Shown here piece after piece: positions 1 to 64,000 of a stretch of 64,000 nucleotides of DNA. Within the stretch, counting starts at the first letter, position 1; each line of letters starts with the position of its first letter. This stretch comes from Ktedonobacterales bacterium (GTDB lineage: Bacteria; Chloroflexota; Ktedonobacteria; Ktedonobacterales; DATBGS01). The stretch covers positions 1-64,000 of the forward strand of contig DATBHW010000045.1 in assembly GCA_036557285.1 (NCBI GenBank). The letters run 5' to 3'. Below the pieces are notes generated by a model. It was not told the DNA's origin, searched no databases, and was given only the letters and a program-made list of their open reading frames with translations. Both the position numbers and the translations under genes were made by a program.

Positions 1-78
1 TGTTCGGGAGCGGGTCAGGTGTTCGAGGTCAGCGCGTTCCTCGGGCGTCAGGTCACGTGTGGGCAGGGGACGGGGCAT
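1..78 (-). CDS. 5' end of a transposase-like gene (partial)
   Basis: Only the first 26 codons lie in the window; the rest runs off the left edge. The ATG at 76-78 is preceded by a good ribosome binding site (GGAGGTG on the reverse strand). The peptide starts MPRPLPTRDLTPEERADLEH and continues with charged helix-forming residues, which resembles the N-terminal helix-turn-helix of IS630-type transposases. The family assignment is an inference from this short stretch only. Confidence 0.5.
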   Translation of the reverse strand, partial: MPRPLPTRDLTPEERADLEHLTRSRT

Positions 79-250
79 CGGGCACCTCCAGCAAGCAGAT
101 GCCCGTATTATAGCAGATACTTACCGGATGGACCACTTAGAGGAAGAGCAGAAATACACCCTGTTTCCTATTGAACCACCGGGATTGTTCAGATATACTT
201 TGCGCAAGCAAGGGTCCAGACCCTTGTGAGATTGTAAGGAGGCACCAGCC

Positions 251-916
251 ATGTCCTTCAGACTACATCGGTTCCCGCAGCAGCGAGCAGTTGGAAACGC
301 CTTCCTCCTCTCGATCTGTCTGGCATACAGCATACTGCTGGCTGGATGTGACAGCAGCAGCGCTGGCGCGGTTGCCAACGCTCCCACTGCAACTCCGACA
401 GCCATGCTCATCCCAACACCAACCAGTACCCCCACCCCTACACCTACTATACCGCCGCCGCCGCCGCAGCCAGCGCCGATCCCTCCGCACGGCTGGGCCA
501 CCCATACGAGCAGCAAGTATCATTACACCATTCAATATCCAGCCAATTGGTTCGCATTGGGCGACTTCGATGTCTGGAACTTTAACGTGGAAAAGTTCAA
601 CGCGAGCTACATCAATCCACCACTGCTGAAAATTGAGGTGCTGCCTGCCCCCAACCCATCGCAACTCTCACCCTCGCAGTTCTACACACAAGATCAGCAA
701 AATAGCGAAGGACCGCCCTGTTCTGACCCAACCACCCATGCAACCACAGTAGGGGGCCACGACGCACTAGAAGCCATCTGTCCATCACAGAACGATGTTG
801 AGTATTTTGTCTCAGGCGGACCATATATGTTTATTATTGGTCAACTCAACGCGGTGAAGGGGCAGCCCTCACCTGTCTTTCCTCAGATGATAGCGAGCTT
901 CACCTTCACCGATTGA
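251..916 (+). CDS. secreted lipoprotein with Pro/Thr linker
   Basis: A 221-residue protein with an N-terminal signal peptide ending in a lipobox (LLAGC, Cys about residue 33), so it is probably anchored to the outer face of the membrane. A low-complexity stretch of Thr, Pro and Ala (about residues 45-80) follows as a spacer. The C-terminal ~140 residues start with W..HTSSKYHYTIQYPANW, typical of the PsbP/DUF1795-like folds found in bacterial lipoproteins. An AAGGAGG site lies upstream of the ATG. Specific function unknown. Confidence 0.75.
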   Translation: MSFRLHRFPQQRAVGNAFLLSICLAYSILLAGCDSSSAGAVANAPTATPTAMLIPTPTSTPTPTPTIPPPPPQPAPIPPHGWATHTSSKYHYTIQYPANWFALGDFDVWNFNVEKFNASYINPPLLKIEVLPAPNPSQLSPSQFYTQDQQNSEGPPCSDPTTHATTVGGHDALEAICPSQNDVEYFVSGGPYMFIIGQLNAVKGQPSPVFPQMIASFTFTD

Positions 917-994
917 GCATCCTGCCCAGACCAGGCTTCTCTCACCGACCCTTTTTGATGAGTCGGAGCGGAGTGCGCCACACCCCCGTCCCTA

Positions 995-1020
995 TTCGCC
1001 GCCAGGGACGGCGGCGCTAC
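995..1020 (-). repeat. REP-like palindromic element, copy 1
   Basis: On the reverse strand this reads GTAGCGCCGCCGTCCCTGGC followed by GGCGAA. It is an imperfect hairpin whose arms (GCC..GGC) flank a short loop. It faces copy 2 head to head within 20 bp and differs from the copy at 57.9 kb at one position of the 22-base core. It is intergenic, between the lipoprotein and GNAT genes. Confidence 0.55.
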
Positions 1021-1038
1021 ACGCGGAGGCTGCCACCT

Positions 1039-1065
1039 GGAGCGCCAGCCTCTGTGCTGGCGAAA
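1039..1065 (+). repeat. REP-like palindromic element, copy 2
   Basis: Reads GGAGCGCCAGCCTCTGTGCT then GGCGAAA. It keeps the AGCGCC-N(11-12)-GGCGAA frame of the copies at 995-1020 and 57913-57938, with a different loop. It lies in the same intergenic region as copy 1 but in the opposite orientation. Confidence 0.45.
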
Positions 1066-1172
1066 GGGTGGGGGTGCGGCGCATCTGATCTCGCTGCGCT
1101 GCAAAAAAGCTATCGGGAAGAGGGTACCCCGTACCAGCGATGGCCCCACCCTAGAAAGCCTGGACTCCGGCG

Positions 1173-2384
1173 CTACGGACCCATCGCCCGCTCCAGCGCT
1201 TCGAGCGGCACATCTACATACGTGCCGATAATGCGGCGGCCAGCCGCATAGGCTCCGCGCAGCGCCGGAATATTATGCGCAGGCACAAAGCCAAACAGAT
1301 AGGGCCACTGGCGTGTATCTATGGCGGCAATCTGCGCCGTCCTGGAGGGATCGCCTGCCGATTCGGCGTCAGTCGGCGGCTCGACGCGGCGTGACGCCTT
1401 GCGTGTGACCAGCAGCGTTGCCGCGACTCGCTGAAGAATCGTTCCCAGGCGTTGGCCGCGCGCCTGGGGGGCAATATGCAAAGCGAGGATGCCCCAGCCA
1501 TCGCAGCCCTCAGCCGCATCATACTGACGGGCCAGCGAGAGATGCCCGGCCAGCGTCTCGCCCTCGTACAGATTCAGAATCAACCCCAGCGGGCTGGCAT
1601 TCCACCAGGCAAGCTCTTGTTCCAGCAGCGCCAGATCGCGCTCCAGGTCTCCCCACAGCCCCATTCCCGGAGCCTCACGCTCTTGTTGCACAATTAACGC
1701 GCGCAGGTGCGGCCAGAAGCTCATATTTGGCGCGCGCACCACGCTGTAGCGTGCCAGGGGCTGCCTGCTCAAAGCCGTATCTGACAGCGGCGCTACCAGT
1801 CCTCCCAGCGTATACAGGCGCGTCGTCGCGCCAGGAAGCCAGCGCGCTAGCTCCGCAGGCGCTACCACTCCAGGCGCGCGAAAGGAGAGCAGCGCCGGTC
1901 GCTCACTTTCATCAGCGCCAGTTACTGTGGTCCAGCGATCTGCTACACTCCTGAGCATCTCCACTGGAGGCAGCAAATCCTCCGCTGGCGTTGGCTCTTC
2001 CGCTCGCGCTTCTTCGGCGCGGTCCTCCTGGTCAGCGGGTTCTTCCTGCTCCGCGCTCTGGTCGTCCGCGCTGCTCTCTTCCTGCTGGACAGCGCCTCGG
2101 ACATTCCGATCCGCGTCTCTGGACCATTCAGATACAAAAATAATGTGCTGCCCGGCGCCAAGCCGCCAGCGAACTGCGCTGGCGGCGCGCCAGCCAGTGA
2201 CGCGTTCAGGGGCATCGCCCTGGGCAGTATCAGTTAGCGATGCTTGTGGTTTCTGTCGTTTTGATGCGCCGGAAGCTCTCCCCACCAGAAACACTCCTTT
2301 ATCCGCTATCCGCCAGCCACGACGCTCCCATCTCTTCCATCTCCAGGCTGGCAGCGCATAGGTTCCGCCTGCCAGACAAAACAC
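1173..2384 (-). CDS. GNAT-family N-acetyltransferase-like protein
   Basis: About 403 residues if the GTG at 2384 is used; no better start with a clear ribosome binding site is visible. Residues ~95-140 are a very acidic, Glu/Ala-rich low-complexity linker. The C-terminal half looks like a GNAT acetyltransferase: a beta strand (LILNLYEGETLAGHLSLA) is followed by ILALHIAPQARGQRLGTILQ, the acetyl-CoA-binding motif A (R/Q-x-x-G-x-G/L). The stretch ending FVPAHNIPALRGAYAAGRR fits the last strand and helix. Substrate unknown. It is convergent with the lipoprotein gene across the REP-like intergenic region. Confidence 0.65.
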   Translation of the reverse strand: MFCLAGGTYALPAWRWKRWERRGWRIADKGVFLVGRASGASKRQKPQASLTDTAQGDAPERVTGWRAASAVRWRLGAGQHIIFVSEWSRDADRNVRGAVQQEESSADDQSAEQEEPADQEDRAEEARAEEPTPAEDLLPPVEMLRSVADRWTTVTGADESERPALLSFRAPGVVAPAELARWLPGATTRLYTLGGLVAPLSDTALSRQPLARYSVVRAPNMSFWPHLRALIVQQEREAPGMGLWGDLERDLALLEQELAWWNASPLGLILNLYEGETLAGHLSLARQYDAAEGCDGWGILALHIAPQARGQRLGTILQRVAATLLVTRKASRRVEPPTDAESAGDPSRTAQIAAIDTRQWPYLFGFVPAHNIPALRGAYAAGRRIIGTYVDVPLEALERAMGP

Positions 2385-2580
2385 ACTTCTTCTATCTGGA
2401 AGCGTGCGCTCAGTATAGCGTTCATTTTTCTTCGTAGCAAGAGATAATTTTTGCCCGGCCAGAGTTCCCGGCTCTAGAGGCAGCCTGTGCTGATGGACAG
2501 ATGAGCCATGTTGATGCCCACTGGCCCGATTTTGCTATACTTCAGAAGATGGAGACCACAGAGCAGAGGAGCAGCAAGCT

Positions 2581-3900
2581 ATGGCACGAAATCTCTGGTC
2601 CAGGAGCAGGGCGCTGGCGGTGGCGCTGCTGATCGCGCTGGCGATGTTCTATATGCTTATTCTAGTTGGCGCAGCACTACCCATTGCCTTGCTGTTGGGA
2701 TGGCTCGTCAGCAGCATCGTTTGTCTCGTCATGAGCGCCCGACGCCAGGATGATGCCTGGGCAACGCTCGGCTTCATCGAACTGGGCGGAGCGATGCTCG
2801 CCGTATTCATGTGGCAGGGCGCGCTCATCTGGTGGTGGCCCCTTGGGCTGGTCGCGCTTGGCGTGGCCTACGTGCCGCTTGCTGCCTTGCTCCCTGGGCG
2901 ATTGGCTGCTGGTTGGCGGCCCGCTCTGGAGAGCAGCGCGCCTTTTGTCGCCGGAGTCGGGGCCATTTGGGAGTTGGGGCAGGTCATCACCACATTTCTT
3001 CTTGCCTCGCAAGCGATACCACTGCTGGCGGAGGATGCGAATGCGCTCGGCGCCTCGTTTGCTCTCTCTTCCTTGCTGCTGGTAGGGGGATCGCTGGTCT
3101 GGGCGCTGCTGCACCGCCGCCTGCTCGTCCTGGCGCTAACAGCGTTACTGCTGGCGCAGCTTGCCATCGCGCTGGTCATCGTCGGTACAGGGATCAACAA
3201 TCCCGGCGTTGAAGGACTCTTCGCCCTGGCGCTGCTGGTTGTTGCTTTAGCCTGCCATGTCGGCGCTTACCCTCTGCGGCTCTTGTTTCCAGACCTCGCG
3301 CCAGAAAACGCGCCCAGGCCCTGGCGCTTCCTCTTTCAACGGCGCGGACGGATCAGGGCAGCCCTGGCGATTAAATCGCTGCGCAATCGGGAAGCCTGGG
3401 GTCTGTGCTTTTTGTTGGACTGCTTCGCGCTGCTGCTGGCCTTGCTGGCAATTGCGCCCGTGGCCGATCAGCCGACGGCTGGCGCGCTCAACAGCGGGCC
3501 GCTGCTTATCGTTTTGAGCGCAGGAGTGATACTGAGCTTCGCCGTTGCCTACTGGCAGCAGGCCCCCTGGCTTTTGCTGCTGGCTGGTTTCTTTCTGGCG
3601 GGCGGCATCTATATCCTGGGACTCTTTGCCACAACTCCCGCTACCACCTGGCCGCTGCTCTATTTCGCCGCGACCACCGCTTTCCTGGGGCTGGCCGTCT
3701 GGCTGAGGAGCTATAACAGGCGCGCCTGGGCGCTTCCCGGTCTCTTTGTCGCGCTCGGCTCCGGCTGCCTGGCGCTGACCTTCGCTCTCCAGCGCCAGAG
3801 CCTGGCCTGGAGTATCGGCATGGCGCTGGCGCTGGCGTTGGCAGCATTGCTTGCCTTTTGGGGCTGGAGCATGGCTCAGGATGTGAGCCAGCATCCCTGA
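2581..3900 (+). CDS. polytopic integral membrane protein
   Basis: A 439-residue, strongly hydrophobic protein with roughly 12 predicted membrane spans rich in Leu, Ala and Trp. A short basic loop near residue 265 (FQRRGRIRAALAIKSLRNRE) is probably cytoplasmic. AGAGGAG precedes the ATG. I do not recognise a family signature, and it has no signal peptide or catalytic motif that I can identify. Confidence 0.75.
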   Translation: MARNLWSRSRALAVALLIALAMFYMLILVGAALPIALLLGWLVSSIVCLVMSARRQDDAWATLGFIELGGAMLAVFMWQGALIWWWPLGLVALGVAYVPLAALLPGRLAAGWRPALESSAPFVAGVGAIWELGQVITTFLLASQAIPLLAEDANALGASFALSSLLLVGGSLVWALLHRRLLVLALTALLLAQLAIALVIVGTGINNPGVEGLFALALLVVALACHVGAYPLRLLFPDLAPENAPRPWRFLFQRRGRIRAALAIKSLRNREAWGLCFLLDCFALLLALLAIAPVADQPTAGALNSGPLLIVLSAGVILSFAVAYWQQAPWLLLLAGFFLAGGIYILGLFATTPATTWPLLYFAATTAFLGLAVWLRSYNRRAWALPGLFVALGSGCLALTFALQRQSLAWSIGMALALALAALLAFWGWSMAQDVSQHP

Positions 3901-4127
3901 CCGATGAGGAAGCTTATTCGATACTTCCTCTACGCTCGCACGTTCTACCCAATGAACGGCTCTTTTGGGCTATGCGCCGGGCAAAACACTCCTCAAAGAG
4001 CGCCAGGTATGCTATACTACCGCCCAGATTGGCTTAAACCAGCCTGGCATGCGAGGCAAAGAGTGGCAGTGCTGTTTGGAACGGCATGCTACCGCGCACG
4101 AGGGCAACTGATACCGGAGGGCGTGCA

Positions 4128-5870
4128 ATGAATGGTCATCGGGGGTCGAACCCCAAACAGCGGCTACAGCCAGAAAACCAGGCCGAGGTAGAAAACTGGG
4201 CGCTGGGAGAAATCCAGCGGCAGCAAGCGCAAGCGGAGCGGAACACGAATCAGAAATCGCATGCCGCCCGCAACCTGCCCGCCATCCTGGCGGAACAGGA
4301 AGCGCAGCCCCCGGCGACGGCTACCCCCCAGACGATCAAGGTGAAACGCCCTCCAGTCAGGCGCGCGCTGACCCATGCCATGCGCAACGTCGCCGATAGG
4401 CGTATCGGCGCGGTAAGCCGCGTGGCAAGCCAACTCAGCAATCGCATTCAGCCGTTTAACACCGATGTGCGCATGCTGAAAGAGCGTCTGCGCTCAGTTG
4501 ATGAGCGGGTCGCTGCCGATGCCGCCCGCAGGCTCGCAGAGATCGCCATCACCTATGGCTCCGAAGAGGCGCTGCTGCCCCTGCTGGAGAAGGCCGCCAC
4601 AGCCACCCCGGTCTTTGTGGGCTTTCGGGGGAACACCAACGAAGAAATCTACCGCGATATGAGCGAGCCGATTCGTAGGGTAGCGACCGAGGCGCTGCGC
4701 CGCATTGACGCGCGCTGCGCTCAGGTCTTGCTTGACTTCGTTGGTGGCAAACTGGCCTGGATGACCGGCCTGGGCGGCCCATTCGATCAAGTGCTGGCGG
4801 CAGTCGAGAAAGCGATGGTGCGTTTCGGGGCCGACGCGCTGCCCGTCGTCGTTCCAGCCCTCCAGCGCCAACAAACGGCAGTCTCAGCGGCGCGTGTGCT
4901 GGTGAAATTAGATGATATGGAAGCAGCCCGCGCGCTGGTAGACGCTCTATGCAGCCGGGATGATTTTGTCGTCACCGCCGTAACCCGTTCCCTCATTGGC
5001 GCGCGCAACACTTCCCTGTTAGATGCGCTGGTACGCGCGCTCCAGCAGGGCAGCGTGCGCATGCGCCAGGCCGCCGCCGATGCCCTGGGCTGGATGGCTG
5101 ATCGCCGCTCAGTGGAGGTGCTGGTGGCCGCGCTGGGTGATGAAGACTGGAAGGTCTGCGCCAACGCCGTCATCGCGCTGGGGCGGCTGAATGATCGCCG
5201 AGCGGTGACGCCGCTGGTGGCGCTGATCGCCGGAAGCAATGCGGCCATGCGGTTAGTGGCGGCGGGCATCCTGGGACGCCTGGGTGATCGTCGCGCCACC
5301 GCTCCGCTGGTGGGACTGCTCGATGACGCCGATATTGTGGTGCGCGCCGCCGGAGCCGAAGCCCTTGGCGCGCTTGGCGATCCACGAGCGGCGAACCCAT
5401 TGGCGCGCGCCCTGGAGCGCGAATGGGAAGATCGCGCGCGCATGGCAATGATGGTGGCCCTGGTACAGTTGAGAGATAGCCGCGCGCTGGAGCCATTGTT
5501 ACAGGTGCTTGAGCGCAAACGCGGCACCCTGGAGCAGCGACCCAAATCAGCCGAACTGCTGGGCGAACTGGGCGACCCGCGCGCCATCTGGCCGCTGGCG
5601 ACGGTTCTGGTGGATAGTGAGCCACAGGTCCGGCGCGCGGCTGCCGTGTCTCTGGAGCAGCTTGATCTGGCCCAGGCTCCGCTGGTCCCTGAAGAGCGCA
5701 AGCGCCGCAAGCTGGGGCGCTACCTCCGAGCGGCCCGCCACAACGAGGATGGCGATCGCCAGGTGACGATGATCGCCAAAATCTTGCTGAACCAACTGAC
5801 GACAACGCAAGGCCCCAATGCCAACCGGCGTGATGATGATGATGACGACGAGGACGAAGACCTGGATTAG
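4128..5870 (+). CDS. HEAT-repeat (PBS-lyase-like) scaffold protein
   Basis: A 580-residue protein starting at the ATG at 4128, 7 nt after GGAGG. The first ~110 residues are polar and Gln-rich. From about residue 115 to 530 it is a series of helical HEAT / PBS-lyase-like repeats, with recurring LGDRRAxxPLVxLLxDxD and LGxLGDPRAxxPLARAL units (for example LGDRRATAPLVGLLDDADIV). Such solenoids usually bind proteins. The C-terminus is an acidic tail of 12 mostly Asp/Glu residues. It converges with dnaA, and the two stop codons overlap by two bases, so transcription of each gene reads antisense into the other. Confidence 0.85.
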   Translation: MNGHRGSNPKQRLQPENQAEVENWALGEIQRQQAQAERNTNQKSHAARNLPAILAEQEAQPPATATPQTIKVKRPPVRRALTHAMRNVADRRIGAVSRVASQLSNRIQPFNTDVRMLKERLRSVDERVAADAARRLAEIAITYGSEEALLPLLEKAATATPVFVGFRGNTNEEIYRDMSEPIRRVATEALRRIDARCAQVLLDFVGGKLAWMTGLGGPFDQVLAAVEKAMVRFGADALPVVVPALQRQQTAVSAARVLVKLDDMEAARALVDALCSRDDFVVTAVTRSLIGARNTSLLDALVRALQQGSVRMRQAAADALGWMADRRSVEVLVAALGDEDWKVCANAVIALGRLNDRRAVTPLVALIAGSNAAMRLVAAGILGRLGDRRATAPLVGLLDDADIVVRAAGAEALGALGDPRAANPLARALEREWEDRARMAMMVALVQLRDSRALEPLLQVLERKRGTLEQRPKSAELLGELGDPRAIWPLATVLVDSEPQVRRAAAVSLEQLDLAQAPLVPEERKRRKLGRYLRAARHNEDGDRQVTMIAKILLNQLTTTQGPNANRRDDDDDDEDEDLD

Positions 5871-7726
5871 CCAGAAGGGGCTGCGTCGAATGTCTCCTGC
5901 TGGCTGGCGAGGATGCGCAGTTCTTCACGCAGAATCGCCAGCTCTTTACGGACGCGATCATTGTTTTTGATGGCCGCAGCGACTCGATTTGCGCCGTAGA
6001 TAACAGTGGAGTGATCGCGTCCCCCAAGCTCCGCCGCGATCAGGAGGCTGGTGGCCTTGGTCTCTTCGCGCATCATGAACATGGCTACCTGGCGCGGCCA
6101 GGTAATCTCGCGGTCTCGCTGCTTGCCGCGCAGCGCCTCCATCGTCACATTATAGTGGCGGGCCACGACCTCCAGCACCTGCGTTGGCTCCAGTGCGCGG
6201 CCCTTATTATCAATATAGAGCCGTTGCAACGCCTCCGCCGCCAATTCGACTGTGACCGGCGCTTTTTGCAGCTTGGCATAGGCGCCGACGCGGTTCAACA
6301 TGCCTTCCAGTTCGCGCACGTTGGCGCATTCAGGATTAGCGATATACTCGATCACTGAATCGGGAATCTCCAGTTGCAGCCCATCTGGCCCGGAGAAAAA
6401 TTCCGTCTTGGAGCGCAGGATCGCCAGGCGATGCTCATATTCCGGCGGCTGAACATCGGCCAGCAGCCCCCACTCAAAGCGAGAGCGCAGGCGGTCTTGC
6501 AACGTCACCATCGCCTTGGGGGGACGATCACTCGTCAGCACAATCTGCTTATTGGCGTTATGCAGCGTGTTAAAGGTATGGAAAAACTCTTCTTCGGTTG
6601 ATTCTTTGCCGGCAATAAACTGAATATCATCCACCAGCAGAATATCGATCTGCCGATATTTGGCGCGAAACTCCTCGGTCGTATGAAAGCGGATGGCGTT
6701 AATAATCTCGTTGGTAAAGCGATCCGATGTTGTATAGAGGACATTAAGGCCAGCAGCAAGGCCACAGTGGCCGATGGCGTGCAGCAGGTGGGTCTTGCCT
6801 AAGCCCACGCCGCCATAGATAACCAGCGGATTATACGACTTCCCCGGCACATCAGCCACCGCCTGCGAAGCGGCATGCGCAAGTTGATTGGATTTGCCGA
6901 CGATAAAGGTGCTGAAGGTATAGCGGGGATTTAACAGCCCTTCGCCGCCATTCGGCTGCCCGCTGGCGCCCTCAGCAGGGCCAGACCCACGCGCAGGAAG
7001 CAGTGCTGTCCAGGGAACCAGGGCTGCTTGCGCCTCATCAGGCTGCTTTCCTGTCCCCGGTTCCTCTGCTGGAGAAGAGGCTGCCGACGGCCTGACGCTT
7101 TCCACCACTGTCGTTGTCACGACCTGCTCTTCCCTGGAGCGCGGCTCCGGCCAGGTAGGAGGAAGAGCCTCGCCATCTCCCTCGCCTGAAGCGGGGGTGA
7201 TGCGGGCCAGCAATGGAGTGGCGACGGGAGCGTCAGCGATTGGCAACAATTCAGGGCCAGCATAGGGCAGCGCGCGCCTGGGTAAGCGTCTGCCCTCTTG
7301 CGCCGCCTCCACCCGCTCCCGGCGGGCAGCGGCTACTGTCATCAACGCGGGCTGCCGCTGGGGTCGCGGCGCCTCCGGCACCGAGGCGACTTCCAGAGGT
7401 TCCTCCTGCACTGTCGTCCGCAAAGCCTCCGTTTGAGCGTGGTGCGAGACGCCATTGGCCGCCGTTTCAGTCCGCTCTTCGGCTTGCCCGACTTCAAAGC
7501 AGACCTCGGCATCCGGGCCAATAAGATCGCTTAGAACGCTACAGATCAGATCATGGAAGCGATTCTCCAAGTGAGCGCGGTTAAAGGTCGTCCTGACCCG
7601 AACCGTGAGCAAATGGCCCTTCAGAGAGACGGCGCTGGTACCAGTAAACCAGGTGTTAAAAGTGGCCTGGCTAATTTTTGGTTGGATGCGCTCCAGCGTT
7701 GATTGCCAGATCTGTTTCGCGTTCAT
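5867..7726 (-). CDS. dnaA: chromosomal replication initiator DnaA
   Basis: About 619 residues from the ATG at 7726; a GTG two codons upstream is the alternative. Domain I is the N-terminal ~85 residues (KQIWQSTLERIQPKISQATF). A very long Pro/Glu-rich linker (about residues 90-270) replaces the usual short domain II. Domain III is an AAA+ ATPase with Walker A GGVGLGKTH (about residue 310) and Walker B ILLVDDIQF. Domain IV carries the DNA-binding signature GGRDHSTVIYGA. It binds DnaA boxes to open the origin and can act as a transcription factor. dnaN is not adjacent; upstream lies divergent rpsU. Length exceeds the usual 440-500 residues because of the linker. Confidence 0.97.
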   Translation of the reverse strand: MNAKQIWQSTLERIQPKISQATFNTWFTGTSAVSLKGHLLTVRVRTTFNRAHLENRFHDLICSVLSDLIGPDAEVCFEVGQAEERTETAANGVSHHAQTEALRTTVQEEPLEVASVPEAPRPQRQPALMTVAAARRERVEAAQEGRRLPRRALPYAGPELLPIADAPVATPLLARITPASGEGDGEALPPTWPEPRSREEQVVTTTVVESVRPSAASSPAEEPGTGKQPDEAQAALVPWTALLPARGSGPAEGASGQPNGGEGLLNPRYTFSTFIVGKSNQLAHAASQAVADVPGKSYNPLVIYGGVGLGKTHLLHAIGHCGLAAGLNVLYTTSDRFTNEIINAIRFHTTEEFRAKYRQIDILLVDDIQFIAGKESTEEEFFHTFNTLHNANKQIVLTSDRPPKAMVTLQDRLRSRFEWGLLADVQPPEYEHRLAILRSKTEFFSGPDGLQLEIPDSVIEYIANPECANVRELEGMLNRVGAYAKLQKAPVTVELAAEALQRLYIDNKGRALEPTQVLEVVARHYNVTMEALRGKQRDREITWPRQVAMFMMREETKATSLLIAAELGGRDHSTVIYGANRVAAAIKNNDRVRKELAILREELRILASQQETFDAAPSG

Positions 7727-8001
7727 AAGCACAAAGCCTCCCAGGTAATCAGATAAAATGAAGGCTTATTGTCTAGCGCCGAGGCGTGGCGCAATAACAA
7801 TAGATGGTCTCTTCTGCACCGGCAGAGTTGCTTGGTCTTTCCGGGCATCTCTCACATATTTAAGAAGGCTGGCCTGGTTGATAGAGGCTTGAGGGATAGT
7901 CACCACAACCAGGGTGCCATCGTACCACGAATACCGTCTCCTGTAAAGAGGGTCTGCCAAAATATCGCAAAGTTCAGGCCAATAAATGGATGAGCTTCTA
8001 G

Positions 8002-8030
8002 TTGACAGGACTCAAGGCGTGGAGTATAAT
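8002..8030 (+). promoter_or_regulatory. consensus sigma-70 promoter for rpsU
   Basis: A perfect TTGACA (8002-8007), a 17-bp spacer and a perfect TATAAT (8025-8030). Transcription would start near 8037, giving a ~120-nt leader before rpsU. The rest of the 7727-8159 intergenic region shows no feature I can name and no clear DnaA-box cluster. Confidence 0.85.
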
Positions 8031-8159
8031 CGGCGGTAGGTCTGCGGAGTTCAGAATCATCATGAGAGAAGCGCACGATTGCCCGGCTGTGGGTGGTCAG
8101 CCGACTTGCCTCTCCGATCCCGAAACCGCCGAGATTCGGCCAGGAGAGGAGGGAGTGAT

Positions 8160-8339
8160 GTGTCGGAAGTCAAAATTGGCGAGAACGAGTCATTCGAGGC
8201 TGCCCTGAAGCGATTTAATCGCAAGATTCAGCAGGACGGCATTCTGGCTGAGGCCCGCCGCCGCGAACACTACGAAAAGCCAAGCGTCAAACGCAAAAAG
8301 AAGGAAGCCGCGAAAAAGCGTAAGGCCCGTAAAGCCTGA
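8160..8339 (+). CDS. rpsU: small ribosomal subunit protein bS21
   Basis: A 59-residue protein that begins [20 protein letters not shown] and ends in a Lys/Arg-rich tail ([16 protein letters not shown]), the form and length of bS21. The start is a GTG at 8160, set by the purine-rich AGGAGAGGAGGG just upstream; there is no suitable ATG. bS21 sits near the anti-Shine-Dalgarno region of the 30S subunit and helps initiation. It has its own consensus promoter at 8002-8030 and is co-directional with pgpH-ybeY-dgkA, about 130 nt away. Confidence 0.95.
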
Positions 8340-8468
8340 GGCGCTGATCGCGTCTTGCTCCGCTGCCAAAGTGCAATTCAGGAAGCTGCTGAGGAGAGCC
8401 GGGTCGTGTGTTGCGCGGTCCGGCTTTCACCTTGTATTCCTGGTCGCAGAGGAGAAAGAGAGGCCCGG

Positions 8469-10067
8469 ATGGCCGAGAACACTGTACAATTTCCTAGACG
8501 CCCAAGACATCACCGCCGCCTGGCGCTCTGGTTCTGGCGGCGCAGGCTTTTCTGGCCGATATTGTTCTTCTGGCCCCTGGCGACAGGAACTCTGGCAGCG
8601 GTCTTGCTAGCCCCATTTTTGGGACCGCCCACCAACCTCTTCTGGGCCTTTGGGCAGGGACCAGTAAGCCCCGGCGCCGGAACGCTTAGTTTCGGCGCCG
8701 GAATAGCCAATTTGGGTATCCTGCTTCTGGTTGGCGGGCTGATGCTGGGCCTCTCTCTCTATCTGGCCTCCTGGGCGCAAGCGGTGGCAACTCGCCCACG
8801 CTCTCTGCTCCTGGTGCTGGCCGTCTTGCTGTTGACTGTGCTGGCCGCCAGAGTCACGCTCCCGGCCTGGTCAGGCTGGGCCTATGCCTTTCCACTGGCC
8901 GCCTCGTCAATGATTATCGCTTCATTGCTTGATGCGCAGCTTGGCCTGGTGATGGGCCTCATCCTGGCTTTCCTGGTGGGCGCGGTGGTCGGAGACTCCC
9001 TCGCGCTCAGCCTGATCTACGCTGCGGGCGCGACCATCGGCGCCCTTGGTATGCGTCGGGTCAACCGGCTGGCGCGCTTCGGCGTAGTTGGCCTGGCGGT
9101 AGGACTTAGCTCGCTGCCGCTGATCGGCGCCTTCACCTTCATGTCCAGCGCCCAACAGCCTGACATCGGCAACCTCATCACCCTTTGCCTGGTAGGGCTG
9201 GTCGGCGGCGAGCTTTCAGCCGTCATGGCGCTCTCACTGTACAGCTTCTTTGGCTCGCTCTTCGGCATTACCACCATCTTGCAGCTTTTTGATAGCAGCC
9301 GCCCCAATCATCCGCTGCTGCATCGGCTCTTGCTGGAGGCGCCAGGCACGTATCATCACAGCATCGTCATGGGCGCAATGGCTGAGCGCGCCGCCCAGGA
9401 TATTGGCGCAGATTCCCTGCTGGCGCGCGTCGGTGGGTTCTACCACGATGTCGGCAAGATCGTTCATCCGCAGGTCTTTATTGAAAACCAGTTTAGCGGG
9501 CGCAATGTCCATGACCAGTTGACCCCCTTGAGCAGCGCCAAAGTGATTCGCGCACATGTAAGCCAGGGTCTGCGCATGGCAAACAAACACCACCTGCCAG
9601 CGCGGGTGCGCGATTGCATCGCCGAACATCACGGCACATCGCGCATAGAGTATTTCTATGACAAGGCGAAACGCCAGGCTATAGAAAGAGGTCTGGAGCC
9701 GCCTGATGAGACGACTTTTCGCTATAGAGGCCCAAAACCACAAAGCAAAGAAACCGCGATCTTGATGCTGGCCGATGGAGTCGAGCCTCTGGTGCGCTCC
9801 GGTCAGGCAGGCCAGACACCAGAAGAAATGGATGCCGCTATCCAGCAGCTTTTCCAGGATCGCCTTGCCGACGGGCAACTTGCCGAATCTGGCCTAACGA
9901 TCAACGAACTTGACGCGATCCGCCAGGCGTTTTTGAACATCTTGCGTGGCATATTCCATCAGCGTATTCCGTATCCCGAACTGCACGCCGAGGCGGAGGC
10001 AGAGCCAGACGACAAAGCTGACGATGAACCTGCCTTTCCCAAGGGGCAGATCAAGCAGGTGAGCTAA
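8469..10067 (+). CDS. pgpH: PgpH-like membrane HD-domain phosphohydrolase
   Basis: A 532-residue protein starting at 8469 after a GGAGAAAGAGAGG stretch. The N-terminal ~280 residues contain about seven membrane spans. The cytoplasmic HD domain follows, with H..HH at TYHHSIVMG, the HD pair in GGFYHDVGKIVHP, and the late motif ETAILMLADGVEPLVRS that is characteristic of PgpH-type c-di-AMP phosphodiesterases. The large extracellular sensor domain of Firmicutes PgpH (~700 residues) is absent. It is the first gene of a tight pgpH-ybeY-dgkA operon. The activity on c-di-AMP is inferred from the family. Confidence 0.85.
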   Translation: MAENTVQFPRRPRHHRRLALWFWRRRLFWPILFFWPLATGTLAAVLLAPFLGPPTNLFWAFGQGPVSPGAGTLSFGAGIANLGILLLVGGLMLGLSLYLASWAQAVATRPRSLLLVLAVLLLTVLAARVTLPAWSGWAYAFPLAASSMIIASLLDAQLGLVMGLILAFLVGAVVGDSLALSLIYAAGATIGALGMRRVNRLARFGVVGLAVGLSSLPLIGAFTFMSSAQQPDIGNLITLCLVGLVGGELSAVMALSLYSFFGSLFGITTILQLFDSSRPNHPLLHRLLLEAPGTYHHSIVMGAMAERAAQDIGADSLLARVGGFYHDVGKIVHPQVFIENQFSGRNVHDQLTPLSSAKVIRAHVSQGLRMANKHHLPARVRDCIAEHHGTSRIEYFYDKAKRQAIERGLEPPDETTFRYRGPKPQSKETAILMLADGVEPLVRSGQAGQTPEEMDAAIQQLFQDRLADGQLAESGLTINELDAIRQAFLNILRGIFHQRIPYPELHAEAEAEPDDKADDEPAFPKGQIKQVS

Positions 10068-10070
10068 TGT

Positions 10071-10652
10071 ATGTTTGATGCTGATGAGGCGGGGTTCCCG
10101 GCCCAACAAACCGAAGAAGCGGAAGAGGTGGGTTGGGCCGAACTAACCCTTTTTATAGATGACGAGGCGGGCGATGAAGCCAGGCGTCTGAACCAACCGC
10201 TTCTGGCGCACGTAGCGCATACTGTTTTGGAACTGGCGGGCATCCGGCGACCAGTAGAACTGAACCTATTGGTGCGCGGTGACGAGGGCCTGCGCGAGCT
10301 GAACCGCGTCTATCGGGGCAAGGACACGGCAACTGATGTCCTTTCTTTCCCGGCGCTGGATGAGCCTCTGGTCACAGCGCCCACAGACGAACTCTGGCAA
10401 GACCTCAGCCAGCCAGAGGTCCGTTTCATCACCGCGCCGGGGCTGCCGCTGCAACTGGGCGATGTCGCAATTTCCTATCCCACCGCCATACGCCAGGCCG
10501 CCGAGGCTGGTCATAGTCCCTTGCATGAGTTCGCCTTCTTGCTGGCGCATGGCATCCTACACCTGATCGGCTTTGATGACCAGACCGAGGCTGGTTATCA
10601 CCGCATGGTTGACCTTCAGAACGCTACCCTCGGCCAGATAGGAATCGCCTGA
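10071..10652 (+). CDS. ybeY: endoribonuclease YbeY (16S rRNA maturation)
   Basis: A 193-residue UPF0054/YbeY-family metalloprotein, which in other bacteria acts in 16S rRNA 3'-end maturation and ribosome quality control. It contains VELNLLVRGDEGLRELNRVY and KDTATDVLSFP, both diagnostic of the family. The zinc motif reads HGILHLIGFDD (His160, His164, residue 170): the third ligand, normally His, is Asp here. It starts 4 nt after the pgpH stop and overlaps the dgkA start by one base (TGATG), so translation is probably coupled. Confidence 0.93.
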   Translation: MFDADEAGFPAQQTEEAEEVGWAELTLFIDDEAGDEARRLNQPLLAHVAHTVLELAGIRRPVELNLLVRGDEGLRELNRVYRGKDTATDVLSFPALDEPLVTAPTDELWQDLSQPEVRFITAPGLPLQLGDVAISYPTAIRQAAEAGHSPLHEFAFLLAHGILHLIGFDDQTEAGYHRMVDLQNATLGQIGIA

Positions 10653-11158
10653 TGCCAGACAAGGACGAACCGGGCGGGATAAAGCAGGCCGAACAGGCAG
10701 AACAGCGACCTCCGCCAGACCAACAGATGCGGCCACAGGCACAGCGCGAAAGGACAACACGGCAGAAAGCGCCACAACCGTCACGCGCCGCGTTTTTGCG
10801 CAGCTTTGTGTATGCTTTCAACGGCCTGCGCTATGCTGTGCGCACCCAGCGCAATGCTCGTGTGCATCTGGTCATCGCCATCCTGGCGATTGGGATGGGC
10901 CTCTGGCTGGGCATCAGCCCTGTCGAATGGGGGCTGGTCTTTGTAGCGATCACCGGGGTCTTCATTGCCGAGATGCTCAATACCGTCGTCGAGGCATGCG
11001 TGGACCTGGCAACCCAGGAATATCATCCACTGGCAAAAGTCGCCAAGGATGTTGCCGCCGGAACGGTCTTGCTCAATGCCATCCTGTCAATCATCATTGG
11101 CCTCTTCGTCTTTGGCCCCCACCTCTTCCCGATGATCGGGCGGCTGCTCCATCACTGA
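10652..11158 (+). CDS. dgkA: diacylglycerol / undecaprenol kinase family protein
   Basis: A 168-residue protein. The first ~48 residues are polar and Gln-rich, longer than in typical DgkA. Then come three membrane helices and the family signature EMLNTVVEACVDLATQEYHP with AKVAKDVAAGTVLL, where the Glu and Asp residues bind Mg-ATP. Gram-positive homologues phosphorylate undecaprenol or diacylglycerol to recycle lipid carriers at the membrane. The ATG overlaps the ybeY stop codon. The pgpH-ybeY-dgkA order matches that in Firmicutes. Confidence 0.93.
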   Translation: MPDKDEPGGIKQAEQAEQRPPPDQQMRPQAQRERTTRQKAPQPSRAAFLRSFVYAFNGLRYAVRTQRNARVHLVIAILAIGMGLWLGISPVEWGLVFVAITGVFIAEMLNTVVEACVDLATQEYHPLAKVAKDVAAGTVLLNAILSIIIGLFVFGPHLFPMIGRLLHH

Positions 11159-11318
11159 CCACCGGATACCCCAAAACGGCCAGAGAGGTCGTGAAGATGT
11201 CATGGAGGCGCTCCCCTGGCCGGATTACCTCTTCGTCCGGCGGTTACGATACAGGTCTGCTGCTGTCCACTTATCTGCCAGGCAAGGGTGAAGGTTTGCA
11301 TGGTACCCCGAAACAGGA

Positions 11319-13055
11319 TCAGGTTAGATACTCGGCCAGTGGGAAGGAGCGATGGGCGCGCGGTGGCACCAGAAAGTTCTGCCGGTGGGTCGTGGTGAGC
11401 ACCGCGTTGAAGCCCATGCCGAACGCTCGCGGTTTCAGCTTGAGCGCCGTCCCATCTGGATAGCGTCCATCCATCGCCATCCGCCCCCGGTGGAAAGCGT
11501 CGCTTGTGGGGACGAAGACAACAAAGTGTAGGCCAGCCGACGGCTCGTTAGAATATCGATCCTGCTGGGGGTTGGCGCTGTAGAAAAAGGGATTGTCCAG
11601 GGTGTTGAAGTCAGCCCGCTGGGGGATGGCTGTTCCTGCCCGGTAGAAATTGTCGTAGTTGTCGGTCACATCCTGCGGTAAGCGCGTGGCAGGCTGGATC
11701 GCGGCGCTGTGGCCGACAACCCCGTAGGTTTTGAGATCTTTTGCCAGGGCCACTGCATTCACAATCTGGGCAGGCCCCTCTGGCACGGTTTGCGTGCCTG
11801 CTGGCACATTGAGGCCAGGGCGGAAGGTGGCCCGCACACGGTCTGCGTAGCTGGAAAAGTTGATAGGGCCGTTTCCTTCGTACCACGCTTTCAGATCTTC
11901 GAACAGGTGCGAGAGGTGCATGGTCGTGCCATGCTGGAAGTAGCCATACGGCCATTGGTCGGTGAGGCCGGGGAGGCTCTCCATGTTGGCAATAACGCCA
12001 GGGCCGAGCGCGTTGTGCTGCGTTGAGGTGAACCCCATGAACAATTCAGCGGTGGGGGGGATGTACTCGGCTCCTGGGATTCTGGCCGAGCGGGCCATCT
12101 GGCTCGGCAGGCTTTGCTTGCCATAGAATCCGCCACCGGCGAAGCCCCGACGAATGCTCGTGATCTGGAATAACCAACCGGCCTGGCCTGGTTTCGTTCC
12201 GAAAAGGGCATCCATTCCAGCCTGGATGTGGGCGAGCGAATCGCTGCGCAAGAGTACGGCCACATCATTCGCTTCGAGGATAATGCCTGAGTACCCGGGC
12301 GGAGGCTGATCGCTGGGGAAGGTAATCGCGTCGAGAATCGCATGGACCGTCTTCCCGGCTGCCTGAGAAGCGCGATAGTCAATGGGCAGGTAGTCGGGAT
12401 AGGGTGTCCAGGCAGCAAAGTGGTACGACTGCTTGCCCAGTCGTGGAATATATCGCTGAAAGTAGGGCAGTCCCCAGGCGATGGTAATGCCCAGCCCGCC
12501 AGCCGTCTGCGGGTAGGTCTGCTCCAGCGCCTGAATGGCTAATTCAAGCTGCGCCTGGGCCTGCTGGAGCGTCCTGGCGCTGGGATCGATCTTCAAGGTG
12601 GCCGTCACGACCTGATGATGAAGCGGGGGAACAACCACAGACAGCGCGCCTGTGCTGCTGCTGCTCCCTGTGCCATCGTCGGTGATGACTGACACGTCCT
12701 GCAACAGGTGCTGCTCCGGCAGGAACGTAAACGACGATGCGGGCGCCGATGCCGTCCCATCACGCGCGGGTGGCTTTGCAAAGGTATCGATCAATTCGTA
12801 GACGCCGTTGGCTGCCCCTGGGGTTGCTGGCGCTGGGGGAGTGGGAAGGGCAGCGTTCACAAATGGCTCCCCGCAGGTGGGACAGAAGCGAGCGCCTCCT
12901 GGCACGTCTTCCCCACATCTGGCACAGCGGCTGATCGGCGCGCTTGCTGCTGTCAGCACCGCTGCGCCCACTTTCGTCGGCTGCGCTCGCCCACAAGAGC
13001 GGCAGACGCCTCGCGCCGTGTCTATTTCTCCCTGGCAGAAGATACACTGTTCCAA
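11319..13055 (-). CDS. double zinc-ribbon protein with large uncharacterised C-terminal domain
   Basis: A 578-residue protein. The N-terminus has two treble-clef zinc ribbons: C..C/C..C at residues 4-22 (CIFCQGEID..CRSCG) and 43-62 (CARCGEDV..FCPTCG). A Pro/Ala linker leads into a ~400-residue domain starting LSVVVPPLHHQVVTATLKID. Features such as GLGITIAWGLPYFQRYIP and HGTTMHLSHLFEDL faintly recall Dyp-type peroxidase-like alpha/beta barrels, but I cannot confirm heme ligands, so the function is left open. There is no signal peptide. It is monocistronic, convergent with the dgkA operon. Confidence 0.7.
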   Translation of the reverse strand: MEQCIFCQGEIDTARGVCRSCGRAQPTKVGAAVLTAASAPISRCARCGEDVPGGARFCPTCGEPFVNAALPTPPAPATPGAANGVYELIDTFAKPPARDGTASAPASSFTFLPEQHLLQDVSVITDDGTGSSSSTGALSVVVPPLHHQVVTATLKIDPSARTLQQAQAQLELAIQALEQTYPQTAGGLGITIAWGLPYFQRYIPRLGKQSYHFAAWTPYPDYLPIDYRASQAAGKTVHAILDAITFPSDQPPPGYSGIILEANDVAVLLRSDSLAHIQAGMDALFGTKPGQAGWLFQITSIRRGFAGGGFYGKQSLPSQMARSARIPGAEYIPPTAELFMGFTSTQHNALGPGVIANMESLPGLTDQWPYGYFQHGTTMHLSHLFEDLKAWYEGNGPINFSSYADRVRATFRPGLNVPAGTQTVPEGPAQIVNAVALAKDLKTYGVVGHSAAIQPATRLPQDVTDNYDNFYRAGTAIPQRADFNTLDNPFFYSANPQQDRYSNEPSAGLHFVVFVPTSDAFHRGRMAMDGRYPDGTALKLKPRAFGMGFNAVLTTTHRQNFLVPPRAHRSFPLAEYLT

Positions 13056-13404
13056 GCTCGTTCTCCTGACCTTTTGTGCGGCTGTACACCTCTGTCCCTG
13101 TACAGGCTGTTTCAGTGTACATCTTGTCTTGGGTATAGAATTATCAGGGATATATCATCTTTGTATCATTGGTGTGGTTGATTGGAGGAGCTAAGCAATG
13201 AGACCTCCCCTTTAGTATAGATGTTCTTCGAGCGGTTGTCCGTGAACTGGCTCACACTCTGGTTGTGGGCTGATTCATACCCCCCTGGTTGCGCAACGAG
13301 GTTGCATGACTGAGCAATAAGAAAAAAGGAGCCTTGCCGAAAGATTGAAGGAATATGCCTCCTTCCTCATTTCTGCATCGTTTGCTCAACACATCATCAT
13401 CCCC

Positions 13405-13432
13405 TTGACAACGAGATTCTCTGAGCTATAAT
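13405..13432 (+). promoter_or_regulatory. consensus promoter before a double hairpin
   Basis: Perfect TTGACA (13405-13410), a 16-bp spacer and perfect TATAAT (13427-13432). The predicted start near 13440 lies just upstream of two strong hairpins (13449-13476 and 13485-13550) that come before the gene at 13578. Confidence 0.8.
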
Positions 13433-13448
13433 GGTCTCACCAAAGAGG

Positions 13449-13476
13449 AACAGGTCGCCAGCAGAGGCGACCTGTT
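13449..13476 (+). terminator. terminator-like hairpin in a 5' leader
   Basis: An 11-bp perfect stem (AACAGGTCGCC / GGCGACCTGTT) with a 6-nt loop, followed by TTGTTT. It would form within ~10 nt of the predicted transcription start. It could terminate a tiny RNA or attenuate the downstream gene. Confidence 0.6.
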
Positions 13477-13484
13477 TTGTTTCG

Positions 13485-13550
13485 CAGAAGACCAAGAGAG
13501 CAGACGCGCCAGGTTTCTTTCTCCAGCGCGCCTGCTCTCTTGGTCTTCTG
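13485..13550 (+). repeat. 25-bp inverted repeat, second leader hairpin
   Basis: Arms 13485-13509 and 13526-13550 are complementary over 25 bp with one mismatch, around a 16-nt pyrimidine-rich loop. Core arm: CAGAAGACCAAGAGAGCAG. It follows the first hairpin directly and ends 13 bp before the Shine-Dalgarno of the next gene (AAAAGGAGGG). Confidence 0.75.
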
Positions 13551-13577
13551 TATCGCTGCTCAAAAGGAGGGTTCATC

Positions 13578-14045
13578 ATGAAAGAGAAGCGTTCTCTCAT
13601 CACCCTGTCCGATGAACAAACTATTGCCTGGTTACAGCACCATGTGCAGGTGCTGCATGGCTACGCCCTGGCGCTGGCGCTGAAGGCAGGGCTCAGTCCA
13701 GCGGAGGCGGCTGCGACCTTCGTCGAACCCGGACATGGCGACAGAGCAGATCTTCACCCCCCCGCCTCGCTTCAACTGCAAGCCAGACAGATTGCGGAAG
13801 CCTTGGCGCTCACCCATGGTGCAGAACACGTTCATGTTCAGCACCATGACAATACCTGGAGCGTTCAGGTTACGGTGATTGACCGTGAGCCATTTGAGCG
13901 GTATGGAGCATCCCTTGAGATGCATACCCAGTGGATCGCCGAGCAAGTGCGCCATGTCTGCGAACCGAAGGGCATACGCCCTTCGGTCTGGCTTGATCAA
14001 GAGACGCTGTCCCTGCACCTCTCTCTCCAGATGGAGAGGCGGTAA
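13578..14045 (+). CDS. conserved-looking hypothetical protein
   Basis: A 155-residue soluble protein starting at the ATG at 13578, which follows AAAAGGAGGG. It is rich in His, Gln and Leu, and appears mixed alpha/beta: an N-terminal helical part (TIAWLQHHVQVLHGYALALA), then strands around HVHVQHHDNTWSVQVTVID. No motif that I recognise. It is the only gene downstream of the consensus promoter and double hairpin at 13405-13550, which suggests tight control of its expression. The coding pattern and strong ribosome binding site support it as real. Confidence 0.65.
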   Translation: MKEKRSLITLSDEQTIAWLQHHVQVLHGYALALALKAGLSPAEAAATFVEPGHGDRADLHPPASLQLQARQIAEALALTHGAEHVHVQHHDNTWSVQVTVIDREPFERYGASLEMHTQWIAEQVRHVCEPKGIRPSVWLDQETLSLHLSLQMERR

Positions 14046-14238
14046 AGTCCGCAGAGGAGAACGGTGAAGATGGCATGTCCCACGAGTCTCACCCTGCCAT
14101 CTTCATCCTGCTGGGTCGAACGCGGCGATGGTGACACCTGCTTCTCACCCTGTGTGCGGTTGAGAAAGCTGAGGAGACGTCAGCACAAGAAACAACGATC
14201 ATGGGAGCTGTTTGAGACAAGGAGCCCACAGAAGCCGT

Positions 14239-14580
14239 ATGACGCACTCTTCAGTCACGATCCAGACTTCTGCCCAATTCATGTCCTCCACCCCTGGCTG
14301 GATGGGCGAAGTGGCTCTCATCGCTCACTACCTGCGAACGCAAGGAGGGCGGGCAGCCATTGCTGAGCAGGTCCGCTTTGCCCGGCGGCGGTTCGGGCGC
14401 TATGATGTGATCGACTTTGTGGCCGTACTCTTCGGCTATGCCATCAGCGGTGAACGGACCCTGCAAGTCTTCTACGAGCGGCTGCGACCCTGGGCCGTGG
14501 CCTTCATGGCGCGGCCAGCGTTCAAGAGTCTCTTCAGGGAAAGCCTGGCTGACAGCGCGCACCACTTGCTCGGCCCACTG
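14239..14580 (+). pseudogene. decayed transposase N-terminal fragment
   Basis: The translation from about the ATG at 14239 or 14281 contains RFARRRFGRYDVIDFVAVLF and SGERTLQVFYERLRPWAVAF, which I associate with N-terminal regions of transposases abundant in Ktedonobacteria. Similarity fades after ~100 residues, and the frame then runs through the Kdp operator region at 14694-14750, which is unlikely to be coding. The DDE catalytic domain is missing. The family assignment is from memory and tentative. Confidence 0.45.
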
Positions 14581-14693
14581 GCGCTGTGCTGTTTGTTCCA
14601 GGCCATCCTTATACCCCAGTTGTCAACCCAATCCGAGGCGACGATGGCGTCTCTTCTCTCTAGCCTCTGCTGCCAGAGCGAGACATGCGCCAA

Positions 14694-14750
14694 TCTTGAT
14701 ATGATCTTAACGGCCTGGCCTCTCTTTCTTGACATCAACTTGATCTTGAC
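14694..14750 (+). promoter_or_regulatory. operator array upstream of the kdp sensor kinase gene
   Basis: Four TCTTRAY heptamers start at 14694, 14705, 14727 and 14744 (spacings 11, 22 and 17 bp). They are followed at 14753-14762 by GCTATGCTTC, probably including the -10. The arrangement is nearly repeated at 17589-17639, including CTTGATAYGATCTTAAC and the downstream GGCTATGCTTC. OmpR-family regulators bind such tandem repeats, so KdpE is the likely ligand (inferred). Confidence 0.65.
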
Positions 14751-14929
14751 GGGCTATGCTTCTTTCCAGGAGGCTGCCCAGGCGCCAGAGTGGGAAGGCT
14801 GCGGGCCAGTATCGCTGGTGGCCGCCTGGAGCATATTTCCTGCACCCCAAGGGACTCCCTGGGCAGAGGGCAAGTTTCTTGCAGCATGCTCCAGGTAGAG
14901 GGGGGCAGGGCAAGAAGAAGGTACCAACT

Positions 14930-16798
14930 ATGACACTTCCATCAGATCAACATGAGCAGTTGCCAGAGGCTACTGCACCTGTGGCGCCGCGCGGGCAGGT
15001 GGTCCACCGGGTTGCGCCAGCGCCCAAGCCGTCACGTTCCTATTCCCTGCTTTTCTTCCTGGCGCGTTTCCTCTTTCCAGCCTCGCGTGTGCCCGGGTGG
15101 AAAGGTTACGTTGCTGCGGCGCTGGGCGTTGCTCTGGCTTCTGGCGTCATTGGCCTCATCGAGCAATTCATCCATATCGCCAATATCTCGTTGATCTATT
15201 TGCTCGTCATCCTCTGGCTGGCAACCGCCTTCGGATGGGCGCCAGCGTTCCTGGCATCAGTGCTGGCCTTTCTGGCCTATGATTTTTTCTTCATCCCACC
15301 CGTTCATCGCCTGACGGTGGATGACCCTGCCGAGTGGGTAACGTTGTTCGTCTTCCTGATAACGGCGCTGGTCCTGGGCCAACTCACCGCGCTGGTGCAA
15401 GCACGCGCCCGCGAAGTGCGAGAGAGCCAGCAGCGAACCGCCACCCTCTATGCGCTGGCACAGTTGGTCGCCTCCACCACTGATCAGCAGGCGCTTCTGG
15501 ATGCGCTGGTACAGCGTGTCCTCGATGTATTTACGCCCTTCGGAGTCAGGGGCTGCGCGCTTTTCTTGCCAGACCCCAACAAACATCTGGTGATGCGAGC
15601 GGCAGCAATGGGTACGCTCCCGCCAACTACTTTTAACCTGGAGCAGCGTGAGCAGTCTGCCCTCGCCGGATGGGCGTTGACGCAGGCGTCTCCTGTTGGG
15701 CAGGCCCTGCGCCTGCAAGAGGGGCGGCGCCAGCAGGAATACAGCCTCATCTATGTACCGCTGCAAAGTCGCCGCGAAGTGGTGGGCGTCCTGGGATTCC
15801 TGGGCATGCCAGAAAGTCGTCGCCTCGTCTCAAGACTGGCGCGCCTGCCAGAGCGGTCGGCTACCCCTCTCCTGGCGTATAGTGGGCGTGGCCCCGAAAC
15901 AGAACTCTTTGAAGCCTTTTGCGACCAGATCGCCCCCGCCCTCGAACGGGCAACGCTCCAACAGCAGGCCATCCACGCCGAAGCCCTCCGCGAAAGTAAT
16001 CGCCTCAAAGATGTGCTGCTCGGCTCGGTCAGTCACGAACTGCGAACGCCGCTGGCCTCCATCCAGGCAGCGGCCAGCAGCTTGTTGGAGCCTGAAGTGA
16101 CCTGGAACCAGGCAGAACAACAGGAGTTGCTGGAATCCATCACTACCAGCGTTGGGCGGCTGAATCGTTTGGTGAGTAATTTGCTCGATCTCTCGCGGCT
16201 GGAAGCAGGGGTAGCAGAACCACAGAAAGACTGGCACTTCATTGACGAGATCGTAGCAACCGTACTCGACCGATTGGACCTGGCAGGGCAAGGACGGGAT
16301 CACCACCTTCAGGTTGACATTCCTGATACAATACCGCTCGTGCCGATGGATCACGAGCAAATCGAGCAGGTGCTGACCAACCTGATCGAAAACGCCCTTA
16401 AATACTCCCCGGCAGGCAGTGTCGTTCGGATTCAAGCACAGGTGAAAGAGTCGCCAGAGGAGGGCACGGCATTGGAGGTGCGGGTTTCGGATCAGGGCAT
16501 TGGTATCCCTGCTTCTGAATTGCAGGCCATCTTCGATAAATTCTATCGCGTGCAGCAAGTGCGCCTCCCCTGGACAAAGTCACGGCCACCAGCAGGCACG
16601 GGCCTGGGCCTTGCCATCTGCGCCAACATCATCCACGCGCATGGTGGGCGCATCTGGGCCGAAGGTCTGCCTGGCAATGGCGCAACGTTTATCTTTACCC
16701 TGCCCATGCCCGCTGGTGGCGCTCTCACAGATGTGCCTCCGCTGGAGGAGCGCGAGGGGCGCCAGCCCGCCTATCCACCGGAGGTCACTGCCCCATGA
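14930..16798 (+). CDS. sensor histidine kinase, KdpD C-terminal half
   Basis: A 622-residue membrane kinase from the ATG at 14930. About residues 40-160 form the KdpD-type four-helix membrane domain (DUF4118), with NISLIYLLVILWLATAFGWA and YDFFFIPPVHRLTVDDPAEW. A GAF-like domain follows (~170-330), then HisKA with the phosphoacceptor His369 in SVSHELRTPLAS, and an HATPase_c domain with N box (LIENALKYS), G1 box (DQGIGIP) and G2 (GTGLGLAI). It lacks the cytosolic N-terminal KdpD and USP domains, which are encoded separately at 23.2 kb. It overlaps the response regulator start (ATGA). Predicted role: sensing for Kdp potassium uptake. Confidence 0.9.
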   Translation: MTLPSDQHEQLPEATAPVAPRGQVVHRVAPAPKPSRSYSLLFFLARFLFPASRVPGWKGYVAAALGVALASGVIGLIEQFIHIANISLIYLLVILWLATAFGWAPAFLASVLAFLAYDFFFIPPVHRLTVDDPAEWVTLFVFLITALVLGQLTALVQARAREVRESQQRTATLYALAQLVASTTDQQALLDALVQRVLDVFTPFGVRGCALFLPDPNKHLVMRAAAMGTLPPTTFNLEQREQSALAGWALTQASPVGQALRLQEGRRQQEYSLIYVPLQSRREVVGVLGFLGMPESRRLVSRLARLPERSATPLLAYSGRGPETELFEAFCDQIAPALERATLQQQAIHAEALRESNRLKDVLLGSVSHELRTPLASIQAAASSLLEPEVTWNQAEQQELLESITTSVGRLNRLVSNLLDLSRLEAGVAEPQKDWHFIDEIVATVLDRLDLAGQGRDHHLQVDIPDTIPLVPMDHEQIEQVLTNLIENALKYSPAGSVVRIQAQVKESPEEGTALEVRVSDQGIGIPASELQAIFDKFYRVQQVRLPWTKSRPPAGTGLGLAICANIIHAHGGRIWAEGLPGNGATFIFTLPMPAGGALTDVPPLEEREGRQPAYPPEVTAP

Positions 16799-17580
16799 AC
16801 AGCGATCCTGACACCCCCCCTGAAGCGCGGGCGCCTCGCCCGCAGACTCCCACTGGACCACAGCGCGGCCCGTCGGCTCGTGTGCTGGTCATTGATGACG
16901 AGCCAGAAATCTGGCGGGCTGTGCGCGCCGGGCTGACCAGCGCCGGGTTCACTGTTGACTGGGCATCTACCGGCGCGGAGGGCCTTGAACTGGTAGCGCG
17001 CTGGCATCCTGATGTCATCATCCTCGACCTGGCTCTGCCCGATCAAGATGGTATCGAAGTCTGTCGGCAAGTGCGCGAATGGTCGCAGGCGCCCATCATT
17101 GTGCTTTCCGTGCGCGGCGCAGATGCCGACAAGGTGACGGCGTTGGAACTGGGCGCTGATGACTATCTCACCAAGCCGTTTAGCATGGCTGAATTGATCG
17201 TTCGCGTGCGGGTCGCCTTGCGCCATATGGCGCGCGCAGCGGGCAGCAGCGACCGCGAGGCCCTCTTCCAAACTGGCGCGCTGGTGATCGACTTTGAACG
17301 ACGCCAGGTCAGGATGGATGGCCGGGAAATTCATCTGACACCTATCGAATATGACCTCCTCAAATATCTGGCGATCAACGCGGGCCGGGTACTTACCCAT
17401 CGAGCCATTCTGCGGGCCGTCTGGGGACCGGCCTATGAACAAGAGGTGCGCTATCTGCGCGTCTTTTTCAACCAACTCCGCCGCAAGATCGAGCCTGATC
17501 CAAGCCGTCCCCGCTACCTCCTCACTGAACTGGGCATCGGCTATCGGTTGCGTGTCAACGAACCCCCTCACTCCCACTGA
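16795..17580 (+). CDS. kdpE: KdpE-type OmpR-family response regulator
   Basis: A 261-residue protein. The first ~28 residues are a Pro-rich extension. The receiver domain has the acidic pair in VLVIDDEPE, phosphoacceptor Asp78 (IILDLALPD), Thr/Ser in IVLSVRG and Lys in YLTKPF. The winged-helix output domain follows, with LTPIEYDLLKYLAINAGRVL, HRAILRAVWG and the KdpE-typical YLRVFFNQLRRKIEPDP. It is translationally coupled to the kinase (ATGA overlap). It most likely binds the phased TCTTRAY arrays at 14694 and 17589, which would autoregulate its own operon and drive kdpFABC. Confidence 0.92.
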   Translation: MNSDPDTPPEARAPRPQTPTGPQRGPSARVLVIDDEPEIWRAVRAGLTSAGFTVDWASTGAEGLELVARWHPDVIILDLALPDQDGIEVCRQVREWSQAPIIVLSVRGADADKVTALELGADDYLTKPFSMAELIVRVRVALRHMARAAGSSDREALFQTGALVIDFERRQVRMDGREIHLTPIEYDLLKYLAINAGRVLTHRAILRAVWGPAYEQEVRYLRVFFNQLRRKIEPDPSRPRYLLTELGIGYRLRVNEPPHSH

Positions 17581-17588
17581 TTCCATAT

Positions 17589-17639
17589 TCTTGATACGAT
17601 CTTAACCCTTCGGGCCGCCTTTCTTGATGGGGTCTTGAC
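17589..17639 (+). promoter_or_regulatory. operator array upstream of the receiver-kdpFABC operon
   Basis: Four TCTTRAY heptamers start at 17589, 17600, 17622 and 17633 (spacings 11, 22 and 11 bp), so all lie on one face of the helix. GGCTATGCTTC follows at 17648-17658, probably including the -10. The layout matches the array at 14694-14750, which supports shared control of both operons by KdpE. Confidence 0.7.
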
Positions 17640-17715
17640 CTGGGCAGGCTATGCTTCCCTTTAGAGGGAACAGAGGCCAAGGGCATGGCTGGATACCTAT
17701 TAAGGAGGGTTTCTG

Positions 17716-18171
17716 ATGGCACGCATCCTGGTCGTGGAAGATGAAGCGCCGCTGCGGCGTATCATTGTCCTCAATCTGGTTCGGCGGGGCCACACGGTGA
17801 TCGAGGCTGAGGGCGTTGCCTCTGCCCAGGAAGCGTTGGCCGCCTTTGCGCGGCAGTTCGATCTGATCTTGCTTGACCTGAACCTGCCCGACCGCACCGG
17901 ATGGGATCTGCTGCGCGCGCTGGAACAGACCAATGCCCCACCTTATCCAGAGCAGGCTGAACGCGCCAGGGCGCCTGCGGTCATTATCATCACCGCCGTT
18001 CGTCCCGTGCGCAGCCGCCTGGAGGCATTTCATCCGGTTGCAGTGCTGCTTAAACCGTTTCCCATTGAGGCGCTGCTGCGCCTCATTCAGCGGGTGCTGG
18101 GCGCATCCTCTGTCGAACTAGCCGAGGATGCCGAAGATCAGTACAACCCCTCAGAAAAGGAGCGTACCTGA
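17716..18171 (+). CDS. stand-alone receiver-domain protein
   Basis: A 151-residue CheY-like protein after AAGGAGGG. It has the receiver residues: acidic pocket VVEDEAP, phosphoacceptor Asp54 in LILLDLNLPD, Thr in IIITAV, and Lys in VLLKPFP. There is no output domain; the last ~25 residues are a polar tail. An insertion (PPYPEQAERARA) lies before the fourth strand. It leads the kdpFABC operon and overlaps the region of the micropeptide at 18173, so it may be phosphorylated by, or compete for, the Kdp kinase (inferred). Confidence 0.85.
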   Translation: MARILVVEDEAPLRRIIVLNLVRRGHTVIEAEGVASAQEALAAFARQFDLILLDLNLPDRTGWDLLRALEQTNAPPYPEQAERARAPAVIIITAVRPVRSRLEAFHPVAVLLKPFPIEALLRLIQRVLGASSVELAEDAEDQYNPSEKERT

Positions 18172-18172
18172 G

Positions 18173-18256
18173 ATGTATGACCTGCTGGTCGTCGTCGTGG
18201 CCCTGATCACCTTTGTGGCCCTGGGCGCTTTCGTGTTCTTTTGCAAGCGCATCTAA
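18173..18256 (+). CDS. 27-residue membrane micropeptide
   Basis: An ATG one base after the receiver stop codon opens a 27-codon frame: MYDLLVVVVALITFVALGAF followed by VFFCKRI. It is one hydrophobic helix with a short positively charged C-terminus. The preceding AAAAGGAG serves as a ribosome binding site. It is placed directly before kdpF in the operon and resembles KdpF in size. It may be a second small subunit or a stabiliser of the Kdp complex. It does not carry the KdpF LLRP ending. Confidence 0.6.
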   Translation: MYDLLVVVVALITFVALGAFVFFCKRI

Positions 18257-18290
18257 GGATGCGCGTATACCTTTAAGGAGTATGGTCTTC

Positions 18291-18377
18291 ATGTTGGAGT
18301 ACCTTCTTGTGGGGATCGTGGCGCTGCTCGTCGGCATCTATCTGTTTGCCGCCCTGCTGCGGCCCGACTGGTTCTAG
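18291..18377 (+). CDS. kdpF: KdpF, small subunit of the K+-transporting ATPase
   Basis: A 28-residue peptide starting MLEYLLVGIVALLVGIYLFA and ending in ALLRPDWF, the classic KdpF form: one transmembrane helix, then L-L-R-P. TAAGGAG lies 10 nt upstream. KdpF stabilises the KdpABC complex. It is followed 15 nt later by kdpA. Confidence 0.9.
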   Translation: MLEYLLVGIVALLVGIYLFAALLRPDWF

Positions 18378-18392
18378 GGGAGGAGGTTGATA

Positions 18393-20264
18393 ATGGCTGT
18401 CACGATGCGCAGATTCCCCCTCCCAACACTCAAGCAAAGCGCCTTGATCGTCGTGCTGGCGGTGGCGGCCCTGATCCCGCTCATCTGGCTGGTTGCCATC
18501 GGCCTGATTACGTTCAACGCCGAAGTTCAGGTTGCTATCCTCTTTGGGTTGGTGCTGCTGGTGACGAAACCGCTGGGCCTGTATATGTATCATATTTTTC
18601 GCGGCGACCGCACCTGGCTCTCGCCTGTGCTGCGCCCGGTGGAGCGAGCTATCTATTGGGTCTGTGGCATTCACCAGGAGCAAGAGCAAGGCTGGGTGGG
18701 CTATACCATTGCCATGCTCCTGTTTATAGTGGTTGGCTTGCTGCTGCTCTATCTGATTGAGCGCCTTCAGGGTGTCTTGCCGCTGAATCCTGAACATGTG
18801 GGAGGTGTTGAGCCAGGGCTGGCCTGGAATACCGCTGTCAGCTTTTCCACCAACACCAACTGGCAGAATTACGCTGGCGAGCAGACCATGAGTTACTTCA
18901 CTCAGATGGCCGGGCTGGCCGTCCACAACTTCACTTCCGCTGCCGTTGGCATTGTCCTGGCGGTTGCGGTGGTGCGTGGCTTCACTCGCCGCAACGCCCG
19001 CTCACTGGGCAACTTCTGGGTTGATCTCACGCGCTGTATCCTGTACCTGCTGTTGCCCATCTGCATCGTCGGGGCTATCTTTCTAGTTTCGCAGGGCGTC
19101 ATCCAGAACTTCAACGACTATATAGTCGTCCACACGCTGGAAGGCAAGACACAAACCCTGGCGATGGGTCCGGTGGCTTCGCAAGAGATCATCAAAGAAT
19201 TGGGCACCAACGGCGGCGGCTTCTTCAATACCAACTCTGCCCATCCTTTTGAGAATCCCAACGCACTGACAGACCTGGCGGAGATGTTTGCCATCTTGAT
19301 GATTCCGGCAGGTCTTGTCTACTTCTTTGGCAAGATGGCGGGAAGCACCAGACAGGGCTGGGCGCTCTTTGGCGCGATGGCCTTCCTTTATCTGGTGGCC
19401 GTCTTTATCGTCATCCCTGCCGAGCAGGTTGGCAATCCACTGTTGACGACGCAGCATGTCGGCAATCAGACGTTCACCGTTGACCAATCCATCCATACCG
19501 GAACCATCTCCTCTTCCGGGGGCAACCTGGAAGGCAAGGAGGTGCGCTTCGGCATCACCAATTCGGCGCTGTGGGCTGTGACCACGACGGTCACATCCTG
19601 CGGGGCAGTCAACAGCTTCCTTGATAGTTATACACCGCTGGGGGGCATGATCCCCTTGGGGAATATTGCCCTGGGCGAGATTGTCTTTGGCGGGACCGGC
19701 TCTGGGCTGTATGGCATGATCATGTTTGCCATCCTCGCGGTTTTTATTGCCGGGTTGATGGTGGGACGCACGCCCGAATATCTGGGCAAGAAAATCGAAG
19801 GCAAAGAAATGAAGATGGCAGCTCTGGCGCTGCTGATCTTACCCCTGAGCATCCTGGGCTTTTCCGCCATTGCCAGCGTTACTCCTGTGGGCGTCGGCCC
19901 CATTCACAATGCCGGGCCACACGGCCTCTCAGAAATCCTCTACACCTACCACTCCACCACTGGCAACAACGGGTCGGCCTTTGCCGGGTTGGGGAGCAAC
20001 ACGCCCTTCTACAACTGGACGCAGGCGTTTGCCATGCTCATCGGGCGCATGCTCTTCGTCATTCCGCTCATGGCAATCGCCGGGTCGGTTGCGCGAAAGA
20101 AGATCGTGCCAGCGGGAGCGGGAACTTTGCCCACCGGGGGACCGCTCTTCTCGGCGCTACTGGTTGGGGTGATCCTGATAGTTGGCGCCCTGACCTTCAT
20201 CCCAGCCTATGCGCTTGGTCCGATTATCGAACAACTCTTGATGTGGGCAGGGAAGATATTCTAG
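18393..20264 (+). CDS. kdpA: K+-transporting ATPase subunit A
   Basis: A 623-residue membrane protein; ATG 18393 is chosen because GGGGAGGAGG lies 7 nt upstream. This subunit binds and channels K+ in the KdpFABC high-affinity pump. It shows KdpA signatures: SFSTNTNWQNYAGEQTMSYF, GTNGGGFFNTNSAHPFENP, TSCGAVNSFLDSYTPLGGM and GGTGSGLYGMIMFAILAVF, which form selectivity-filter regions. It is slightly longer than the usual ~560 residues. It lies between kdpF and kdpB, 21 nt before the latter. Confidence 0.97.
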   Translation: MAVTMRRFPLPTLKQSALIVVLAVAALIPLIWLVAIGLITFNAEVQVAILFGLVLLVTKPLGLYMYHIFRGDRTWLSPVLRPVERAIYWVCGIHQEQEQGWVGYTIAMLLFIVVGLLLLYLIERLQGVLPLNPEHVGGVEPGLAWNTAVSFSTNTNWQNYAGEQTMSYFTQMAGLAVHNFTSAAVGIVLAVAVVRGFTRRNARSLGNFWVDLTRCILYLLLPICIVGAIFLVSQGVIQNFNDYIVVHTLEGKTQTLAMGPVASQEIIKELGTNGGGFFNTNSAHPFENPNALTDLAEMFAILMIPAGLVYFFGKMAGSTRQGWALFGAMAFLYLVAVFIVIPAEQVGNPLLTTQHVGNQTFTVDQSIHTGTISSSGGNLEGKEVRFGITNSALWAVTTTVTSCGAVNSFLDSYTPLGGMIPLGNIALGEIVFGGTGSGLYGMIMFAILAVFIAGLMVGRTPEYLGKKIEGKEMKMAALALLILPLSILGFSAIASVTPVGVGPIHNAGPHGLSEILYTYHSTTGNNGSAFAGLGSNTPFYNWTQAFAMLIGRMLFVIPLMAIAGSVARKKIVPAGAGTLPTGGPLFSALLVGVILIVGALTFIPAYALGPIIEQLLMWAGKIF

Positions 20265-20285
20265 AGGGCAAAGAAAGCAAAAACC

Positions 20286-22469
20286 ATGTCAGCATACGAA
20301 GAGAACCCATCACAGGCAGCGCCTCAAGCGTCGGCCAAAAATGTGCCGGTAGACCCTCCAGAGACGACCGGGGATGGCGGGAAGGAGAGCGTGAGCAGCC
20401 GCCGACACAAGACCTCGCTCTTTGATCGCAAAATCCTGGCGCGGGCGATCATTGATTCGTTCATCAAGCTCAATCCGCGTGCGCAGGCGCGCAACCCGGT
20501 CATGTTCGTAGTGGAAATCGGCAGCGTCATCACGACTATTGAGTTTGTCCGCGCGCTGTTTGATCCGTCGCTGCGCAGCGACCTGGGCTTTACGCTGGCC
20601 GTCTCCATCTGGCTCTGGTTTACGGTACTCTTTGCCAACTTTGCCGAGGCGATGGCTGAGGGGCGCGGCAAAGCTCAGGCCGATACCTTGCGCCGCGCCC
20701 GCACCGAAACCCAGGCTAAGCTGCTCAAAGAGGGGGCCAGAGGACGCGAGAGTCCATTTATCCTGACGCCCGCGCCGCAGTTGCGCAAAGGCAATCTGGT
20801 GCTGGTCGAAGCGGGAGACCTGATCCCCGGCGATGGCGAAGTGGTCGAAGGCGTCGCGTCCGTTGATGAATCGGCCATCACGGGCGAGTCGGCGCCGGTC
20901 ATCCGCGAGAGCGGCGGGGACCGTTCGGCAGTCACGGGCGGAACGAGGGTTCTGTCCGATTGGATCATTGTCCAGATCATGTCCAATCCAGGTGAAACCT
21001 TTCTGGATCGCATGATTGCGCTGGTCGAAGGCGCGGCCAGACAAAAGACGCCCAACGAGATTGCGCTCAACATTCTGCTGGCGAGCCTGACCATCATCTT
21101 CCTGCTGGCGGTGGTGACGTTGGAACCGTTTGCCATCTATTCAGGCAGCCCGGTCTCGATTACCATCTTGATCGCCTTACTCGTCTGTCTGATTCCTACC
21201 ACGATTGGTGGGCTGCTCTCGGCTATTGGCATCGCGGGCATGGACCGGCTGGTCCAGCGCAATGTGCTGGCGCTGAGTGGGCGCGCTGTTGAGGCTGCGG
21301 GCGATGTTGATGTCTTGCTGCTGGATAAAACCGGCACCATCACGCTGGGCAACCGCATGGCAAGCGAGTTCATCGCGCTGCCAGGGGTCAGCGAAGGGGA
21401 ACTGGCCGACGCGGCCCAACTGGCCTCGCTCAGCGATGAAACGCCGGAGGGCCGCTCGATTGTGGTGCTGGCGAAAGCGCGCTATCAGTTGCGCGGGCGC
21501 GAGGTGGCCGCGCATAACATGACCTTCATCCCTTTCAGCGCCCAGACGCGCATGAGCGGGGTCGATCTGGATACGCCAAATGGCACGCGGCGCCAGATTC
21601 GCAAAGGCGCGGGCGATGCGGTGGCCGCCTTTGTGCAAGAGGCTGGAGGGCAGAACCCCAAGGAGTTGGCCCCCATTGTCGAACGCATCGCGCGGGCGGG
21701 CGGCACGCCGCTGGTTGTGGCCGAGAATGACCGCACGCTCGGCGTCATCTATCTCAAAGACATCGTCAAGGGCGGCATGCGCCAGCGTTTCGAGCAACTG
21801 CGCAAGGTGGGCATCCGCACCGTGATGATTACCGGCGACAACCCGCTGACCGCCGCTGCCATCGCCAGAGAAGCGGGAGTTGATGACTTTCTGGCTCAGG
21901 CCACGCCAGAGACCAAGCTGAAACTCATCAAACAAGAGCAGGAGGGGGGCAGGCTCGTCGCCATGACGGGCGATGGCACCAACGACGCGCCCGCGCTGGC
22001 ACAGGCCGATGTGGGCGTGGCGATGAACACCGGCACCCAGGCCGCCAAAGAGGCGGGCAACATGGTCGATCTGGACTCCAATCCCACCAAGCTGATTGAG
22101 ATTGTCGAGGTTGGCAAGCAGTTGCTGATCACGCGCGGCGCGCTGACGACATTCAGCATCGCCAACGATGTGGCGAAGTACTTCGCTATCATTCCGGCGA
22201 TGTTCTCTGTTGCCTATCCGGCGCTGAACAGCCTCAACATCATGCGCCTGACGACGCCCCACAGCGCCATCCTTTCCGCCGTGATCTTCAACGCCCTCAT
22301 CATCGTCGCGCTGATTCCGCTGGCGCTGCGCGGGGTAAAGTACCGCCCGCTGGGAGCGGCAGCCATCTTGCAGCGCAATCTGATTATCTACGGTATCGGA
22401 GGAATCATCGCCCCATTCCTGGGGATCAAGGCCATTGACCTGATCCTGGCCGCCCTGGGTCTGGCATAG
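20286..22469 (+). CDS. kdpB: K+-transporting P-type ATPase subunit B
   Basis: A 727-residue catalytic P-type ATPase subunit that hydrolyses ATP to drive K+ uptake. Motifs: actuator-domain TGES ([11 protein letters not shown]), phosphorylated Asp347 in [10 protein letters not shown], nucleotide-binding [14 protein letters not shown], hinge [10 protein letters not shown], and [18 protein letters not shown]. The first ~45 residues are an extra polar extension compared with E. coli KdpB (682 residues). The membrane helices flank the actuator and P/N domains as expected. Confidence 0.97.
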
Positions 22470-22485
22470 GCGAGGAGTATCTGCC

Positions 22486-23169
22486 ATGAGCAAGCAACCG
22501 CAAGACTCTCATCTCGAAGAAGCCCCAGAAGCCGCTGCTGAAACCCCGCCAGCCACACCGCGCGGGCGCGGGAAACTCATCCTTGATTATCTGCGGCCCG
22601 CCATTGTCCTGACGCTGGTGATGACTATCATCCTGGGATTCGCCTATCCCCTGGTGATTACCGGTGTGGCGCAGGTGCTATTCAACTATCAGGCTAATGG
22701 CAGCCTGGTCACTAACAATGGGCAGACCATCGGCTCCGAACAGATTGGGCAGGAGTGGACGGACCCCAGGTACTTTCACGGGCGGCCATCGGCAACACTG
22801 AGCAATGATGGCTCGCAGTCCCAACCCTATAACGGCGCAAACTCCAGCGCCTCGAATAATGGTCCGACCAGCAGCAATCTGCAAGCCGAGGTGCAGGCAG
22901 AACTCAAGCTGCTCAAAGAAGAGGAGGCATGTAACGTCCCCGGAACCCCGATTCCGGTCGATCTCGTGACCAGTTCGGGATCAGGGCTGGACCCCGATAT
23001 TTCTGTTGCAGGAGCCATGTATCAGGCGTGCCGCGTGGCAAAAGAGCGCGGGATGCTGTTGAAGCAGGTGCAAGATCTCATCCAGAGCCACATCCATGAC
23101 CGCAACCTGGGCGTGCTTGGCGAACCGTATGTCAACGTGCTGGAACTCAACCTGGCGCTGGACGGCTAA
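22486..23169 (+). CDS. kdpC: K+-transporting ATPase subunit C
   Basis: A 227-residue protein with one N-terminal membrane helix (LRPAIVLTLVMTIILGFAYP, about residues 38-60) followed by the extracellular KdpC domain: GQEWTDPRYFHGRPSAT, SGSGLDPDISVAGAMYQACR and NVLELNLALD. KdpC associates with KdpB and raises ATP affinity. The ~30-residue polar N-terminus (EEAPEAAAETPPATPRGRG) is longer than in enterobacteria. It starts 16 nt after kdpB. Confidence 0.96.
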   Translation: MSKQPQDSHLEEAPEAAAETPPATPRGRGKLILDYLRPAIVLTLVMTIILGFAYPLVITGVAQVLFNYQANGSLVTNNGQTIGSEQIGQEWTDPRYFHGRPSATLSNDGSQSQPYNGANSSASNNGPTSSNLQAEVQAELKLLKEEEACNVPGTPIPVDLVTSSGSGLDPDISVAGAMYQACRVAKERGMLLKQVQDLIQSHIHDRNLGVLGEPYVNVLELNLALDG

Positions 23170-23201
23170 GCTGAATACACGAAGAAAAGAGGTGAAGTCC
23201 T

Positions 23202-24440
23202 ATCGCCAGCTACGAGACAGCACAAGAGCCGGAACGCCCGGACCCGGAAAAACTACTTGACCGGTATAAACTGCGCGATGCCCAGCCACCTGAAGTGAGC
23301 GCCGGGGATATGTCAACTTCTCTTGAAGAGAGGAAGCCACAACGGGGACGGCTGCGCATCTACCTGGGCATGGCCGCCGGAGTTGGCAAAACCTACGCGA
23401 TGCTCAATGAAGGACGCCGACGCAAAGGGCGAGGAACAGATGTGGTCATCGGCTACGTGGAAACACATGGTCGGACCCTCACCGAGCAGCAAATCGGCGA
23501 CCTCGAAGTGGTGCGGCGCAAGAAAGTAACGTATCGAGGCATCACGCTGGAAGAGATGGATACGGAGGCAGTACTGGCCCGGCATCCCCAGGTCGCGCTG
23601 GTTGATGAGTTGGCCCATACCAATGCCCCCGGCTCCAAAAACACCAAGCGATACCAGGATGTGGAGGAATTACTGGCGGCAGGCATTACCGTCATCTCTA
23701 CCCTCAATATCCAGCATCTGGAGGGGCTGAATGATATTGTTGAGGCCATCACTGGCGTTCGCCAGCGTGAGACGCTGCCTGATCGCATTCTGGATGAGGC
23801 CGACGAGGTGGAACTTGTCGACATAGCCCCCGATGCCTTGCGGGCGCGCCTGCGTCATGGCAATGTTTACCCACCGGAGCGCGCTCTCAAGGCCCTGGAA
23901 AATTACTTCTCCCAGAGCAACTTGACGGCGCTGCGCGAACTGGCGCTCCGGCGCACAGCCGAAAAAACCGAGACCCAGCTTGAAGCACTGATGCAGGGCC
24001 GCGAGGAGGCTGGGGAGCTTGCCTGGGCCACGACCGCGACTGAGCGGGTGATGGTCGCCTTCGATGGCCGCTCGCATTCTCAGCAGTTGCTGCGCGATGC
24101 CTGGCGGCTGGCGCGTGGCCTCAAAGCGCCTCTCCTGGCCGTCACCGTTGTGACCCCGCGCCGTTTCCTCCCTGCCCACTCGCCAGCCGTCGAACAGTTG
24201 AGCGAGCAGATACGCCTGGCGGAAGACCTGGGAGCGGAGGTTCTGCGCGTGGAAGGACACGATATTGCGGCTAGCTTAGCAAAGGTCGCGCGTGAGCGGC
24301 ATATCACCCAGATCGTGATTGGTCAACCTACCCGAAGCCGCTGGCATTATCTGCTCTATGGTTCGGTGGTGAACCGGCTCTTACGCGAGCCTATCGGGGC
24401 AGATATTCATGTGGCGCCGACAGGCCGCCACCGAACTTGA
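23202..24440 (+). CDS. KdpD N-terminal sensor domain plus USP domain, stand-alone
   Basis: About 412 residues. The KdpD domain has RGRLRIYLGMAAGVGKTYAM with a Walker A-like GVGKT, ending near IVEAITGVRQRETLPDRILD. A USP-like domain follows (~290-412) with VMVAFDGRSHSQQLLRDAWR and IVIGQPTRSRWHYLLYGSVV. The kinase part of KdpD is not here; it is encoded at 14.9 kb. The family-conserved ERPDPEKLLDRY lies upstream of the only canonical in-frame start, GTG 23295. The frame is closed at 23193 (TGA), and AGAGGTG stands 7 nt before an ATC at 23202, so an ATC start is likely. Treat the start as uncertain. Confidence 0.85.
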   Translation: MASYETAQEPERPDPEKLLDRYKLRDAQPPEVSAGDMSTSLEERKPQRGRLRIYLGMAAGVGKTYAMLNEGRRRKGRGTDVVIGYVETHGRTLTEQQIGDLEVVRRKKVTYRGITLEEMDTEAVLARHPQVALVDELAHTNAPGSKNTKRYQDVEELLAAGITVISTLNIQHLEGLNDIVEAITGVRQRETLPDRILDEADEVELVDIAPDALRARLRHGNVYPPERALKALENYFSQSNLTALRELALRRTAEKTETQLEALMQGREEAGELAWATTATERVMVAFDGRSHSQQLLRDAWRLARGLKAPLLAVTVVTPRRFLPAHSPAVEQLSEQIRLAEDLGAEVLRVEGHDIAASLAKVARERHITQIVIGQPTRSRWHYLLYGSVVNRLLREPIGADIHVAPTGRHRT

Positions 24441-24956
24441 GCGGACGCTTCCGATAGTAGTCCTGGCTGAGTCCTCTGACAATACTGAGCCTTCCCTCAT
24501 AGAGTGTTCGTGGCCGGTTGCTAAAGTTTGCCCGCACATTCTCGTTTCAGCCAGAGCAGGTGTATGGTGGTATATCGGTGTTGGAACTGTTTGTTGGATT
24601 CATAGCGCATCCTCATCTTTCCTTGCGTATTCTGACATGTTTGACAGCCCGTTGCTTCGGGTGTATGCTTGTCCTGTGGTGAGGCTGGTTCCCCTTGAAA
24701 ATCGCGAAGAGGGTAAAACAGGCGCGTCCTCTGACCACTTTTCGGCAAGCGTCCGTTCAACGGATAAGCACAGAGCCAAAGGTCGAGAGGAAAGACAAGC
24801 ATTCTCCGACTCCGGCGCGTGTCGTCGGCAGGAGATAGAGGCCGTTAGCAGTTCGGCCAGTATGGCTCACGTTTGCCTGGTCAGTCCAGCCAAGGGCGCT
24901 GGCGGCAGCAGGAGCCATACCAACCAATCAATAGTTCGCTAGCGATTGTGATACTG
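24441..24956. other. 516-bp intergenic region, Kdp locus to lanthipeptide cluster
   Basis: It separates the plus-strand Kdp operon from the converging exporter gene. A continuous plus-strand frame (24409-24942) exists, but its composition (Ser, Cys and Trp scattered, no ribosome binding site) does not look coding. I see no convincing terminator, tRNA or riboswitch here. Confidence 0.5.
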
Positions 24957-27509
24957 TCACCTCCTTACCTCTCCGCTTGCCAACTGGCTCTGGATCAGGT
25001 GGGTATAGTAGCCATTACGGCTGAGCAATTCCTCATGAGTTCCACGCTCGACAATAGTGCCTTGATCCATGACCAGGATAAGATCGGCATTGCGAATAGT
25101 ACTCAAGCGGTGCGCAATGATGATTTGCGTGCAGCGTAACGCGTGTAAGTTGCGTTCGACGGCCTGTTCGGTTACGACATCCAGTGCGCTGGTAGCCTCA
25201 TCCAGCAACAGTATAACCGGATTCGTTGCCAGCGCCCGTGCGAGTCCCAGCCGCTGGCGTTGGCCTCCAGAAAGGGCGCTTCCACCCTCCGCAACAGCGG
25301 TTTCGTACTCCATCGGCATCTGAAGGATGTCCGTGTGGATGGCAGCGGCTGAGGCAGCCTGGACGATTTGCTCCATCGGCATTCCAGGGTGATTGAGGGC
25401 AATGTTTTCTCGGATAGATCCGCTGAAAAGCGTCGTGCCCTGCGTTACGACTCCAAATTGTGCACGAACTGCCTGGTAATCCAGCGTCCGCAGTGAGAGA
25501 CCATTGTAGTAAATCTCTCCAGTCGTCGGCAGATACAGGCCCAGCAGCAGCATGCCCAGTGTACTTTTGCCTGACCCGGTGCGCCCGACAATGGCTACCT
25601 TCTGTTGGGGATGAATTACCAGGTGAATATCATGCAGCACGACTGGGGATTGCGGCGCATATTGAAACTGCACATGCTCCAGGCGAATATGCCCAGTGAG
25701 TCGTGGTGGTTGGCTGACCGCCTGTATCGGTTGCTCTGGCTCTGCTTCCAGCACATCAGCCACTCGTTCCAGGTGGGAGCGCACCAGTTGAAGCTGTTGC
25801 CCATTTGACACCAGCGAGCCGAGAGGCGTCAGGAAGGACGTAACCAGGGCCACCAGGGCCAGCATGGTTCCTGCATCGAGCGCGCCATTAAGGACTTGCG
25901 CGGTCCCGATGACGAGCAAGAGCAAAGGGGCAAACGCACGCAGGTTCGTCACCAGCGTATCCACCAGAGACGAGAAGTAGTTCCGACGTACCGAGGCATT
26001 CATTTGCTCGAAGAAAAGATTGGTCCAGCGCTCCAGTGCTCGCTGTTCGGCTCCTGCTGCCTTGAGAGTCGTGACCCCCACCAGGGCTTCGGCGGCATAG
26101 CCCTGAAATTTCCCCTGAGTGAGTAGCTCCTGCTTGGCAAGCGGTTGGATCATACGCGTGGAAACGATAAGCATGACCACTTGCAGGAGGCCAATAGCCA
26201 GGGTCAACCACGCAAAGATAGCTGACTGGCTGAAGAGGATAATGAGATAGGTGATGACAAAACTGCCATCGAGGAACGTTGAGATCAACTGATTGCTGAT
26301 GGTGTCACGAATGATGCTATTGCTGCTTAAACGGGCGAGAATATCGCCGCTTGAACGCTGATGGAAGAAGCGGAGCGGCAGCGAGAGTAACTGCTCAAAG
26401 AAGTTGAGCATCATTCGGGTATCCACGCGGGTTTGCAAATAGAGCAGGAGTGAGGCCCGCAGCAGCATGACGACCGATTGGGCTGCAATGAGAATGAACA
26501 AGCCGATAGCTAGCACCAGCAAGACATCCTTGAGCTTGAAAGGAAGAATCTGATCGATCACAATAGCCGTCAGGAGGGGCACAGCCAGCCCAAAAAGCTG
26601 GAGCAAGAGCGAGGCGCCAAGGATTTGCGCCAGAGACACTGGAGCAATTTTCAGGTAGTTCAACACATAGCCACGCAGATCGATCTTTCGTCCCCTGGTA
26701 GTCTGGTCAAAACGTACACCTGGCTCCAGCATGATCACAATACCAGTGAAGCCGTTGAAAAACTCTTCGCTGCTCAGACGGCGGCGTCCCAGTCCAGGAT
26801 CAACGACTTCTACCTGGTGAGAAGACGCCCGCTCGACGATCATAAAGTGGTTGAACTCCCAGTGAATAATGGCTGGCAAGGTGATCAGCCGGAGGTCGTT
26901 TTCCTGGAGCGAGACGGCTCGGACACGGAGGCCATAGGTGCGCGCAGCTTTGACAATATCCAGGGCAGAGAGACCATCGCGCCCGACCTGGCAATGTTCG
27001 CGCACTTCGGAAACGCTGGTTCTTCGCCCGTAATAGCTCAGGATCATGGCGAGGCAGGCGGCGCCACATTCCACCACGCTCATCTGAAGCAAGACGGGTA
27101 CCCGTCGTGGTCGCAGCTTCGCCAAAAGTTTTCGCCACCGGGAAAGCCTTGCCTGCTGCGGTGGTGCGATGCGAGCTGTTTCAGACGCTGCCGTCTGAGC
27201 AGGAGCAGGCTCTTGGGTTCCAGCCAGAGCAGCCGACTTTGTTGGCAGGGGAAGCTGCGCTCGGTCTCGTTCAAGCTCTTCCTGAATCAACGCGCTGAGC
27301 GCGCGCGTTTGCCTGGCTTGCGCCTGCTCGCGGTGTTCAATGACTTGCGCCAGGGCTGGTGAGACCCCCTGTGGCTGCCCTGGAGTAATGAGACCGCTGA
27401 GCAACGCTGACCGGCGCTGGTAGTACAGCCGCCGCTCTTCGGGCGAAAGCAGAACCGTCGTCTCGTCATCTTCAGTTCCCGGTGGGGGGAGATAGTCACG
27501 GCGGTCCAT
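24957..27509 (-). CDS. peptidase-containing ABC exporter (NHLM / LanT type)
   Basis: An 850-residue lanthipeptide exporter that cleaves the leader and pumps the peptide across the membrane. After a polar ~135-residue extension comes the C39 peptidase: Cys148 (SVVECGAACLAMI), His221 (HWEFNHFMIVE) and Asp237 (VVDPGLGRR). An ABC transmembrane domain (~290-570) follows. The ATPase has Walker A GRTGSGKST, signature LSGGQRQRLGLARAL, Walker B VILLLDEATSALD and H-loop IIIAHRLSTIR. It starts 4 nt after the adaptor gene and is expressed from the promoter element at 28169-28224. Its partners are the precursor and LanM at 32-35.8 kb. Confidence 0.95.
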   Translation of the reverse strand: MDRRDYLPPPGTEDDETTVLLSPEERRLYYQRRSALLSGLITPGQPQGVSPALAQVIEHREQAQARQTRALSALIQEELERDRAQLPLPTKSAALAGTQEPAPAQTAASETARIAPPQQARLSRWRKLLAKLRPRRVPVLLQMSVVECGAACLAMILSYYGRRTSVSEVREHCQVGRDGLSALDIVKAARTYGLRVRAVSLQENDLRLITLPAIIHWEFNHFMIVERASSHQVEVVDPGLGRRRLSSEEFFNGFTGIVIMLEPGVRFDQTTRGRKIDLRGYVLNYLKIAPVSLAQILGASLLLQLFGLAVPLLTAIVIDQILPFKLKDVLLVLAIGLFILIAAQSVVMLLRASLLLYLQTRVDTRMMLNFFEQLLSLPLRFFHQRSSGDILARLSSNSIIRDTISNQLISTFLDGSFVITYLIILFSQSAIFAWLTLAIGLLQVVMLIVSTRMIQPLAKQELLTQGKFQGYAAEALVGVTTLKAAGAEQRALERWTNLFFEQMNASVRRNYFSSLVDTLVTNLRAFAPLLLLVIGTAQVLNGALDAGTMLALVALVTSFLTPLGSLVSNGQQLQLVRSHLERVADVLEAEPEQPIQAVSQPPRLTGHIRLEHVQFQYAPQSPVVLHDIHLVIHPQQKVAIVGRTGSGKSTLGMLLLGLYLPTTGEIYYNGLSLRTLDYQAVRAQFGVVTQGTTLFSGSIRENIALNHPGMPMEQIVQAASAAAIHTDILQMPMEYETAVAEGGSALSGGQRQRLGLARALATNPVILLLDEATSALDVVTEQAVERNLHALRCTQIIIAHRLSTIRNADLILVMDQGTIVERGTHEELLSRNGYYTHLIQSQLASGEVRR

Positions 27510-27513
27510 TCGC

Positions 27514-28092
27514 TTACCCTCCCAAGACCCCTTGCAGCAACTCTGGCAACAGCGAGAGTACCGAGCGCGACCCTACCTGGACCTGGGCGCTGATCCTCCT
27601 ACCGACAGACATATCAGGGGGGAGTGGTGTTGCCAGTGTGGCTGTCACAATGACCGAGGGCTGGCTGATGGTAAAGGCCAGATCACCAGTGAGTCCGTAG
27701 CGCGTCCGAGCATTAGCCGGGGTGATGACGCCCACTTCAATTGCGCGAATAACTGCCTGGAATTGCTCACCAGTTGCCGCAAGCTGAAGGTTGACTGCTT
27801 GCCCAACCTGCACTTCCGGGGAGAGGGGGAAAGGGACAAAGAGTAGCGCCAGCACTTCGCCGGTGTGCTGAGGCGTGATCTGCTCATTTTGGATAAACAG
27901 TCCTGCCGCCCCGGCGTATCTTGGTACCTGTGCTTGCCAGGCAAGCACAATGGAAGTGAGCAGAAGCCCCAGGAGTATCCACAGGCAAAGGAGGAAGGGT
28001 GGGGCAACCGAGCGTGGTAAGATGGTTTTCTCCTGCCGCTGTGCATAGTGATCGAGCGCCTGCTGGCGAAAAATGTGCTGTCGCTGGACCAT
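27514..28092 (-). CDS. HlyD-like secretion adaptor of the peptide exporter
   Basis: A 192-residue protein starting MVQRQHIFRQQALDHYAQRQ, with one membrane helix (SVAPPFLLCLWILLGLLLTS) and an extracytoplasmic domain containing LFVPFPLSPEVQVGQAVNLQ, a barrel-sandwich-like region. The N-terminal R..AL.H... preceding the helix is typical of secretion proteins in NHLM bacteriocin systems. It is shorter than most HlyD proteins and lacks the coiled-coil hairpin, as expected for a single-membrane exporter. GGTGGAGC precedes the ATG at 28092. Co-transcribed with the exporter. Confidence 0.8.
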   Translation of the reverse strand: MVQRQHIFRQQALDHYAQRQEKTILPRSVAPPFLLCLWILLGLLLTSIVLAWQAQVPRYAGAAGLFIQNEQITPQHTGEVLALLFVPFPLSPEVQVGQAVNLQLAATGEQFQAVIRAIEVGVITPANARTRYGLTGDLAFTISQPSVIVTATLATPLPPDMSVGRRISAQVQVGSRSVLSLLPELLQGVLGG

Positions 28093-28168
28093 GCTACATG
28101 CTCCACCGTTCCAATGTTCACCTCGCAAGATCCTGCGGGCGGTTCTGAGCGCGTGTTTGACACTGCTC

Positions 28169-28224
28169 AGCGTAGCAGAAACGGCAGGGCAAAAACAGGT
28201 ACAACTGGTACTGGAACTGATACA
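28169..28224 (-). promoter_or_regulatory. lanthipeptide regulon element A (exporter operon)
   Basis: The 30-bp element 28195-28224 on the reverse strand starts TGTATCAGTTCCAGTACCAG and ends TTGTACCTGT. A -10-like TACGCT (28169-28174) lies exactly 20 bp downstream. It heads toward the adaptor-exporter operon. It shares sequence and spacing with elements B and C. No TTGACA -35 is visible, which suggests an activator site overlapping -35. Confidence 0.75.
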
Positions 28225-28287
28225 ATTCACCCGGCCAGACGGGCAGAGCAATAGAACAAACGCCGGAGAGAAAGCAAGAGCGTGGAG

Positions 28288-31200
28288 TCATTCTACGCTT
28301 GCCCGATCAGTGGGCAAGGGAAGCTCTTCAAGCGCCTGCTGGATGACTCCTGCGTAGAGTTGCTCACCAAGGCGATGGAGGATGATCAGTGCCGCCTCGA
28401 AGTGTTCGCGCGCTGGCCCAGTCTCCCCTCGCAGGTGAGAAACCCGCCCTGCTACAAAGAGCGTTTTGGCTTCGGCGTAGGGCCAGGGCATCTCTCGACA
28501 AAGTTTCAATGCTGCTTCTAGTGCCTCCTCAGCCTCTTGCCAACGCGCTTGTTTTGCTGCGAGCCGCGCCTGTACTAGCAACACCTCCAAAAGCACTGGC
28601 CGTAGCTGCTCGCCAGTTGCTCCAATGCGCGCCTGCTCTACCAGGCGCTGGGCCTGGGTTTTCTCTCCAAGTTCTAACTGCGCCCAGGCCACCAGCGGAA
28701 GCAGGGAGAACGGGTTCCGCTGTTCTTGTGTGGCCTCCTCCAGAAGAGGCTCCAGGCGATCACACGCTTGTTTTGGAGCGCCCAGGAGAAGCTCTTGTTC
28801 TGCCAGCATACTCTGCGCCATACGGAGCGCCAACAGGTCTTCGCTGCGTTTGGCAAGTTCAGTAGCTTCCTCCAGATACGCTCTGCCAGCCTCCTGGCCT
28901 TGAGCCAGAAGTTGCGCGCCAAAATTGAGCAGGGCATAGGCCGCTCCCCAGGGCATCCCTGCCTGGCGCAACAAGGTGATCGCTTTCTCATAATCCTGCT
29001 GGGCCTGGCGCCAGTCTCCCAGCACGGAGGCATTAAACCCACGACTTGCCAGGACATGCGCCAGAAGCACTGGCGCGTCCATCTGCTCAGCCAGAAGAGT
29101 TGCTCGCTCAGCATACTGTTTCCCAGCAATCGGTTCACCCCGCTCATCGGCAATCAGACTGAGGTTAGAGAAGACGTGACAGAGACACCGCAGATCACCA
29201 GCTTGCTCAGCCAGCGGAATGGCGGCTTCAAGCGCCTGCACTGCTTCTTTCAGACGACCGAGCAGCATAAGCACTCTGCCCAGATACCACCGTGCCACGC
29301 CCAATTGTCGGGCATCCTGGGCCTGCTGAGCCAGATCAACGGCCTGCCGCGCTGCGGATAACGCCTCGGTATTTCGGCTGCTGTTCATCAAGAGATAGGT
29401 CAGGGTGAGATACAACGCGCATCGCCGGTAGGTCGAGAACGTATAAAGGCTGGGGGAAGCAAGCCAGTGTTGCAGAAAAGGAATACCCTTTTCTGCGGCG
29501 CCGAGTGCCGCGTAGACGTGTCCTATCTGCTCCACTACCTTTGCTTGCTCTTCAAGATCGTTGGTCTGCTGATAAAACGCAAGTGTCTCTTCGAGGATGG
29601 GAAGCGCGCCTCTATATTGCCCGCGCACAAAGAGGACACCGCTCAGCTTAAAACGTGCCCGCGCCGCCTCGCCAGGGCGCTCCAGTTGGATCAGGCGCTC
29701 TAGCCACGCCCGGTAGTACCGCTCGGCCTGCTCATGGGCATAGACGGTTCGGGCGTGGTCTCCGGCGAGTTCGAGATAAGCAATTGCTTTCTCTGACAGC
29801 CCGGCCTGACTATAGTGATACGCAAGTACCGCAACTGGCGGATGCATCTCTTGTTCCAGGATTTCAGCAATTTGCTGGTGCAGGATAGCCCGCCGCACCG
29901 CGCTCATACCCTCTGCCAGCACTTCGCGAATGAGATCGTGGGCAAACGCATAGCTATGTTCGCCTTGTTCCACTAACAGCCGCGCCTGGCAAGCCTGTTC
30001 CAGAGCCAGAAGCACCGCCCGTTTGCCCCATCCCAGTTGGGTAGCCAGCGCCAGCAGAATTGATCGGCGCGCATTGTTCCCCACCACAGCTACGGCTCCC
30101 AGCAGGTACTGCGCCTCCTCTGAGAGGGCGCCGACCCGCTGCCGGATGGTTTCAGTAACCTGCCAGGGAATGGCCTCCCCGGCTGCGCCACCCCATGTTC
30201 CGGTGCGCAACCCCTGGGCGCAACTGACCAGAAAATAAGGCACACCACCAGCGCGCCGAAGAACCGTCTCCACCAGCGGCGCCTCCTGGTCTATGGTGGA
30301 GCCAGCCAGCAGCAGGCCCAGCAATTTTTCGGCATCTGGAGACGCGAGCGGGCCAAGTTCCAGGCGCTGGGCGCCAACCTCACGGGCCAAATCTGCCATT
30401 GCCAGGCTGAGGGGATCGGTTGAGAGGACTTCGTTATGGCGGTAGGCGCCGATAATGCGCAATGGTCGCCTGGCATTGGACCGAAAGAGGCTTGTCAGCA
30501 AATCGAGTGTATCAACGCTGGCCCACTGAAGATCGTCCAGAACCAACAGCGTGCCGGATGCTCCCGCGATGTTGTCCAGAAAGCGCCGCACGGCAGCAAA
30601 GAGCAATCTGCGCTCCTGGGCAGGTGGAACGTTCCAGGGAGGCAATGAGAGGCCAGCTACCTCTGCCAGTTCTGGGAGCAGCCGAAGCAACCAGCCGCAC
30701 TGCTGCAACGCTTCGCGTTGCCCTGCCAGGGACTGGTGGGCCAGGTAGCGTTCCAACGCGCCAAGCAGCGGAGCATACAGTTCCTGATCGCTGTGCCGAT
30801 GACAGCGGCCATCCAGGACGCGCCAGCCATGCCGCTGCCCCTGCTGGGCAGCTTCCTGTAAGAGACGCGTTTTGCCGATACCTGGTTCACCCAGCACCAG
30901 GAGCAGGAGTGGCTCCTCATCAGCGAGGTAGCGCGCCAGAAACCTCTGCTCTTCCGTCCGCCCAACCAGCGGCAAAAGAGCGACGTTGGCAGTGGAAACA
31001 TTCGCTTGAGGCTGCCAGCGAGTGACTGAAGAGGTTCGTTGGGCTGCACCTTCGAGCGTCGCGCGCTCGCTGGAATCCAGCCCCAGAGCTTCAGCCAATG
31101 TAGCCACCGTAAAAGCGAGTGGCTGTCGCTCTCCTCGTTCTAATTTGCTCAAGTAGGTGGTGCTGTAGCCAGCGCGCTCGGCCAACATTTCTTGCGTGAA

Positions 31201-31296
31201 ATGAGCGGCTCGCCGGTAGCGTTTCAGCAAGACTCCGAATGAGGAAAGAACGTCGGCAGTTGTATCGGTTTCAGTATCAGTTGTACCTGTCAACCT
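28288..31296 (-). CDS. XRE-AAA-TPR transcriptional regulator (AfsR/MalT-like)
   Basis: About 1,000 residues. An N-terminal XRE helix-turn-helix (FGVLLKRYRRAAHFTQEMLA, RAGYSTTYLSKLERGERQPL) is followed by an AAA/STAND ATPase with Walker A VLGEPGIGKTRLL and Walker B LLVLDDLQWASVDTLDLL, then many TPR-like repeats to the C-terminus. The TTG at 31296 with AAGAGG upstream is preferred; a GTG at 31392 would add 32 residues. Element B overlaps its first codons. The gene sits between the three regulon elements, so it is the likely pathway-specific regulator of the cluster (inferred). Confidence 0.85.
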   Translation of the reverse strand, partial: RLTGTTDTETDTTADVLSSFGVLLKRYRRAAHFTQEMLAERAGYSTTYLSKLERGERQPLAFTVATLAEALGLDSSERATLEGAAQRTSSVTRWQPQANVSTANVALLPLVGRTEEQRFLARYLADEEPLLLLVLGEPGIGKTRLLQEAAQQGQRHGWRVLDGRCHRHSDQELYAPLLGALERYLAHQSLAGQREALQQCGWLLRLLPELAEVAGLSLPPWNVPPAQERRLLFAAVRRFLDNIAGASGTLLVLDDLQWASVDTLDLLTSLFRSNARRPLRIIGAYRHNEVLSTDPLSLAMADLAREVGAQRLELGPLASPDAEKLLGLLLAGSTIDQEAPLVETVLRRAGGVPYFLVSCAQGLRTGTWGGAAGEAIPWQVTETIRQRVGALSEEAQYLLGAVAVVGNNARRSILLALATQLGWGKRAVLLALEQACQARLLVEQGEHSYAFAHDLIREVLAEGMSAVRRAILHQQIAEILEQEMHPPVAVLAYHYSQAGLSEKAIAYLELAGDHARTVYAHEQAERYYRAWLERLIQLERPGEAARARFKLSGVLFVRGQYRGALPILEETLAFYQQTNDLEEQAKVVEQIGHVYAALGAAEKGIPFLQHWLASPSLYTFSTYRRCALYLTLTYLLMNSSRNTEALSAARQAVDLAQQAQDARQLGVARWYLGRVLMLLGRLKEAVQALEAAIPLAEQAGDLRCLCHVFSNLSLIADERGEPIAGKQYAERATLLAEQMDAPVLLAHVLASRGFNASVLGDWRQAQQDYEKAITLLRQAGMPWGAAYALLNFGAQLLAQGQEAGRAYLEEATELAKRSEDLLALRMAQSMLAEQELLLGAPKQACDRLEPLLEEATQEQRNPFSLLPLVAWAQLELGEKTQAQRLVEQARIGATGEQLRPVLLEVLLVQARLAAKQARWQEAEEALEAALKLCREMPWPYAEAKTLFVAGRVSHLRGETGPAREHFEAALIILHRLGEQLYAGVIQQALEELPLPTDRASVE

Positions 31297-31317
31297 TATA
31301 CCTCTTGGGAGTATGTT
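31261..31317 (+). promoter_or_regulatory. lanthipeptide regulon element B (DUF3237 gene)
   Basis: The 30-bp element 31261-31290 starts TGTATCGGTTTCAGTATCAG and ends TTGTACCTGT. The -10-like TATGTT (31312-31317) is 21 bp downstream, directing transcription to the DUF3237 gene at 31438. The element also overlaps the 5' end of the divergent regulator gene, so bound protein could affect the regulator's own expression. Confidence 0.75.
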
Positions 31318-31437
31318 CACCCCAGCCAAGGGCAAGAATCTACCTCGCACATCAGTTGCTGCTAGTATAGCTGAAAACGGAAGCAGACGCACGATCCAGG
31401 TTCACATTGCCATTCCCAGAAATGAGAGGTCAGAAAG

Positions 31438-31872
31438 ATGAGGCTTGAGCATCTCTGTGATATGGAACTTGGGTATCAAGGTGGCTTCACCCTGATTCAA
31501 CCCTACGCCAGCGAGGAAGGGACCGGCTTTGGAACCGGGGAAGGGATTGCCTCTGGAGACCAGCTTGCTGGACGGATTCGCTGGGTGAACCATCCCCAGC
31601 GCCGCAGCGATGGCGTCATGTTGCCTAATGCGCATGGGGTGATTACCACAGGGGACGGAGCGCCGATCCTCTTCACCTTGCAAGGGCGCACGATGGGTAC
31701 CCAAACCACCCTGAGTTGGCAGGGCCAGCACCTGCTCACCGCGCTCTTCGAGGCCGAGGACGAACGCTACCGCTGGCTAAACACGACCCTGTGTATTGCC
31801 GAGGGGCGGCAAAACCCCGAGACAATGCGCTTTCAATTGCATATCTACACCTGCCTGAGTGACCAACGCTGA
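31438..31872 (+). CDS. DUF3237 family protein
   Basis: A 144-residue protein of the DUF3237 (UPF0311) family, a small beta-barrel: GYQGGFTLIQPYASEEGTGF, SGDQLAGRIRWVNHPQRRSD and HGVITTGDGAPILFTLQGRT match the family pattern. The biochemical role of the family is not known to me. It lies inside the lanthipeptide cluster, under its own copy of the regulon element, so it may act in peptide modification, immunity or sensing. No signal peptide. Confidence 0.85.
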   Translation: MRLEHLCDMELGYQGGFTLIQPYASEEGTGFGTGEGIASGDQLAGRIRWVNHPQRRSDGVMLPNAHGVITTGDGAPILFTLQGRTMGTQTTLSWQGQHLLTALFEAEDERYRWLNTTLCIAEGRQNPETMRFQLHIYTCLSDQR

Positions 31873-31886
31873 ACGAGACCGAAACC

Positions 31887-31944
31887 AGTATCAGTTTTCA
31901 GTGTCAGTTGTATCTGTTCCTGGAGCATCTTGCGCCCCTAGAAT
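31887..31944 (+). promoter_or_regulatory. lanthipeptide regulon element C (precursor and lanM)
   Basis: The 31-bp element 31887-31917 starts AGTATCAGTTTTCAGTGTCA and ends GTTGTATCTGT; relative to A and B it has one extra spacer base. The -10-like TAGAAT (31939-31944) is 21 bp downstream. It stands ~130 bp before the precursor peptide gene. Confidence 0.75.
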
Positions 31945-32048
31945 AGTGGCTGTCAACGGCAGAAAGCCTCGGTTGTTGGGAAGTAGTCGGCGAAGCTAAT
32001 TATAGGCAGATTCCTAGTGGTAGAAGCAAAAGAAAGGTTAAAAAACAC

Positions 32049-32384
32049 ATGGCTCAAGAGCATCAGCAACAAGACCCAATCGTCGCCAAAGCAATGCGAG
32101 ACACAACATTCCGGCAGCGATTGCTCAGCGATCCCAAGGCTGCATTACAGGCCGAGTTCGGCGCCACCGTTCCCCCAGGGGTCAACATCCATATTCATCA
32201 GGAGACTCCAACGGACATCCATATCGTCATCCCTGGAGAAGCACAAGTGGGTATGAGCGATCTATCTGATGCCGAACTCGAACAGGCTGTTGGTGGCCGC
32301 CCCCGCGATGGGGTTGGCGGAGGCTGCTGCACCTGTGGGGCGAGCACGCATCAGACGCTCTCTACACTACAGAGTTGCAGATAA
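32049..32384 (+). CDS. class II lanthipeptide precursor with NHLP leader
   Basis: A 111-residue precursor. The leader is of the nitrile-hydratase-like (NHLP) type: DPKAALQAEFGATVPPGVNI, then VNIHIHQETPTDIHIVIPGE and LSDAELEQAVGG. The C39 peptidase should cut after a GG. Two are possible: AVGG|RPRD and a second at DGVGG|GCCTCG. The core carries four Cys (CCTC....SC) and seven Ser/Thr after the first Cys, enough for up to four (methyl)lanthionine rings. It is the only precursor I find in the cluster, and the modifying enzyme follows 123 nt later. Confidence 0.9.
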   Translation: MAQEHQQQDPIVAKAMRDTTFRQRLLSDPKAALQAEFGATVPPGVNIHIHQETPTDIHIVIPGEAQVGMSDLSDAELEQAVGGRPRDGVGGGCCTCGASTHQTLSTLQSCR

Positions 32385-32427
32385 GCCAGGGCCAGGCTAG
32401 CAAAACGATTAGTTCAAGCTTCCTCTT

Positions 32428-32458
32428 CTTGCCTCGTCGGATTTTCTGGCGAGGCAAG
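32428..32458 (+). terminator. attenuator-like hairpin between precursor and lanM
   Basis: A 9-bp stem (CTTGCCTCG / CGAGGCAAG) around a 13-nt T-rich loop, followed by CTCCCTTT. The U tract is poor, so it probably only reduces read-through. That would give more precursor than enzyme, as in many lanthipeptide operons. Confidence 0.55.
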
Positions 32459-32507
32459 CTCCCTTTGCATCTTGAGTGGAGCAGTCATTTCGGCGCAACA
32501 AGGGGGA

Positions 32508-35500
32508 ATGATGCCAGCCTTATCTCTCGTGCAACCCGCTGTACTCAGCATCATTGCAGCGGCTAGTTCTCTTGATGAACGGCTAGGCGCTGCTTTCGTT
32601 TCCGAGAGCAGCGAAGAAAGCCACGAAGTTGTCAACGCGCGCCTTGATACATGGCGCCAGGTCATCGCCAGGGGGAATTGGGATCTGTTTCAGCAGCGTC
32701 TGGCCTGGGACGGCCTTGATGTAGAAAAAGTACGGGGCGTTCTTGGCAAGGTACATATGCGTGAGGGCGCAGCCCTTCCCTCCTGGGCAAGCCTGCTGGA
32801 TGCCGTTTTGAGGCTCGCCATTGCTCCATCTGGTTCGGCTAAGCGCCGCAACCTGGATCACCCTGCTCATCTGCGCTGTCTTGTCCCCAGCGACCCTCTT
32901 CCTTTTGAAGAACTCATCACTCCATTCCTTCTCGTAGCCCAGCAGCGGCTGAAGGAACATGCCGGAGCCGCTTACCACCTTTTGAGCTGCGAGGCGCATA
33001 CCTCCCTCGAACGCCATCTGCTTCAGGAGTTGACTGGCTATGCCGCGCGGGCTTTTCACCTGGAGTTTTCTCTTAAACGTTTCCAGGCGCGTTCTCCTAT
33101 AACACGCCTGCTGAGTGAGCTTCAAGACTCCGATGATCGCACGCTCTATCAGGACTTCGTTGAACAGATACTTGGCGGGGAACTGATAGAGTTCTTCCAG
33201 CACTATCCTGTCCTTGCCCGGCTGCTGGCGAGGGTTACAGAACTCTGGGTCGAAGCCACTGCTGAGTTTCTTGGACGATTGGCGGCTGACTGGGCGAGCA
33301 TTGAGCAGGTATTGGGGGCTGCCGATGCGTTGGCGCAGGTCGTCAAGATCGAGGCTGCGCTCTCTGACCCGCATCGTGGCAGGCGTAGTGTCCTGGCGCT
33401 CACGTTCGCATCAGGCCACAAGCTGGTGTACAAACCCAAGAACCTGGGCATTGAGGTGGCCTATAATCGCCTTCTTGCCTGGATGAATGAGCAGGGTATC
33501 TCCCTCCCGTTCAAAATACTCACCGTTATCAACCGGGGAAGCTATGGTTGGGTGGAATTTGTCACGCAGCTGCGCTGCCAGGATGCGGAGGCAGGGCGGC
33601 GCTATTATCAGCGGGCGGGGATGTTGTTGTGCCTGATGTATGTGTTGGTGGGAACGGACTGCCATCATAATAATCTGGTTGCTCACGGCGAACATCCGGT
33701 GCTGGTGGATATGGAGGCGCTGATGCAGCATCGCGCTTATCTGGAAAGCCTGGATGACGGCGTGCAGGCACAGTTGCTGGCCCAGGAGATGATCGCCGAT
33801 TCCGTGCTGCATACGGGCTTCTTACCAAGCTGGCAGATAGACAAAAATGGACACCAGGCTTACGATATCAGTGGTCTGCGTGGCCCTGACGAATTGGTGT
33901 TCGAGACGATAGCCTCACGTTGGGAACATGTGAATACTGATCGGATGGAACTCAAGTCAAAGCCGATCAAAGTGGAGGCGTCAACTGACTACACCTCACA
34001 AAACGGCATCTCGTTGCTCCTGGCCGAACATGGCGAAGACGTCCTTACCGGGTTCGAGCACTGTTATCGGTTCCTGCTGGCTCACCGGGAGTCGCTCCTG
34101 AAGCCTGGCAGCCCGCTCTATGATCTGAAGCACCAGCAGCTTCGTCTGATCTACCGCAATACCCAGGTCTATGGTTCGTTGTTGCAGTGCCTGCTCGCCC
34201 CTCAGTATCTGCGTGATGGAGCCGACCGGACCATCCAACTGGAGGCGTTGGGATTGGCAGTCATGCCACCCCCAGAAGTTTCCTCGCAGAGACGTCAGTG
34301 CTCGCGCTGGTGGCCCATTCTGGCAGAAGAGCAGCAGGCAATGCAGCAAATGGATATTCCATTTTTCAGCACCCGTGCTGACAGCGACAGCCTCATCCTT
34401 CTCTCCGGTCAGAGCATCGAGGGCTGTTTCCGGGGGCCGAGTTTCGATCTGGTCATCAGCAGATTGCAGGCACTCTGCGCCGAAGATTTAGAGCGGCAGC
34501 TTGGTTTCATCTCCGGCTCGCTCTATGCTTACGTTGCGCGCGATCCGGTAGGGACACCTGTCAGGAGTGATGCCTCCCTCTATGGAGAGCCGGTTGCTGC
34601 CGATGAGCAGGTGAAGCCAGAGCGCCTCCTGGCCCATGCCCTGCAACTCGCAGAAACGATTGACCGTCACACCATTCGCGCGAGTGATGGGAGCGCATCC
34701 TGGATTGTGCCCCAGTATATGTCCTGGGCAGATCGCTACCAACTTCAACCAGTTGGGTATGACCTCTATTCCGGCGTCTGCGGCATCGCGCTCTTTCTGG
34801 CTGCGGTAGAGCGGGTCACTGGTGGCGCTGGCTATCGTGAACTAGCCCTGGGCGCGCTACAACCACTCCGCAAGGCCCTCCATCTGTACGGTTCACGGCT
34901 GGCGAAAGAGCTGGGTATTGGTGCAGCCACCGGCCTGGCTTCGGTCGTCTACACCCTGACAGCCATCAGCCAATTGCTCGACGAGCCTGCCCTGTTGGCT
35001 GACGCCAGACAAGCGGCTGAGTTGATCACCTTCGAGAGCATTGCTAAAGATGAGGCTCTCGACATTTTTGATGGTTCGGCTGGGGCGCTGCTTGGGTTAC
35101 TCGCGCTCTATGGCGTGGCACCTGACCAGAGCATCCGGGACCGCGCTGTGGCTTGCGGAGAACGCCTGTTGGAAGCACGGATGTGCAGCCGTTCTGGCTA
35201 TCGAGCCTGGCCGGGTTTCACTGGCAAGCCACTGACGGGCTTCTCGCACGGGGCTGCCGGGATAACATATGCGTTGCTGCGCCTTTATGCTCTTACCCAC
35301 AACACCTGCTATCAAGAAGCAGCCGACGAAGGTATTGCCTACGAGGATAGCACCTTCCTGCCAGAGATCAATAACTGGCCGGACCTGCGCTCAGAGGAAT
35401 CACTGGAATTCCGCGTTGCCTGGTGTCATGGCGCGCCCGGAATCGGCCTGGCACGCCTGGGTGGCCTGCCATCCCTGGATACGGATCAGGTACGCAAAGA

Positions 35501-35819
35501 CATCGAGATTGCCCTGCACAGGACAGAGCAAGAAGGAGTACAAGCCCTGGATCACCTCTGCTGTGGCAATATGGGCCGAGTAGACATCCTGCTCACTGCT
35601 GCTCAGCAGCTATCAGACCTTCGGCTTGCGAGGGTTGCCGGGCAGGCTATGGGGCAAATGGTCAGGGGAGCAGAACAAAGGGGCGCGTTTGCGCTGGACC
35701 CTTTGTTGCCGAGGCAGGTACAACATTTCGGCTTTTTTCAGGGTACTGCTGGTTTGGGGTATACCCTGCTGCGCGTGGCGTATCCAGGGCAGCTTCCTTC
35801 CGTGCTGCTCTGGCAATAA
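32508..35819 (+). CDS. lanM: class II lanthipeptide synthetase LanM (ProcM-like)
   Basis: About 1,103 residues. The dehydratase domain (~130-600) includes LALTFASGHKLVYKPKNLGI, LVGTDCHHNNLVAHGEHPVL and VDMEALMQHR, the kinase-like site that phosphorylates Ser/Thr before elimination. The LanC-like cyclase (~740-1100) has the zinc Cys973 in WCHGAPGIG and Cys1018-Cys1019 in HLCCGNMGR. This CCG motif (three Cys ligands) marks the ProcM-type clade; most LanMs have CHG. GFFQGTAGLGYTLLR closes the domain. Starts: tandem ATGs at 32508 and 32511 after AAGGGGG. It modifies the precursor at 32.0 kb. Confidence 0.95.
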   Translation: MMPALSLVQPAVLSIIAAASSLDERLGAAFVSESSEESHEVVNARLDTWRQVIARGNWDLFQQRLAWDGLDVEKVRGVLGKVHMREGAALPSWASLLDAVLRLAIAPSGSAKRRNLDHPAHLRCLVPSDPLPFEELITPFLLVAQQRLKEHAGAAYHLLSCEAHTSLERHLLQELTGYAARAFHLEFSLKRFQARSPITRLLSELQDSDDRTLYQDFVEQILGGELIEFFQHYPVLARLLARVTELWVEATAEFLGRLAADWASIEQVLGAADALAQVVKIEAALSDPHRGRRSVLALTFASGHKLVYKPKNLGIEVAYNRLLAWMNEQGISLPFKILTVINRGSYGWVEFVTQLRCQDAEAGRRYYQRAGMLLCLMYVLVGTDCHHNNLVAHGEHPVLVDMEALMQHRAYLESLDDGVQAQLLAQEMIADSVLHTGFLPSWQIDKNGHQAYDISGLRGPDELVFETIASRWEHVNTDRMELKSKPIKVEASTDYTSQNGISLLLAEHGEDVLTGFEHCYRFLLAHRESLLKPGSPLYDLKHQQLRLIYRNTQVYGSLLQCLLAPQYLRDGADRTIQLEALGLAVMPPPEVSSQRRQCSRWWPILAEEQQAMQQMDIPFFSTRADSDSLILLSGQSIEGCFRGPSFDLVISRLQALCAEDLERQLGFISGSLYAYVARDPVGTPVRSDASLYGEPVAADEQVKPERLLAHALQLAETIDRHTIRASDGSASWIVPQYMSWADRYQLQPVGYDLYSGVCGIALFLAAVERVTGGAGYRELALGALQPLRKALHLYGSRLAKELGIGAATGLASVVYTLTAISQLLDEPALLADARQAAELITFESIAKDEALDIFDGSAGALLGLLALYGVAPDQSIRDRAVACGERLLEARMCSRSGYRAWPGFTGKPLTGFSHGAAGITYALLRLYALTHNTCYQEAADEGIAYEDSTFLPEINNWPDLRSEESLEFRVAWCHGAPGIGLARLGGLPSLDTDQVRKDIEIALHRTEQEGVQALDHLCCGNMGRVDILLTAAQQLSDLRLARVAGQAMGQMVRGAEQRGAFALDPLLPRQVQHFGFFQGTAGLGYTLLRVAYPGQLPSVLLWQ

Positions 35820-35940
35820 AGCGAGCTTAGAGGCGCATCGGGTGAACACCGCTCGTATCAAAACGCGAATTTTGTTGGCCCCTCGAAGGGTGTTGCCAGT
35901 CTTGCAAATCGCGCCCTTGATGATTGGGAAACCGATGCCC

Positions 35941-36047
35941 TTGCTTCCAGCATTTGACGAAGGCATCCTTTTTCGATGCCCCTCGAAATCAGCAATGCAG
36001 CGATCTTGGAGGTATTAGCAGCAGAGCTTTGCCGAATAGGCCGAAAT
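35941..36047. repeat. dispersed direct repeat, copy 1
   Basis: A ~105-bp block with about 70% identity (by eye) to 38088-38192. Shared cores include GCATTTGACGAAGGCA and GCAGCAGAGCTTTGCCGAA. The two copies flank the transglycosylase gene in the same orientation. The remainder of 35820-36201 holds the terminator at 36088 and nothing else that I recognise. Confidence 0.6.
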
Positions 36048-36087
36048 TCTCGTGTTTTTCCAGCGGTGCTCCATTCCCTTCTATAAG

Positions 36088-36127
36088 AAGACGGCTGCTC
36101 AAACTCGTTCGTTTGAGCAGCCGTCTT
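36088..36127. terminator. bidirectional terminator between lanM and the transglycosylase gene
   Basis: A perfect 17-bp stem (AAGACGGCTGCTCAAAC and its complement) with a 6-nt loop, located between two convergent genes. T-rich but interrupted tracts follow on both sides (TTGTCGTCTC and TTCTTATAG). Confidence 0.75.
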
Positions 36128-36201
36128 GTCGTCTCGTCACCTCTTGTTTTACTAAACAATACCCGTCATCGCCAATCAGCTGGTCTTGATCCAGCGGCGT
36201 G

Positions 36202-37425
36202 TCATGGCAGCGGCGCCCCCACCGGCAAGACAGGCGCGGCCAGACCGGTGTAGAGCTTTTTGAACAAGTCAATACTCAACTGGTTGTCCAGGTGAAACGT
36301 ACTCGAATCGCGCACGATCACGTTGGTCTTGGTAAAGCCAACCACAGTCATCCAATGGCCTTGTGACAAATTGGGCCAGAAGGACCCATCGTTCCAAAAG
36401 TCGGCTGCCACCGGATAGCCTGCCTCCACAATCCGTTGCAGATGAGCATAACTCAGGTAGCCGGTACTGGTTCCGTTGAACGAAACGGCATACCACCTGG
36501 GGTAGTACTTTGCAAGCAAGGGCACAAAGCCATCTGGGCCATGCAATCCTTGCTTATCAATGCCCATAATGCCAAATTGACGGTAGTACAGCAGATCAAA
36601 GAGGATGCCGATCCGCGTTTTCGCGCCATAGGCACGCAAGATGGCGGTCATGGTCGCCGGTCCGCAGGTGTAGCCGTTCCATTCCTCAAACTGCGCCTGG
36701 CTATCATAGCCATCAGGCACATACTGTGGCACATCCTCCACGAGCGCGGTGACGGGAAGTTCGGTAGGGGTAGCTTCGCAGCCAAGAATGTTGGGGACGT
36801 AATAGAAGGTTTGGTTCGCATCACCAAACCACCAGAGCCATGTCCAGGGGCCACGACTCCAGTTATGTTGGTCTGCCCAGCCCAGCGCCTTTCCGGTGTT
36901 GGGCCCGCCTGCGTTATAGGCAGCCAGCGCCAGCCCCCAGGCATAAGCGTTTCGGTTCCCGCCGAAACGCGCGGCAATTGTATGCGACCAGTCCCAGAAG
37001 GCGCGCAACGAGTCTAGATCGTAGCGAGCCATCCCATCCAGCGATTGCCAGGGATCCCAGGGATCGATGTGATAGGCAGCGGCCATCGCAGGCATAAACT
37101 GCGCAATGCCTATCGCGCCTGCCGGGCTGAGCGCGCTTGGATTAAAACCGCTTTCCTGCTGCACCTGCCAGAGGAGCACCGCCGCTTCGAGATGGTAGCG
37201 AGGCGCGATGACGTTCACAAGATAGTCGGCATACTGCTGCTTGCTCCCAGAGGTATCAGGCAACGTAGGGTCGCTATGGCAGTTGGCTGGTCCATAGAAG
37301 TATTCCTGAGCCAGCGAAGGACTCTTTCCGGCTGCGAAGGCCAGGTACCCGCCCCCAGAGAGGGCGCTCGTGCCCAATATGAGCAGCAGCACCATCAAGG
37401 TGGTCTTGATCCAACGTTGTTTCAT
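36202..37425 (-). CDS. secreted transglycosylase-C39 peptidase fusion
   Basis: A 407-residue protein from the ATG at 37425. A signal peptide/membrane helix (TTLMVLLLILGTSALSGGGY) precedes an SLT lytic transglycosylase domain with catalytic Glu91 (QQESGFNPSALSPAGAIGIA) and ALAAYNAGGPNTGKA. From ~230 a C39-like papain-fold peptidase has Cys254 (GYTCGPATM), His357 (GHWMTVVGF) and Asp373. It probably cleaves both glycan and peptide of the cell wall outside the cell. It is next to, but not in, the lanthipeptide operon; a role in peptide processing is possible but unproven. Direct repeats flank it. Confidence 0.88.
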   Translation of the reverse strand: MKQRWIKTTLMVLLLILGTSALSGGGYLAFAAGKSPSLAQEYFYGPANCHSDPTLPDTSGSKQQYADYLVNVIAPRYHLEAAVLLWQVQQESGFNPSALSPAGAIGIAQFMPAMAAAYHIDPWDPWQSLDGMARYDLDSLRAFWDWSHTIAARFGGNRNAYAWGLALAAYNAGGPNTGKALGWADQHNWSRGPWTWLWWFGDANQTFYYVPNILGCEATPTELPVTALVEDVPQYVPDGYDSQAQFEEWNGYTCGPATMTAILRAYGAKTRIGILFDLLYYRQFGIMGIDKQGLHGPDGFVPLLAKYYPRWYAVSFNGTSTGYLSYAHLQRIVEAGYPVAADFWNDGSFWPNLSQGHWMTVVGFTKTNVIVRDSSTFHLDNQLSIDLFKKLYTGLAAPVLPVGAPLP

Positions 37426-37475
37426 GGCATGGGAGCAGCCCAAGTGAGAGGCTGTCTCCAGTGCTCCTTTCTTAA

Positions 37476-37508
37476 AACGGGTGGGGTCTCCTCACGAGGT
37501 GACCCGTT
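37476..37508 (-). terminator. terminator-like hairpin in the transglycosylase leader
   Basis: Arms AACGGGT / ACCCGTT (37476-37482, 37502-37508) enclose a 19-nt loop that contains further pairing. On the reverse strand it is followed by TTTTAAG. It lies ~50 nt before the transglycosylase start and ~400 nt after the promoter at 37919-37947. Confidence 0.5.
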
Positions 37509-37918
37509 CTGATAACTACGAAAGAAACCGTTCGAGCTGGTCCGTGAGGCCGACTGGCATGTCCCAGGCACTCCTCTCTACCAGCTCTGGCTCCCAGGCT
37601 CCGACTTCTCTGGTGTCACGGCAAGCAAAAGACACAGGAGCAGATCGGGACTCAAACCTCCTTTCCAGCACCCCACCTGTAGGATGCTCTGGGCGAGCAG
37701 ACGCCACCGCTGTTAGCAGACGAGCAGAAAAAAACAAAGACAATGTGGCCCTGCACGCCTTCTGTAGCAGAGGCGCTCTTTGGGACGGCCTCAAGTGAGG
37801 TGAGCGTTCATCACTGAGAGAAGGGTACGTGTCCTGGCGTTGTAGCCTCGTGGAGCGGGGACTCAAACGAAAGACCAGAGCAGAAAGGAAAGAGGAGAGG
37901 CGCTCATCTCCATACACA
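37509..37918 (-). other. ~400-nt transcribed leader or unrecognised RNA
   Basis: This lies between the promoter at 37919-37947 and the hairpin at 37476-37508. It contains a 133-codon open frame (37516-37917) rich in Ser and Arg, but its ATG would start upstream of the predicted transcript 5' end and has no ribosome binding site. So the stretch is more likely untranslated leader or small RNA. A coding role cannot be excluded. Confidence 0.4.
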
Positions 37919-37947
37919 AATATAGAACATTAGTTCTACCTTGTCAA
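37919..37947 (-). promoter_or_regulatory. promoter with LexA-box-like operator in the spacer
   Basis: On the reverse strand: TTGACA (37942-37947), a 17-bp spacer and TATATT (37919-37924). The spacer contains TAGAAC-N4-GTTCTA (37923-37938), which fits the Gram-positive SOS box GAAC-N4-GTTC. Iterons at 37941-37990 lie at and upstream of -35. It transcribes toward the transglycosylase gene. Confidence 0.65.
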
Positions 37948-37990
37948 GCCCGTCAAAGGCCGTCAAACCCCGTCAAAGGCCGTCAAATTG
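37941..37990. repeat. 10-bp tandem iterons
   Basis: Five consecutive 10-bp units based on CGTCAAAGGC / CGTCAAACCC, exactly one helical turn apart. Each contains TTGAC on the reverse strand. They overlap and extend upstream from the -35 of the promoter at 37919-37947, a typical place for an activator array. Confidence 0.65.
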
Positions 37991-38087
37991 CGGAGGATCA
38001 ACAGTGGGTGTCTCCGGCAATGTTGATGATTCTGATGGCGTGCTTCTGTGAGTATTCCCATAACTTTGCCGCTGCGGGAAGCATACC

Positions 38088-38192
38088 TTGCTGCGGGCAT
38101 TTGACGAAGGCACTCTATTTCGAGGTCTCTGAAAACCAGAGAGGTAGTGATTTTGACAACACTGGCAGCAGAGCTTTGCCGAAAAGGCAAAT
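38088..38192. repeat. dispersed direct repeat, copy 2
   Basis: Partner of 35941-36047, same orientation, sharing TTGCT..GCATTTGACGAAGGCA, TTTCGA and GCAGCAGAGCTTTGCCGAA. The surrounding 37991-38561 region has no gene I can support. Confidence 0.6.
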
Positions 38193-38561
38193 TGGCCGCA
38201 AAAGCTTACCGAAAGCACTTGCCGTTGCTGTCCCGGATAATATGGAGTGCCTCCCAATCTCGTTGAGAGCTCAGGTCTCATAGATCCTGGGGTGTAGTGG
38301 CCCTCAGCGAGTCGTTAGCCAAGGAAGCGCAGGCTGGAAAAATGCAGAGAGCGGCAAAAGTACAAGCTTCAGCGAGCCTTTACTCATAGTTTGGGACACC
38401 AACTCATATGATTGGTTACACATATTGAAAGTATCCATTGCGAGGGTGTTTCGGACCTCACTGCTCTGCATCCCTTGGCAAGCATGGGTGGCGCGCAGTC
38501 CCCTAGCTTGCGCCAGGCCAAGAGCCGTCGCATGTCGGCGGCCACCCAGAGGCGAGCAGGC

Positions 38562-39116
38562 TCACGCGAGCAGGAGGGCGACGGACCCGATCACAAACGA
38601 GAGCACGGTATAGACGGCCAACATCGTCAGGAACCCGTAGCCCAGCAGCGAAGCTAGACCCCGCCGCGGAGCAGGAAGGCGTCGCTCCAGCTGAGCGACA
38701 GCCGCCGCCTCGGCGATCCCCGCCGCTAGGAACAGGGCAGCGAAGAGCGCACTGCCCAGTACCGGGGCGTCTTGGAGTTCTCCCAGGAAGGGCAACACGA
38801 AGGGCAGCAGGGCCAGCGCCAGCAGCAGGACCCCGAACGCCACGCCCCTCAGGAGTCCGCCCCCCGGCAGATACCGGCGGATGGCTACGAAGAGGAGGCC
38901 CATCAAGATGCCGTCGTAGAGGCCAGTGCGCACCAGGACGAAGGTCGCGGCGGTGAACATGGGGGCTCTTCCCAGCGCCACCGCGATGAGCCGCATGAGA
39001 AGTCGAGCGATGATCGCGGCGCCCAAGCCGACCCCCAAGCCCGAGAGCACGCCCACGCCTAGCACCCGCAGGCGCTCGCTCCACCTCCCACGCCAGGCTG
39101 CTCGCTGCGAGACCAT
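38562..39116 (-). CDS. small polytopic membrane protein
   Basis: A 184-residue protein from the ATG at 39116, preceded by GAAAGGAGG. A basic N-terminus is followed by about five membrane spans (LRVLGVGVLSGLGVGLGAAI, GVAFGVLLLALALLPFVLPF, VLGSALFAALFLAAGIAEAA and a final pair near TMLAVYTVLSFVIGSVALLL). Function unknown. Codon usage is GC-rich and Arg-heavy compared with neighbours. An extended -10 (TGTTATAAT, reverse strand, 39184-39192) probably drives it. Confidence 0.7.
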   Translation of the reverse strand: MVSQRAAWRGRWSERLRVLGVGVLSGLGVGLGAAIIARLLMRLIAVALGRAPMFTAATFVLVRTGLYDGILMGLLFVAIRRYLPGGGLLRGVAFGVLLLALALLPFVLPFLGELQDAPVLGSALFAALFLAAGIAEAAAVAQLERRLPAPRRGLASLLGYGFLTMLAVYTVLSFVIGSVALLLA

Positions 39117-39183
39117 CCGACGCCTCCTTTCGTCTCGACGCAAGACCAGCGTCTGTCACGGGTCTGTCGGGGTCATCCCCACT

Positions 39184-39192
39184 ATTATAACA
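39184..39192 (-). promoter_or_regulatory. extended -10 promoter
   Basis: TGTTATAAT on the reverse strand (TGn plus consensus -10). There is no good -35. It is about 70 bp upstream of the membrane protein gene at 38562-39116. Confidence 0.45.
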
Positions 39193-39249
39193 GGCAAGAG
39201 CGCGACTTGTGGAGGAAGCGGCATGAGGGGCCTACGGGTGGCGTCGAGG

Positions 39250-39815
39250 AGCACCTGATCAGTGGCCTCTGCACTTCGTCCCGCGTTGCGAAACGCCCGC
39301 TGGACTTTGTACAAAGTCCAGCTTAGGCGGGCGCTTTCCCGCCGGGTCACGAGTGAGCACCCAGCGAATGGGCAGAGGTGTGTAGCCAAAGCGATACCAC
39401 CAGGCCGTGTCACTGCAGTACTCCAGCGTCCGTTGGCCTTGCCCATACCACTCCAAGGTCAGACGCTGCCACTGGGTCTGTGGATCCTGCAGCACACGTT
39501 CGAGGGAGGGCAGGCGCGGGCCGACTACGGGCGGTCGTCCCAACGTATGCTTACTGAGGGGTGGCGTGGGCTGGTGGATGACTGAGTCCAGGCGAAACGG
39601 GGCAATCAGCGTGATCTGATGACGGGCACAGTGGAGCCCCAACTCCAGAACACTGTAGGCCAGATCGCCCATCAGCTTGATCGGGACCCCTGGCCGCCGG
39701 CGCCGGAGCAAGCTGACCAATTGGTGAGCGTGCCTGCCCAGCGTTTTGTGGCGCAGCCCCAACTGCTGTTTGATGTGCTTGCCATCGGATATTATCCATT
39801 GCCATGACCACCGTT
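39250..39815 (-). pseudogene. transposase remnant (IS4/IS701-type)
   Basis: The reverse-strand translation from ~39815 contains DGKHIKQQLGLRHKTLGRHA, PIKLMGDLAYSVLELGLHC and TAWWYRFGYTPLPIRWVLTR, which look like the central DDE core of a transposase. Both ends are missing: there is no start codon with a ribosome binding site, and the frame ends just past a perfect 20-bp palindrome at 39301-39320. It is bounded on the right by the MarR-GNAT promoter. Family placement is tentative. Confidence 0.65.
39301..39320. repeat. perfect 20-bp palindrome inside the transposase remnant
   Basis: TGGACTTTGTACAAAGTCCA is fully self-complementary, flanked by CGCCCGC on the left and GCGGGCG on the right with a 6-base offset. 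It lies where the transposase reading frame loses its family resemblance. Confidence 0.6.
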
Positions 39816-39824
39816 CCAGGCTCC

Positions 39825-39862
39825 TTGCATCAGACTAGATTCTCTGACTATAATCAGAGAAT
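39825..39862 (+). promoter_or_regulatory. palindromic operator overlapping the MarR-GNAT promoter
   Basis: TTGCAT (39825-39830), an 18-bp spacer and TATAAT (39849-39854). The -10 sits inside the perfect inverted repeat ATTCTCTGA-N6-TCAGAGAAT (39839-39862). A MarR dimer bound here would block the promoter, so autorepression is likely. Confidence 0.75.
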
Positions 39863-39897
39863 GAGCGGTCACTGATTGGACACGACTGGAGGTTGTC

Positions 39898-40827
39898 ATG
39901 GACATGTCACTGGTTGAACAGGTTCGCAGCTTCAATCGCACCATGACGGAGCGCGTTGGGGTGTTAAACGACCACTTCCTGGGTCGAAACCATCCACTTG
40001 GCGAAGCACGGCTGCTGTGGGAGATCGGAACGAAGGGGGCCAGGATCCGGGAACTGCGAAGTCGGCTTGGGCTCGATTCCGGGTACGTCAGCCGACTCCT
40101 GCGTTCGCTCGAGGGGCAAGGCTTGATCATGGTTGGGCCGAGTGAGCACGATGGAAGAGTTCGCCAGGTCCAGCTCACCGAGGCCGGCCTGCATGAGCGC
40201 GCTGAACTGGATCATCGTGCCGATGCATTTGCCCGTTCGCTTCTTGAGCCGCTGAACGACCGCCAGCGCGTGAAGCTGGGAGCAGCGATGGCAGAGGTCG
40301 AGCGGCTGCTGACCGCATCCATGGTGAACATTGGTGTTGTCGATCCAACAAGCCTGGATGCCAGATCGTGCATCGAGCAATACTTCGCCGAACTCAACCA
40401 GCGCTTCGAAGCCGGGTTCGATCCAACTCTCGGTATTTCGGCGCAGCCGCACGAACTCACGCCCCCCAGTGGCCTACTGCTCGTGGCACGTCTGCGAGAG
40501 GAGCCAGTTGGCTGTGGCGCTTTGAAGCTTCACGAGCATGCTCCAGGAGAGATCAAGCGAATGTGGGTCGCTCCACGGGCGCGTGGGCTTGGGTTGGGGC
40601 GGCGCCTCCTCGAGGCGCTGGAGCGCCAAGCCAGGGAAGCGGGAGTGGCAGTGCTTCACTTGGAAACGAACCACACCCTCATTGAAGCTATCCACCTGTA
40701 CCGAGACAGCGGATACCAAGAAGTAGAAGCCTTTAACGATGAGCCGTATGCCCACCATTGGTTCGAAAAACGCCTGACAGAGGATGCCGCCGACCGGGGC
40801 GATGGTGGGTGTCCCACCTCGCAATGA
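39898..40827 (+). CDS. MarR-GNAT fusion protein
   Basis: A 309-residue protein. Residues ~1-145 are a MarR-type winged helix (MTERVGVLNDHFLGRNHPLG, RSRLGLDSGYVSRLLRSLEG, DGRVRQVQLTEAGL). Residues ~155-300 are a GNAT acetyltransferase with motif A VAPRARGLGLGRRLLEALER and ALKLHEHAPGEIKRMWV. Fused MarR-GNAT proteins occur in many bacteria; their substrates are mostly unknown. It is monocistronic, behind a transposase remnant, with a palindromic operator over its own -10. Confidence 0.9.
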   Translation: MDMSLVEQVRSFNRTMTERVGVLNDHFLGRNHPLGEARLLWEIGTKGARIRELRSRLGLDSGYVSRLLRSLEGQGLIMVGPSEHDGRVRQVQLTEAGLHERAELDHRADAFARSLLEPLNDRQRVKLGAAMAEVERLLTASMVNIGVVDPTSLDARSCIEQYFAELNQRFEAGFDPTLGISAQPHELTPPSGLLLVARLREEPVGCGALKLHEHAPGEIKRMWVAPRARGLGLGRRLLEALERQAREAGVAVLHLETNHTLIEAIHLYRDSGYQEVEAFNDEPYAHHWFEKRLTEDAADRGDGGCPTSQ

Positions 40828-40830
40828 CTC

Positions 40831-41169
40831 TTAGCGGGAGAACTCGCCTCGATCACGGACCCCGATCACCAACAGGACGGTCCCCGCCACGACCAAGAGG
40901 CCCCCACCACAACAGCCGCCAGCGAGCTCACCCGCAGTGAGGTAGCGAGAAAACGTGATGCCGCCCGCGACGAGGAGGATAGCCCCGATCACCAGCCACA
41001 TCCTGCCCTCCACCGCTGTGCGCTCCAGCAGTGTCCTCTTGGGGAAGGCCCTGGCCCCTTGCCCCATCGCCTCGTCAGGTCGTTCGCGTGCTTCCTGGAT
41101 AGTCTCGGGGAGCGGCACCGTGAAGCGCCGGACTTGGGGATGGCGTGGAGGCGGTTCTGGTGGGAGCAT
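40831..41169 (-). CDS. small two-helix membrane protein
   Basis: A 112-residue protein with a polar, Arg/Pro-rich first half and two hydrophobic helices (MWLVIGAILLVAGGITF and CCGGGLLVVAGTVLLVIGV) near the C-terminus. It is 14 nt downstream of, and probably co-transcribed with, the 99-residue gene at 41184. No known motif. Its 3' end meets the convergent MarR-GNAT gene. Confidence 0.55.
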   Translation of the reverse strand: MLPPEPPPRHPQVRRFTVPLPETIQEARERPDEAMGQGARAFPKRTLLERTAVEGRMWLVIGAILLVAGGITFSRYLTAGELAGGCCGGGLLVVAGTVLLVIGVRDRGEFSR

Positions 41170-41183
41170 ATATAGCGGCCCGC

Positions 41184-41483
41184 TCAGATGGGGTAGACGG
41201 TGGGCCGCCGTCGCTCAATGCGAAAGAGGGGCGTATCGGTGAGCGGCTCTCCCTCGGGGTCCACGGCAAAGACCGCTCCGTCCCCATTGGCATCTGGAGG
41301 AACCAGGGCCACGGGCAACGAGAGGAGATCGGGGTTGTGCTGCTCCAGCCATACCAGCAACTGCTTAGGCCGCCAGTCGTCCCCATCCTGAACCAGCAGA
41401 TAGCCCTCCCCCAGGTGGGTGATTTCCTCCAAACTGGTCTGCAGCGTCAGGATGCGATAGGTAGAGTGGATGTGTCCCATCAT
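41184..41483 (-). CDS. hypothetical 99-residue protein
   Basis: Starts at tandem ATGs (41478-41483) after a strong AAAGGAGG. It has a soluble alpha/beta composition: TYRILTLQTSLEEITHLGEG, LLVQDGDDWRPKQLLVWLEQ. No motif that I recognise. It precedes the two-helix membrane protein as a likely two-gene operon. The strong ribosome binding site supports it. Confidence 0.6.
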   Translation of the reverse strand: MMGHIHSTYRILTLQTSLEEITHLGEGYLLVQDGDDWRPKQLLVWLEQHNPDLLSLPVALVPPDANGDGAVFAVDPEGEPLTDTPLFRIERRRPTVYPI

Positions 41484-41737
41484 TGAGCCTCCTTTCGAGC
41501 TCTGTCTCTCCTTGGCTTATCAATCTGCCACTCTTTTGGAGCGCAATCGGCGTGCCAACTGGCACTGGAAGGGAGCGCTGGCCCAGTCACTCAGCCTACC
41601 CCTGGCTCCACGACGAACCTTGCCGAGCTGCCATTCGTTAAATAACGCTTGCTGGTTTTAGCCCTACCCGCGAATGCTGCGACAGGGCGTCACTGTGCTA
41701 TACTGGAGCAAACGTGTTGTAAAAAGGAAGGTGAAAG

Positions 41738-42430
41738 ATGGATGCTCTACCCATCATTGGAATCGTTCTCAACGGCGCCCTTGCTGTGGTGGCGGTTTTA
41801 AGCCTGCGGGACAATCACAAACAGATAAAGGAAGGCAAGGAGCAAGCCAGAATAGCACAGGCGGAAGCGGTAGAGGCACGCCAGGACCAGCACCGTCCGT
41901 TGCTTATCTTGCTTCACGGTCAGACAGGAACGAATATCGCGGTTAGCAACGGGCAACTTGACTACAGCCACGCCTCGCAGTACGTCGCCTACAAGAATGT
42001 CGGCTCCGGGGTAGCAATAAACATCCAGGGGTGGGTCTATGGGTATATCCCGGAGAATTATTCTTTACAGCTTGCTACACGCTTTCAATTCGAAGCACAG
42101 GAACCTTTGCCTAAAGATGGAGAGAAGGGGTACAACGCGCGGTCTAATACTTTACATTTCACCTTTGAGGACAAGATTGGCGACTACAGTTTATTGGCCC
42201 CAAAGGGGATGATAGCGCGCGTTACGTTGACCTACCATGACATTTTCAACAGAAAGCATGCAGCGATATTCGACCTTAACCCTGATGGCGGCTGGATAAG
42301 CAGAGGCTTTCCCAAGATCGACAAAGACCTTGCGGACCTGGATAAAGAAACAGGCCAGCGGATAGCACAGGCGAATCAAGCCGTGCTTGATGCGGCAGCT
42401 CAGCGCCGTGCAATTCAACCGCCAAATTAA
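41738..42430 (+). CDS. membrane-anchored hypothetical protein
   Basis: A 230-residue protein with an N-terminal membrane helix (LPIIGIVLNGALAVVAVLSL), a short Gln/Glu/Ala-rich coiled coil (KEQARIAQAEAVEARQD) and a beta-rich domain (SQYVAYKNVGSGVAINIQGW, MIARVTLTYHDIFNRKHAA). The helix-coil-beta arrangement resembles proteins seen in mobile or defence islands, but the family is not identified. AAGGAAGG precedes the ATG, and an extended -10 (TGCTATACT, 41696-41704) lies upstream. Confidence 0.65.
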   Translation: MDALPIIGIVLNGALAVVAVLSLRDNHKQIKEGKEQARIAQAEAVEARQDQHRPLLILLHGQTGTNIAVSNGQLDYSHASQYVAYKNVGSGVAINIQGWVYGYIPENYSLQLATRFQFEAQEPLPKDGEKGYNARSNTLHFTFEDKIGDYSLLAPKGMIARVTLTYHDIFNRKHAAIFDLNPDGGWISRGFPKIDKDLADLDKETGQRIAQANQAVLDAAAQRRAIQPPN

Positions 42431-42451
42431 GGAGGAGATTAGCTAGCCAAA

Positions 42452-42481
42452 AAGATGGCGGGTGAATTCACCCGCCATCTT
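42452..42481. terminator. perfect 30-bp palindromic terminator
   Basis: AAGATGGCGGGTGAA and its exact complement meet without a spacer. On the reverse strand it is followed by TTTTT, so it ends the zinc-ribbon gene whose stop codon lies inside it. On the plus strand it follows the 41738 gene by 21 nt. Confidence 0.8.
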
Positions 42482-42842
42482 GCTTCTCCTGCTGCGCCAG
42501 GTATGCGCGTATCTTGTCTTCCAATGGACCATATATCCATTCGTCAAGCGCCTGTTCCAGCAGCGCCCGCGCCTGGGCAAGTACTTCGCGTTGATACACC
42601 ACATAGTGGCGAGCATCCTTCAGGTGTTCGCTCGTCATCTCCAGCTCATCGTACACCTCTCGAAGCTGCTGCTCGAGCTCTTCGACAATTACGTCGCGCC
42701 CGCCCAAGACTGGCCCGGTTTCGCGCTTCGTGCCGACACCCTTGACCACCGTGCGATAGGCGCCACAATCGGCGCAGTGGTGCTGCTGGGCAGAGACGTA
42801 CCCGGGAACTCTCTCCCATGCGTGCACATGTTCATCGGCCAT
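42468..42842 (-). CDS. zinc-finger and coiled-coil protein
   Basis: A 124-residue protein from the ATG at 42842 (AGGTGG upstream). N-terminal Cys/His ligands (HHCADCGAYRTV) suggest a zinc site; a long coiled coil follows (VEELEQQLREVYDELEMTSE through ARALLEQALDEWIYG). It ends within the terminator palindrome. It resembles small structural genes of phage-like elements, but I cannot assign a role. It is downstream of small membrane-protein frames at 42922-43308 on the same strand. Confidence 0.55.
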   Translation of the reverse strand: MADEHVHAWERVPGYVSAQQHHCADCGAYRTVVKGVGTKRETGPVLGGRDVIVEELEQQLREVYDELEMTSEHLKDARHYVVYQREVLAQARALLEQALDEWIYGPLEDKIRAYLAQQEKQDGG

Positions 42843-42921
42843 TGGCGGCCACCTCGGCTTTCTCTCTTGGGTTGACAAACGCGCGGGTCGCCATCGCTTA
42901 CCAACCTTTCTACTCGCATCG

Positions 42922-43170
42922 TCATCCCTGGTTTCTTCTCTTGAACCAATTGCTGATCCAGTTGACCGTGACAGCGGCTCCAGCCAGCATCAGGGCTGCA
43001 TACAGCATTTCTCGATTGCGCTTATTGAAGTATTTTTCGACGGCGTCCTCTTGCTCAGACGCGAACTGCTCGCTCAGCCGCTTTTCGAGTGCCGCCGCCT
43101 TCTCTCTGCACTGGTCTACAGACCAGAGAGGAAGAAGGAAGCCATGATCGCCAACGCTGTGATAATGATA
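42922..43170 (-). pseudogene. frameshifted small membrane-protein gene
   Basis: The reverse-strand frame ending at 42922 encodes CREKAAALEKRLSEQFASEQ then EDAVEKYFNKRNREMLYAAL and a C-terminal helix MLAGAAVTVNWISNWFKRR. It has no usable start codon before an in-frame stop. The adjacent frame just upstream encodes LVDLLAIIITALAIMASFF and stops at a TAG. A shift of one base within TTCCTTCTTCC would join them. It is either a degraded gene, a programmed frameshift or a sequencing error. Confidence 0.4.
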
Positions 43171-43179
43171 GCAAGCAAG

Positions 43180-43308
43180 TCAACCAGCAGAGATGTGACA
43201 TCGAGTCGCGCCCAGGTCTGGCTTCCAAAGCACGGTGATAAGGTCGGCGATGATTGCCCCAATGATACCACCAATAGCCGCAACCAGCAGCACATGCACC
43301 TGTTTCAA
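43180..43308 (-). CDS. 42-residue small membrane protein
   Basis: TTG start at 43308 preceded by AAAGGAGG; it encodes MKQVHVLLVAAIGGIIGAII with a further ADLITVLWKP and a short polar tail. One hydrophobic helix with small residues (holin-like or accessory peptide). Too short for a family call. It may be the 5' part of a longer gene broken by the frameshift described at 42922-43170. Confidence 0.4.
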   Translation of the reverse strand: MKQVHVLLVAAIGGIIGAIIADLITVLWKPDLGATRCHISAG

Positions 43309-43440
43309 GTCACACGCCTCCTTTGTAGGCGGCCCAATCTGCAGCGTGCTTGGTAATGCTATACTAGATCTGGCAGCGTGTCCTCTCCTGCATCGCCTGA
43401 CCCCTTTGTCAGCCGCTCCCGCGAGGGGTCTGCGCTGTTC

Positions 43441-44052
43441 CTAGTCCGCGTCCCACAAAAGGACCGCCTCGTGGCAGTGCTGGCACTGGAACAGATACAC
43501 CCCGATGGCGTAAGCCACCTGCCCATCTTCTGGGATATCTGGCCGAACCCCCGGCCAGACTTCTTCCGCGTGGGCCAGCCCTTCCATCCAGAGGGCATGC
43601 TCAGCGAAGAAGACCATGCCCCGGCCATCAGGGGCGAGCCGGTTCAACCCGGGTTGCCCTATTTCCTTGAGGAACCGACAATACTCGCCACAGTGGACGG
43701 GCCAGAGGAAGTCCTGCCAGGTGACCAGATGGGGTGTCCGCTGTTCGAGTTCTCTGGTCTGTTCTTGTGCCAACACCTGTCGCGTCTGAGAGGTGAGTTC
43801 TGGCTGTAGGTGGGCTAGTTGCTGCTCCAGGGCGGCAGTATCTCCCCGATTCGTGAACAGCTCGGCCTCGATGAGTCGCCCGCTGACCAGGCACTCCTCA
43901 CAGACGAAGGCGACCTCGCGCTTCCCAAAGAAGGGTCCCTCATAGCCAGGAAGGGAGCGATCACATAGCTCACACCTCTGCGGCTCAGGCCGGTAGGTGG
44001 AAAACTGATGGGGAAGTGTAAAGTAACGATAGCTTGGGATGCTCGGATTCAT
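43441..44052 (-). CDS. CbrC / UPF0167 family protein
   Basis: A 203-residue protein starting MNPSIPSYRYFTLPHQFSTY. It has two Cys pairs: CELCDRSLPGYEGPFFG with CEEC, and a late CQHCHEAVLLWD, typical of the CbrC (colicin E2 tolerance, UPF0167) family. The central helical part is Gln/Glu-rich. The biochemical role of the family is not established. It lies downstream of tRNA-His on the same strand, separated by ~220 nt with no obvious promoter. Confidence 0.8.
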   Translation of the reverse strand: MNPSIPSYRYFTLPHQFSTYRPEPQRCELCDRSLPGYEGPFFGKREVAFVCEECLVSGRLIEAELFTNRGDTAALEQQLAHLQPELTSQTRQVLAQEQTRELEQRTPHLVTWQDFLWPVHCGEYCRFLKEIGQPGLNRLAPDGRGMVFFAEHALWMEGLAHAEEVWPGVRPDIPEDGQVAYAIGVYLFQCQHCHEAVLLWDAD

Positions 44053-44275
44053 TCCAGGACCTTAGCACACGAGCGGCTTATCAAACGATCAGCTTTGTGC
44101 AGGATGCTGTTGCTTGACTCAGAAGTATACCCGCTCTTCTTCATTTTATCAACCGAGCCCTGTGCACCGGGCATGATGGAGAGCCAGTTTGTCTGCGCTC
44201 TATTGGAAGCACAGTTTGTCCGCAGCGGACAAACTGTAGGTAAAAGTAGGGGGCTTCAGAGGAATACGGGAACGA

Positions 44276-44352
44276 TGGGGTGACCGATGGGGCTCGAACC
44301 CACAACCACTGGAGCCACAATCCAGTGCTCTGCCAATTGAGCTACGGTCACC
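44276..44352 (-). tRNA. tRNA-His (anticodon GTG)
   Basis: The reverse strand folds as a cloverleaf: acceptor GTGACCG / CGGTCAC; D arm AGCTCAATTGGCAGAGC; anticodon arm CTGGATTGTGGCTCCAG with loop TTGTGGC and anticodon GTG; T arm with GGTTCGAGCCC. A genomic G-1 pairs with C73, as expected for tRNA-His, and the CCA end is encoded. Promoter at 44372-44401. Confidence 0.97.
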
Positions 44353-44371
44353 AGGCATGTTTCGCCTTTTT

Positions 44372-44401
44372 AGTATAGACTACAAATGCCAGGGTTGTCA
44401 A
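44372..44401 (-). promoter_or_regulatory. promoter of tRNA-His
   Basis: On the reverse strand, TTGACA (44396-44401), an 18-bp spacer and TATACT (44372-44377), ending 20 bp before the mature 5' end of the tRNA. Confidence 0.85.
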
Positions 44402-44429
44402 TAAAGCTAGCAAGGGCAGGAGGAAGCCA

Positions 44430-44861
44430 ATGGCCCAGGAATCGCCAGACCAATCTAGCGCAGTGCCCGGGTGGGACGAAGAGACGACGCCAGCATTGCT
44501 TCACGGAATCGAGCAATTCAATCACCGCGAATATTTTGAATGCCATGAAACGCTCGAAGGCATTTGGATCAAGGAGCGCAGGCCCATCCGCACCGTCTAC
44601 AAGGGTATCCTGCAAGTGGGCGTCGGCTGCTATCACCTGCTGCGCGGCAATTATCGCGGCGCCATTATCAAGCTGGATTCCGGCGCACGCTACCTCGAAC
44701 CATTTGCCCCGCGCTGCATGCGCGTTGATATTGCCCGGCTTATTGCCGACGCGCGTACCCTCCAGAGCGCCCTCACGCAACTTGGCCCCGAACACTTCCG
44801 CGAGGTAGACCTCAGCTTGCTGCCTGTCATTCATTATGATGCCGAGGCGCAGGGCAGATAG
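44430..44861 (+). CDS. DUF309 domain-containing protein
   Basis: A 143-residue protein with the DUF309 signature: LLHGIEQFNHREYFECHETL, EGIWIKERRPIRTVYKGILQ and VGVGCYHLLRGNYRGAIIKL. This is an all-helical fold with conserved acidic and His residues and unknown function. GGAGGAAG precedes the ATG. It is divergent from tRNA-His and upstream of the MFS transporter gene. Confidence 0.9.
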   Translation: MAQESPDQSSAVPGWDEETTPALLHGIEQFNHREYFECHETLEGIWIKERRPIRTVYKGILQVGVGCYHLLRGNYRGAIIKLDSGARYLEPFAPRCMRVDIARLIADARTLQSALTQLGPEHFREVDLSLLPVIHYDAEAQGR

Positions 44862-45041
44862 CTGATAGCCAATTTGGGTCACTCTTGCTCAGCAGATGTG
44901 GCGGCAGGTGAGAGCAGGATCAGGCGCCAGCAAAGCGCAAGCCAGCAAGAAGTTTGACGGCTATGCTATGCTGCAAGCAGTAAATTACTGCCTGGCTCGG
45001 CACGACGCTGCCATCTCACCAGGGGAGGACTGCTCGCGCGT

Positions 45042-46412
45042 ATGCAATCCGTATGGAAACGTCTTCGTGGTTCGTATCTCCTAAGCAACCCCGATCTCCT
45101 GGTCATCTGCCTGGGAGTCTTCGTCACCTTTCTCGGTATGGGCGTGGTGCTGCCCGTTCGCAATCTCTATGCCGAGCAAACCGGCTCATCTCCAACGGAG
45201 ATCGGCTGGATGACCGCCGCTTTTTTCGGGGCCACGTTCCTCTTCCTCCTCCCCTGCGGCTGGCTCACTGATCGCTTTGGCAGGAAGCTCATGCTGGCTT
45301 CCGGGCTGGGAGTGCATGGCGTCGTTGCGATCCTCTATCTGTTCTTCACCAGTCCCTGGGCTTTTATCGGCCTGCGCTTCGTGGAAGGTATCGGCGCGGC
45401 GGGCCTGATTCCTGCTGCCCGCGCCTACCTGGGCGATGTCACTCCCCCGGAACGTCGGGGCGAAGCGTATGGCGCGTTCAGCGCCGCCATCAGCGTTGGC
45501 CTGCTGATTGGCCCCGGTCTTGGTTCGGAGTTGGCTCTCTTTGGCTATCCGGCCCCGTTTCTCGCCAGCTCTGCTATGGCCTTTACCGTCGTGGCCCTCA
45601 GCTTGCTGCGGGTAGATGATACGCGCGTCAAAGACCACCTCTCCGCCGAAGCTGCCAAAATGAGCGTCAGCTTGTTCGATCAGCGCCTCCTGAAGCTCAA
45701 CCTCTGGGGGCCAATGGCCCTCACCTTTGGCCGCAATATCGCCCTGGGTCTCTTCAACGTGCTCTGGAGCATCTGGATGCACGATCTGGCCGTCAAGCAA
45801 GGTCTTTCCGAAACCGCCGCGCTCTCATTGATTGGTCTGAGCTATACGTGCTTTGCCCTGCCGCAGCTTTTCCTCCAACCGCTTGCCGGACGCTTTGCTG
45901 ACCGACACAAACGGGCGCTGCTCATCTTGATTCCAGGGCTGCTGCTGGGGGTCGTCTACACCATCTATGGGCTGCTGACCAGCCTGCCCCTCATCTGCCT
46001 CTTCGCCTTTGCTGAGGGTACACTCGTCAGCTTCTTTCAACCGGCGACTGACAGTTACCTCATAGATGTTTCGCCAGAAGAGGCTCGCGGACTCATTCAG
46101 GGCCTCTTTTATGCGATTGGTATGGTGGGTGGCTTCGCCAGCGCCATCATCACCCCCACGCTTTATAGACCTGGCGGAATACATCGCGTGTCCCCCTTTA
46201 TCTTCCTGGCGATTACCACCCTCATAACGACTTTCATCGGTTCGGCGATTGTGGCGCGCTTCGACCCGCGCAAGAAATGGCGGCCCAAAATCACCCCTAT
46301 CCTGACAGACATGGCGACCATCTACAGCGGCCACGCGCCGACCTTGAACGGGTCATATCATATGGCTCTGCCAGAAGAAGACCCGTCCTCCGAACTGCTG
46401 ACGAGCAATTAA
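45042..46412 (+). CDS. major facilitator superfamily transporter
   Basis: A 456-residue protein with 12 predicted membrane spans. The conserved loop 2-3 motif GWLTDRFGRKLMLASG and the repeat in the second half (QPLAGRFADRHKRALL) identify an MFS drug/sugar-type transporter. RFVEGIGAAGLIPAARAYLG matches motif B. Substrate unknown. GGGGAGGA lies 12-15 nt upstream of the ATG. The last ~40 residues are a polar tail. Confidence 0.92.
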   Translation: MQSVWKRLRGSYLLSNPDLLVICLGVFVTFLGMGVVLPVRNLYAEQTGSSPTEIGWMTAAFFGATFLFLLPCGWLTDRFGRKLMLASGLGVHGVVAILYLFFTSPWAFIGLRFVEGIGAAGLIPAARAYLGDVTPPERRGEAYGAFSAAISVGLLIGPGLGSELALFGYPAPFLASSAMAFTVVALSLLRVDDTRVKDHLSAEAAKMSVSLFDQRLLKLNLWGPMALTFGRNIALGLFNVLWSIWMHDLAVKQGLSETAALSLIGLSYTCFALPQLFLQPLAGRFADRHKRALLILIPGLLLGVVYTIYGLLTSLPLICLFAFAEGTLVSFFQPATDSYLIDVSPEEARGLIQGLFYAIGMVGGFASAIITPTLYRPGGIHRVSPFIFLAITTLITTFIGSAIVARFDPRKKWRPKITPILTDMATIYSGHAPTLNGSYHMALPEEDPSSELLTSN

Positions 46413-46465
46413 CCACGGGCTGGCTGCATTGGCTGCCCAGGCAGACCCACGAGAGAGGTTTCATC

Positions 46466-47521
46466 ATGCACGACGATATTACTGACATCCCTGGCCTGCG
46501 CGTGGGGCACGATACCAACCTTGAAGCAGGCACCGGTTGCACCGTCGTTCTCTGCGACTGGCCTATGGTTGGTGGGGTTGATGTGCGCGGCGGCGCACCA
46601 GCCACCCGCGAGACTGACCTGCTGCGCCCTCATTACATGGTACAAGAAGTACATGGCGTCGTGCTGACGGGGGGCAGCGCCTATGGGCTGGATGTCGCCA
46701 GCGGCGTCATGCGCTACCTGGAAGCGCAGGGCGTGGGCTATGCGGCTGGTGAGTCGCTTGTCCCCATCGTCCCAGCGGCAGCGTTGCTCGATCTCGGCCT
46801 GGGACGCGCCGACATTCGGCCCGATGCCGCCGCTGGCGAACGCGCCTGCCAGGCAGCCGCCAACGGACCCGTCGCGCAGGGCAACGTGGGCGCTGGAACG
46901 GGGGCCACCGTTGGCAAGTTTTTGGGTTTCACCCAGGCCATGAAAGGCGGCCTGGGCAGCGCCAGCGCCAGCCTGCCGTCTGGCACGCTGATGGGCGCGC
47001 TCGTCGCCGTCAATGCGGGCGGCGATGTACGCGACCCGGAGACACAGCGCATCCTCGCTGGCGCGCGCCATCCCTCCGGCCAGGGCTTTCTTTTCGACAG
47101 CCCGTCGGTCATTACCACACCGACCCAACCGGATGCCGCATCAGCCCCGTCAGGCGGCGCGCCCATGTCAGATTCCCCCTTTGGCACATCGCCGCTGGCA
47201 AACACCACTATCGCCGTCGTCGCCACCAACGCCCGGCTGACCAAAACCGACGCGAACATCATCGCCCGCATGGCGCATGACGGGTTGGCGCTGGCAATTC
47301 GCCCGGTTCACACGCCCTTTGACGGCGACACCATCTTTGCGCTGGGTACAGGTCGTCCGGCGCAAGACGCCAGAGCCATGCCGCTGGACCCCATAGAACT
47401 CAGTATGCTGGGCGCGGCAGCCGTACAGACGCTCGCGCGTGCTATCGTCAAGGCGATCCAGGCGGCAGAATCCTTGCATGGCATCCCCGCCGCGCGCGAT
47501 CTGGCGCGCCAGGGTGCATAA
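46466..47521 (+). CDS. P1 family (DmpA-type) self-processing peptidase
   Basis: A 351-residue protein beginning MHDDITDIPGLRVGHDTNLE, with the DmpA/BapA fold: GGVDVRGGAPATRETDLLRP, VLTGGSAYGLDVASGVMRYL, GNVGAGTGATVGKFLG and GTLMGALVAVNAGGDV. In this family the precursor autocleaves to expose a Ser or Thr nucleophile; NTTIAVVATNARLTKTDANI is the most likely region of the nucleophile strand. Possible aminopeptidase or amidase. It starts 53 nt after the MFS gene, likely in the same operon. Confidence 0.9.
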   Translation: MHDDITDIPGLRVGHDTNLEAGTGCTVVLCDWPMVGGVDVRGGAPATRETDLLRPHYMVQEVHGVVLTGGSAYGLDVASGVMRYLEAQGVGYAAGESLVPIVPAAALLDLGLGRADIRPDAAAGERACQAAANGPVAQGNVGAGTGATVGKFLGFTQAMKGGLGSASASLPSGTLMGALVAVNAGGDVRDPETQRILAGARHPSGQGFLFDSPSVITTPTQPDAASAPSGGAPMSDSPFGTSPLANTTIAVVATNARLTKTDANIIARMAHDGLALAIRPVHTPFDGDTIFALGTGRPAQDARAMPLDPIELSMLGAAAVQTLARAIVKAIQAAESLHGIPAARDLARQGA

Positions 47522-48210
47522 GCCAGATCGAAAGAGGGCTTTAGCAGGTTTGACAGGCGCTGTATGCATCAGAGGTTGGCCGTTTCAAGCAACAACAGAC
47601 CCCGACCGCAGCGGGTTTACCCGCGCGGCTCATCAGCTACCCATCTTTTGCCAGCGTTTATCGTGTTGTTACGTCCGCAGCAGCCCTCCTCTTTAGCCTG
47701 AGCGTACCTATCTTCGCCATGCGCCATCGGGCGCAATCAGCCGGAAGCCTTTCCTCGTGCCGCACAGAAAAGAAGCAGATGAGGCCAGTGGGGGAGGACG
47801 CCGCCCAGCGGAGGGGCGGATGTCGGCAAAGAAGACGCCGACAACCTGTGCGCAGCAGGAGAGGGCGACTAAGAAAAGCGCAGCCGAAAGCGCAAGGCGA
47901 AGAACGCCTATGGAGGATCGTGTCGTGCGACCACCTGCGACTGAGCCAACCCAGCCTGCCAGCGAAACCGGGCCAGTGGGGGCGGCAAACGGAAAGCGCG
48001 GCAGGTGGGCGCTGCAATCAGAGCGGGTAGCCACAAGAGCAACCTTTTCTTCGCTAGGCAGTCGCACGACACAAAGACACGCTACAAAGACAAGAGCAGG
48101 AGCAGCATGATCATTGCGTGGCATTGTGGGGGCACGCCACGGCAAAAATGCGTGCTCTGTTACAAGTGACGGACAACAAGCCAGCCAGTAACAGAAAGGT
48201 GACGAAACGT
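47522..48210. other. 689-bp region without a supported gene
   Basis: Overlapping open frames exist on both strands. The best candidate is a plus-strand basic, Thr/Arg-rich 96-residue frame from the ATG at 47820 after GGAGGGG; another is a hydrophobic reverse-strand frame (47708-48145). Neither shows a domain. A small GCGGGT-TT-ACCCGC palindrome lies near 47610. Confidence 0.4.
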
Positions 48211-48846
48211 TCAGCCTGTTCCATGCTCTTTATCTTCGAGCGGCGCATCCCGCCGCAAAAGCTCCAGAAGGGCAACCAGCATGCGCGCCGTAGCGCCCCA
48301 GATGCGGTTGGGACCGTAATCGAAGAAATAGACCGTATGGGGCTGACCTGCGCGCACCCACTCTTCGGCGTGGAAGATAGCTGGATCGGCCAGGTCGGCC
48401 AGCGGCGCTTCAATTACCTCCGCTACCTCTTCAGGATTGAGACGCAAGAGGCCAGGGCCGCTGGGCAACAACCCCACAAACGGCACAATCGTAAAATTGC
48501 TCACCACCGTTACCACCGGCTCCAGCGTTCCCAGGAGCGCCACCCGTTCTGGAGCCAGGCCAATCTCCTCCTCGGCCTCGCGCAGAGCAGTATGCTCTAG
48601 CGCCCCATCCGTCGGCTCATATGAGCCGCCAGGAAACGAAATCTCACCCCGATGGGCGTTCAACGTTGCCGCCCTGCGCGTAAAAAGCATATGGGGGCGA
48701 CCATCGCGCAGATACACGGGCGCCAGGACTGCTGCAATGCGCTGGCCTCCTGGCGCCCCCACCGGGACAGCGCCTGAGAGCGGCGCCAGCGTTCGCCGCA
48801 GGCGCCGCACAATGGTCTCAAGATCAGCGGAAAACAGGGATGACAT
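48211..48846 (-). CDS. NudL-type Nudix hydrolase (CoA pyrophosphatase)
   Basis: A 211-residue protein with the Nudix box GX5EX7REUXEEXGU: GGSYEPTDGALEHTALREAE then EEIGL. It is preceded by RRAATLNAHRGEISFPGG, which is typical of the YeaB/NudL subfamily that cleaves CoA and its derivatives. The C-terminal YFFDYGPNRIWGATARMLV is also characteristic. Monocistronic, on the reverse strand. Confidence 0.92.
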   Translation of the reverse strand: MSSLFSADLETIVRRLRRTLAPLSGAVPVGAPGGQRIAAVLAPVYLRDGRPHMLFTRRAATLNAHRGEISFPGGSYEPTDGALEHTALREAEEEIGLAPERVALLGTLEPVVTVVSNFTIVPFVGLLPSGPGLLRLNPEEVAEVIEAPLADLADPAIFHAEEWVRAGQPHTVYFFDYGPNRIWGATARMLVALLELLRRDAPLEDKEHGTG

Positions 48847-48978
48847 GGGCGCTACTCGTTCTCTTCGCTCCTCGCTCTGCCTTCCTCACTCCACCGGAAG
48901 CACTCGACCATCAGTATAACATAGCCAGAACGTGTAGTATGAATCTTGTCACAGTTGTCTTGTGACGGGGGGTAGCAC

Positions 48979-49008
48979 TTGCATAATAGCGCGGTGATCG
49001 GGTATAAT
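48979..49008 (+). promoter_or_regulatory. promoter of the S1 gene
   Basis: TTGCAT (48979-48984), an 18-bp spacer and a perfect TATAAT (49003-49008). The start near 49015 gives a ~310-nt leader that includes the hairpin at 49086-49114. Confidence 0.7.
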
Positions 49009-49085
49009 ACAGATACATAAGTGGGGGCACTACATAGAGGAGACTCGCGCCGGGCCGTGAGTGTTGCAGTTTGTTCTCAAAGGTG

Positions 49086-49114
49086 AGAGCTTACGCGCCT
49101 GTAGGCTCTTTTTT
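49086..49114 (+). terminator. attenuator hairpin in the rpsA leader
   Basis: AGAGCTTAC / GTAGGCTCT (one G-T pair) with a 6-nt loop is followed by a run of six T at 49109-49114, a canonical intrinsic terminator. It lies ~70 nt after the predicted start and ~215 nt before the S1 gene. It could attenuate expression or release a short RNA. Confidence 0.7.
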
Positions 49115-49328
49115 CGTTCCTGTGTTGCTTCGCCTGTACAAAAGAGCATATCACCTCCTTTCGGTTCGCGGTCAGCCTGTCTGTCTCCCCCGCTTATTCG
49201 CCTACGCACAGTCGCGCTTCACTTCGTAACGTCCAGGCGTGAGGGTTCCTCTCCCCGCGCTCCTGTACGCCGAGCGCCCGCGCGGCGGCCACGGCAAAAC
49301 AGCGAAATGAGGGGGTGTAGACAAACCC

Positions 49329-50849
49329 ATGTATCAAGAGGAGCATTTTGATCCCTCGACGCAGGCAACATCCAATTTCCTCGACGAGCGATCACAAAGG
49401 ATGGACTTCGGCGGCGCCGACTTCAACGGGACCGACACCGAGGGCAGCGAGGGTGAGAGCAACCCGATGGCCGAGCTGCTCAAAGAGCCAGCCCACTCGC
49501 TGCGCAGTGTCAAACGGGGGGATGTCGTTGATGGGAAGATTGTGCGCAAAGACCCCGAAGAAATCCTCGTGGACATCGGCCTGAAATCAGAAGGTGTGCT
49601 TTCCACCAAAGAACTGCCCGCCACCGGCTACGGTTCCTTCGATGAACTCAACATCGACGACGAGGTGCTGGTGTACGTGATGCAGCCAGAAACCCCGGAA
49701 GGCCATGCCATCGTCTCGCTCAAACGCGCCCGCATGGAGCGTCAGTGGCGCATCGCCCAGGAACAATATGAGCGCGGCGATCTGCTGGAGGCGAAGGTCA
49801 TTGACTTTAACAAGGGTGGCCTGATCGTTGATCTGGACGGCATTCGCGGCTTCGTGCCTATCTCGCAGATCCTCAACCTCAAGCGCGAAGATACTGCCGA
49901 CAGCGCCGAAACCAACGCCAAATTGCAGACGATGGTGGGCCGCTCGCTTCAACTGAAGATCATCGAGATCAACCGCAACCGCAACCGGCTTATTCTTTCG
50001 GAGCGGCTGGCTGTTCAGGAATGGCGCACCAAGCGGCGCGAAGAACTCTTGAATGAGTTGCAGGTTGGCGAAGTGCGCAAGGGAACGGTGAGCAATCTAG
50101 CGAACTTCGGCGCTTTTGTCGATCTGGGCGGCGCCGATGGCCTGGTTCACATCTCCCAGCTTGCCTGGAGCCGGGTCAACCACCCCAGCGAAGTGCTGCA
50201 CGTCGGCCAGGAAGTCGAGGTACAGGTGCTGGGTGTTGATAAAGAGAAAAAGAAGATCGCGCTCTCGATCAAGCGCGCCGAAGTGGACCCCTGGACCACC
50301 GTGGAACAGCGTTACCAGGTCGGCCAACTGGTCAAGGGCATCGTCACCAAGATCGCCCCGTTCGGCGCGTTCGCCCGTATCGAGGATGGCGTCGAGGGTC
50401 TGATCCATCTGTCAGAACTGCTGCCGGGTCAAGACCCCAAAACGGCGCTGCACGAGGGCCAGGAACTGACGCTGCGCATTCTGCGCATCGAAAGCGAGCG
50501 CCGACGCCTGGGCCTGAGCGTGCGCCAGGCCGCTGAGCCGGACCAGGAGCAGCCTGCTGAAGCAGCGATTCCTGCTGGCGAAGAAGGCCAGCCGAGCGAA
50601 CTCGCCGCTCAGCCAGAGCAGCCGACAGAAGAGACGCCAGCGCGAGAACCAGGGAAACGAGCAGCGCGCGAGAAGCCCGCAGAGGCTCCCAAAGCGGTAG
50701 AGAGCGCCGAAGAACTGACAGCGATGGCGGCAGCGTTCCACGCGGCTCGCCAGAACCGCGAACGTGAGGACACGGAAGAGCAGGAGGCGCCGTCGCCGCC
50801 AGTCGTTCCGCCAGAGGAACCAGGCCAGGAAGTTGGCAGAGAACAGTAA
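49329..50849 (+). CDS. rpsA: small ribosomal subunit protein bS1-like
   Basis: A 506-residue RNA-binding protein with four S1 (OB-fold) domains, at about residues 58-130, 147-215, 233-305 and 320-392 (for example VRKGTVSNLANFGAFVDLGG and VKGIVTKIAPFGAFARIEDG). The polar N-terminal 50 residues and the ~110-residue Glu/Pro/Ala-rich C-terminus are low complexity. It helps mRNA binding on the 30S subunit. GAGGGGG is upstream of the ATG. The long leader with a terminator suggests control by attenuation or autoregulation. Confidence 0.93.
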   Translation: MYQEEHFDPSTQATSNFLDERSQRMDFGGADFNGTDTEGSEGESNPMAELLKEPAHSLRSVKRGDVVDGKIVRKDPEEILVDIGLKSEGVLSTKELPATGYGSFDELNIDDEVLVYVMQPETPEGHAIVSLKRARMERQWRIAQEQYERGDLLEAKVIDFNKGGLIVDLDGIRGFVPISQILNLKREDTADSAETNAKLQTMVGRSLQLKIIEINRNRNRLILSERLAVQEWRTKRREELLNELQVGEVRKGTVSNLANFGAFVDLGGADGLVHISQLAWSRVNHPSEVLHVGQEVEVQVLGVDKEKKKIALSIKRAEVDPWTTVEQRYQVGQLVKGIVTKIAPFGAFARIEDGVEGLIHLSELLPGQDPKTALHEGQELTLRILRIESERRRLGLSVRQAAEPDQEQPAEAAIPAGEEGQPSELAAQPEQPTEETPAREPGKRAAREKPAEAPKAVESAEELTAMAAAFHAARQNREREDTEEQEAPSPPVVPPEEPGQEVGREQ

Positions 50850-50855
50850 TATCTC

Positions 50856-50953
50856 GCTGGCTGCTGGAAGAGGCAGCCAGCAGCCCTCAGATGAGGGCTG
50901 TGAGCAACCGTTCGGCCTCCTCCGCAGCCTATTGATGGGCTGCGGAGGAGGCC
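50856..50953. terminator. three consecutive hairpins after rpsA
   Basis: First: GCTGGCTGC / GCAGCCAGC (50856-50864, 50873-50881). Second: CAGCCCTC / GAGGGCTG (50881-50900). Third: a perfect 16-bp stem GGCCTCCTCCGCAGCC with its complement (50914-50929, 50938-50953). None has a strong T tract. The rest of 50954-51275 holds an extended -10 (TGCTATAAT, 51068-51076) and otherwise nothing I can name. Confidence 0.6.
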
Positions 50954-51275
50954 GCTCGATCTTCTCAGCCAGGCAAGCGCCAGATTTTCTGATGGCGTAT
51001 TTCCTGCGCTCTAACACCTGCGAACAGCATCGGTGTGAACAGGCTCATCTGCCCGATCAGAAAAGTTTGCTATAATGAGAATACCATCTATCCAGAACAC
51101 GTCAGCGATCTCTTGCAGTGTGATCTATCTGTCACCAATGTACGTAAGAGATGAAGAGGAGGATTTTTTTCCCAACGACAGGGCGGGTCTGCCGCATTCA
51201 TCGCTCGCTCGCATGATAGGGTTGCTGGCCCCGCGTGGAACCAGCAAATAAGCGGCACGACGATGGATACAACGC

Positions 51276-51304
51276 TTGACGCTCGCCCGCGCGTATTGTA
51301 TCAT
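51276..51304 (+). promoter_or_regulatory. promoter of clpC
   Basis: TTGACG (51276-51281), a 17-bp spacer and TATCAT (51299-51304). The start near 51311 gives a ~65-nt leader. I see no CIRCE inverted repeat or CtsR heptad repeat nearby. Confidence 0.6.
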
Positions 51305-51374
51305 GAAACTGTGGTCTACCTGAGCTATCAGAGGGCACGGTTTCTCCCTCTGCCTTGAAAGGGGGGTGACACAG

Positions 51375-53897
51375 GTGAACGACCGCGAACGTTTTGACAA
51401 ATTCACTGAGCGAGCCAGAAAGGTTCTCAGTCTCGCCCAGGAAGAAGCCCAGCGCTTCAACCACAACTATATCGGCACCGAGCATTTGCTCCTTGGCCTC
51501 GTCCGCGAGGGCGAGGGGGTTGCCGCCAAGGTTCTGAGCAACCTCGGCGTAGAACTCAACAAAGTTCGCAGCGCCGTCGAGTTTATCATAGGCCGGGGGG
51601 ATCGCATTGTCCTGGGAGAGATTGGCCTGACCCCACGCGCCAAGAAGGTCATCGAACTGGCGGTTGATGAAGCCCGCCGCCTGAACCATCACTACATCGG
51701 CACCGAACACCTGCTGCTGGGGTTGGTGCGCGAAGGCGAAGGCATTGCCGCCGGAGTGCTGGAGAGCCTGGGCGTCAACCTGGAAAAGGTACGCACTCAG
51801 ACCATCCAGGTACTCAGCCAGGCCAGCAGCCCACATGGGCATACCGATCCCAAGCACTCCAAAACGCCCACCATTGACCAGATGGGCATGGACCTGACGG
51901 CTGCGGCGCGCGCCGGAAAACTGGACCCCATCATCGGGCGCGAAAAAGAGATTGAGCGCGTGATTCAAATCCTCTCGCGGCGCCTGAAGAACAACCCCGC
52001 CCTCATTGGCGAGCCGGGTGTTGGGAAAACTGCCATTGCCGAAGGGCTGGCTCAGAAGATCATTGCGGGCGAAGTCCCTGAGACACTCGCTGGCAAGCGA
52101 TTGCTCACCCTGGATGTGGGTTCGCTGGTCGCGGGCACCAAGTATCGCGGCGAATTTGAAGAGCGACTCAAGAAAATCATCGAGGAGATTCGCAGCAGCG
52201 GCGACTGCATTATTTTCATTGACGAACTGCATACGCTAGTCGGCGCAGGCGCGGCAGAAGGGGCGGTGGACGCGGCCAATATTTTGAAGCCGGCCCTCTC
52301 TCGCGGCGAACTCCAGTGCATCGGCGCCACCACGCTTGATGAATATCGCAAGTATATCGAGCGTGACCAGGCTCTGCAACGGCGCTTCCAGGAAGTCATG
52401 GTGCGCGAATCTACCGTTGAGGAAACCATTGACATCCTCAAAGGTATCCGCGAAAAGTACGAGCAACATCATCGCCTGACCATCTCCGACGCGGCCATCA
52501 AAGCCTCCGCCGAAATGGCAAGCCGCTATATCACCGACCGCTTCCTGCCTGACAAGGCTATTGACCTGGTTGACGAGGCTGCCAGCCGTGTTCGCATGCA
52601 GCGTTCCCTAGCTCCCCTCAACCTCAAAGAAGCCATGAAGGGACTGGAGGCCGTCCTCACTGAAAAGGAGTCTGCCATCCAGCAGCAGGAATACGAACTG
52701 GCGGCGGAACTGCGTGACCGCGAGGTCAAGCTGCGTGACCGTATCGCCAAGCTCGAATCCGGCTGGCACAAAGAGCAAGGCAACGAGAAACCCGTTGTTG
52801 GCGAAGAGGATATTGCCCAGATCGTCTCGATGTGGACAGGTATCCCCGTCATGCGCATCGCCCAGGAAGAGTCGGTCCGGCTGCTCCAAATGGAAGAAGC
52901 GTTGCACAAGCGTATCATTGGACAGCAGGAGCCAATCGACATCATCAGCAAGGCTGTGCGCCGCGCGAGGGCTGGCCTGAAAGACCCCAAGCGCCCCATT
53001 GGTTCATTTATCTTCATGGGGCCAACCGGCGTCGGCAAGACCGAGCTGGCGAAGGCGCTGGCCGAGTTTATGTTTGGCAGCGAAGACGCCCTTATCAAGA
53101 TCGATATGTCTGAGTTCATGGAGCGCCACGCGGCAGCCCGTCTCGTGGGCGCGCCTCCGGGCTATGTCGGCTACGAAGAGGGCGGCCAGTTAACTGAGGC
53201 GGTACGCCGCAAGTCCTACAGCGTCATCTTGCTCGATGAGATCGAGAAGGCGCACCCGGATGTCTTCAATATGCTCCTCCAGATTTTGGAGGATGGCAAG
53301 CTGACCGACGCAAAGGGTCGCACAGTGGATTTCCGCAACACCATTGTGATAATGACCTCCAACGTCGGCGCCAGCGAAATGAACAAAGCCGCGTCCATCG
53401 GCTTCGCGCAAGGCAAGGATAAAGCCAAAGCCGCGCAGCAGGAATACGAGCGCATGAAGGATAAGGTCTTGAGCGAACTCAAGAACACCTTCAAGCCCGA
53501 ATTCCTGAACCGTATTGACGCGATCATTGTCTTCCACTCCCTCAAGCAAGAGGAAGTGCGCCAGATCGTTGATTTGATGCTGGCTCGCGTGCGTGTGCAG
53601 CTCACCGAGCAGCAGGTCGAGCTGATCGTGTCCGACGACACCAAGGATTTCCTGGTGACAAAGGGCTTCGACCCGCAGTTTGGCGCTCGCCCGCTGCGCC
53701 GGACCATTCAGAACATGGTAGAAGACCCTCTGGCCGAGGGTCTGCTCCAGGGGAAGTTTAAGCCCGGTGACGTGGTGGAAGCGCTGGTCATTGATGGCGT
53801 GCTGGTACTCGAACCCCGCCGCCCATTGGAGGCTTTGCCGCCCCCGCCACCGGAGGCCGCGCTTTCGGCTGGTGAAGCGGCAGGCGAAAGTCTATAA
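51375..53897 (+). CDS. clpC: ATP-dependent Clp protease ATPase subunit ClpC
   Basis: An 840-residue AAA+ unfoldase of the ClpC type, which feeds substrates to ClpP. Two N-terminal Clp repeats ([20 protein letters not shown] and [20 protein letters not shown]) precede NBD1, with Walker [14 protein letters not shown] (~213) and Walker [12 protein letters not shown]. The UVR/M-domain ([16 protein letters not shown]) leads to NBD2 with Walker [14 protein letters not shown] (~548) and a C-terminal [18 protein letters not shown] 51375 is chosen because AAAGGGGGG precedes it by 8 nt. It begins a Firmicutes-like clpC-radA-yacL-ispD-ispF order. Confidence 0.96.
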
Positions 53898-54040
53898 CGT
53901 GTAGGGCCTGGGCCAGTTCGTTCCAACGTTCGCAGGTGGCCCCCGTTGGGAGCTACGCGCCGCAGCGCAGCCCCCAGCAGGGGAGCATGTGCGCCATTTT
54001 AAGAACGGGTCCAGGCTCTTTCTGCCCTTTCAGGATCACT

Positions 54041-55549
54041 ATGCCTAAAACCTATACGAAATATACCTGCCAGCAATGCGGCTATGAAAGCGCGAAATAT
54101 CTGGGCCGCTGTCCAGATTGCAGCGCCTGGAACAGCATGGTTGAAACAGTTGAGCAAGCAGCATCGGCTGCGCGCGCTAGCGGAGGAAGCCAGCGCGCGT
54201 CAGGCGGCCTCAGCGGCATCTACAACCAGCCTATCCCCTTGCCGGAGGTTCGCGCCATCGCCCATACACGACTCAGCACCGGCATTGGCGAGATGAATCG
54301 TGTGCTGGGAGGCGGTCTGGTGCCGGGTTCAGTGGTGTTGATCGGCGGCGAGCCGGGCATCGGTAAATCAACGCTGCTGCTGCAAGTCGCGGGCAATATT
54401 GCCGAAACCACCGGTGTCGTGTTGTATGTCACTGCCGAAGAATCCGCGGAACAGGTGAAGATACGCGCCGAGCGCCTGGGTATCTCCAGCAGCCGCCTGA
54501 GCCTGTATCCTGAAAGCGACCTCGATACCATCGCGGAAGCCATCAACGGCCTCAAGCCCGCGCTGGTCATTGTTGATTCAATTCAGACGATTGCCTCTGA
54601 GCAACTGACCTCGGCCCCCGGCAGCATCAGCCAGGTCCGCGATGGGGCCAACCGGCTGCACCGCATCGCCAAAAGCCTGCACATCCCCATCTTCATCATC
54701 GGCCACGTCACCAAAGAAGGCTCGGTGGCCGGACCACGCGCCCTGGAGCACATCGTTGATGCCGTCCTCTATCTCGAAGGTGAACGCTTCCATACCTATC
54801 GCCTCTTGCGCGGCGCGAAAAATCGTTTTGGCGCTACCCATGAGGTAGGCGTATTTGAGATGCAGGGAGAAGGGATGGTTGAAATCCCCAACCCTTCGGC
54901 GGTCTTCCTGAACGAGCGTGGACCGCGCTCCACCGGAACATCCGTCGTCGTCAGCATGGAAGGCACGCGCCCGCTGCTGGTGGAGGTGCAGGCGTTGACC
55001 TCCACGACAGCGTTTGGCACGCCGCGCATCACCACTACCGGCGTTGACCATAATCGCTTGTTGATGCTGCTGGCCGTTCTAACCAAGCGAGTTGGCCTCT
55101 TGTTGTATAATCATGATGTCTATGTCAATGTTGTTGGCGGCTTTAGTCTGGACGAGCCGGGCGTTGATCTAGGAGTGGCAGCGGCAGTGGCCTCCAGCTT
55201 CAAAGAGCGGCAGGTTCCTCCTGATGTCGCGCTCATCGGCGAGGTTGGCCTCTCCGGCGAGGTACGCTCAGTCAGTCGGGTGGCGCTGCGGGTGCGCGAA
55301 GCGGCAAAACTAGGATTTCGTCGTTGCATTGTGCCGAAGTCTGGCACGCCTCTTGATATATTGGATAACTGGACCCCATCAACATCTGGGCAGGCGCTCG
55401 ATCACGACGGGGATGGCCCCCGCGAACGGGGAGCGCAGCCCCACGCGAAAGCGAAAACCAGCCCAGGCTCGCCAGCAGAAGGCCGCCAGGGCATCGAACT
55501 GGTGCGAGTGGCGACATTGGCCCAGGCATTGGAAGCCGCGCTTGACTAA
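54041..55549 (+). CDS. radA: DNA repair protein RadA
   Basis: A 502-residue branch-migration ATPase of recombination. It begins MPKTYTKYTCQQCGYESAKY with the C4 zinc finger (CQQC...CPDC). Walker A is GEPGIGKSTLLLQ (~103) and the RadA-specific KNRFG motif is in GAKNRFGATHEVG. The C-terminal Lon-like domain (DVYVNVVGGFSLDEPGVDLG) follows. A ~45-residue polar insertion (DHDGDGPRERGAQPHAKAKT and more) precedes the final IELVRVATL. The usual downstream partner disA is absent here. Confidence 0.95.
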   Translation: MPKTYTKYTCQQCGYESAKYLGRCPDCSAWNSMVETVEQAASAARASGGSQRASGGLSGIYNQPIPLPEVRAIAHTRLSTGIGEMNRVLGGGLVPGSVVLIGGEPGIGKSTLLLQVAGNIAETTGVVLYVTAEESAEQVKIRAERLGISSSRLSLYPESDLDTIAEAINGLKPALVIVDSIQTIASEQLTSAPGSISQVRDGANRLHRIAKSLHIPIFIIGHVTKEGSVAGPRALEHIVDAVLYLEGERFHTYRLLRGAKNRFGATHEVGVFEMQGEGMVEIPNPSAVFLNERGPRSTGTSVVVSMEGTRPLLVEVQALTSTTAFGTPRITTTGVDHNRLLMLLAVLTKRVGLLLYNHDVYVNVVGGFSLDEPGVDLGVAAAVASSFKERQVPPDVALIGEVGLSGEVRSVSRVALRVREAAKLGFRRCIVPKSGTPLDILDNWTPSTSGQALDHDGDGPRERGAQPHAKAKTSPGSPAEGRQGIELVRVATLAQALEAALD

Positions 55550-55957
55550 CCAGCGTATCATGAAAAGAAGACCACTGTGTAGTAAAGAGTAGCAGATAAG
55601 CATTACTGGAGTTCAACATCGTGTACCCCAGAGATGCAATCAACTTTTTCGGTAGCATCTATTTGGACAAACAAGGAGATCCAGAGGGGCGTAGGCGCTC
55701 ATCAACTCATCAGAGCTGGATGAACTGGCAGGTGATGTTGACTGCACTTATCCATTGTTTATTGCTTGCCCCCTCTGATAGCGCAGCACAGCAGATACCA
55801 CCTGGAAAAGAAAGCTGGGCCACTCAAAGGTTCAGGAGAGGTGGTGTCGGCTCTCTCGCAGCACAGGTAGCCCTATGGTGGGGGAACTTGAGGAGGGAAC
55901 CATCCCTAAGCCATAACCTGGCTTCGTGGAGATGCACAGCTTTGGAGGTTGCAAAGC
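55550..55957. other. 408-bp intergenic region between radA and the PIN-TRAM gene
   Basis: disA commonly occupies this place in Firmicutes. I see no gene here: the open frames have no ribosome binding site or domain. A TTGACT at 55737 could be a -35, but no matching -10 is convincing. Confidence 0.5.
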
Positions 55958-57136
55958 ATGTCAGCAGCACTTATTTCCCGCATCAGCGGGGCAATCGTCG
56001 CCGCAGGTCTGAGCCTGGGCATTATGTGGGAGCAAAACCAGTGGGGCTGGTGGTGGCCTATTGTAGCAGGCATCGCGGCGGCCTGTGGGGTGATAGCGTT
56101 TATCATTACCCCTTATATCACCATCTACCCCTATCGCTGGGTGCGTGATACCATTCGCCGCGCCTCGGCAGGTGATATTGTTGCGGCAACCATCGGCCTG
56201 ATTGTCGGGTTGATTATTGCGGCATTGCTTACGCTGCCATTATCAGAACTCACCTTTCTGAGTCTTGGGAAAGTGCTTCCCTTCCTGGGCGCGCTGCTCT
56301 TTGGCTATCTAGGCGTGGCAACTGCCGTCTTACAAAAGCAGGAACTCGCCCATCTTTTCAGCGGCATCTGGACAGTGCGCCAGCGCCGCGCACAAGAGCG
56401 CGAAGAGCGGGACCGCGAGAAAGGCGACCGGGAGAATCGAGACCGCGAAAGCGGCTCTCTGGAAGAAGTCGAAGGCCGGGACCGCCGCCGAGACAACGAA
56501 AGTCGGGCCAAAAAGAACGGCAAAGTCTCCGATAAGATTTTGCTCGACACCAGCGCCATCATTGACGGACGCATCGCCGACATCAGCCAGACGGGCTTCG
56601 TCAATGGCACGCTCCTGGTGCCGCGCTTTGTGCTGGAGGAACTGCAACATATCGCCGACTCGGCTGATACCCTGCGCCGCAACCGGGGTCGGCGCGGGCT
56701 GGACATCCTCAACCGGCTGCAAAAAGAAACCAACATCCCCGTTGAGATCTCCGATAACGACATTGATGGGATCGTCGAGGTAGACGCCAAGCTGGTCAAA
56801 ATGGCCCGCAACCTGCACTGCCCCATCATCACCAACGACTTTAACCTCAACCGCGTGGCCGAGCTTCAGGGCGTCAAAGTCCTCAATATCAATGAACTGG
56901 CAAACGCCGTCAAGCCCGTTCTGCTGCCTGGCGAAGAGATGCTGGTCAAGATCATTCAGGACGGCAAAGAGCTTGGTCAGGGCGTTGGCTATCTTGATGA
57001 TGGCACGATGATCGTCGTAGAGGGTGGCCGCCAGCACATGAACAGCACCGTCGAAGTCACCGTGACGCGCGTGCTGCAAACGGTGGCTGGCCGGATGATT
57101 TTCGCCCACCCCAAAGGCAGCCCATCGAAGAAGTAG
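55958..57136 (+). CDS. yacL: YacL-type PIN-TRAM domain membrane protein
   Basis: A 392-residue protein from the ATG at 55958, preceded by GGAGG. Four membrane spans (~10-120) are followed by a highly charged linker (ERDREKGDRENRDRESGSLE). Then comes a PIN nuclease-fold domain with the acidic residues LLDTSAIIDGRI, LEELQHIADS and ITNDFNLNRVA, and a C-terminal TRAM RNA-binding domain (GEEMLVKIIQDGKELGQGVG). The order membrane-PIN-TRAM and the position before ispD match B. subtilis YacL. A probable membrane-bound RNase or RNA-binding factor. Confidence 0.9.
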   Translation: MSAALISRISGAIVAAGLSLGIMWEQNQWGWWWPIVAGIAAACGVIAFIITPYITIYPYRWVRDTIRRASAGDIVAATIGLIVGLIIAALLTLPLSELTFLSLGKVLPFLGALLFGYLGVATAVLQKQELAHLFSGIWTVRQRRAQEREERDREKGDRENRDRESGSLEEVEGRDRRRDNESRAKKNGKVSDKILLDTSAIIDGRIADISQTGFVNGTLLVPRFVLEELQHIADSADTLRRNRGRRGLDILNRLQKETNIPVEISDNDIDGIVEVDAKLVKMARNLHCPIITNDFNLNRVAELQGVKVLNINELANAVKPVLLPGEEMLVKIIQDGKELGQGVGYLDDGTMIVVEGGRQHMNSTVEVTVTRVLQTVAGRMIFAHPKGSPSKK

Positions 57137-57157
57137 CCAGGCAGAAAGTGACGCGGA

Positions 57158-57904
57158 ATGAGCAGCGAGCGCGGGCGCGCGAGCGCCCACCGCCAAAGGC
57201 GCAAACGGGTGGCCGCCGTCATTGTCGCGGCAGGCAGCAGCCAGCGCATGCAAGGCATCAACAAAACCTGGGCTAGCCTGGGCGGGAAGCCGCTCCTGGC
57301 CCACAGCATCGCTGTCTTCGAGCAATCCGGGCTGATTGATGATCTGGTCGTCGTACTGGCAAAAGAGGCGCTGATCGAGGGCAAACGGCGGCGCGAGCAA
57401 GAGGGCTGGGGAGCAATGTGCTGCTTCACGCCCGGCGGCGCCCGGCGGCGCGACTCTGCGCTGGCCGGACTGGAGGCGCTTGCGCCTGCTCCCGACTATG
57501 TGCTGATTCACGATGGGGCGCGGCCATTCATCACCACGACGCTGATCGAGCAAGGGCTGGCTGCCGCTCGACGACACGGTGCAGCTACCGCTGCCGTTCC
57601 CGTCAAGGACACCATCAAGCGCGTCGGGCCGGATGGGCTGGTGCTGGAAACGCTGGACCGCGCCGCGCTCTGGTCCATTCAGACGCCCCAGGTCTTCGCC
57701 TATGACCTCATCCTCGCTGCCCATCACACTATCGAACCGGCCTGGGACGCCACCGACGACGCCGCGCTGGTCGAGCGCGCGGGCCACCCCGTCGCCCTCT
57801 TCATGGGCGCGTATGAAAATATCAAAATCACCACTCCCGACGACCTGCTGATCGCCGAGGCCATGCTCAACCGTCTGGCAAAGAGTTCTGCGCTATCCGG
57901 CTGA
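57158..57904 (+). CDS. ispD: 2-C-methyl-D-erythritol 4-phosphate cytidylyltransferase
   Basis: A 248-residue enzyme of the MEP isoprenoid pathway that joins CTP and MEP to form CDP-ME. It contains the nucleotide-binding AAVIVAAGSSQRMQGINKTW, the core LIHDGARPFITTTLIEQGLA, and AALWSIQTPQVFAYDLI followed by ENIKITTPDDLLIAEAML. The polar N-terminus (RGRASAHRQRRKR) is a few residues longer than usual. It is 21 nt after yacL and co-directional with ispF, the usual pair. Confidence 0.96.
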   Translation: MSSERGRASAHRQRRKRVAAVIVAAGSSQRMQGINKTWASLGGKPLLAHSIAVFEQSGLIDDLVVVLAKEALIEGKRRREQEGWGAMCCFTPGGARRRDSALAGLEALAPAPDYVLIHDGARPFITTTLIEQGLAAARRHGAATAAVPVKDTIKRVGPDGLVLETLDRAALWSIQTPQVFAYDLILAAHHTIEPAWDATDDAALVERAGHPVALFMGAYENIKITTPDDLLIAEAMLNRLAKSSALSG

Positions 57905-57912
57905 ATACTGCT

Positions 57913-57938
57913 GGTAGCGCCGCCGTTCCTGGCGGCAA
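57913..57938 (+). repeat. REP-like palindromic element, copy 3
   Basis: GGTAGCGCCGCCGTTCCTGG followed by CGGCAA, one mismatch from the 22-base core of copy 1 at 995-1020. It lies between ispD and ispF, as expected for an intergenic REP-type element. Confidence 0.55.
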
Positions 57939-57990
57939 GTCGGTTCGCTATTCAGCAAGAGTTGGCTTACTATCAATAAAGGCACGCGCT

Positions 57991-58470
57991 ATGGCTATAA
58001 GAATTGGTATCGGCTACGACGTTCACGGCTTCACTGAAGGACGCCCGTTGGTGATTGGCGGCGTAGCAATCCCCCACGCGCGCGGGCTGGCGGGCCATTC
58101 TGACGCCGACGTGTTGATTCACGCCATCGTTGATGCCCTCCTGGGCGCGGCGGCGCTGGGCGACATCGGCAGCCACTTCCCCTCCAACGACCTACGTTGG
58201 AAAGATGCGCCCAGCCGCGCCTTCCTGAGCTACACCCGCGATCTGCTGGCGGCGCGAGGCTGGCGCGTGAGCAATCTCGACGCCGTAATCGTGGCCGAGC
58301 GCCCGAAGCTGGCCCCACATATTCCAACTATGCGCGCCGAACTGGCGCGTCAGTTAGAAATTGACCTGGAGCAGATCAGCGTCAAAGCCACCACCACCGA
58401 TGGCCTCGGCTTTACCGGGCGCGAAGAAGGCATCGGCTGCTGCGCCGTCGTCCTCATCGAGCGCAGCTAG
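57991..58470 (+). CDS. ispF: 2-C-methyl-D-erythritol 2,4-cyclodiphosphate synthase
   Basis: A 159-residue MEP-pathway enzyme. Signatures: RIGIGYDVHGF (metal-binding Asp-x-His), GHSDADVLIHAIVDALLGAA (the IspF PROSITE-like motif with metal-ligand His) and GDIGSHFPSNDLRWKDAPSR. KATTTDGLGFTGREEGIGCC forms the C-terminal active-site loop. Directly after ispD, with the REP-like element between. It converts CDP-ME 2-phosphate into ME-cPP with release of CMP. Confidence 0.97.
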   Translation: MAIRIGIGYDVHGFTEGRPLVIGGVAIPHARGLAGHSDADVLIHAIVDALLGAAALGDIGSHFPSNDLRWKDAPSRAFLSYTRDLLAARGWRVSNLDAVIVAERPKLAPHIPTMRAELARQLEIDLEQISVKATTTDGLGFTGREEGIGCCAVVLIERS

Positions 58471-58558
58471 TCCGTGTACCCGCAAACAAGCAGCAGGCCA
58501 TACAGGACGTGGAAACAATGCGCGCAAAACAGGAGTCCCAGATACCAGCCAGCAGGCT

Positions 58559-59170
58559 TCATGCTCGTGCAAACACGTCGGCAACCGTCATCGTAAAACC
58601 AGGAACCGCATCGTACCCTTCAAGCGTCTCTCCAACGCGCATAATGAGGCCAGGTCCGTCCTGGTCCCCTGGCCGCCAGACCTCTACCTCCCGACGTTTG
58701 GGCCACACAATCCACCCCAACCGTGAGCCAGCGGCAAGATAGCGTTTGATGTGCGTGCGCATCTTGGAACGAAACTGGCTCTTGCTGGCGATCTCCACGA
58801 CAAAATCGGGGGCCAACCTGGGCGCGATCTCCTTTTCGTCGGCGGCGTCAATGATGGGGAGCAGTTGAGCGCGAACAAACGCCACATCTGGATGCCACAC
58901 CGTCTCACCCTCGTCTCCAGGCTGGCTGAGATCATATTCGTATTGCTGCATCGTGACCCGCCCCAGGTCGCGGGAGTCCACCGAGGTACGCAACGCCATC
59001 GCTATGTTTAGCGCAATGACATCGTGCTTGCTATAATGCACGCCCAAAAGGAACACCAACCTTCCATTGGTGAGTTCGGTGCTGCCCCGTTCCACTTCTG
59101 GGAGATGGCAATACTCGGCTGCCGTCATCAAATCTCCCTCGTATTCTCGATAGTAGTGTTCCAGTGCCAT
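58559..59170 (-). CDS. Uma2/DUF820 family restriction-endonuclease-fold protein
   Basis: A 203-residue protein from the ATG at 59170 (GAAAGAGGG upstream): MALEHYYREYEGDLMTAAEY, TNGRLVFLLGVHYSKHDVIA, HPDVAFVRAQLLPIIDA, APDFVVEIASKSQFRSKMRT and KRYLAAGSRLGWIVWPKRRE. This is the PD-(D/E)XK nuclease fold of the Uma2 family, with the D...E-x-x/S-K arrangement (PDFVVEIASKS). Uma2 genes are frequent in Chloroflexota and cyanobacteria, with unclear function. It breaks the ispF-cysS order found in Firmicutes. Confidence 0.9.
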   Translation of the reverse strand: MALEHYYREYEGDLMTAAEYCHLPEVERGSTELTNGRLVFLLGVHYSKHDVIALNIAMALRTSVDSRDLGRVTMQQYEYDLSQPGDEGETVWHPDVAFVRAQLLPIIDAADEKEIAPRLAPDFVVEIASKSQFRSKMRTHIKRYLAAGSRLGWIVWPKRREVEVWRPGDQDGPGLIMRVGETLEGYDAVPGFTMTVADVFARA

Positions 59171-59655
59171 AGCGCAGACCCTCTTTCCAGGGTGAGAACG
59201 TCGCTGCAAGGGCATTCTACCATGCGTCGGCCAAAACGGAAAAGGGCATGGCCTCTCGCGTTTTATGGCTAGACGATATGCCCGCAGCTCTGATGTACGC
59301 GCCTATCATTATGTCAGCCGTTCCCTTGAAGCGACGTGATATACTATTGAGAGGACATGCTATCAACCATACTCCAGATACCTCATCGAAGATGAGACAC
59401 CTGATCAGCATGAGGATGACGTTTATGAAGGTTTTCAGACAAGAAAGGCTGCGCTGCGCCTGTCGTAAGGGCCTCGAAGTTGGGGCTTGACATGTCAGGC
59501 AGCAGGCCATCGAGAGACCTCATCTTCTGCTGATACTGCTTCCTCTGAAGGCTCCACTTCGCGGCCCGTCCCTTCCTCCATTCGTTCACAACGCGCTCTC
59601 AAGCGCAGGGGTATGCCCTGGGCCACGCATTGCAGAAGGAGTTAGCAGGAGTCTT
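59171..59655. other. 485-bp intergenic region before cysS
   Basis: It separates the divergent Uma2 and cysS genes. The region shows weak promoter-like elements (TATACT near 59340; TTGACA near 59487) but no clear pair. The sequence CGCGGCCCGTCCCTTCC before cysS recalls part of a T-box, but the conserved antiterminator sequence is absent, so I do not call a T-box. AAGGAGTTAGCAGGAG precedes the ATG. Confidence 0.45.
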
Positions 59656-61119
59656 ATGCTCATTCATAACACAGAATCGGGACGCGAAGAAGTCTTTGAA
59701 CCCTACGGTCTGCCCGTCAAAATGTACGTCTGCGGCCTGACGCCCAAGAACGACCCGCATATCGGCCACGCGCGCAACTTTGTCCTCAACGATGTCATCC
59801 GACGCTATCTGGAGTATCGCGGCTATCCCGTTCACTACGTCCAGAACTTCACCGACGTGGATGACAAGATCATCGCCGCAGGCATCCGCGAGGGCATCCC
59901 TGCGGCTGAGGCGGCCAGACGCTATATTGATGGCTATTTCGAGACCATTGACGCGATGAATGTGCGCCGCGCCGACCAGTATACCTATGTTACCGAATAC
60001 ATACCCAAGATCATCGCTATGGTGCAGCGTCTTATTGATCTGGGTCATGCCTATCAGGCGGGCGGCGATGTCTTCTACGCCGTCAACACCTTTCCTCGCT
60101 ATGGACGGCTTTCGCACCAGCCCGAAGAAGAACTACTCATTGCCGGGGCGCGCGTGGAGCCAGACCCTAAGAAGCGCGATCCACGCGATTTTGCCCTCTG
60201 GAAAGCCGCCAAACCAGGCGAACCCTTCTGGGAGAGCCAGTGGGGGCCTGGCCGCCCCGGCTGGCACATCGAATGCTCGACAATGGCGTTGGATACATTG
60301 GGCGAGAAGATCGATATTCACGGCGGCGGCAGCGACCTGATCTTCCCACACCACGAGAACGAAATCGCCCAGAGCGAAGCGGCAACCGGCACAGCCCCCT
60401 TTTCTAAATATTGGGCGCATATCGGCATGCTGAACCTGGGCGAAGGCAAGATGGCCCACTCCGGGGTATTCATCCCGCTCGAGGAGATGCTCAAGAGGTA
60501 TCCCGCGCCGGTCATTCGCCTCTATCTAGTCAGCCATCATTACCGCGCCCCCATCGCCTACAGCGAAGAGGCGCTGGCCGCAGCACAGCCACGCTGGCAG
60601 CGCTACGTGGAGACGCGCGCGAACCTGCTGCGGCTCATCCGCCGCGCCGAGGAAGCGCAAACTGCCCAGGGGAGAACGAATGCTGCCCAGGCAACAACCA
60701 GCGCAGCCGTCCCATTGGACGAGGCACGCGAAGCGTTCATCGCGGCGATGGACGACGATTTCAACACCTCCGGCGGGCTGGCGGCCATTGATAACCTGCT
60801 GCGCCGAGTCAACGAGTATGCCGCCTCCCTCGGTGGCGGCGAACTGACGCCGGAGGCGCTGGCAACTTTGCGCGCAGCAGTAGCTCTGCTGGATGAACTG
60901 CTGACTGACGTGTTGGGTATCCAGATTGAAGCCGAAAGTGGAGAACAGATCGCCCCGGCGCTGCTGGCCGAGATCGAGGCGCTCATCGCCAGCCGCAGCG
61001 AGGCGCGCCGCTCCAAACAATGGGCCGAAGCCGACCACATCCGCAAAGACCTGGAGGAGCGCCTCAACATCGTCTTGAAAGATCATGCCCAGGAAACCAC
61101 CTGGGAGTTCAAGTCATAG
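59656..61119 (+). CDS. cysS: cysteinyl-tRNA synthetase
   Basis: A 487-residue class I aminoacyl-tRNA synthetase that charges tRNA-Cys. HIGH is present (HIGHARNF, residues 35-38) and zinc ligands are in KMYVCGLTP, GWHIECSTMA and IFPHHENEIAQSEA. The KMSKS loop reads GKMAHSGVF (~264), a degenerate form: Ser and Lys are replaced by Ala and His. CGLTPKNDPHIGHARN also departs from the common CGPTVYDxxHIGHAR. It overlaps none of its neighbours; the rRNA methyltransferase follows 19 nt later. Confidence 0.93.
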   Translation: MLIHNTESGREEVFEPYGLPVKMYVCGLTPKNDPHIGHARNFVLNDVIRRYLEYRGYPVHYVQNFTDVDDKIIAAGIREGIPAAEAARRYIDGYFETIDAMNVRRADQYTYVTEYIPKIIAMVQRLIDLGHAYQAGGDVFYAVNTFPRYGRLSHQPEEELLIAGARVEPDPKKRDPRDFALWKAAKPGEPFWESQWGPGRPGWHIECSTMALDTLGEKIDIHGGGSDLIFPHHENEIAQSEAATGTAPFSKYWAHIGMLNLGEGKMAHSGVFIPLEEMLKRYPAPVIRLYLVSHHYRAPIAYSEEALAAAQPRWQRYVETRANLLRLIRRAEEAQTAQGRTNAAQATTSAAVPLDEAREAFIAAMDDDFNTSGGLAAIDNLLRRVNEYAASLGGGELTPEALATLRAAVALLDELLTDVLGIQIEAESGEQIAPALLAEIEALIASRSEARRSKQWAEADHIRKDLEERLNIVLKDHAQETTWEFKS

Positions 61120-61138
61120 ACAACTGGACAGAACAGCA

Positions 61139-61885
61139 ATGGCAGAGTATATCTGGGGGCGCAATCCAGTGCTGGAAACACTGCGCTCAAGGCGGCGCGT
61201 CTATCGGCTCCTGCTGGCCGAAGGCGGGCGCGACGCCGGTCTCACGGATATTCTGCGCGAGGCCGAGCGGCGGCGCGTCTCGATTGAATACGCGCCGCGC
61301 CGCCGCTTAGACGAACTGACACGCGGCGCAGTTCATCAGGGCTGCGTCGCTTTGGCTGCCCCGCGCGAGTATGCCACGATTGAAGAGATACTGGCATTGG
61401 CTGAGCAGCGTGGTGAGCCGCCCCTGCTGCTCATCCTCGACGCCATTCAGGACATTCAGAACCTGGGGTCGCTGCTGCGCACCGCCGAAGCCGTCGGCGC
61501 GCATGGCGTGATTATTCCCGAACATCGCGCCGCCGGTTTGACGCCTGCTGTGGATAAAAGTTCTGCCGGGGCAGTTGAGCATCTACTGGTGGCGCAAGTC
61601 ACCAATCTCACTCGCACCGTGGACGCCCTGAAAAAAGGCGGCGTCTGGGTCGTGGGGTTGGCCGGAGAAGCCGCCCAGGATTACGACCACGTTGATCTGG
61701 ACAGACCACTCGCGCTCGTCGTTGGCAACGAAGGCAAAGGCATTGGGCGGCTGCTGCGCGAACACTGTGATTTTCTGGTGAGGCTGCCAATGCGCGGCAA
61801 GGTCAACTCGCTCAATGCCGCCGTCGCTGGTTCCATTGTCCTTTACGAAGCCTGGCGTCAGCGAGAGAAGCATGCCGACGGCTAA
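61139..61885 (+). CDS. rlmB: TrmH/SpoU family RNA 2'-O-methyltransferase (RlmB-like)
   Basis: A 248-residue SPOUT methyltransferase starting MAEYIWGRNPVLETLRSRRR. Motif 1 is DAIQDIQNLGSLLRTAEAVG, motif 2 ALVVGNEGKGIGRLLREHCD and motif 3 RLPMRGKVNSLNAAVAGSIV, which form the knotted SAM site. The N-terminal substrate-binding domain is L30e-like. RlmB methylates 23S rRNA in many bacteria, and the order cysS-rlmB is common; the substrate is inferred. Confidence 0.92.
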   Translation: MAEYIWGRNPVLETLRSRRRVYRLLLAEGGRDAGLTDILREAERRRVSIEYAPRRRLDELTRGAVHQGCVALAAPREYATIEEILALAEQRGEPPLLLILDAIQDIQNLGSLLRTAEAVGAHGVIIPEHRAAGLTPAVDKSSAGAVEHLLVAQVTNLTRTVDALKKGGVWVVGLAGEAAQDYDHVDLDRPLALVVGNEGKGIGRLLREHCDFLVRLPMRGKVNSLNAAVAGSIVLYEAWRQREKHADG

Positions 61886-61934
61886 GGAAGCAGCACGAAC
61901 AGCCCCAGGCGGCAATCTACCTGATCAGATCAGG

Positions 61935-63617
61935 CTATTTGGGGGTTTCATCCAGCAGGTTCATAGCGGTCTTTACAACGGTGGACTGACTGTTGCTCGG
62001 CGAATCGTTTGTTATCCAGAGAACCGCCGTTGGCGAAACAGACACGGCCAGCGGGTTAGTAATCCAAGAATTCAGCGAATGGCTGCCACCAGGGGTATTA
62101 CCCGATACATCATACAGGTAATAATCGTCTTTGCTAATTTTCCAGACTACAAAGGTTGCGCCTGTCTGGAGATCGGAGACCGTAGAATTAGTTTTTGAGA
62201 TGGCCGTCTTAGAGGTAGGATCGAGATCAAGGCGGCCATCCAGGTTTTCGCTCCAGATGACGCCTGTCGGCTGGCTGTTGTTCGCATTCCCATTGCCCGC
62301 CGTCGCTGTGCTTGTGGCTTGAGCCGTGGGTGATGGGGTTGGTTGATCGGCTGGCGTGCCAGCGTCCGGCAAGGGAGCCGCCTCCAGCCAGATCAGTTTC
62401 CCCGCGACGATCTTGGGCGAGAAGGAGGCGCCATTGGTCGTCACCTCTTCCTGCACACCGCCCGGAGCCAATCGCCAGATATTGCCACGCAGCGTGCCAT
62501 CAGGGTCGTGCCACTGCTCATCCCAATACCCCGTGATTTTACCTGTCGCCGGATCGGCCACCGCCGTCGGGTCAGCGATCAGGTGTCCAAGCTGTGATGC
62601 TGTCGCAATCACCGACCGCGACTCTGTACCCTCCAGGGTGAGGTCAAGTGAGACGAGCTGCCCTTGTCCATTCGCCAGTTCCTCAGCCAGCAGCACCGTC
62701 GCGCCAAGAGCATACACACCATGAAGCGTTGTGACCGCGCCATCCGGCCTGGCGTCTGCGTCATTCCCTTGCAGCAGGCGCAGCGTCTGAGCGGCCCCTG
62801 GCAGAGCTGGCGATAGCTGGGTAGCGTCCAGTTCCCAATGATTGCCCGCGCTTTGATCGCCCTGCGCCCAAAGCACCCAGCTTCGCGCCCAGCCTTCCAG
62901 TGTCAGCGGCCCGGCAACCGGCGCGGACAGCAAGGCCGTACTTCTTTCGGTCTGGCGGTTGAGTTCCTCAAGCATCCATTTGCCGCTGGCATTATACGCC
63001 GCGTAAATGATATACCGCCCATCGGCGCTGGCTGTCGCGTCCGCCACCAGCGGATAGGCTGGATCGGGGGAATAGAAAGAGGGAAGAGAATCAGAGCAAT
63101 GGATAATACAAGTAGTACTAGTAGTCCCTATACTGCCTGGGCTGCGCAGCAGTTGGAAGAGTCCTATGCTCAGCCCAAAAGCCAAGACCAGGAACAGGGC
63201 GGTCAGCGCCGCGCCGTAGCGCAGGGCAAACGCGCCAGTTGGACCCATCTGGCGGCGCATGGGCGCCACACGCGCCCGCCGTTCCATGACAGCCCGGCGC
63301 AGCGCCGGAAGATAGAAGACATCGGTCATGCCAGGAACAACAACCTTCGCTGGCTTCTTTCGAGGGGCAGCCTGGGCGCGCTCGGCGGTCTGCTGTTCTT
63401 CCGCCTGGACAGCAGCCATCACACGGGCGTAAAAATCAGGAGGGGGGGCCAGTTTGGGCAGCGAACGCAAGGTTTCACCAATAGCGCGAAACTCCGCAAC
63501 GCTTACACGGCATTCCGCGCATTCCCTTAGATGCGCTTGCAGTGCAGCGTTTTCGCCGGGCGAGAGGTCATCTCGCCGATAAGCAGCTAGAAGCTGTCGC
63601 GCCTGCTTGCACGTCAT
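61935..63617 (-). CDS. anti-sigma factor with zinc-finger and beta-propeller-like exodomain
   Basis: A 560-residue single-pass membrane protein. The N-terminus is a zinc-dependent anti-sigma domain (zf-HC2), with MTCKQARQLLAAYRRDDLSP and HLRECAECRVSV (H-x3-C-x2-C). A membrane helix lies at ~145-165 (ALRYGAALTALFLVLAFGLS). The ~390-residue outer domain has repeated WD/TolB-like strands (DGRYIIYAAYNASGKWMLEE, KIVAGKLIWLEAAPLPD) and may sense envelope signals. The start overlaps the stop of the sigma factor (ATGA), so the pair is co-translated. Confidence 0.88.
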   Translation of the reverse strand: MTCKQARQLLAAYRRDDLSPGENAALQAHLRECAECRVSVAEFRAIGETLRSLPKLAPPPDFYARVMAAVQAEEQQTAERAQAAPRKKPAKVVVPGMTDVFYLPALRRAVMERRARVAPMRRQMGPTGAFALRYGAALTALFLVLAFGLSIGLFQLLRSPGSIGTTSTTCIIHCSDSLPSFYSPDPAYPLVADATASADGRYIIYAAYNASGKWMLEELNRQTERSTALLSAPVAGPLTLEGWARSWVLWAQGDQSAGNHWELDATQLSPALPGAAQTLRLLQGNDADARPDGAVTTLHGVYALGATVLLAEELANGQGQLVSLDLTLEGTESRSVIATASQLGHLIADPTAVADPATGKITGYWDEQWHDPDGTLRGNIWRLAPGGVQEEVTTNGASFSPKIVAGKLIWLEAAPLPDAGTPADQPTPSPTAQATSTATAGNGNANNSQPTGVIWSENLDGRLDLDPTSKTAISKTNSTVSDLQTGATFVVWKISKDDYYLYDVSGNTPGGSHSLNSWITNPLAVSVSPTAVLWITNDSPSNSQSTVVKTAMNLLDETPK

Positions 63618-64000
63618 AGACCATCCACCTCCTGTTGATAGAGCGCAATAAACCGCTCGCGCGCTCGCATCAACCGCATCTTAACCGCCGACGGGCTAAT
63701 TTTGAGAACATCGGCAATCTCGTTACACGAGAAGCCTTCATGTTCATATAACAGCAAGCAGGTTGCGTATTTCACAGGTAACTTGCCCAACACGTTATCT
63801 ACAATTTCACGATCAGCTACGCGCTGCTCAAAGCGCCCACCATTATAACCCGCGCCATCATAGAGACTTGCCGCGCTGGAGAAGCCTTCCTCAGCGCCCC
63901 CCCCGCCAGGTTCCCCGGAGAGCGTCCCGACACCGGCCCCCACTCCCCGGTCTTCGTTGAAGAGCGAAAGCGGCAGCCAGGCAATCAAACGCTTGCGCCG
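63614..64000 (-). CDS. ECF sigma factor, C-terminal part (partial)
   Basis: The right edge of the window cuts the gene, so the 5' part (region 2) is not seen. The visible part contains the sigma-70 region 4 (LGKLPVKYATCLLLYEHEGF, SCNEIADVLKISPSAVKMRL, MRARERFIALY), which recognises the -35 element. A Gly-rich linker (GGGGAEEGFSSAASLYDG) precedes it. It is the upstream partner of the anti-sigma gene at 61935-63617, overlapping by four bases. Confidence 0.88.
   Translation of the reverse strand, partial: RRKRLIAWLPLSLFNEDRGVGAGVGTLSGEPGGGGAEEGFSSAASLYDGAGYNGGRFEQRVADREIVDNVLGKLPVKYATCLLLYEHEGFSCNEIADVLKISPSAVKMRLMRARERFIALYQQEVDGL

Follow-up and report, generated by a model that had tools for sequence, protein, structure and literature searches.

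The LanM enzyme encoded in the window (the whole stretch of 64,000 nucleotides analysed here) is best read, with a probability that we put at roughly 80%, as a bifunctional class II lanthipeptide synthetase from the CCG (three-Cys) group, one that would be dedicated to a single substrate. Its gene, lanM, occupies 32472..35819 of the plus strand (1115 aa from the TTG at 32472, with the ATG at 32508 the more likely start), and the product scores 917.5 bits against TIGR03897. As the definition of a LanM demands, a DUF4135 dehydratase (PF13575, 33204..34373, plus strand) and a LanC-like cyclase (PF05147, 34749..35810, plus strand) are joined in a single chain, and we take the LanM fold as settled on the strength of sequence similarity to solved LanMs. 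All kinase and lyase residues of the dehydratase domain are intact, including the kinase motif DCHHNN (33657..33674, plus strand), whose D396, H398 and N401 correspond to D347, H349 and N352 of CylM. This conservation is meaningful because CylM loses dehydration when D347, N352 or D364 is changed to alanine, and loses elimination with T512A (PMC4550811).

Alongside this complete set of dehydratase residues the enzyme carries three Cys ligands for zinc. The 141 bases 35424-35564 translate as CHGAPGIGLARLGG...LDHLCC, the first codons giving CHG, which begins with Cys985 (of WCHG; 35424..35426, plus strand), and the last giving CC, Cys1030-Cys1031 (of CCG; 35559..35564, plus strand), followed by GN. 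These residues align with WCHG...CHG of LicM2 (6st5), with the WCKG...CHG region of CylM (5dzt) and with WCHGAPG...DHLCCG of ProcM, and are therefore true zinc-ligand positions; the zinc-ligand residues were also invariant in our first alignment of CCG LanMs. Both the translation and the alignment thus confirm the WCHG and CCG ligands proposed in the initial annotation, whose numbering (Cys973, Cys1018 and Cys1019, 12 lower than ours) fits a count from the ATG at 32508. Three-Cys zinc sites are uncommon amongst LanMs, and ProcM is famed for its relaxed specificity.

The putative substrate is LanA, a precursor peptide of 111 aa (32049..32384, plus strand), which shows the combination expected of an NHLP-leader RiPP precursor: a match to TIGR03793 above the cut-off (63.3 against 50.9 bits), which bears out the NHLP-type leader proposed earlier; a leader (32049-32297) whose C-terminal end, ...LEQAVGG, supplies the Gly-Gly; and a Cys-containing core, RPRDGVGGGCCTCGASTHQTLSTLQSCR (32298-32381). 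The GC content of lanA and lanM (0.57-0.58) is near the window value of 0.59. A gene for a DUF3237 protein (31438..31872, plus strand; PF11578, E 3e-8) immediately precedes lanA. Divergent from lanA and lanM are the genes for an HTH-AAA-TPR (STAND-type) regulator (28288..31392, minus strand), situated between exporter and lanA; a one-TM accessory protein without family match (27514..28251, minus strand; likely start ATG 28095), which is probably the membrane-fusion partner of the exporter; and LanT, a C39 peptidase-containing ABC exporter (24957..27509, minus strand; PF03412/PF00664/PF00005) with the catalytic-type motifs VVECGAAC, HFMIVE and VVDPG. The position of the exporter, on the opposite strand and 5-7 kb away, might be taken to indicate a silent or decaying cluster, as might the failure of a simple scan, ill-suited to this phylum, to find a sigma-70-like promoter upstream of lanA; however, the long intact frame of lanM, the conservation of all its active-site residues and the presence of an intact precursor and C39 exporter make that very unlikely. 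A paralogue of the accessory protein adjoins two Cys-free double-glycine peptides on contig C18 of genome G000 (about 89200-89850; peptides at L223 1438-1668 and 1692-1859, minus strand), a second and probably non-lanthipeptide export cluster, and these peptides, with their Cys-free cores and own exporter-accessory gene, were rejected as LanM substrates.

In the mechanism that we infer from these genes, LanM would bind the NHLP leader of LanA, its N-terminal domain would phosphorylate core Ser/Thr and then eliminate, the three-Cys zinc site would add core Cys thiols to the Dha/Dhb so formed, and the C39 exporter would cut after Gly-Gly and secrete the product. Cys10 and Cys11 of the core stand N-terminal to all of its Ser/Thr, so that rings from either, if formed, would have to reach downstream Dha/Dhb. 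Such rings, from Cys to downstream Dha/Dhb, are allowed in the ProcM clade. Amongst Cys-containing cores of the sampled clusters, 28 of 45 near CCG LanMs require rings of this 'reverse' kind, against 14 of 67 near CHG LanMs (Fisher p 2e-5), these being counts over related, phylogenetically non-independent rows with core starts set automatically. NpuM, which has three Cys zinc ligands and one substrate, forms rings in both directions (PMC13060382), and the order of residues in the window core suggests that its rings, too, may in part link a Cys to a Ser/Thr further downstream. The window thereby adds a Chloroflexota, NHLP-led and apparently single-substrate enzyme to the three-Cys LanMs, and together with NpuM suggests that the CCG motif may be tied to ring direction or core architecture, not to promiscuity.

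No window-like core was found among the NHLP peptides of 400 Chloroflexota genomes. The pattern CCxC..HxTL is common to the window core and the core at L208 7695-7898 (minus strand; the same precursor occurs in L183), which is the only other precursor in 2.9 Mb with the motif CCxC..HxT and belongs to a kinase-dead cyanobacterial CCG LanM cluster; the match may reflect chance or a common ring scaffold.

To place the enzyme we classified LanMs from 61 relatives, from the 47 genomes belonging to its class, from 80 named loci of a genome scan and from cyanobacteria, the ProcM genome among them; a single-sequence LanM query against the genome contigs gave no match, and the 80 loci were obtained with a seven-row alignment query. 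Locus L198 in genome G344 we take to be ProcM of Prochlorococcus MIT9313, from the 38 Nif11 leaders of that genome, the spacing of the zinc ligands and the published residue numbers. A cyclase tree from which the three zinc columns had been excluded has a single branch parting CHG-type from CCG-type enzymes, and the window LanM falls with ProcM on the CCG side, apart from the CHG enzymes; the tree is unrooted, and the CCG group is accordingly one side of a branch, its status as a clade being unproven. Within it the window LanM groups with Ktedonobacterial CCG LanMs (bootstrap 95, SH-aLRT 87), and the same group is recovered from the dehydratase domain with the catalytic columns removed (SH-aLRT 98). 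A clade of the window LanM with ProcM is disfavoured (AU p 0.04), and the two proteins share 28.5% identity, which places the window LanM, as far as its sequence indicates, outside ProcM's own lineage. The earlier description of a ProcM-type cyclase in a Chloroflexota-like genome therefore stands as to the genome, which belongs to the order Ktedonobacterales, as do Dictyobacter and Ktedonobacter, and as to the form of the zinc site and the wider CCG group, but not as to the ProcM lineage.

The closest lineage consists instead of kinase-dead Ktedonobacterial CCG LanMs (cyclase identity 57% to L111), and it might be supposed that the window enzyme is likewise a cyclase-only or half-dead protein needing a partner dehydratase, since both domain trees place it nearest to kinase-dead CCG LanMs from tandem pairs. 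We regard this as extremely unlikely, as the window LanM retains all kinase and lyase residues and its genome is without a second LanC-domain protein.

The dedicated, single-substrate reading is favoured by the precursor complement of the source genome (97% complete, 82 contigs), which was searched by family profiles and by alignment. The profile searches found one LanC domain, one NHLP leader over the cut-off (that of lanA) and, in this 97%-complete assembly, no Nif11 leader; no short-leader lanthipeptide precursor was found in the genome either, and a second NHLP-like match (E 0.09) and other weak leader matches were at chance level and were set aside. The ProcM genome, in the same search, has 38 Nif11 leaders and picocyanobacterial genomes have 21 to 53. 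The many precursors of diverse core per LanM that characterise diversity-oriented systems are thus not seen here, and these counts leave a broad natural substrate range unsupported for the window enzyme. A precursor may possibly have been missed in a genome of this completeness and contig number, and tolerance in vitro could be compatible with a single genomic precursor.

The initial annotation had seen only one precursor, correctly, and had gone on to predict a relaxed LanM with further precursors elsewhere in the genome, which would make it a ProcM-like generator of diversity acting on numerous, varied cores encoded throughout it. The CCG motif and placement on the CCG side speak for such an enzyme, but the search found no NHLP leader beyond lanA, the enzyme lies outside ProcM's lineage, and promiscuity is not implied by CCG alone: NpuM has three Cys ligands and a single substrate (PMC13060382), and MalM is unable to modify ProcM substrates (PMC12328550). 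We accordingly consider a diversity generator very improbable. A published survey reports that NHLP leaders pair with CHG LanMs and Nif11 leaders with CCG LanMs (PMC10027976); this pairing is broken by the window and by many of the sampled CCG clusters (e.g. L059, L060, L067, L071, L075, L080, L091 and L095).

Of the characterised systems, that of NpuM, the nostolysamide synthetase of Nostoc punctiforme, resembles the window in combining a three-Cys class II LanM with a C39 exporter and a single substrate peptide whose core has four Cys (PMC13060382); it differs in that NpuA has a Nif11 leader whereas the window precursor has an NHLP leader, and in that the npu cluster includes an acyltransferase, NpuN, of which no counterpart was seen directly beside the window lanM. 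ProcM shares the form of the zinc site, an intact kinase and its side of the tree, but sits on a separate long branch and has Nif11 leaders, with 38 leader matches against the one NHLP precursor of the window. CHG LanMs (such as LicM2, CylM and RosM) have the same two-domain architecture and dehydratase residues but His as third zinc ligand in place of Cys, and those sampled fall on the CHG side of the tree. The kinase-dead CCG LanMs of Dictyobacter, Ktedonobacter and Ktedonosporobacter (L070, L111, L073, L101 and L084) are of the same order and have the three-Cys site, but have lost the DxHxxN residues, adjoin a second LanM and are accompanied by short, non-NHLP leaders.

These last enzymes are more interesting than the window gene, which is their intact relative. 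All other CCG LanMs found in Ktedonobacteria have lost DxHxxN, with NTH, NTQ, NLH, QFH or NFH at the D/H/N positions, and each adjoins a second LanM in which the DxHxxN residues are intact. There are seven such pairs: two in Dictyobacter aurantiacus (L070 and L111), and one each in K. robiniae (L073), K. sp. SOSP1-85 (L101), Ktedonosporobacter (L084/L216), G040 (L215) and G032 (L086 and L217, on two contigs, the pairing being deduced from fragment coordinates). The tree places the CCG members on its CCG side and their partners on its CHG side, and in 6/7 partners the zinc site is lost, through replacement of zinc residues in five (Ala/Ala in L073 and L101; Ser/Tyr in L070 and L215; in L217 Tyr at the second ligand, with the first ligand position in a gap) and through absence of the cyclase domain in one (L084). 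The partner of L111 retains its zinc ligands, and may therefore be bifunctional. Between K. robiniae and SOSP1-85, dN/dS is 0.28 for the CCG protein (0.29 for its kinase-dead half) and 0.28 for the partner, so that neither looks like a pseudogene, and the precursors at the Ktedonobacterial pairs have Cys-containing cores and short leaders.

It thus appears reasonably probable that a Ktedonobacterial lineage has divided LanM function between reciprocally degenerate neighbours, which together would form a two-protein class II synthetase, and that the window LanM is the un-split relative of this lineage. In such a pair the CCG-clan protein would have kept its cyclase and lost its kinase, and the CHG-clan protein would have kept its dehydratase and, in 6/7 pairs, lost its cyclase. 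A topology in which the kinase-dead group forms one clade without the window, which bears on the number of kinase losses (one or two), was not rejected (AU p 0.15). The available portion of one earlier report notes the two-LanM cluster of D. aurantiacus as related to cyanobacterial LanMs and makes no mention there of active-site loss (PMC6497799), and in the accessible parts of the open-access literature we found no report of a split LanM, or of a LanM cyclase combined with a class V dehydratase. If confirmed, reciprocal loss of kinase and zinc site in adjoining LanMs would show a bifunctional RiPP enzyme dividing into two, and the pairs would be a natural source of cyclase-only and dehydratase-only LanMs.

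Further LanM clusters were encountered outside these pairs. In a Chloroflexi marine biofilm MAG (L066/L228), a 66 aa NHLP leader without a core adjoins a bifunctional CCG LanM, possibly a leader without core or a frame error. Zinc-less LanMs of Nostocales (L076, L079 and L082) adjoin NHLP precursors with predicted Cys-free cores, and these clusters are apparently dehydration-only; 20/24 predicted cores near zinc-less LanMs are Cys-free (including one from a Chloroflexota fragment, L128), and the remaining four belong to L086, a CCG gene truncated at the end of its contig. At L207 (6112-13234, cyanobacterial genome G172), a kinase-dead CCG LanM adjoins a HopA1-domain protein, an LxmK-like kinase, the match to which is below the model cut-off, and a Cys-containing Gly-Gly peptide. 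HopA1-domain protein and LxmK are the dehydratase parts of class V lanthipeptides, and L207 may be a hybrid that combines a dehydratase of class V with a cyclase of class II. Both the zinc-less Nostocales LanMs and L207 point the same way as the split pairs.
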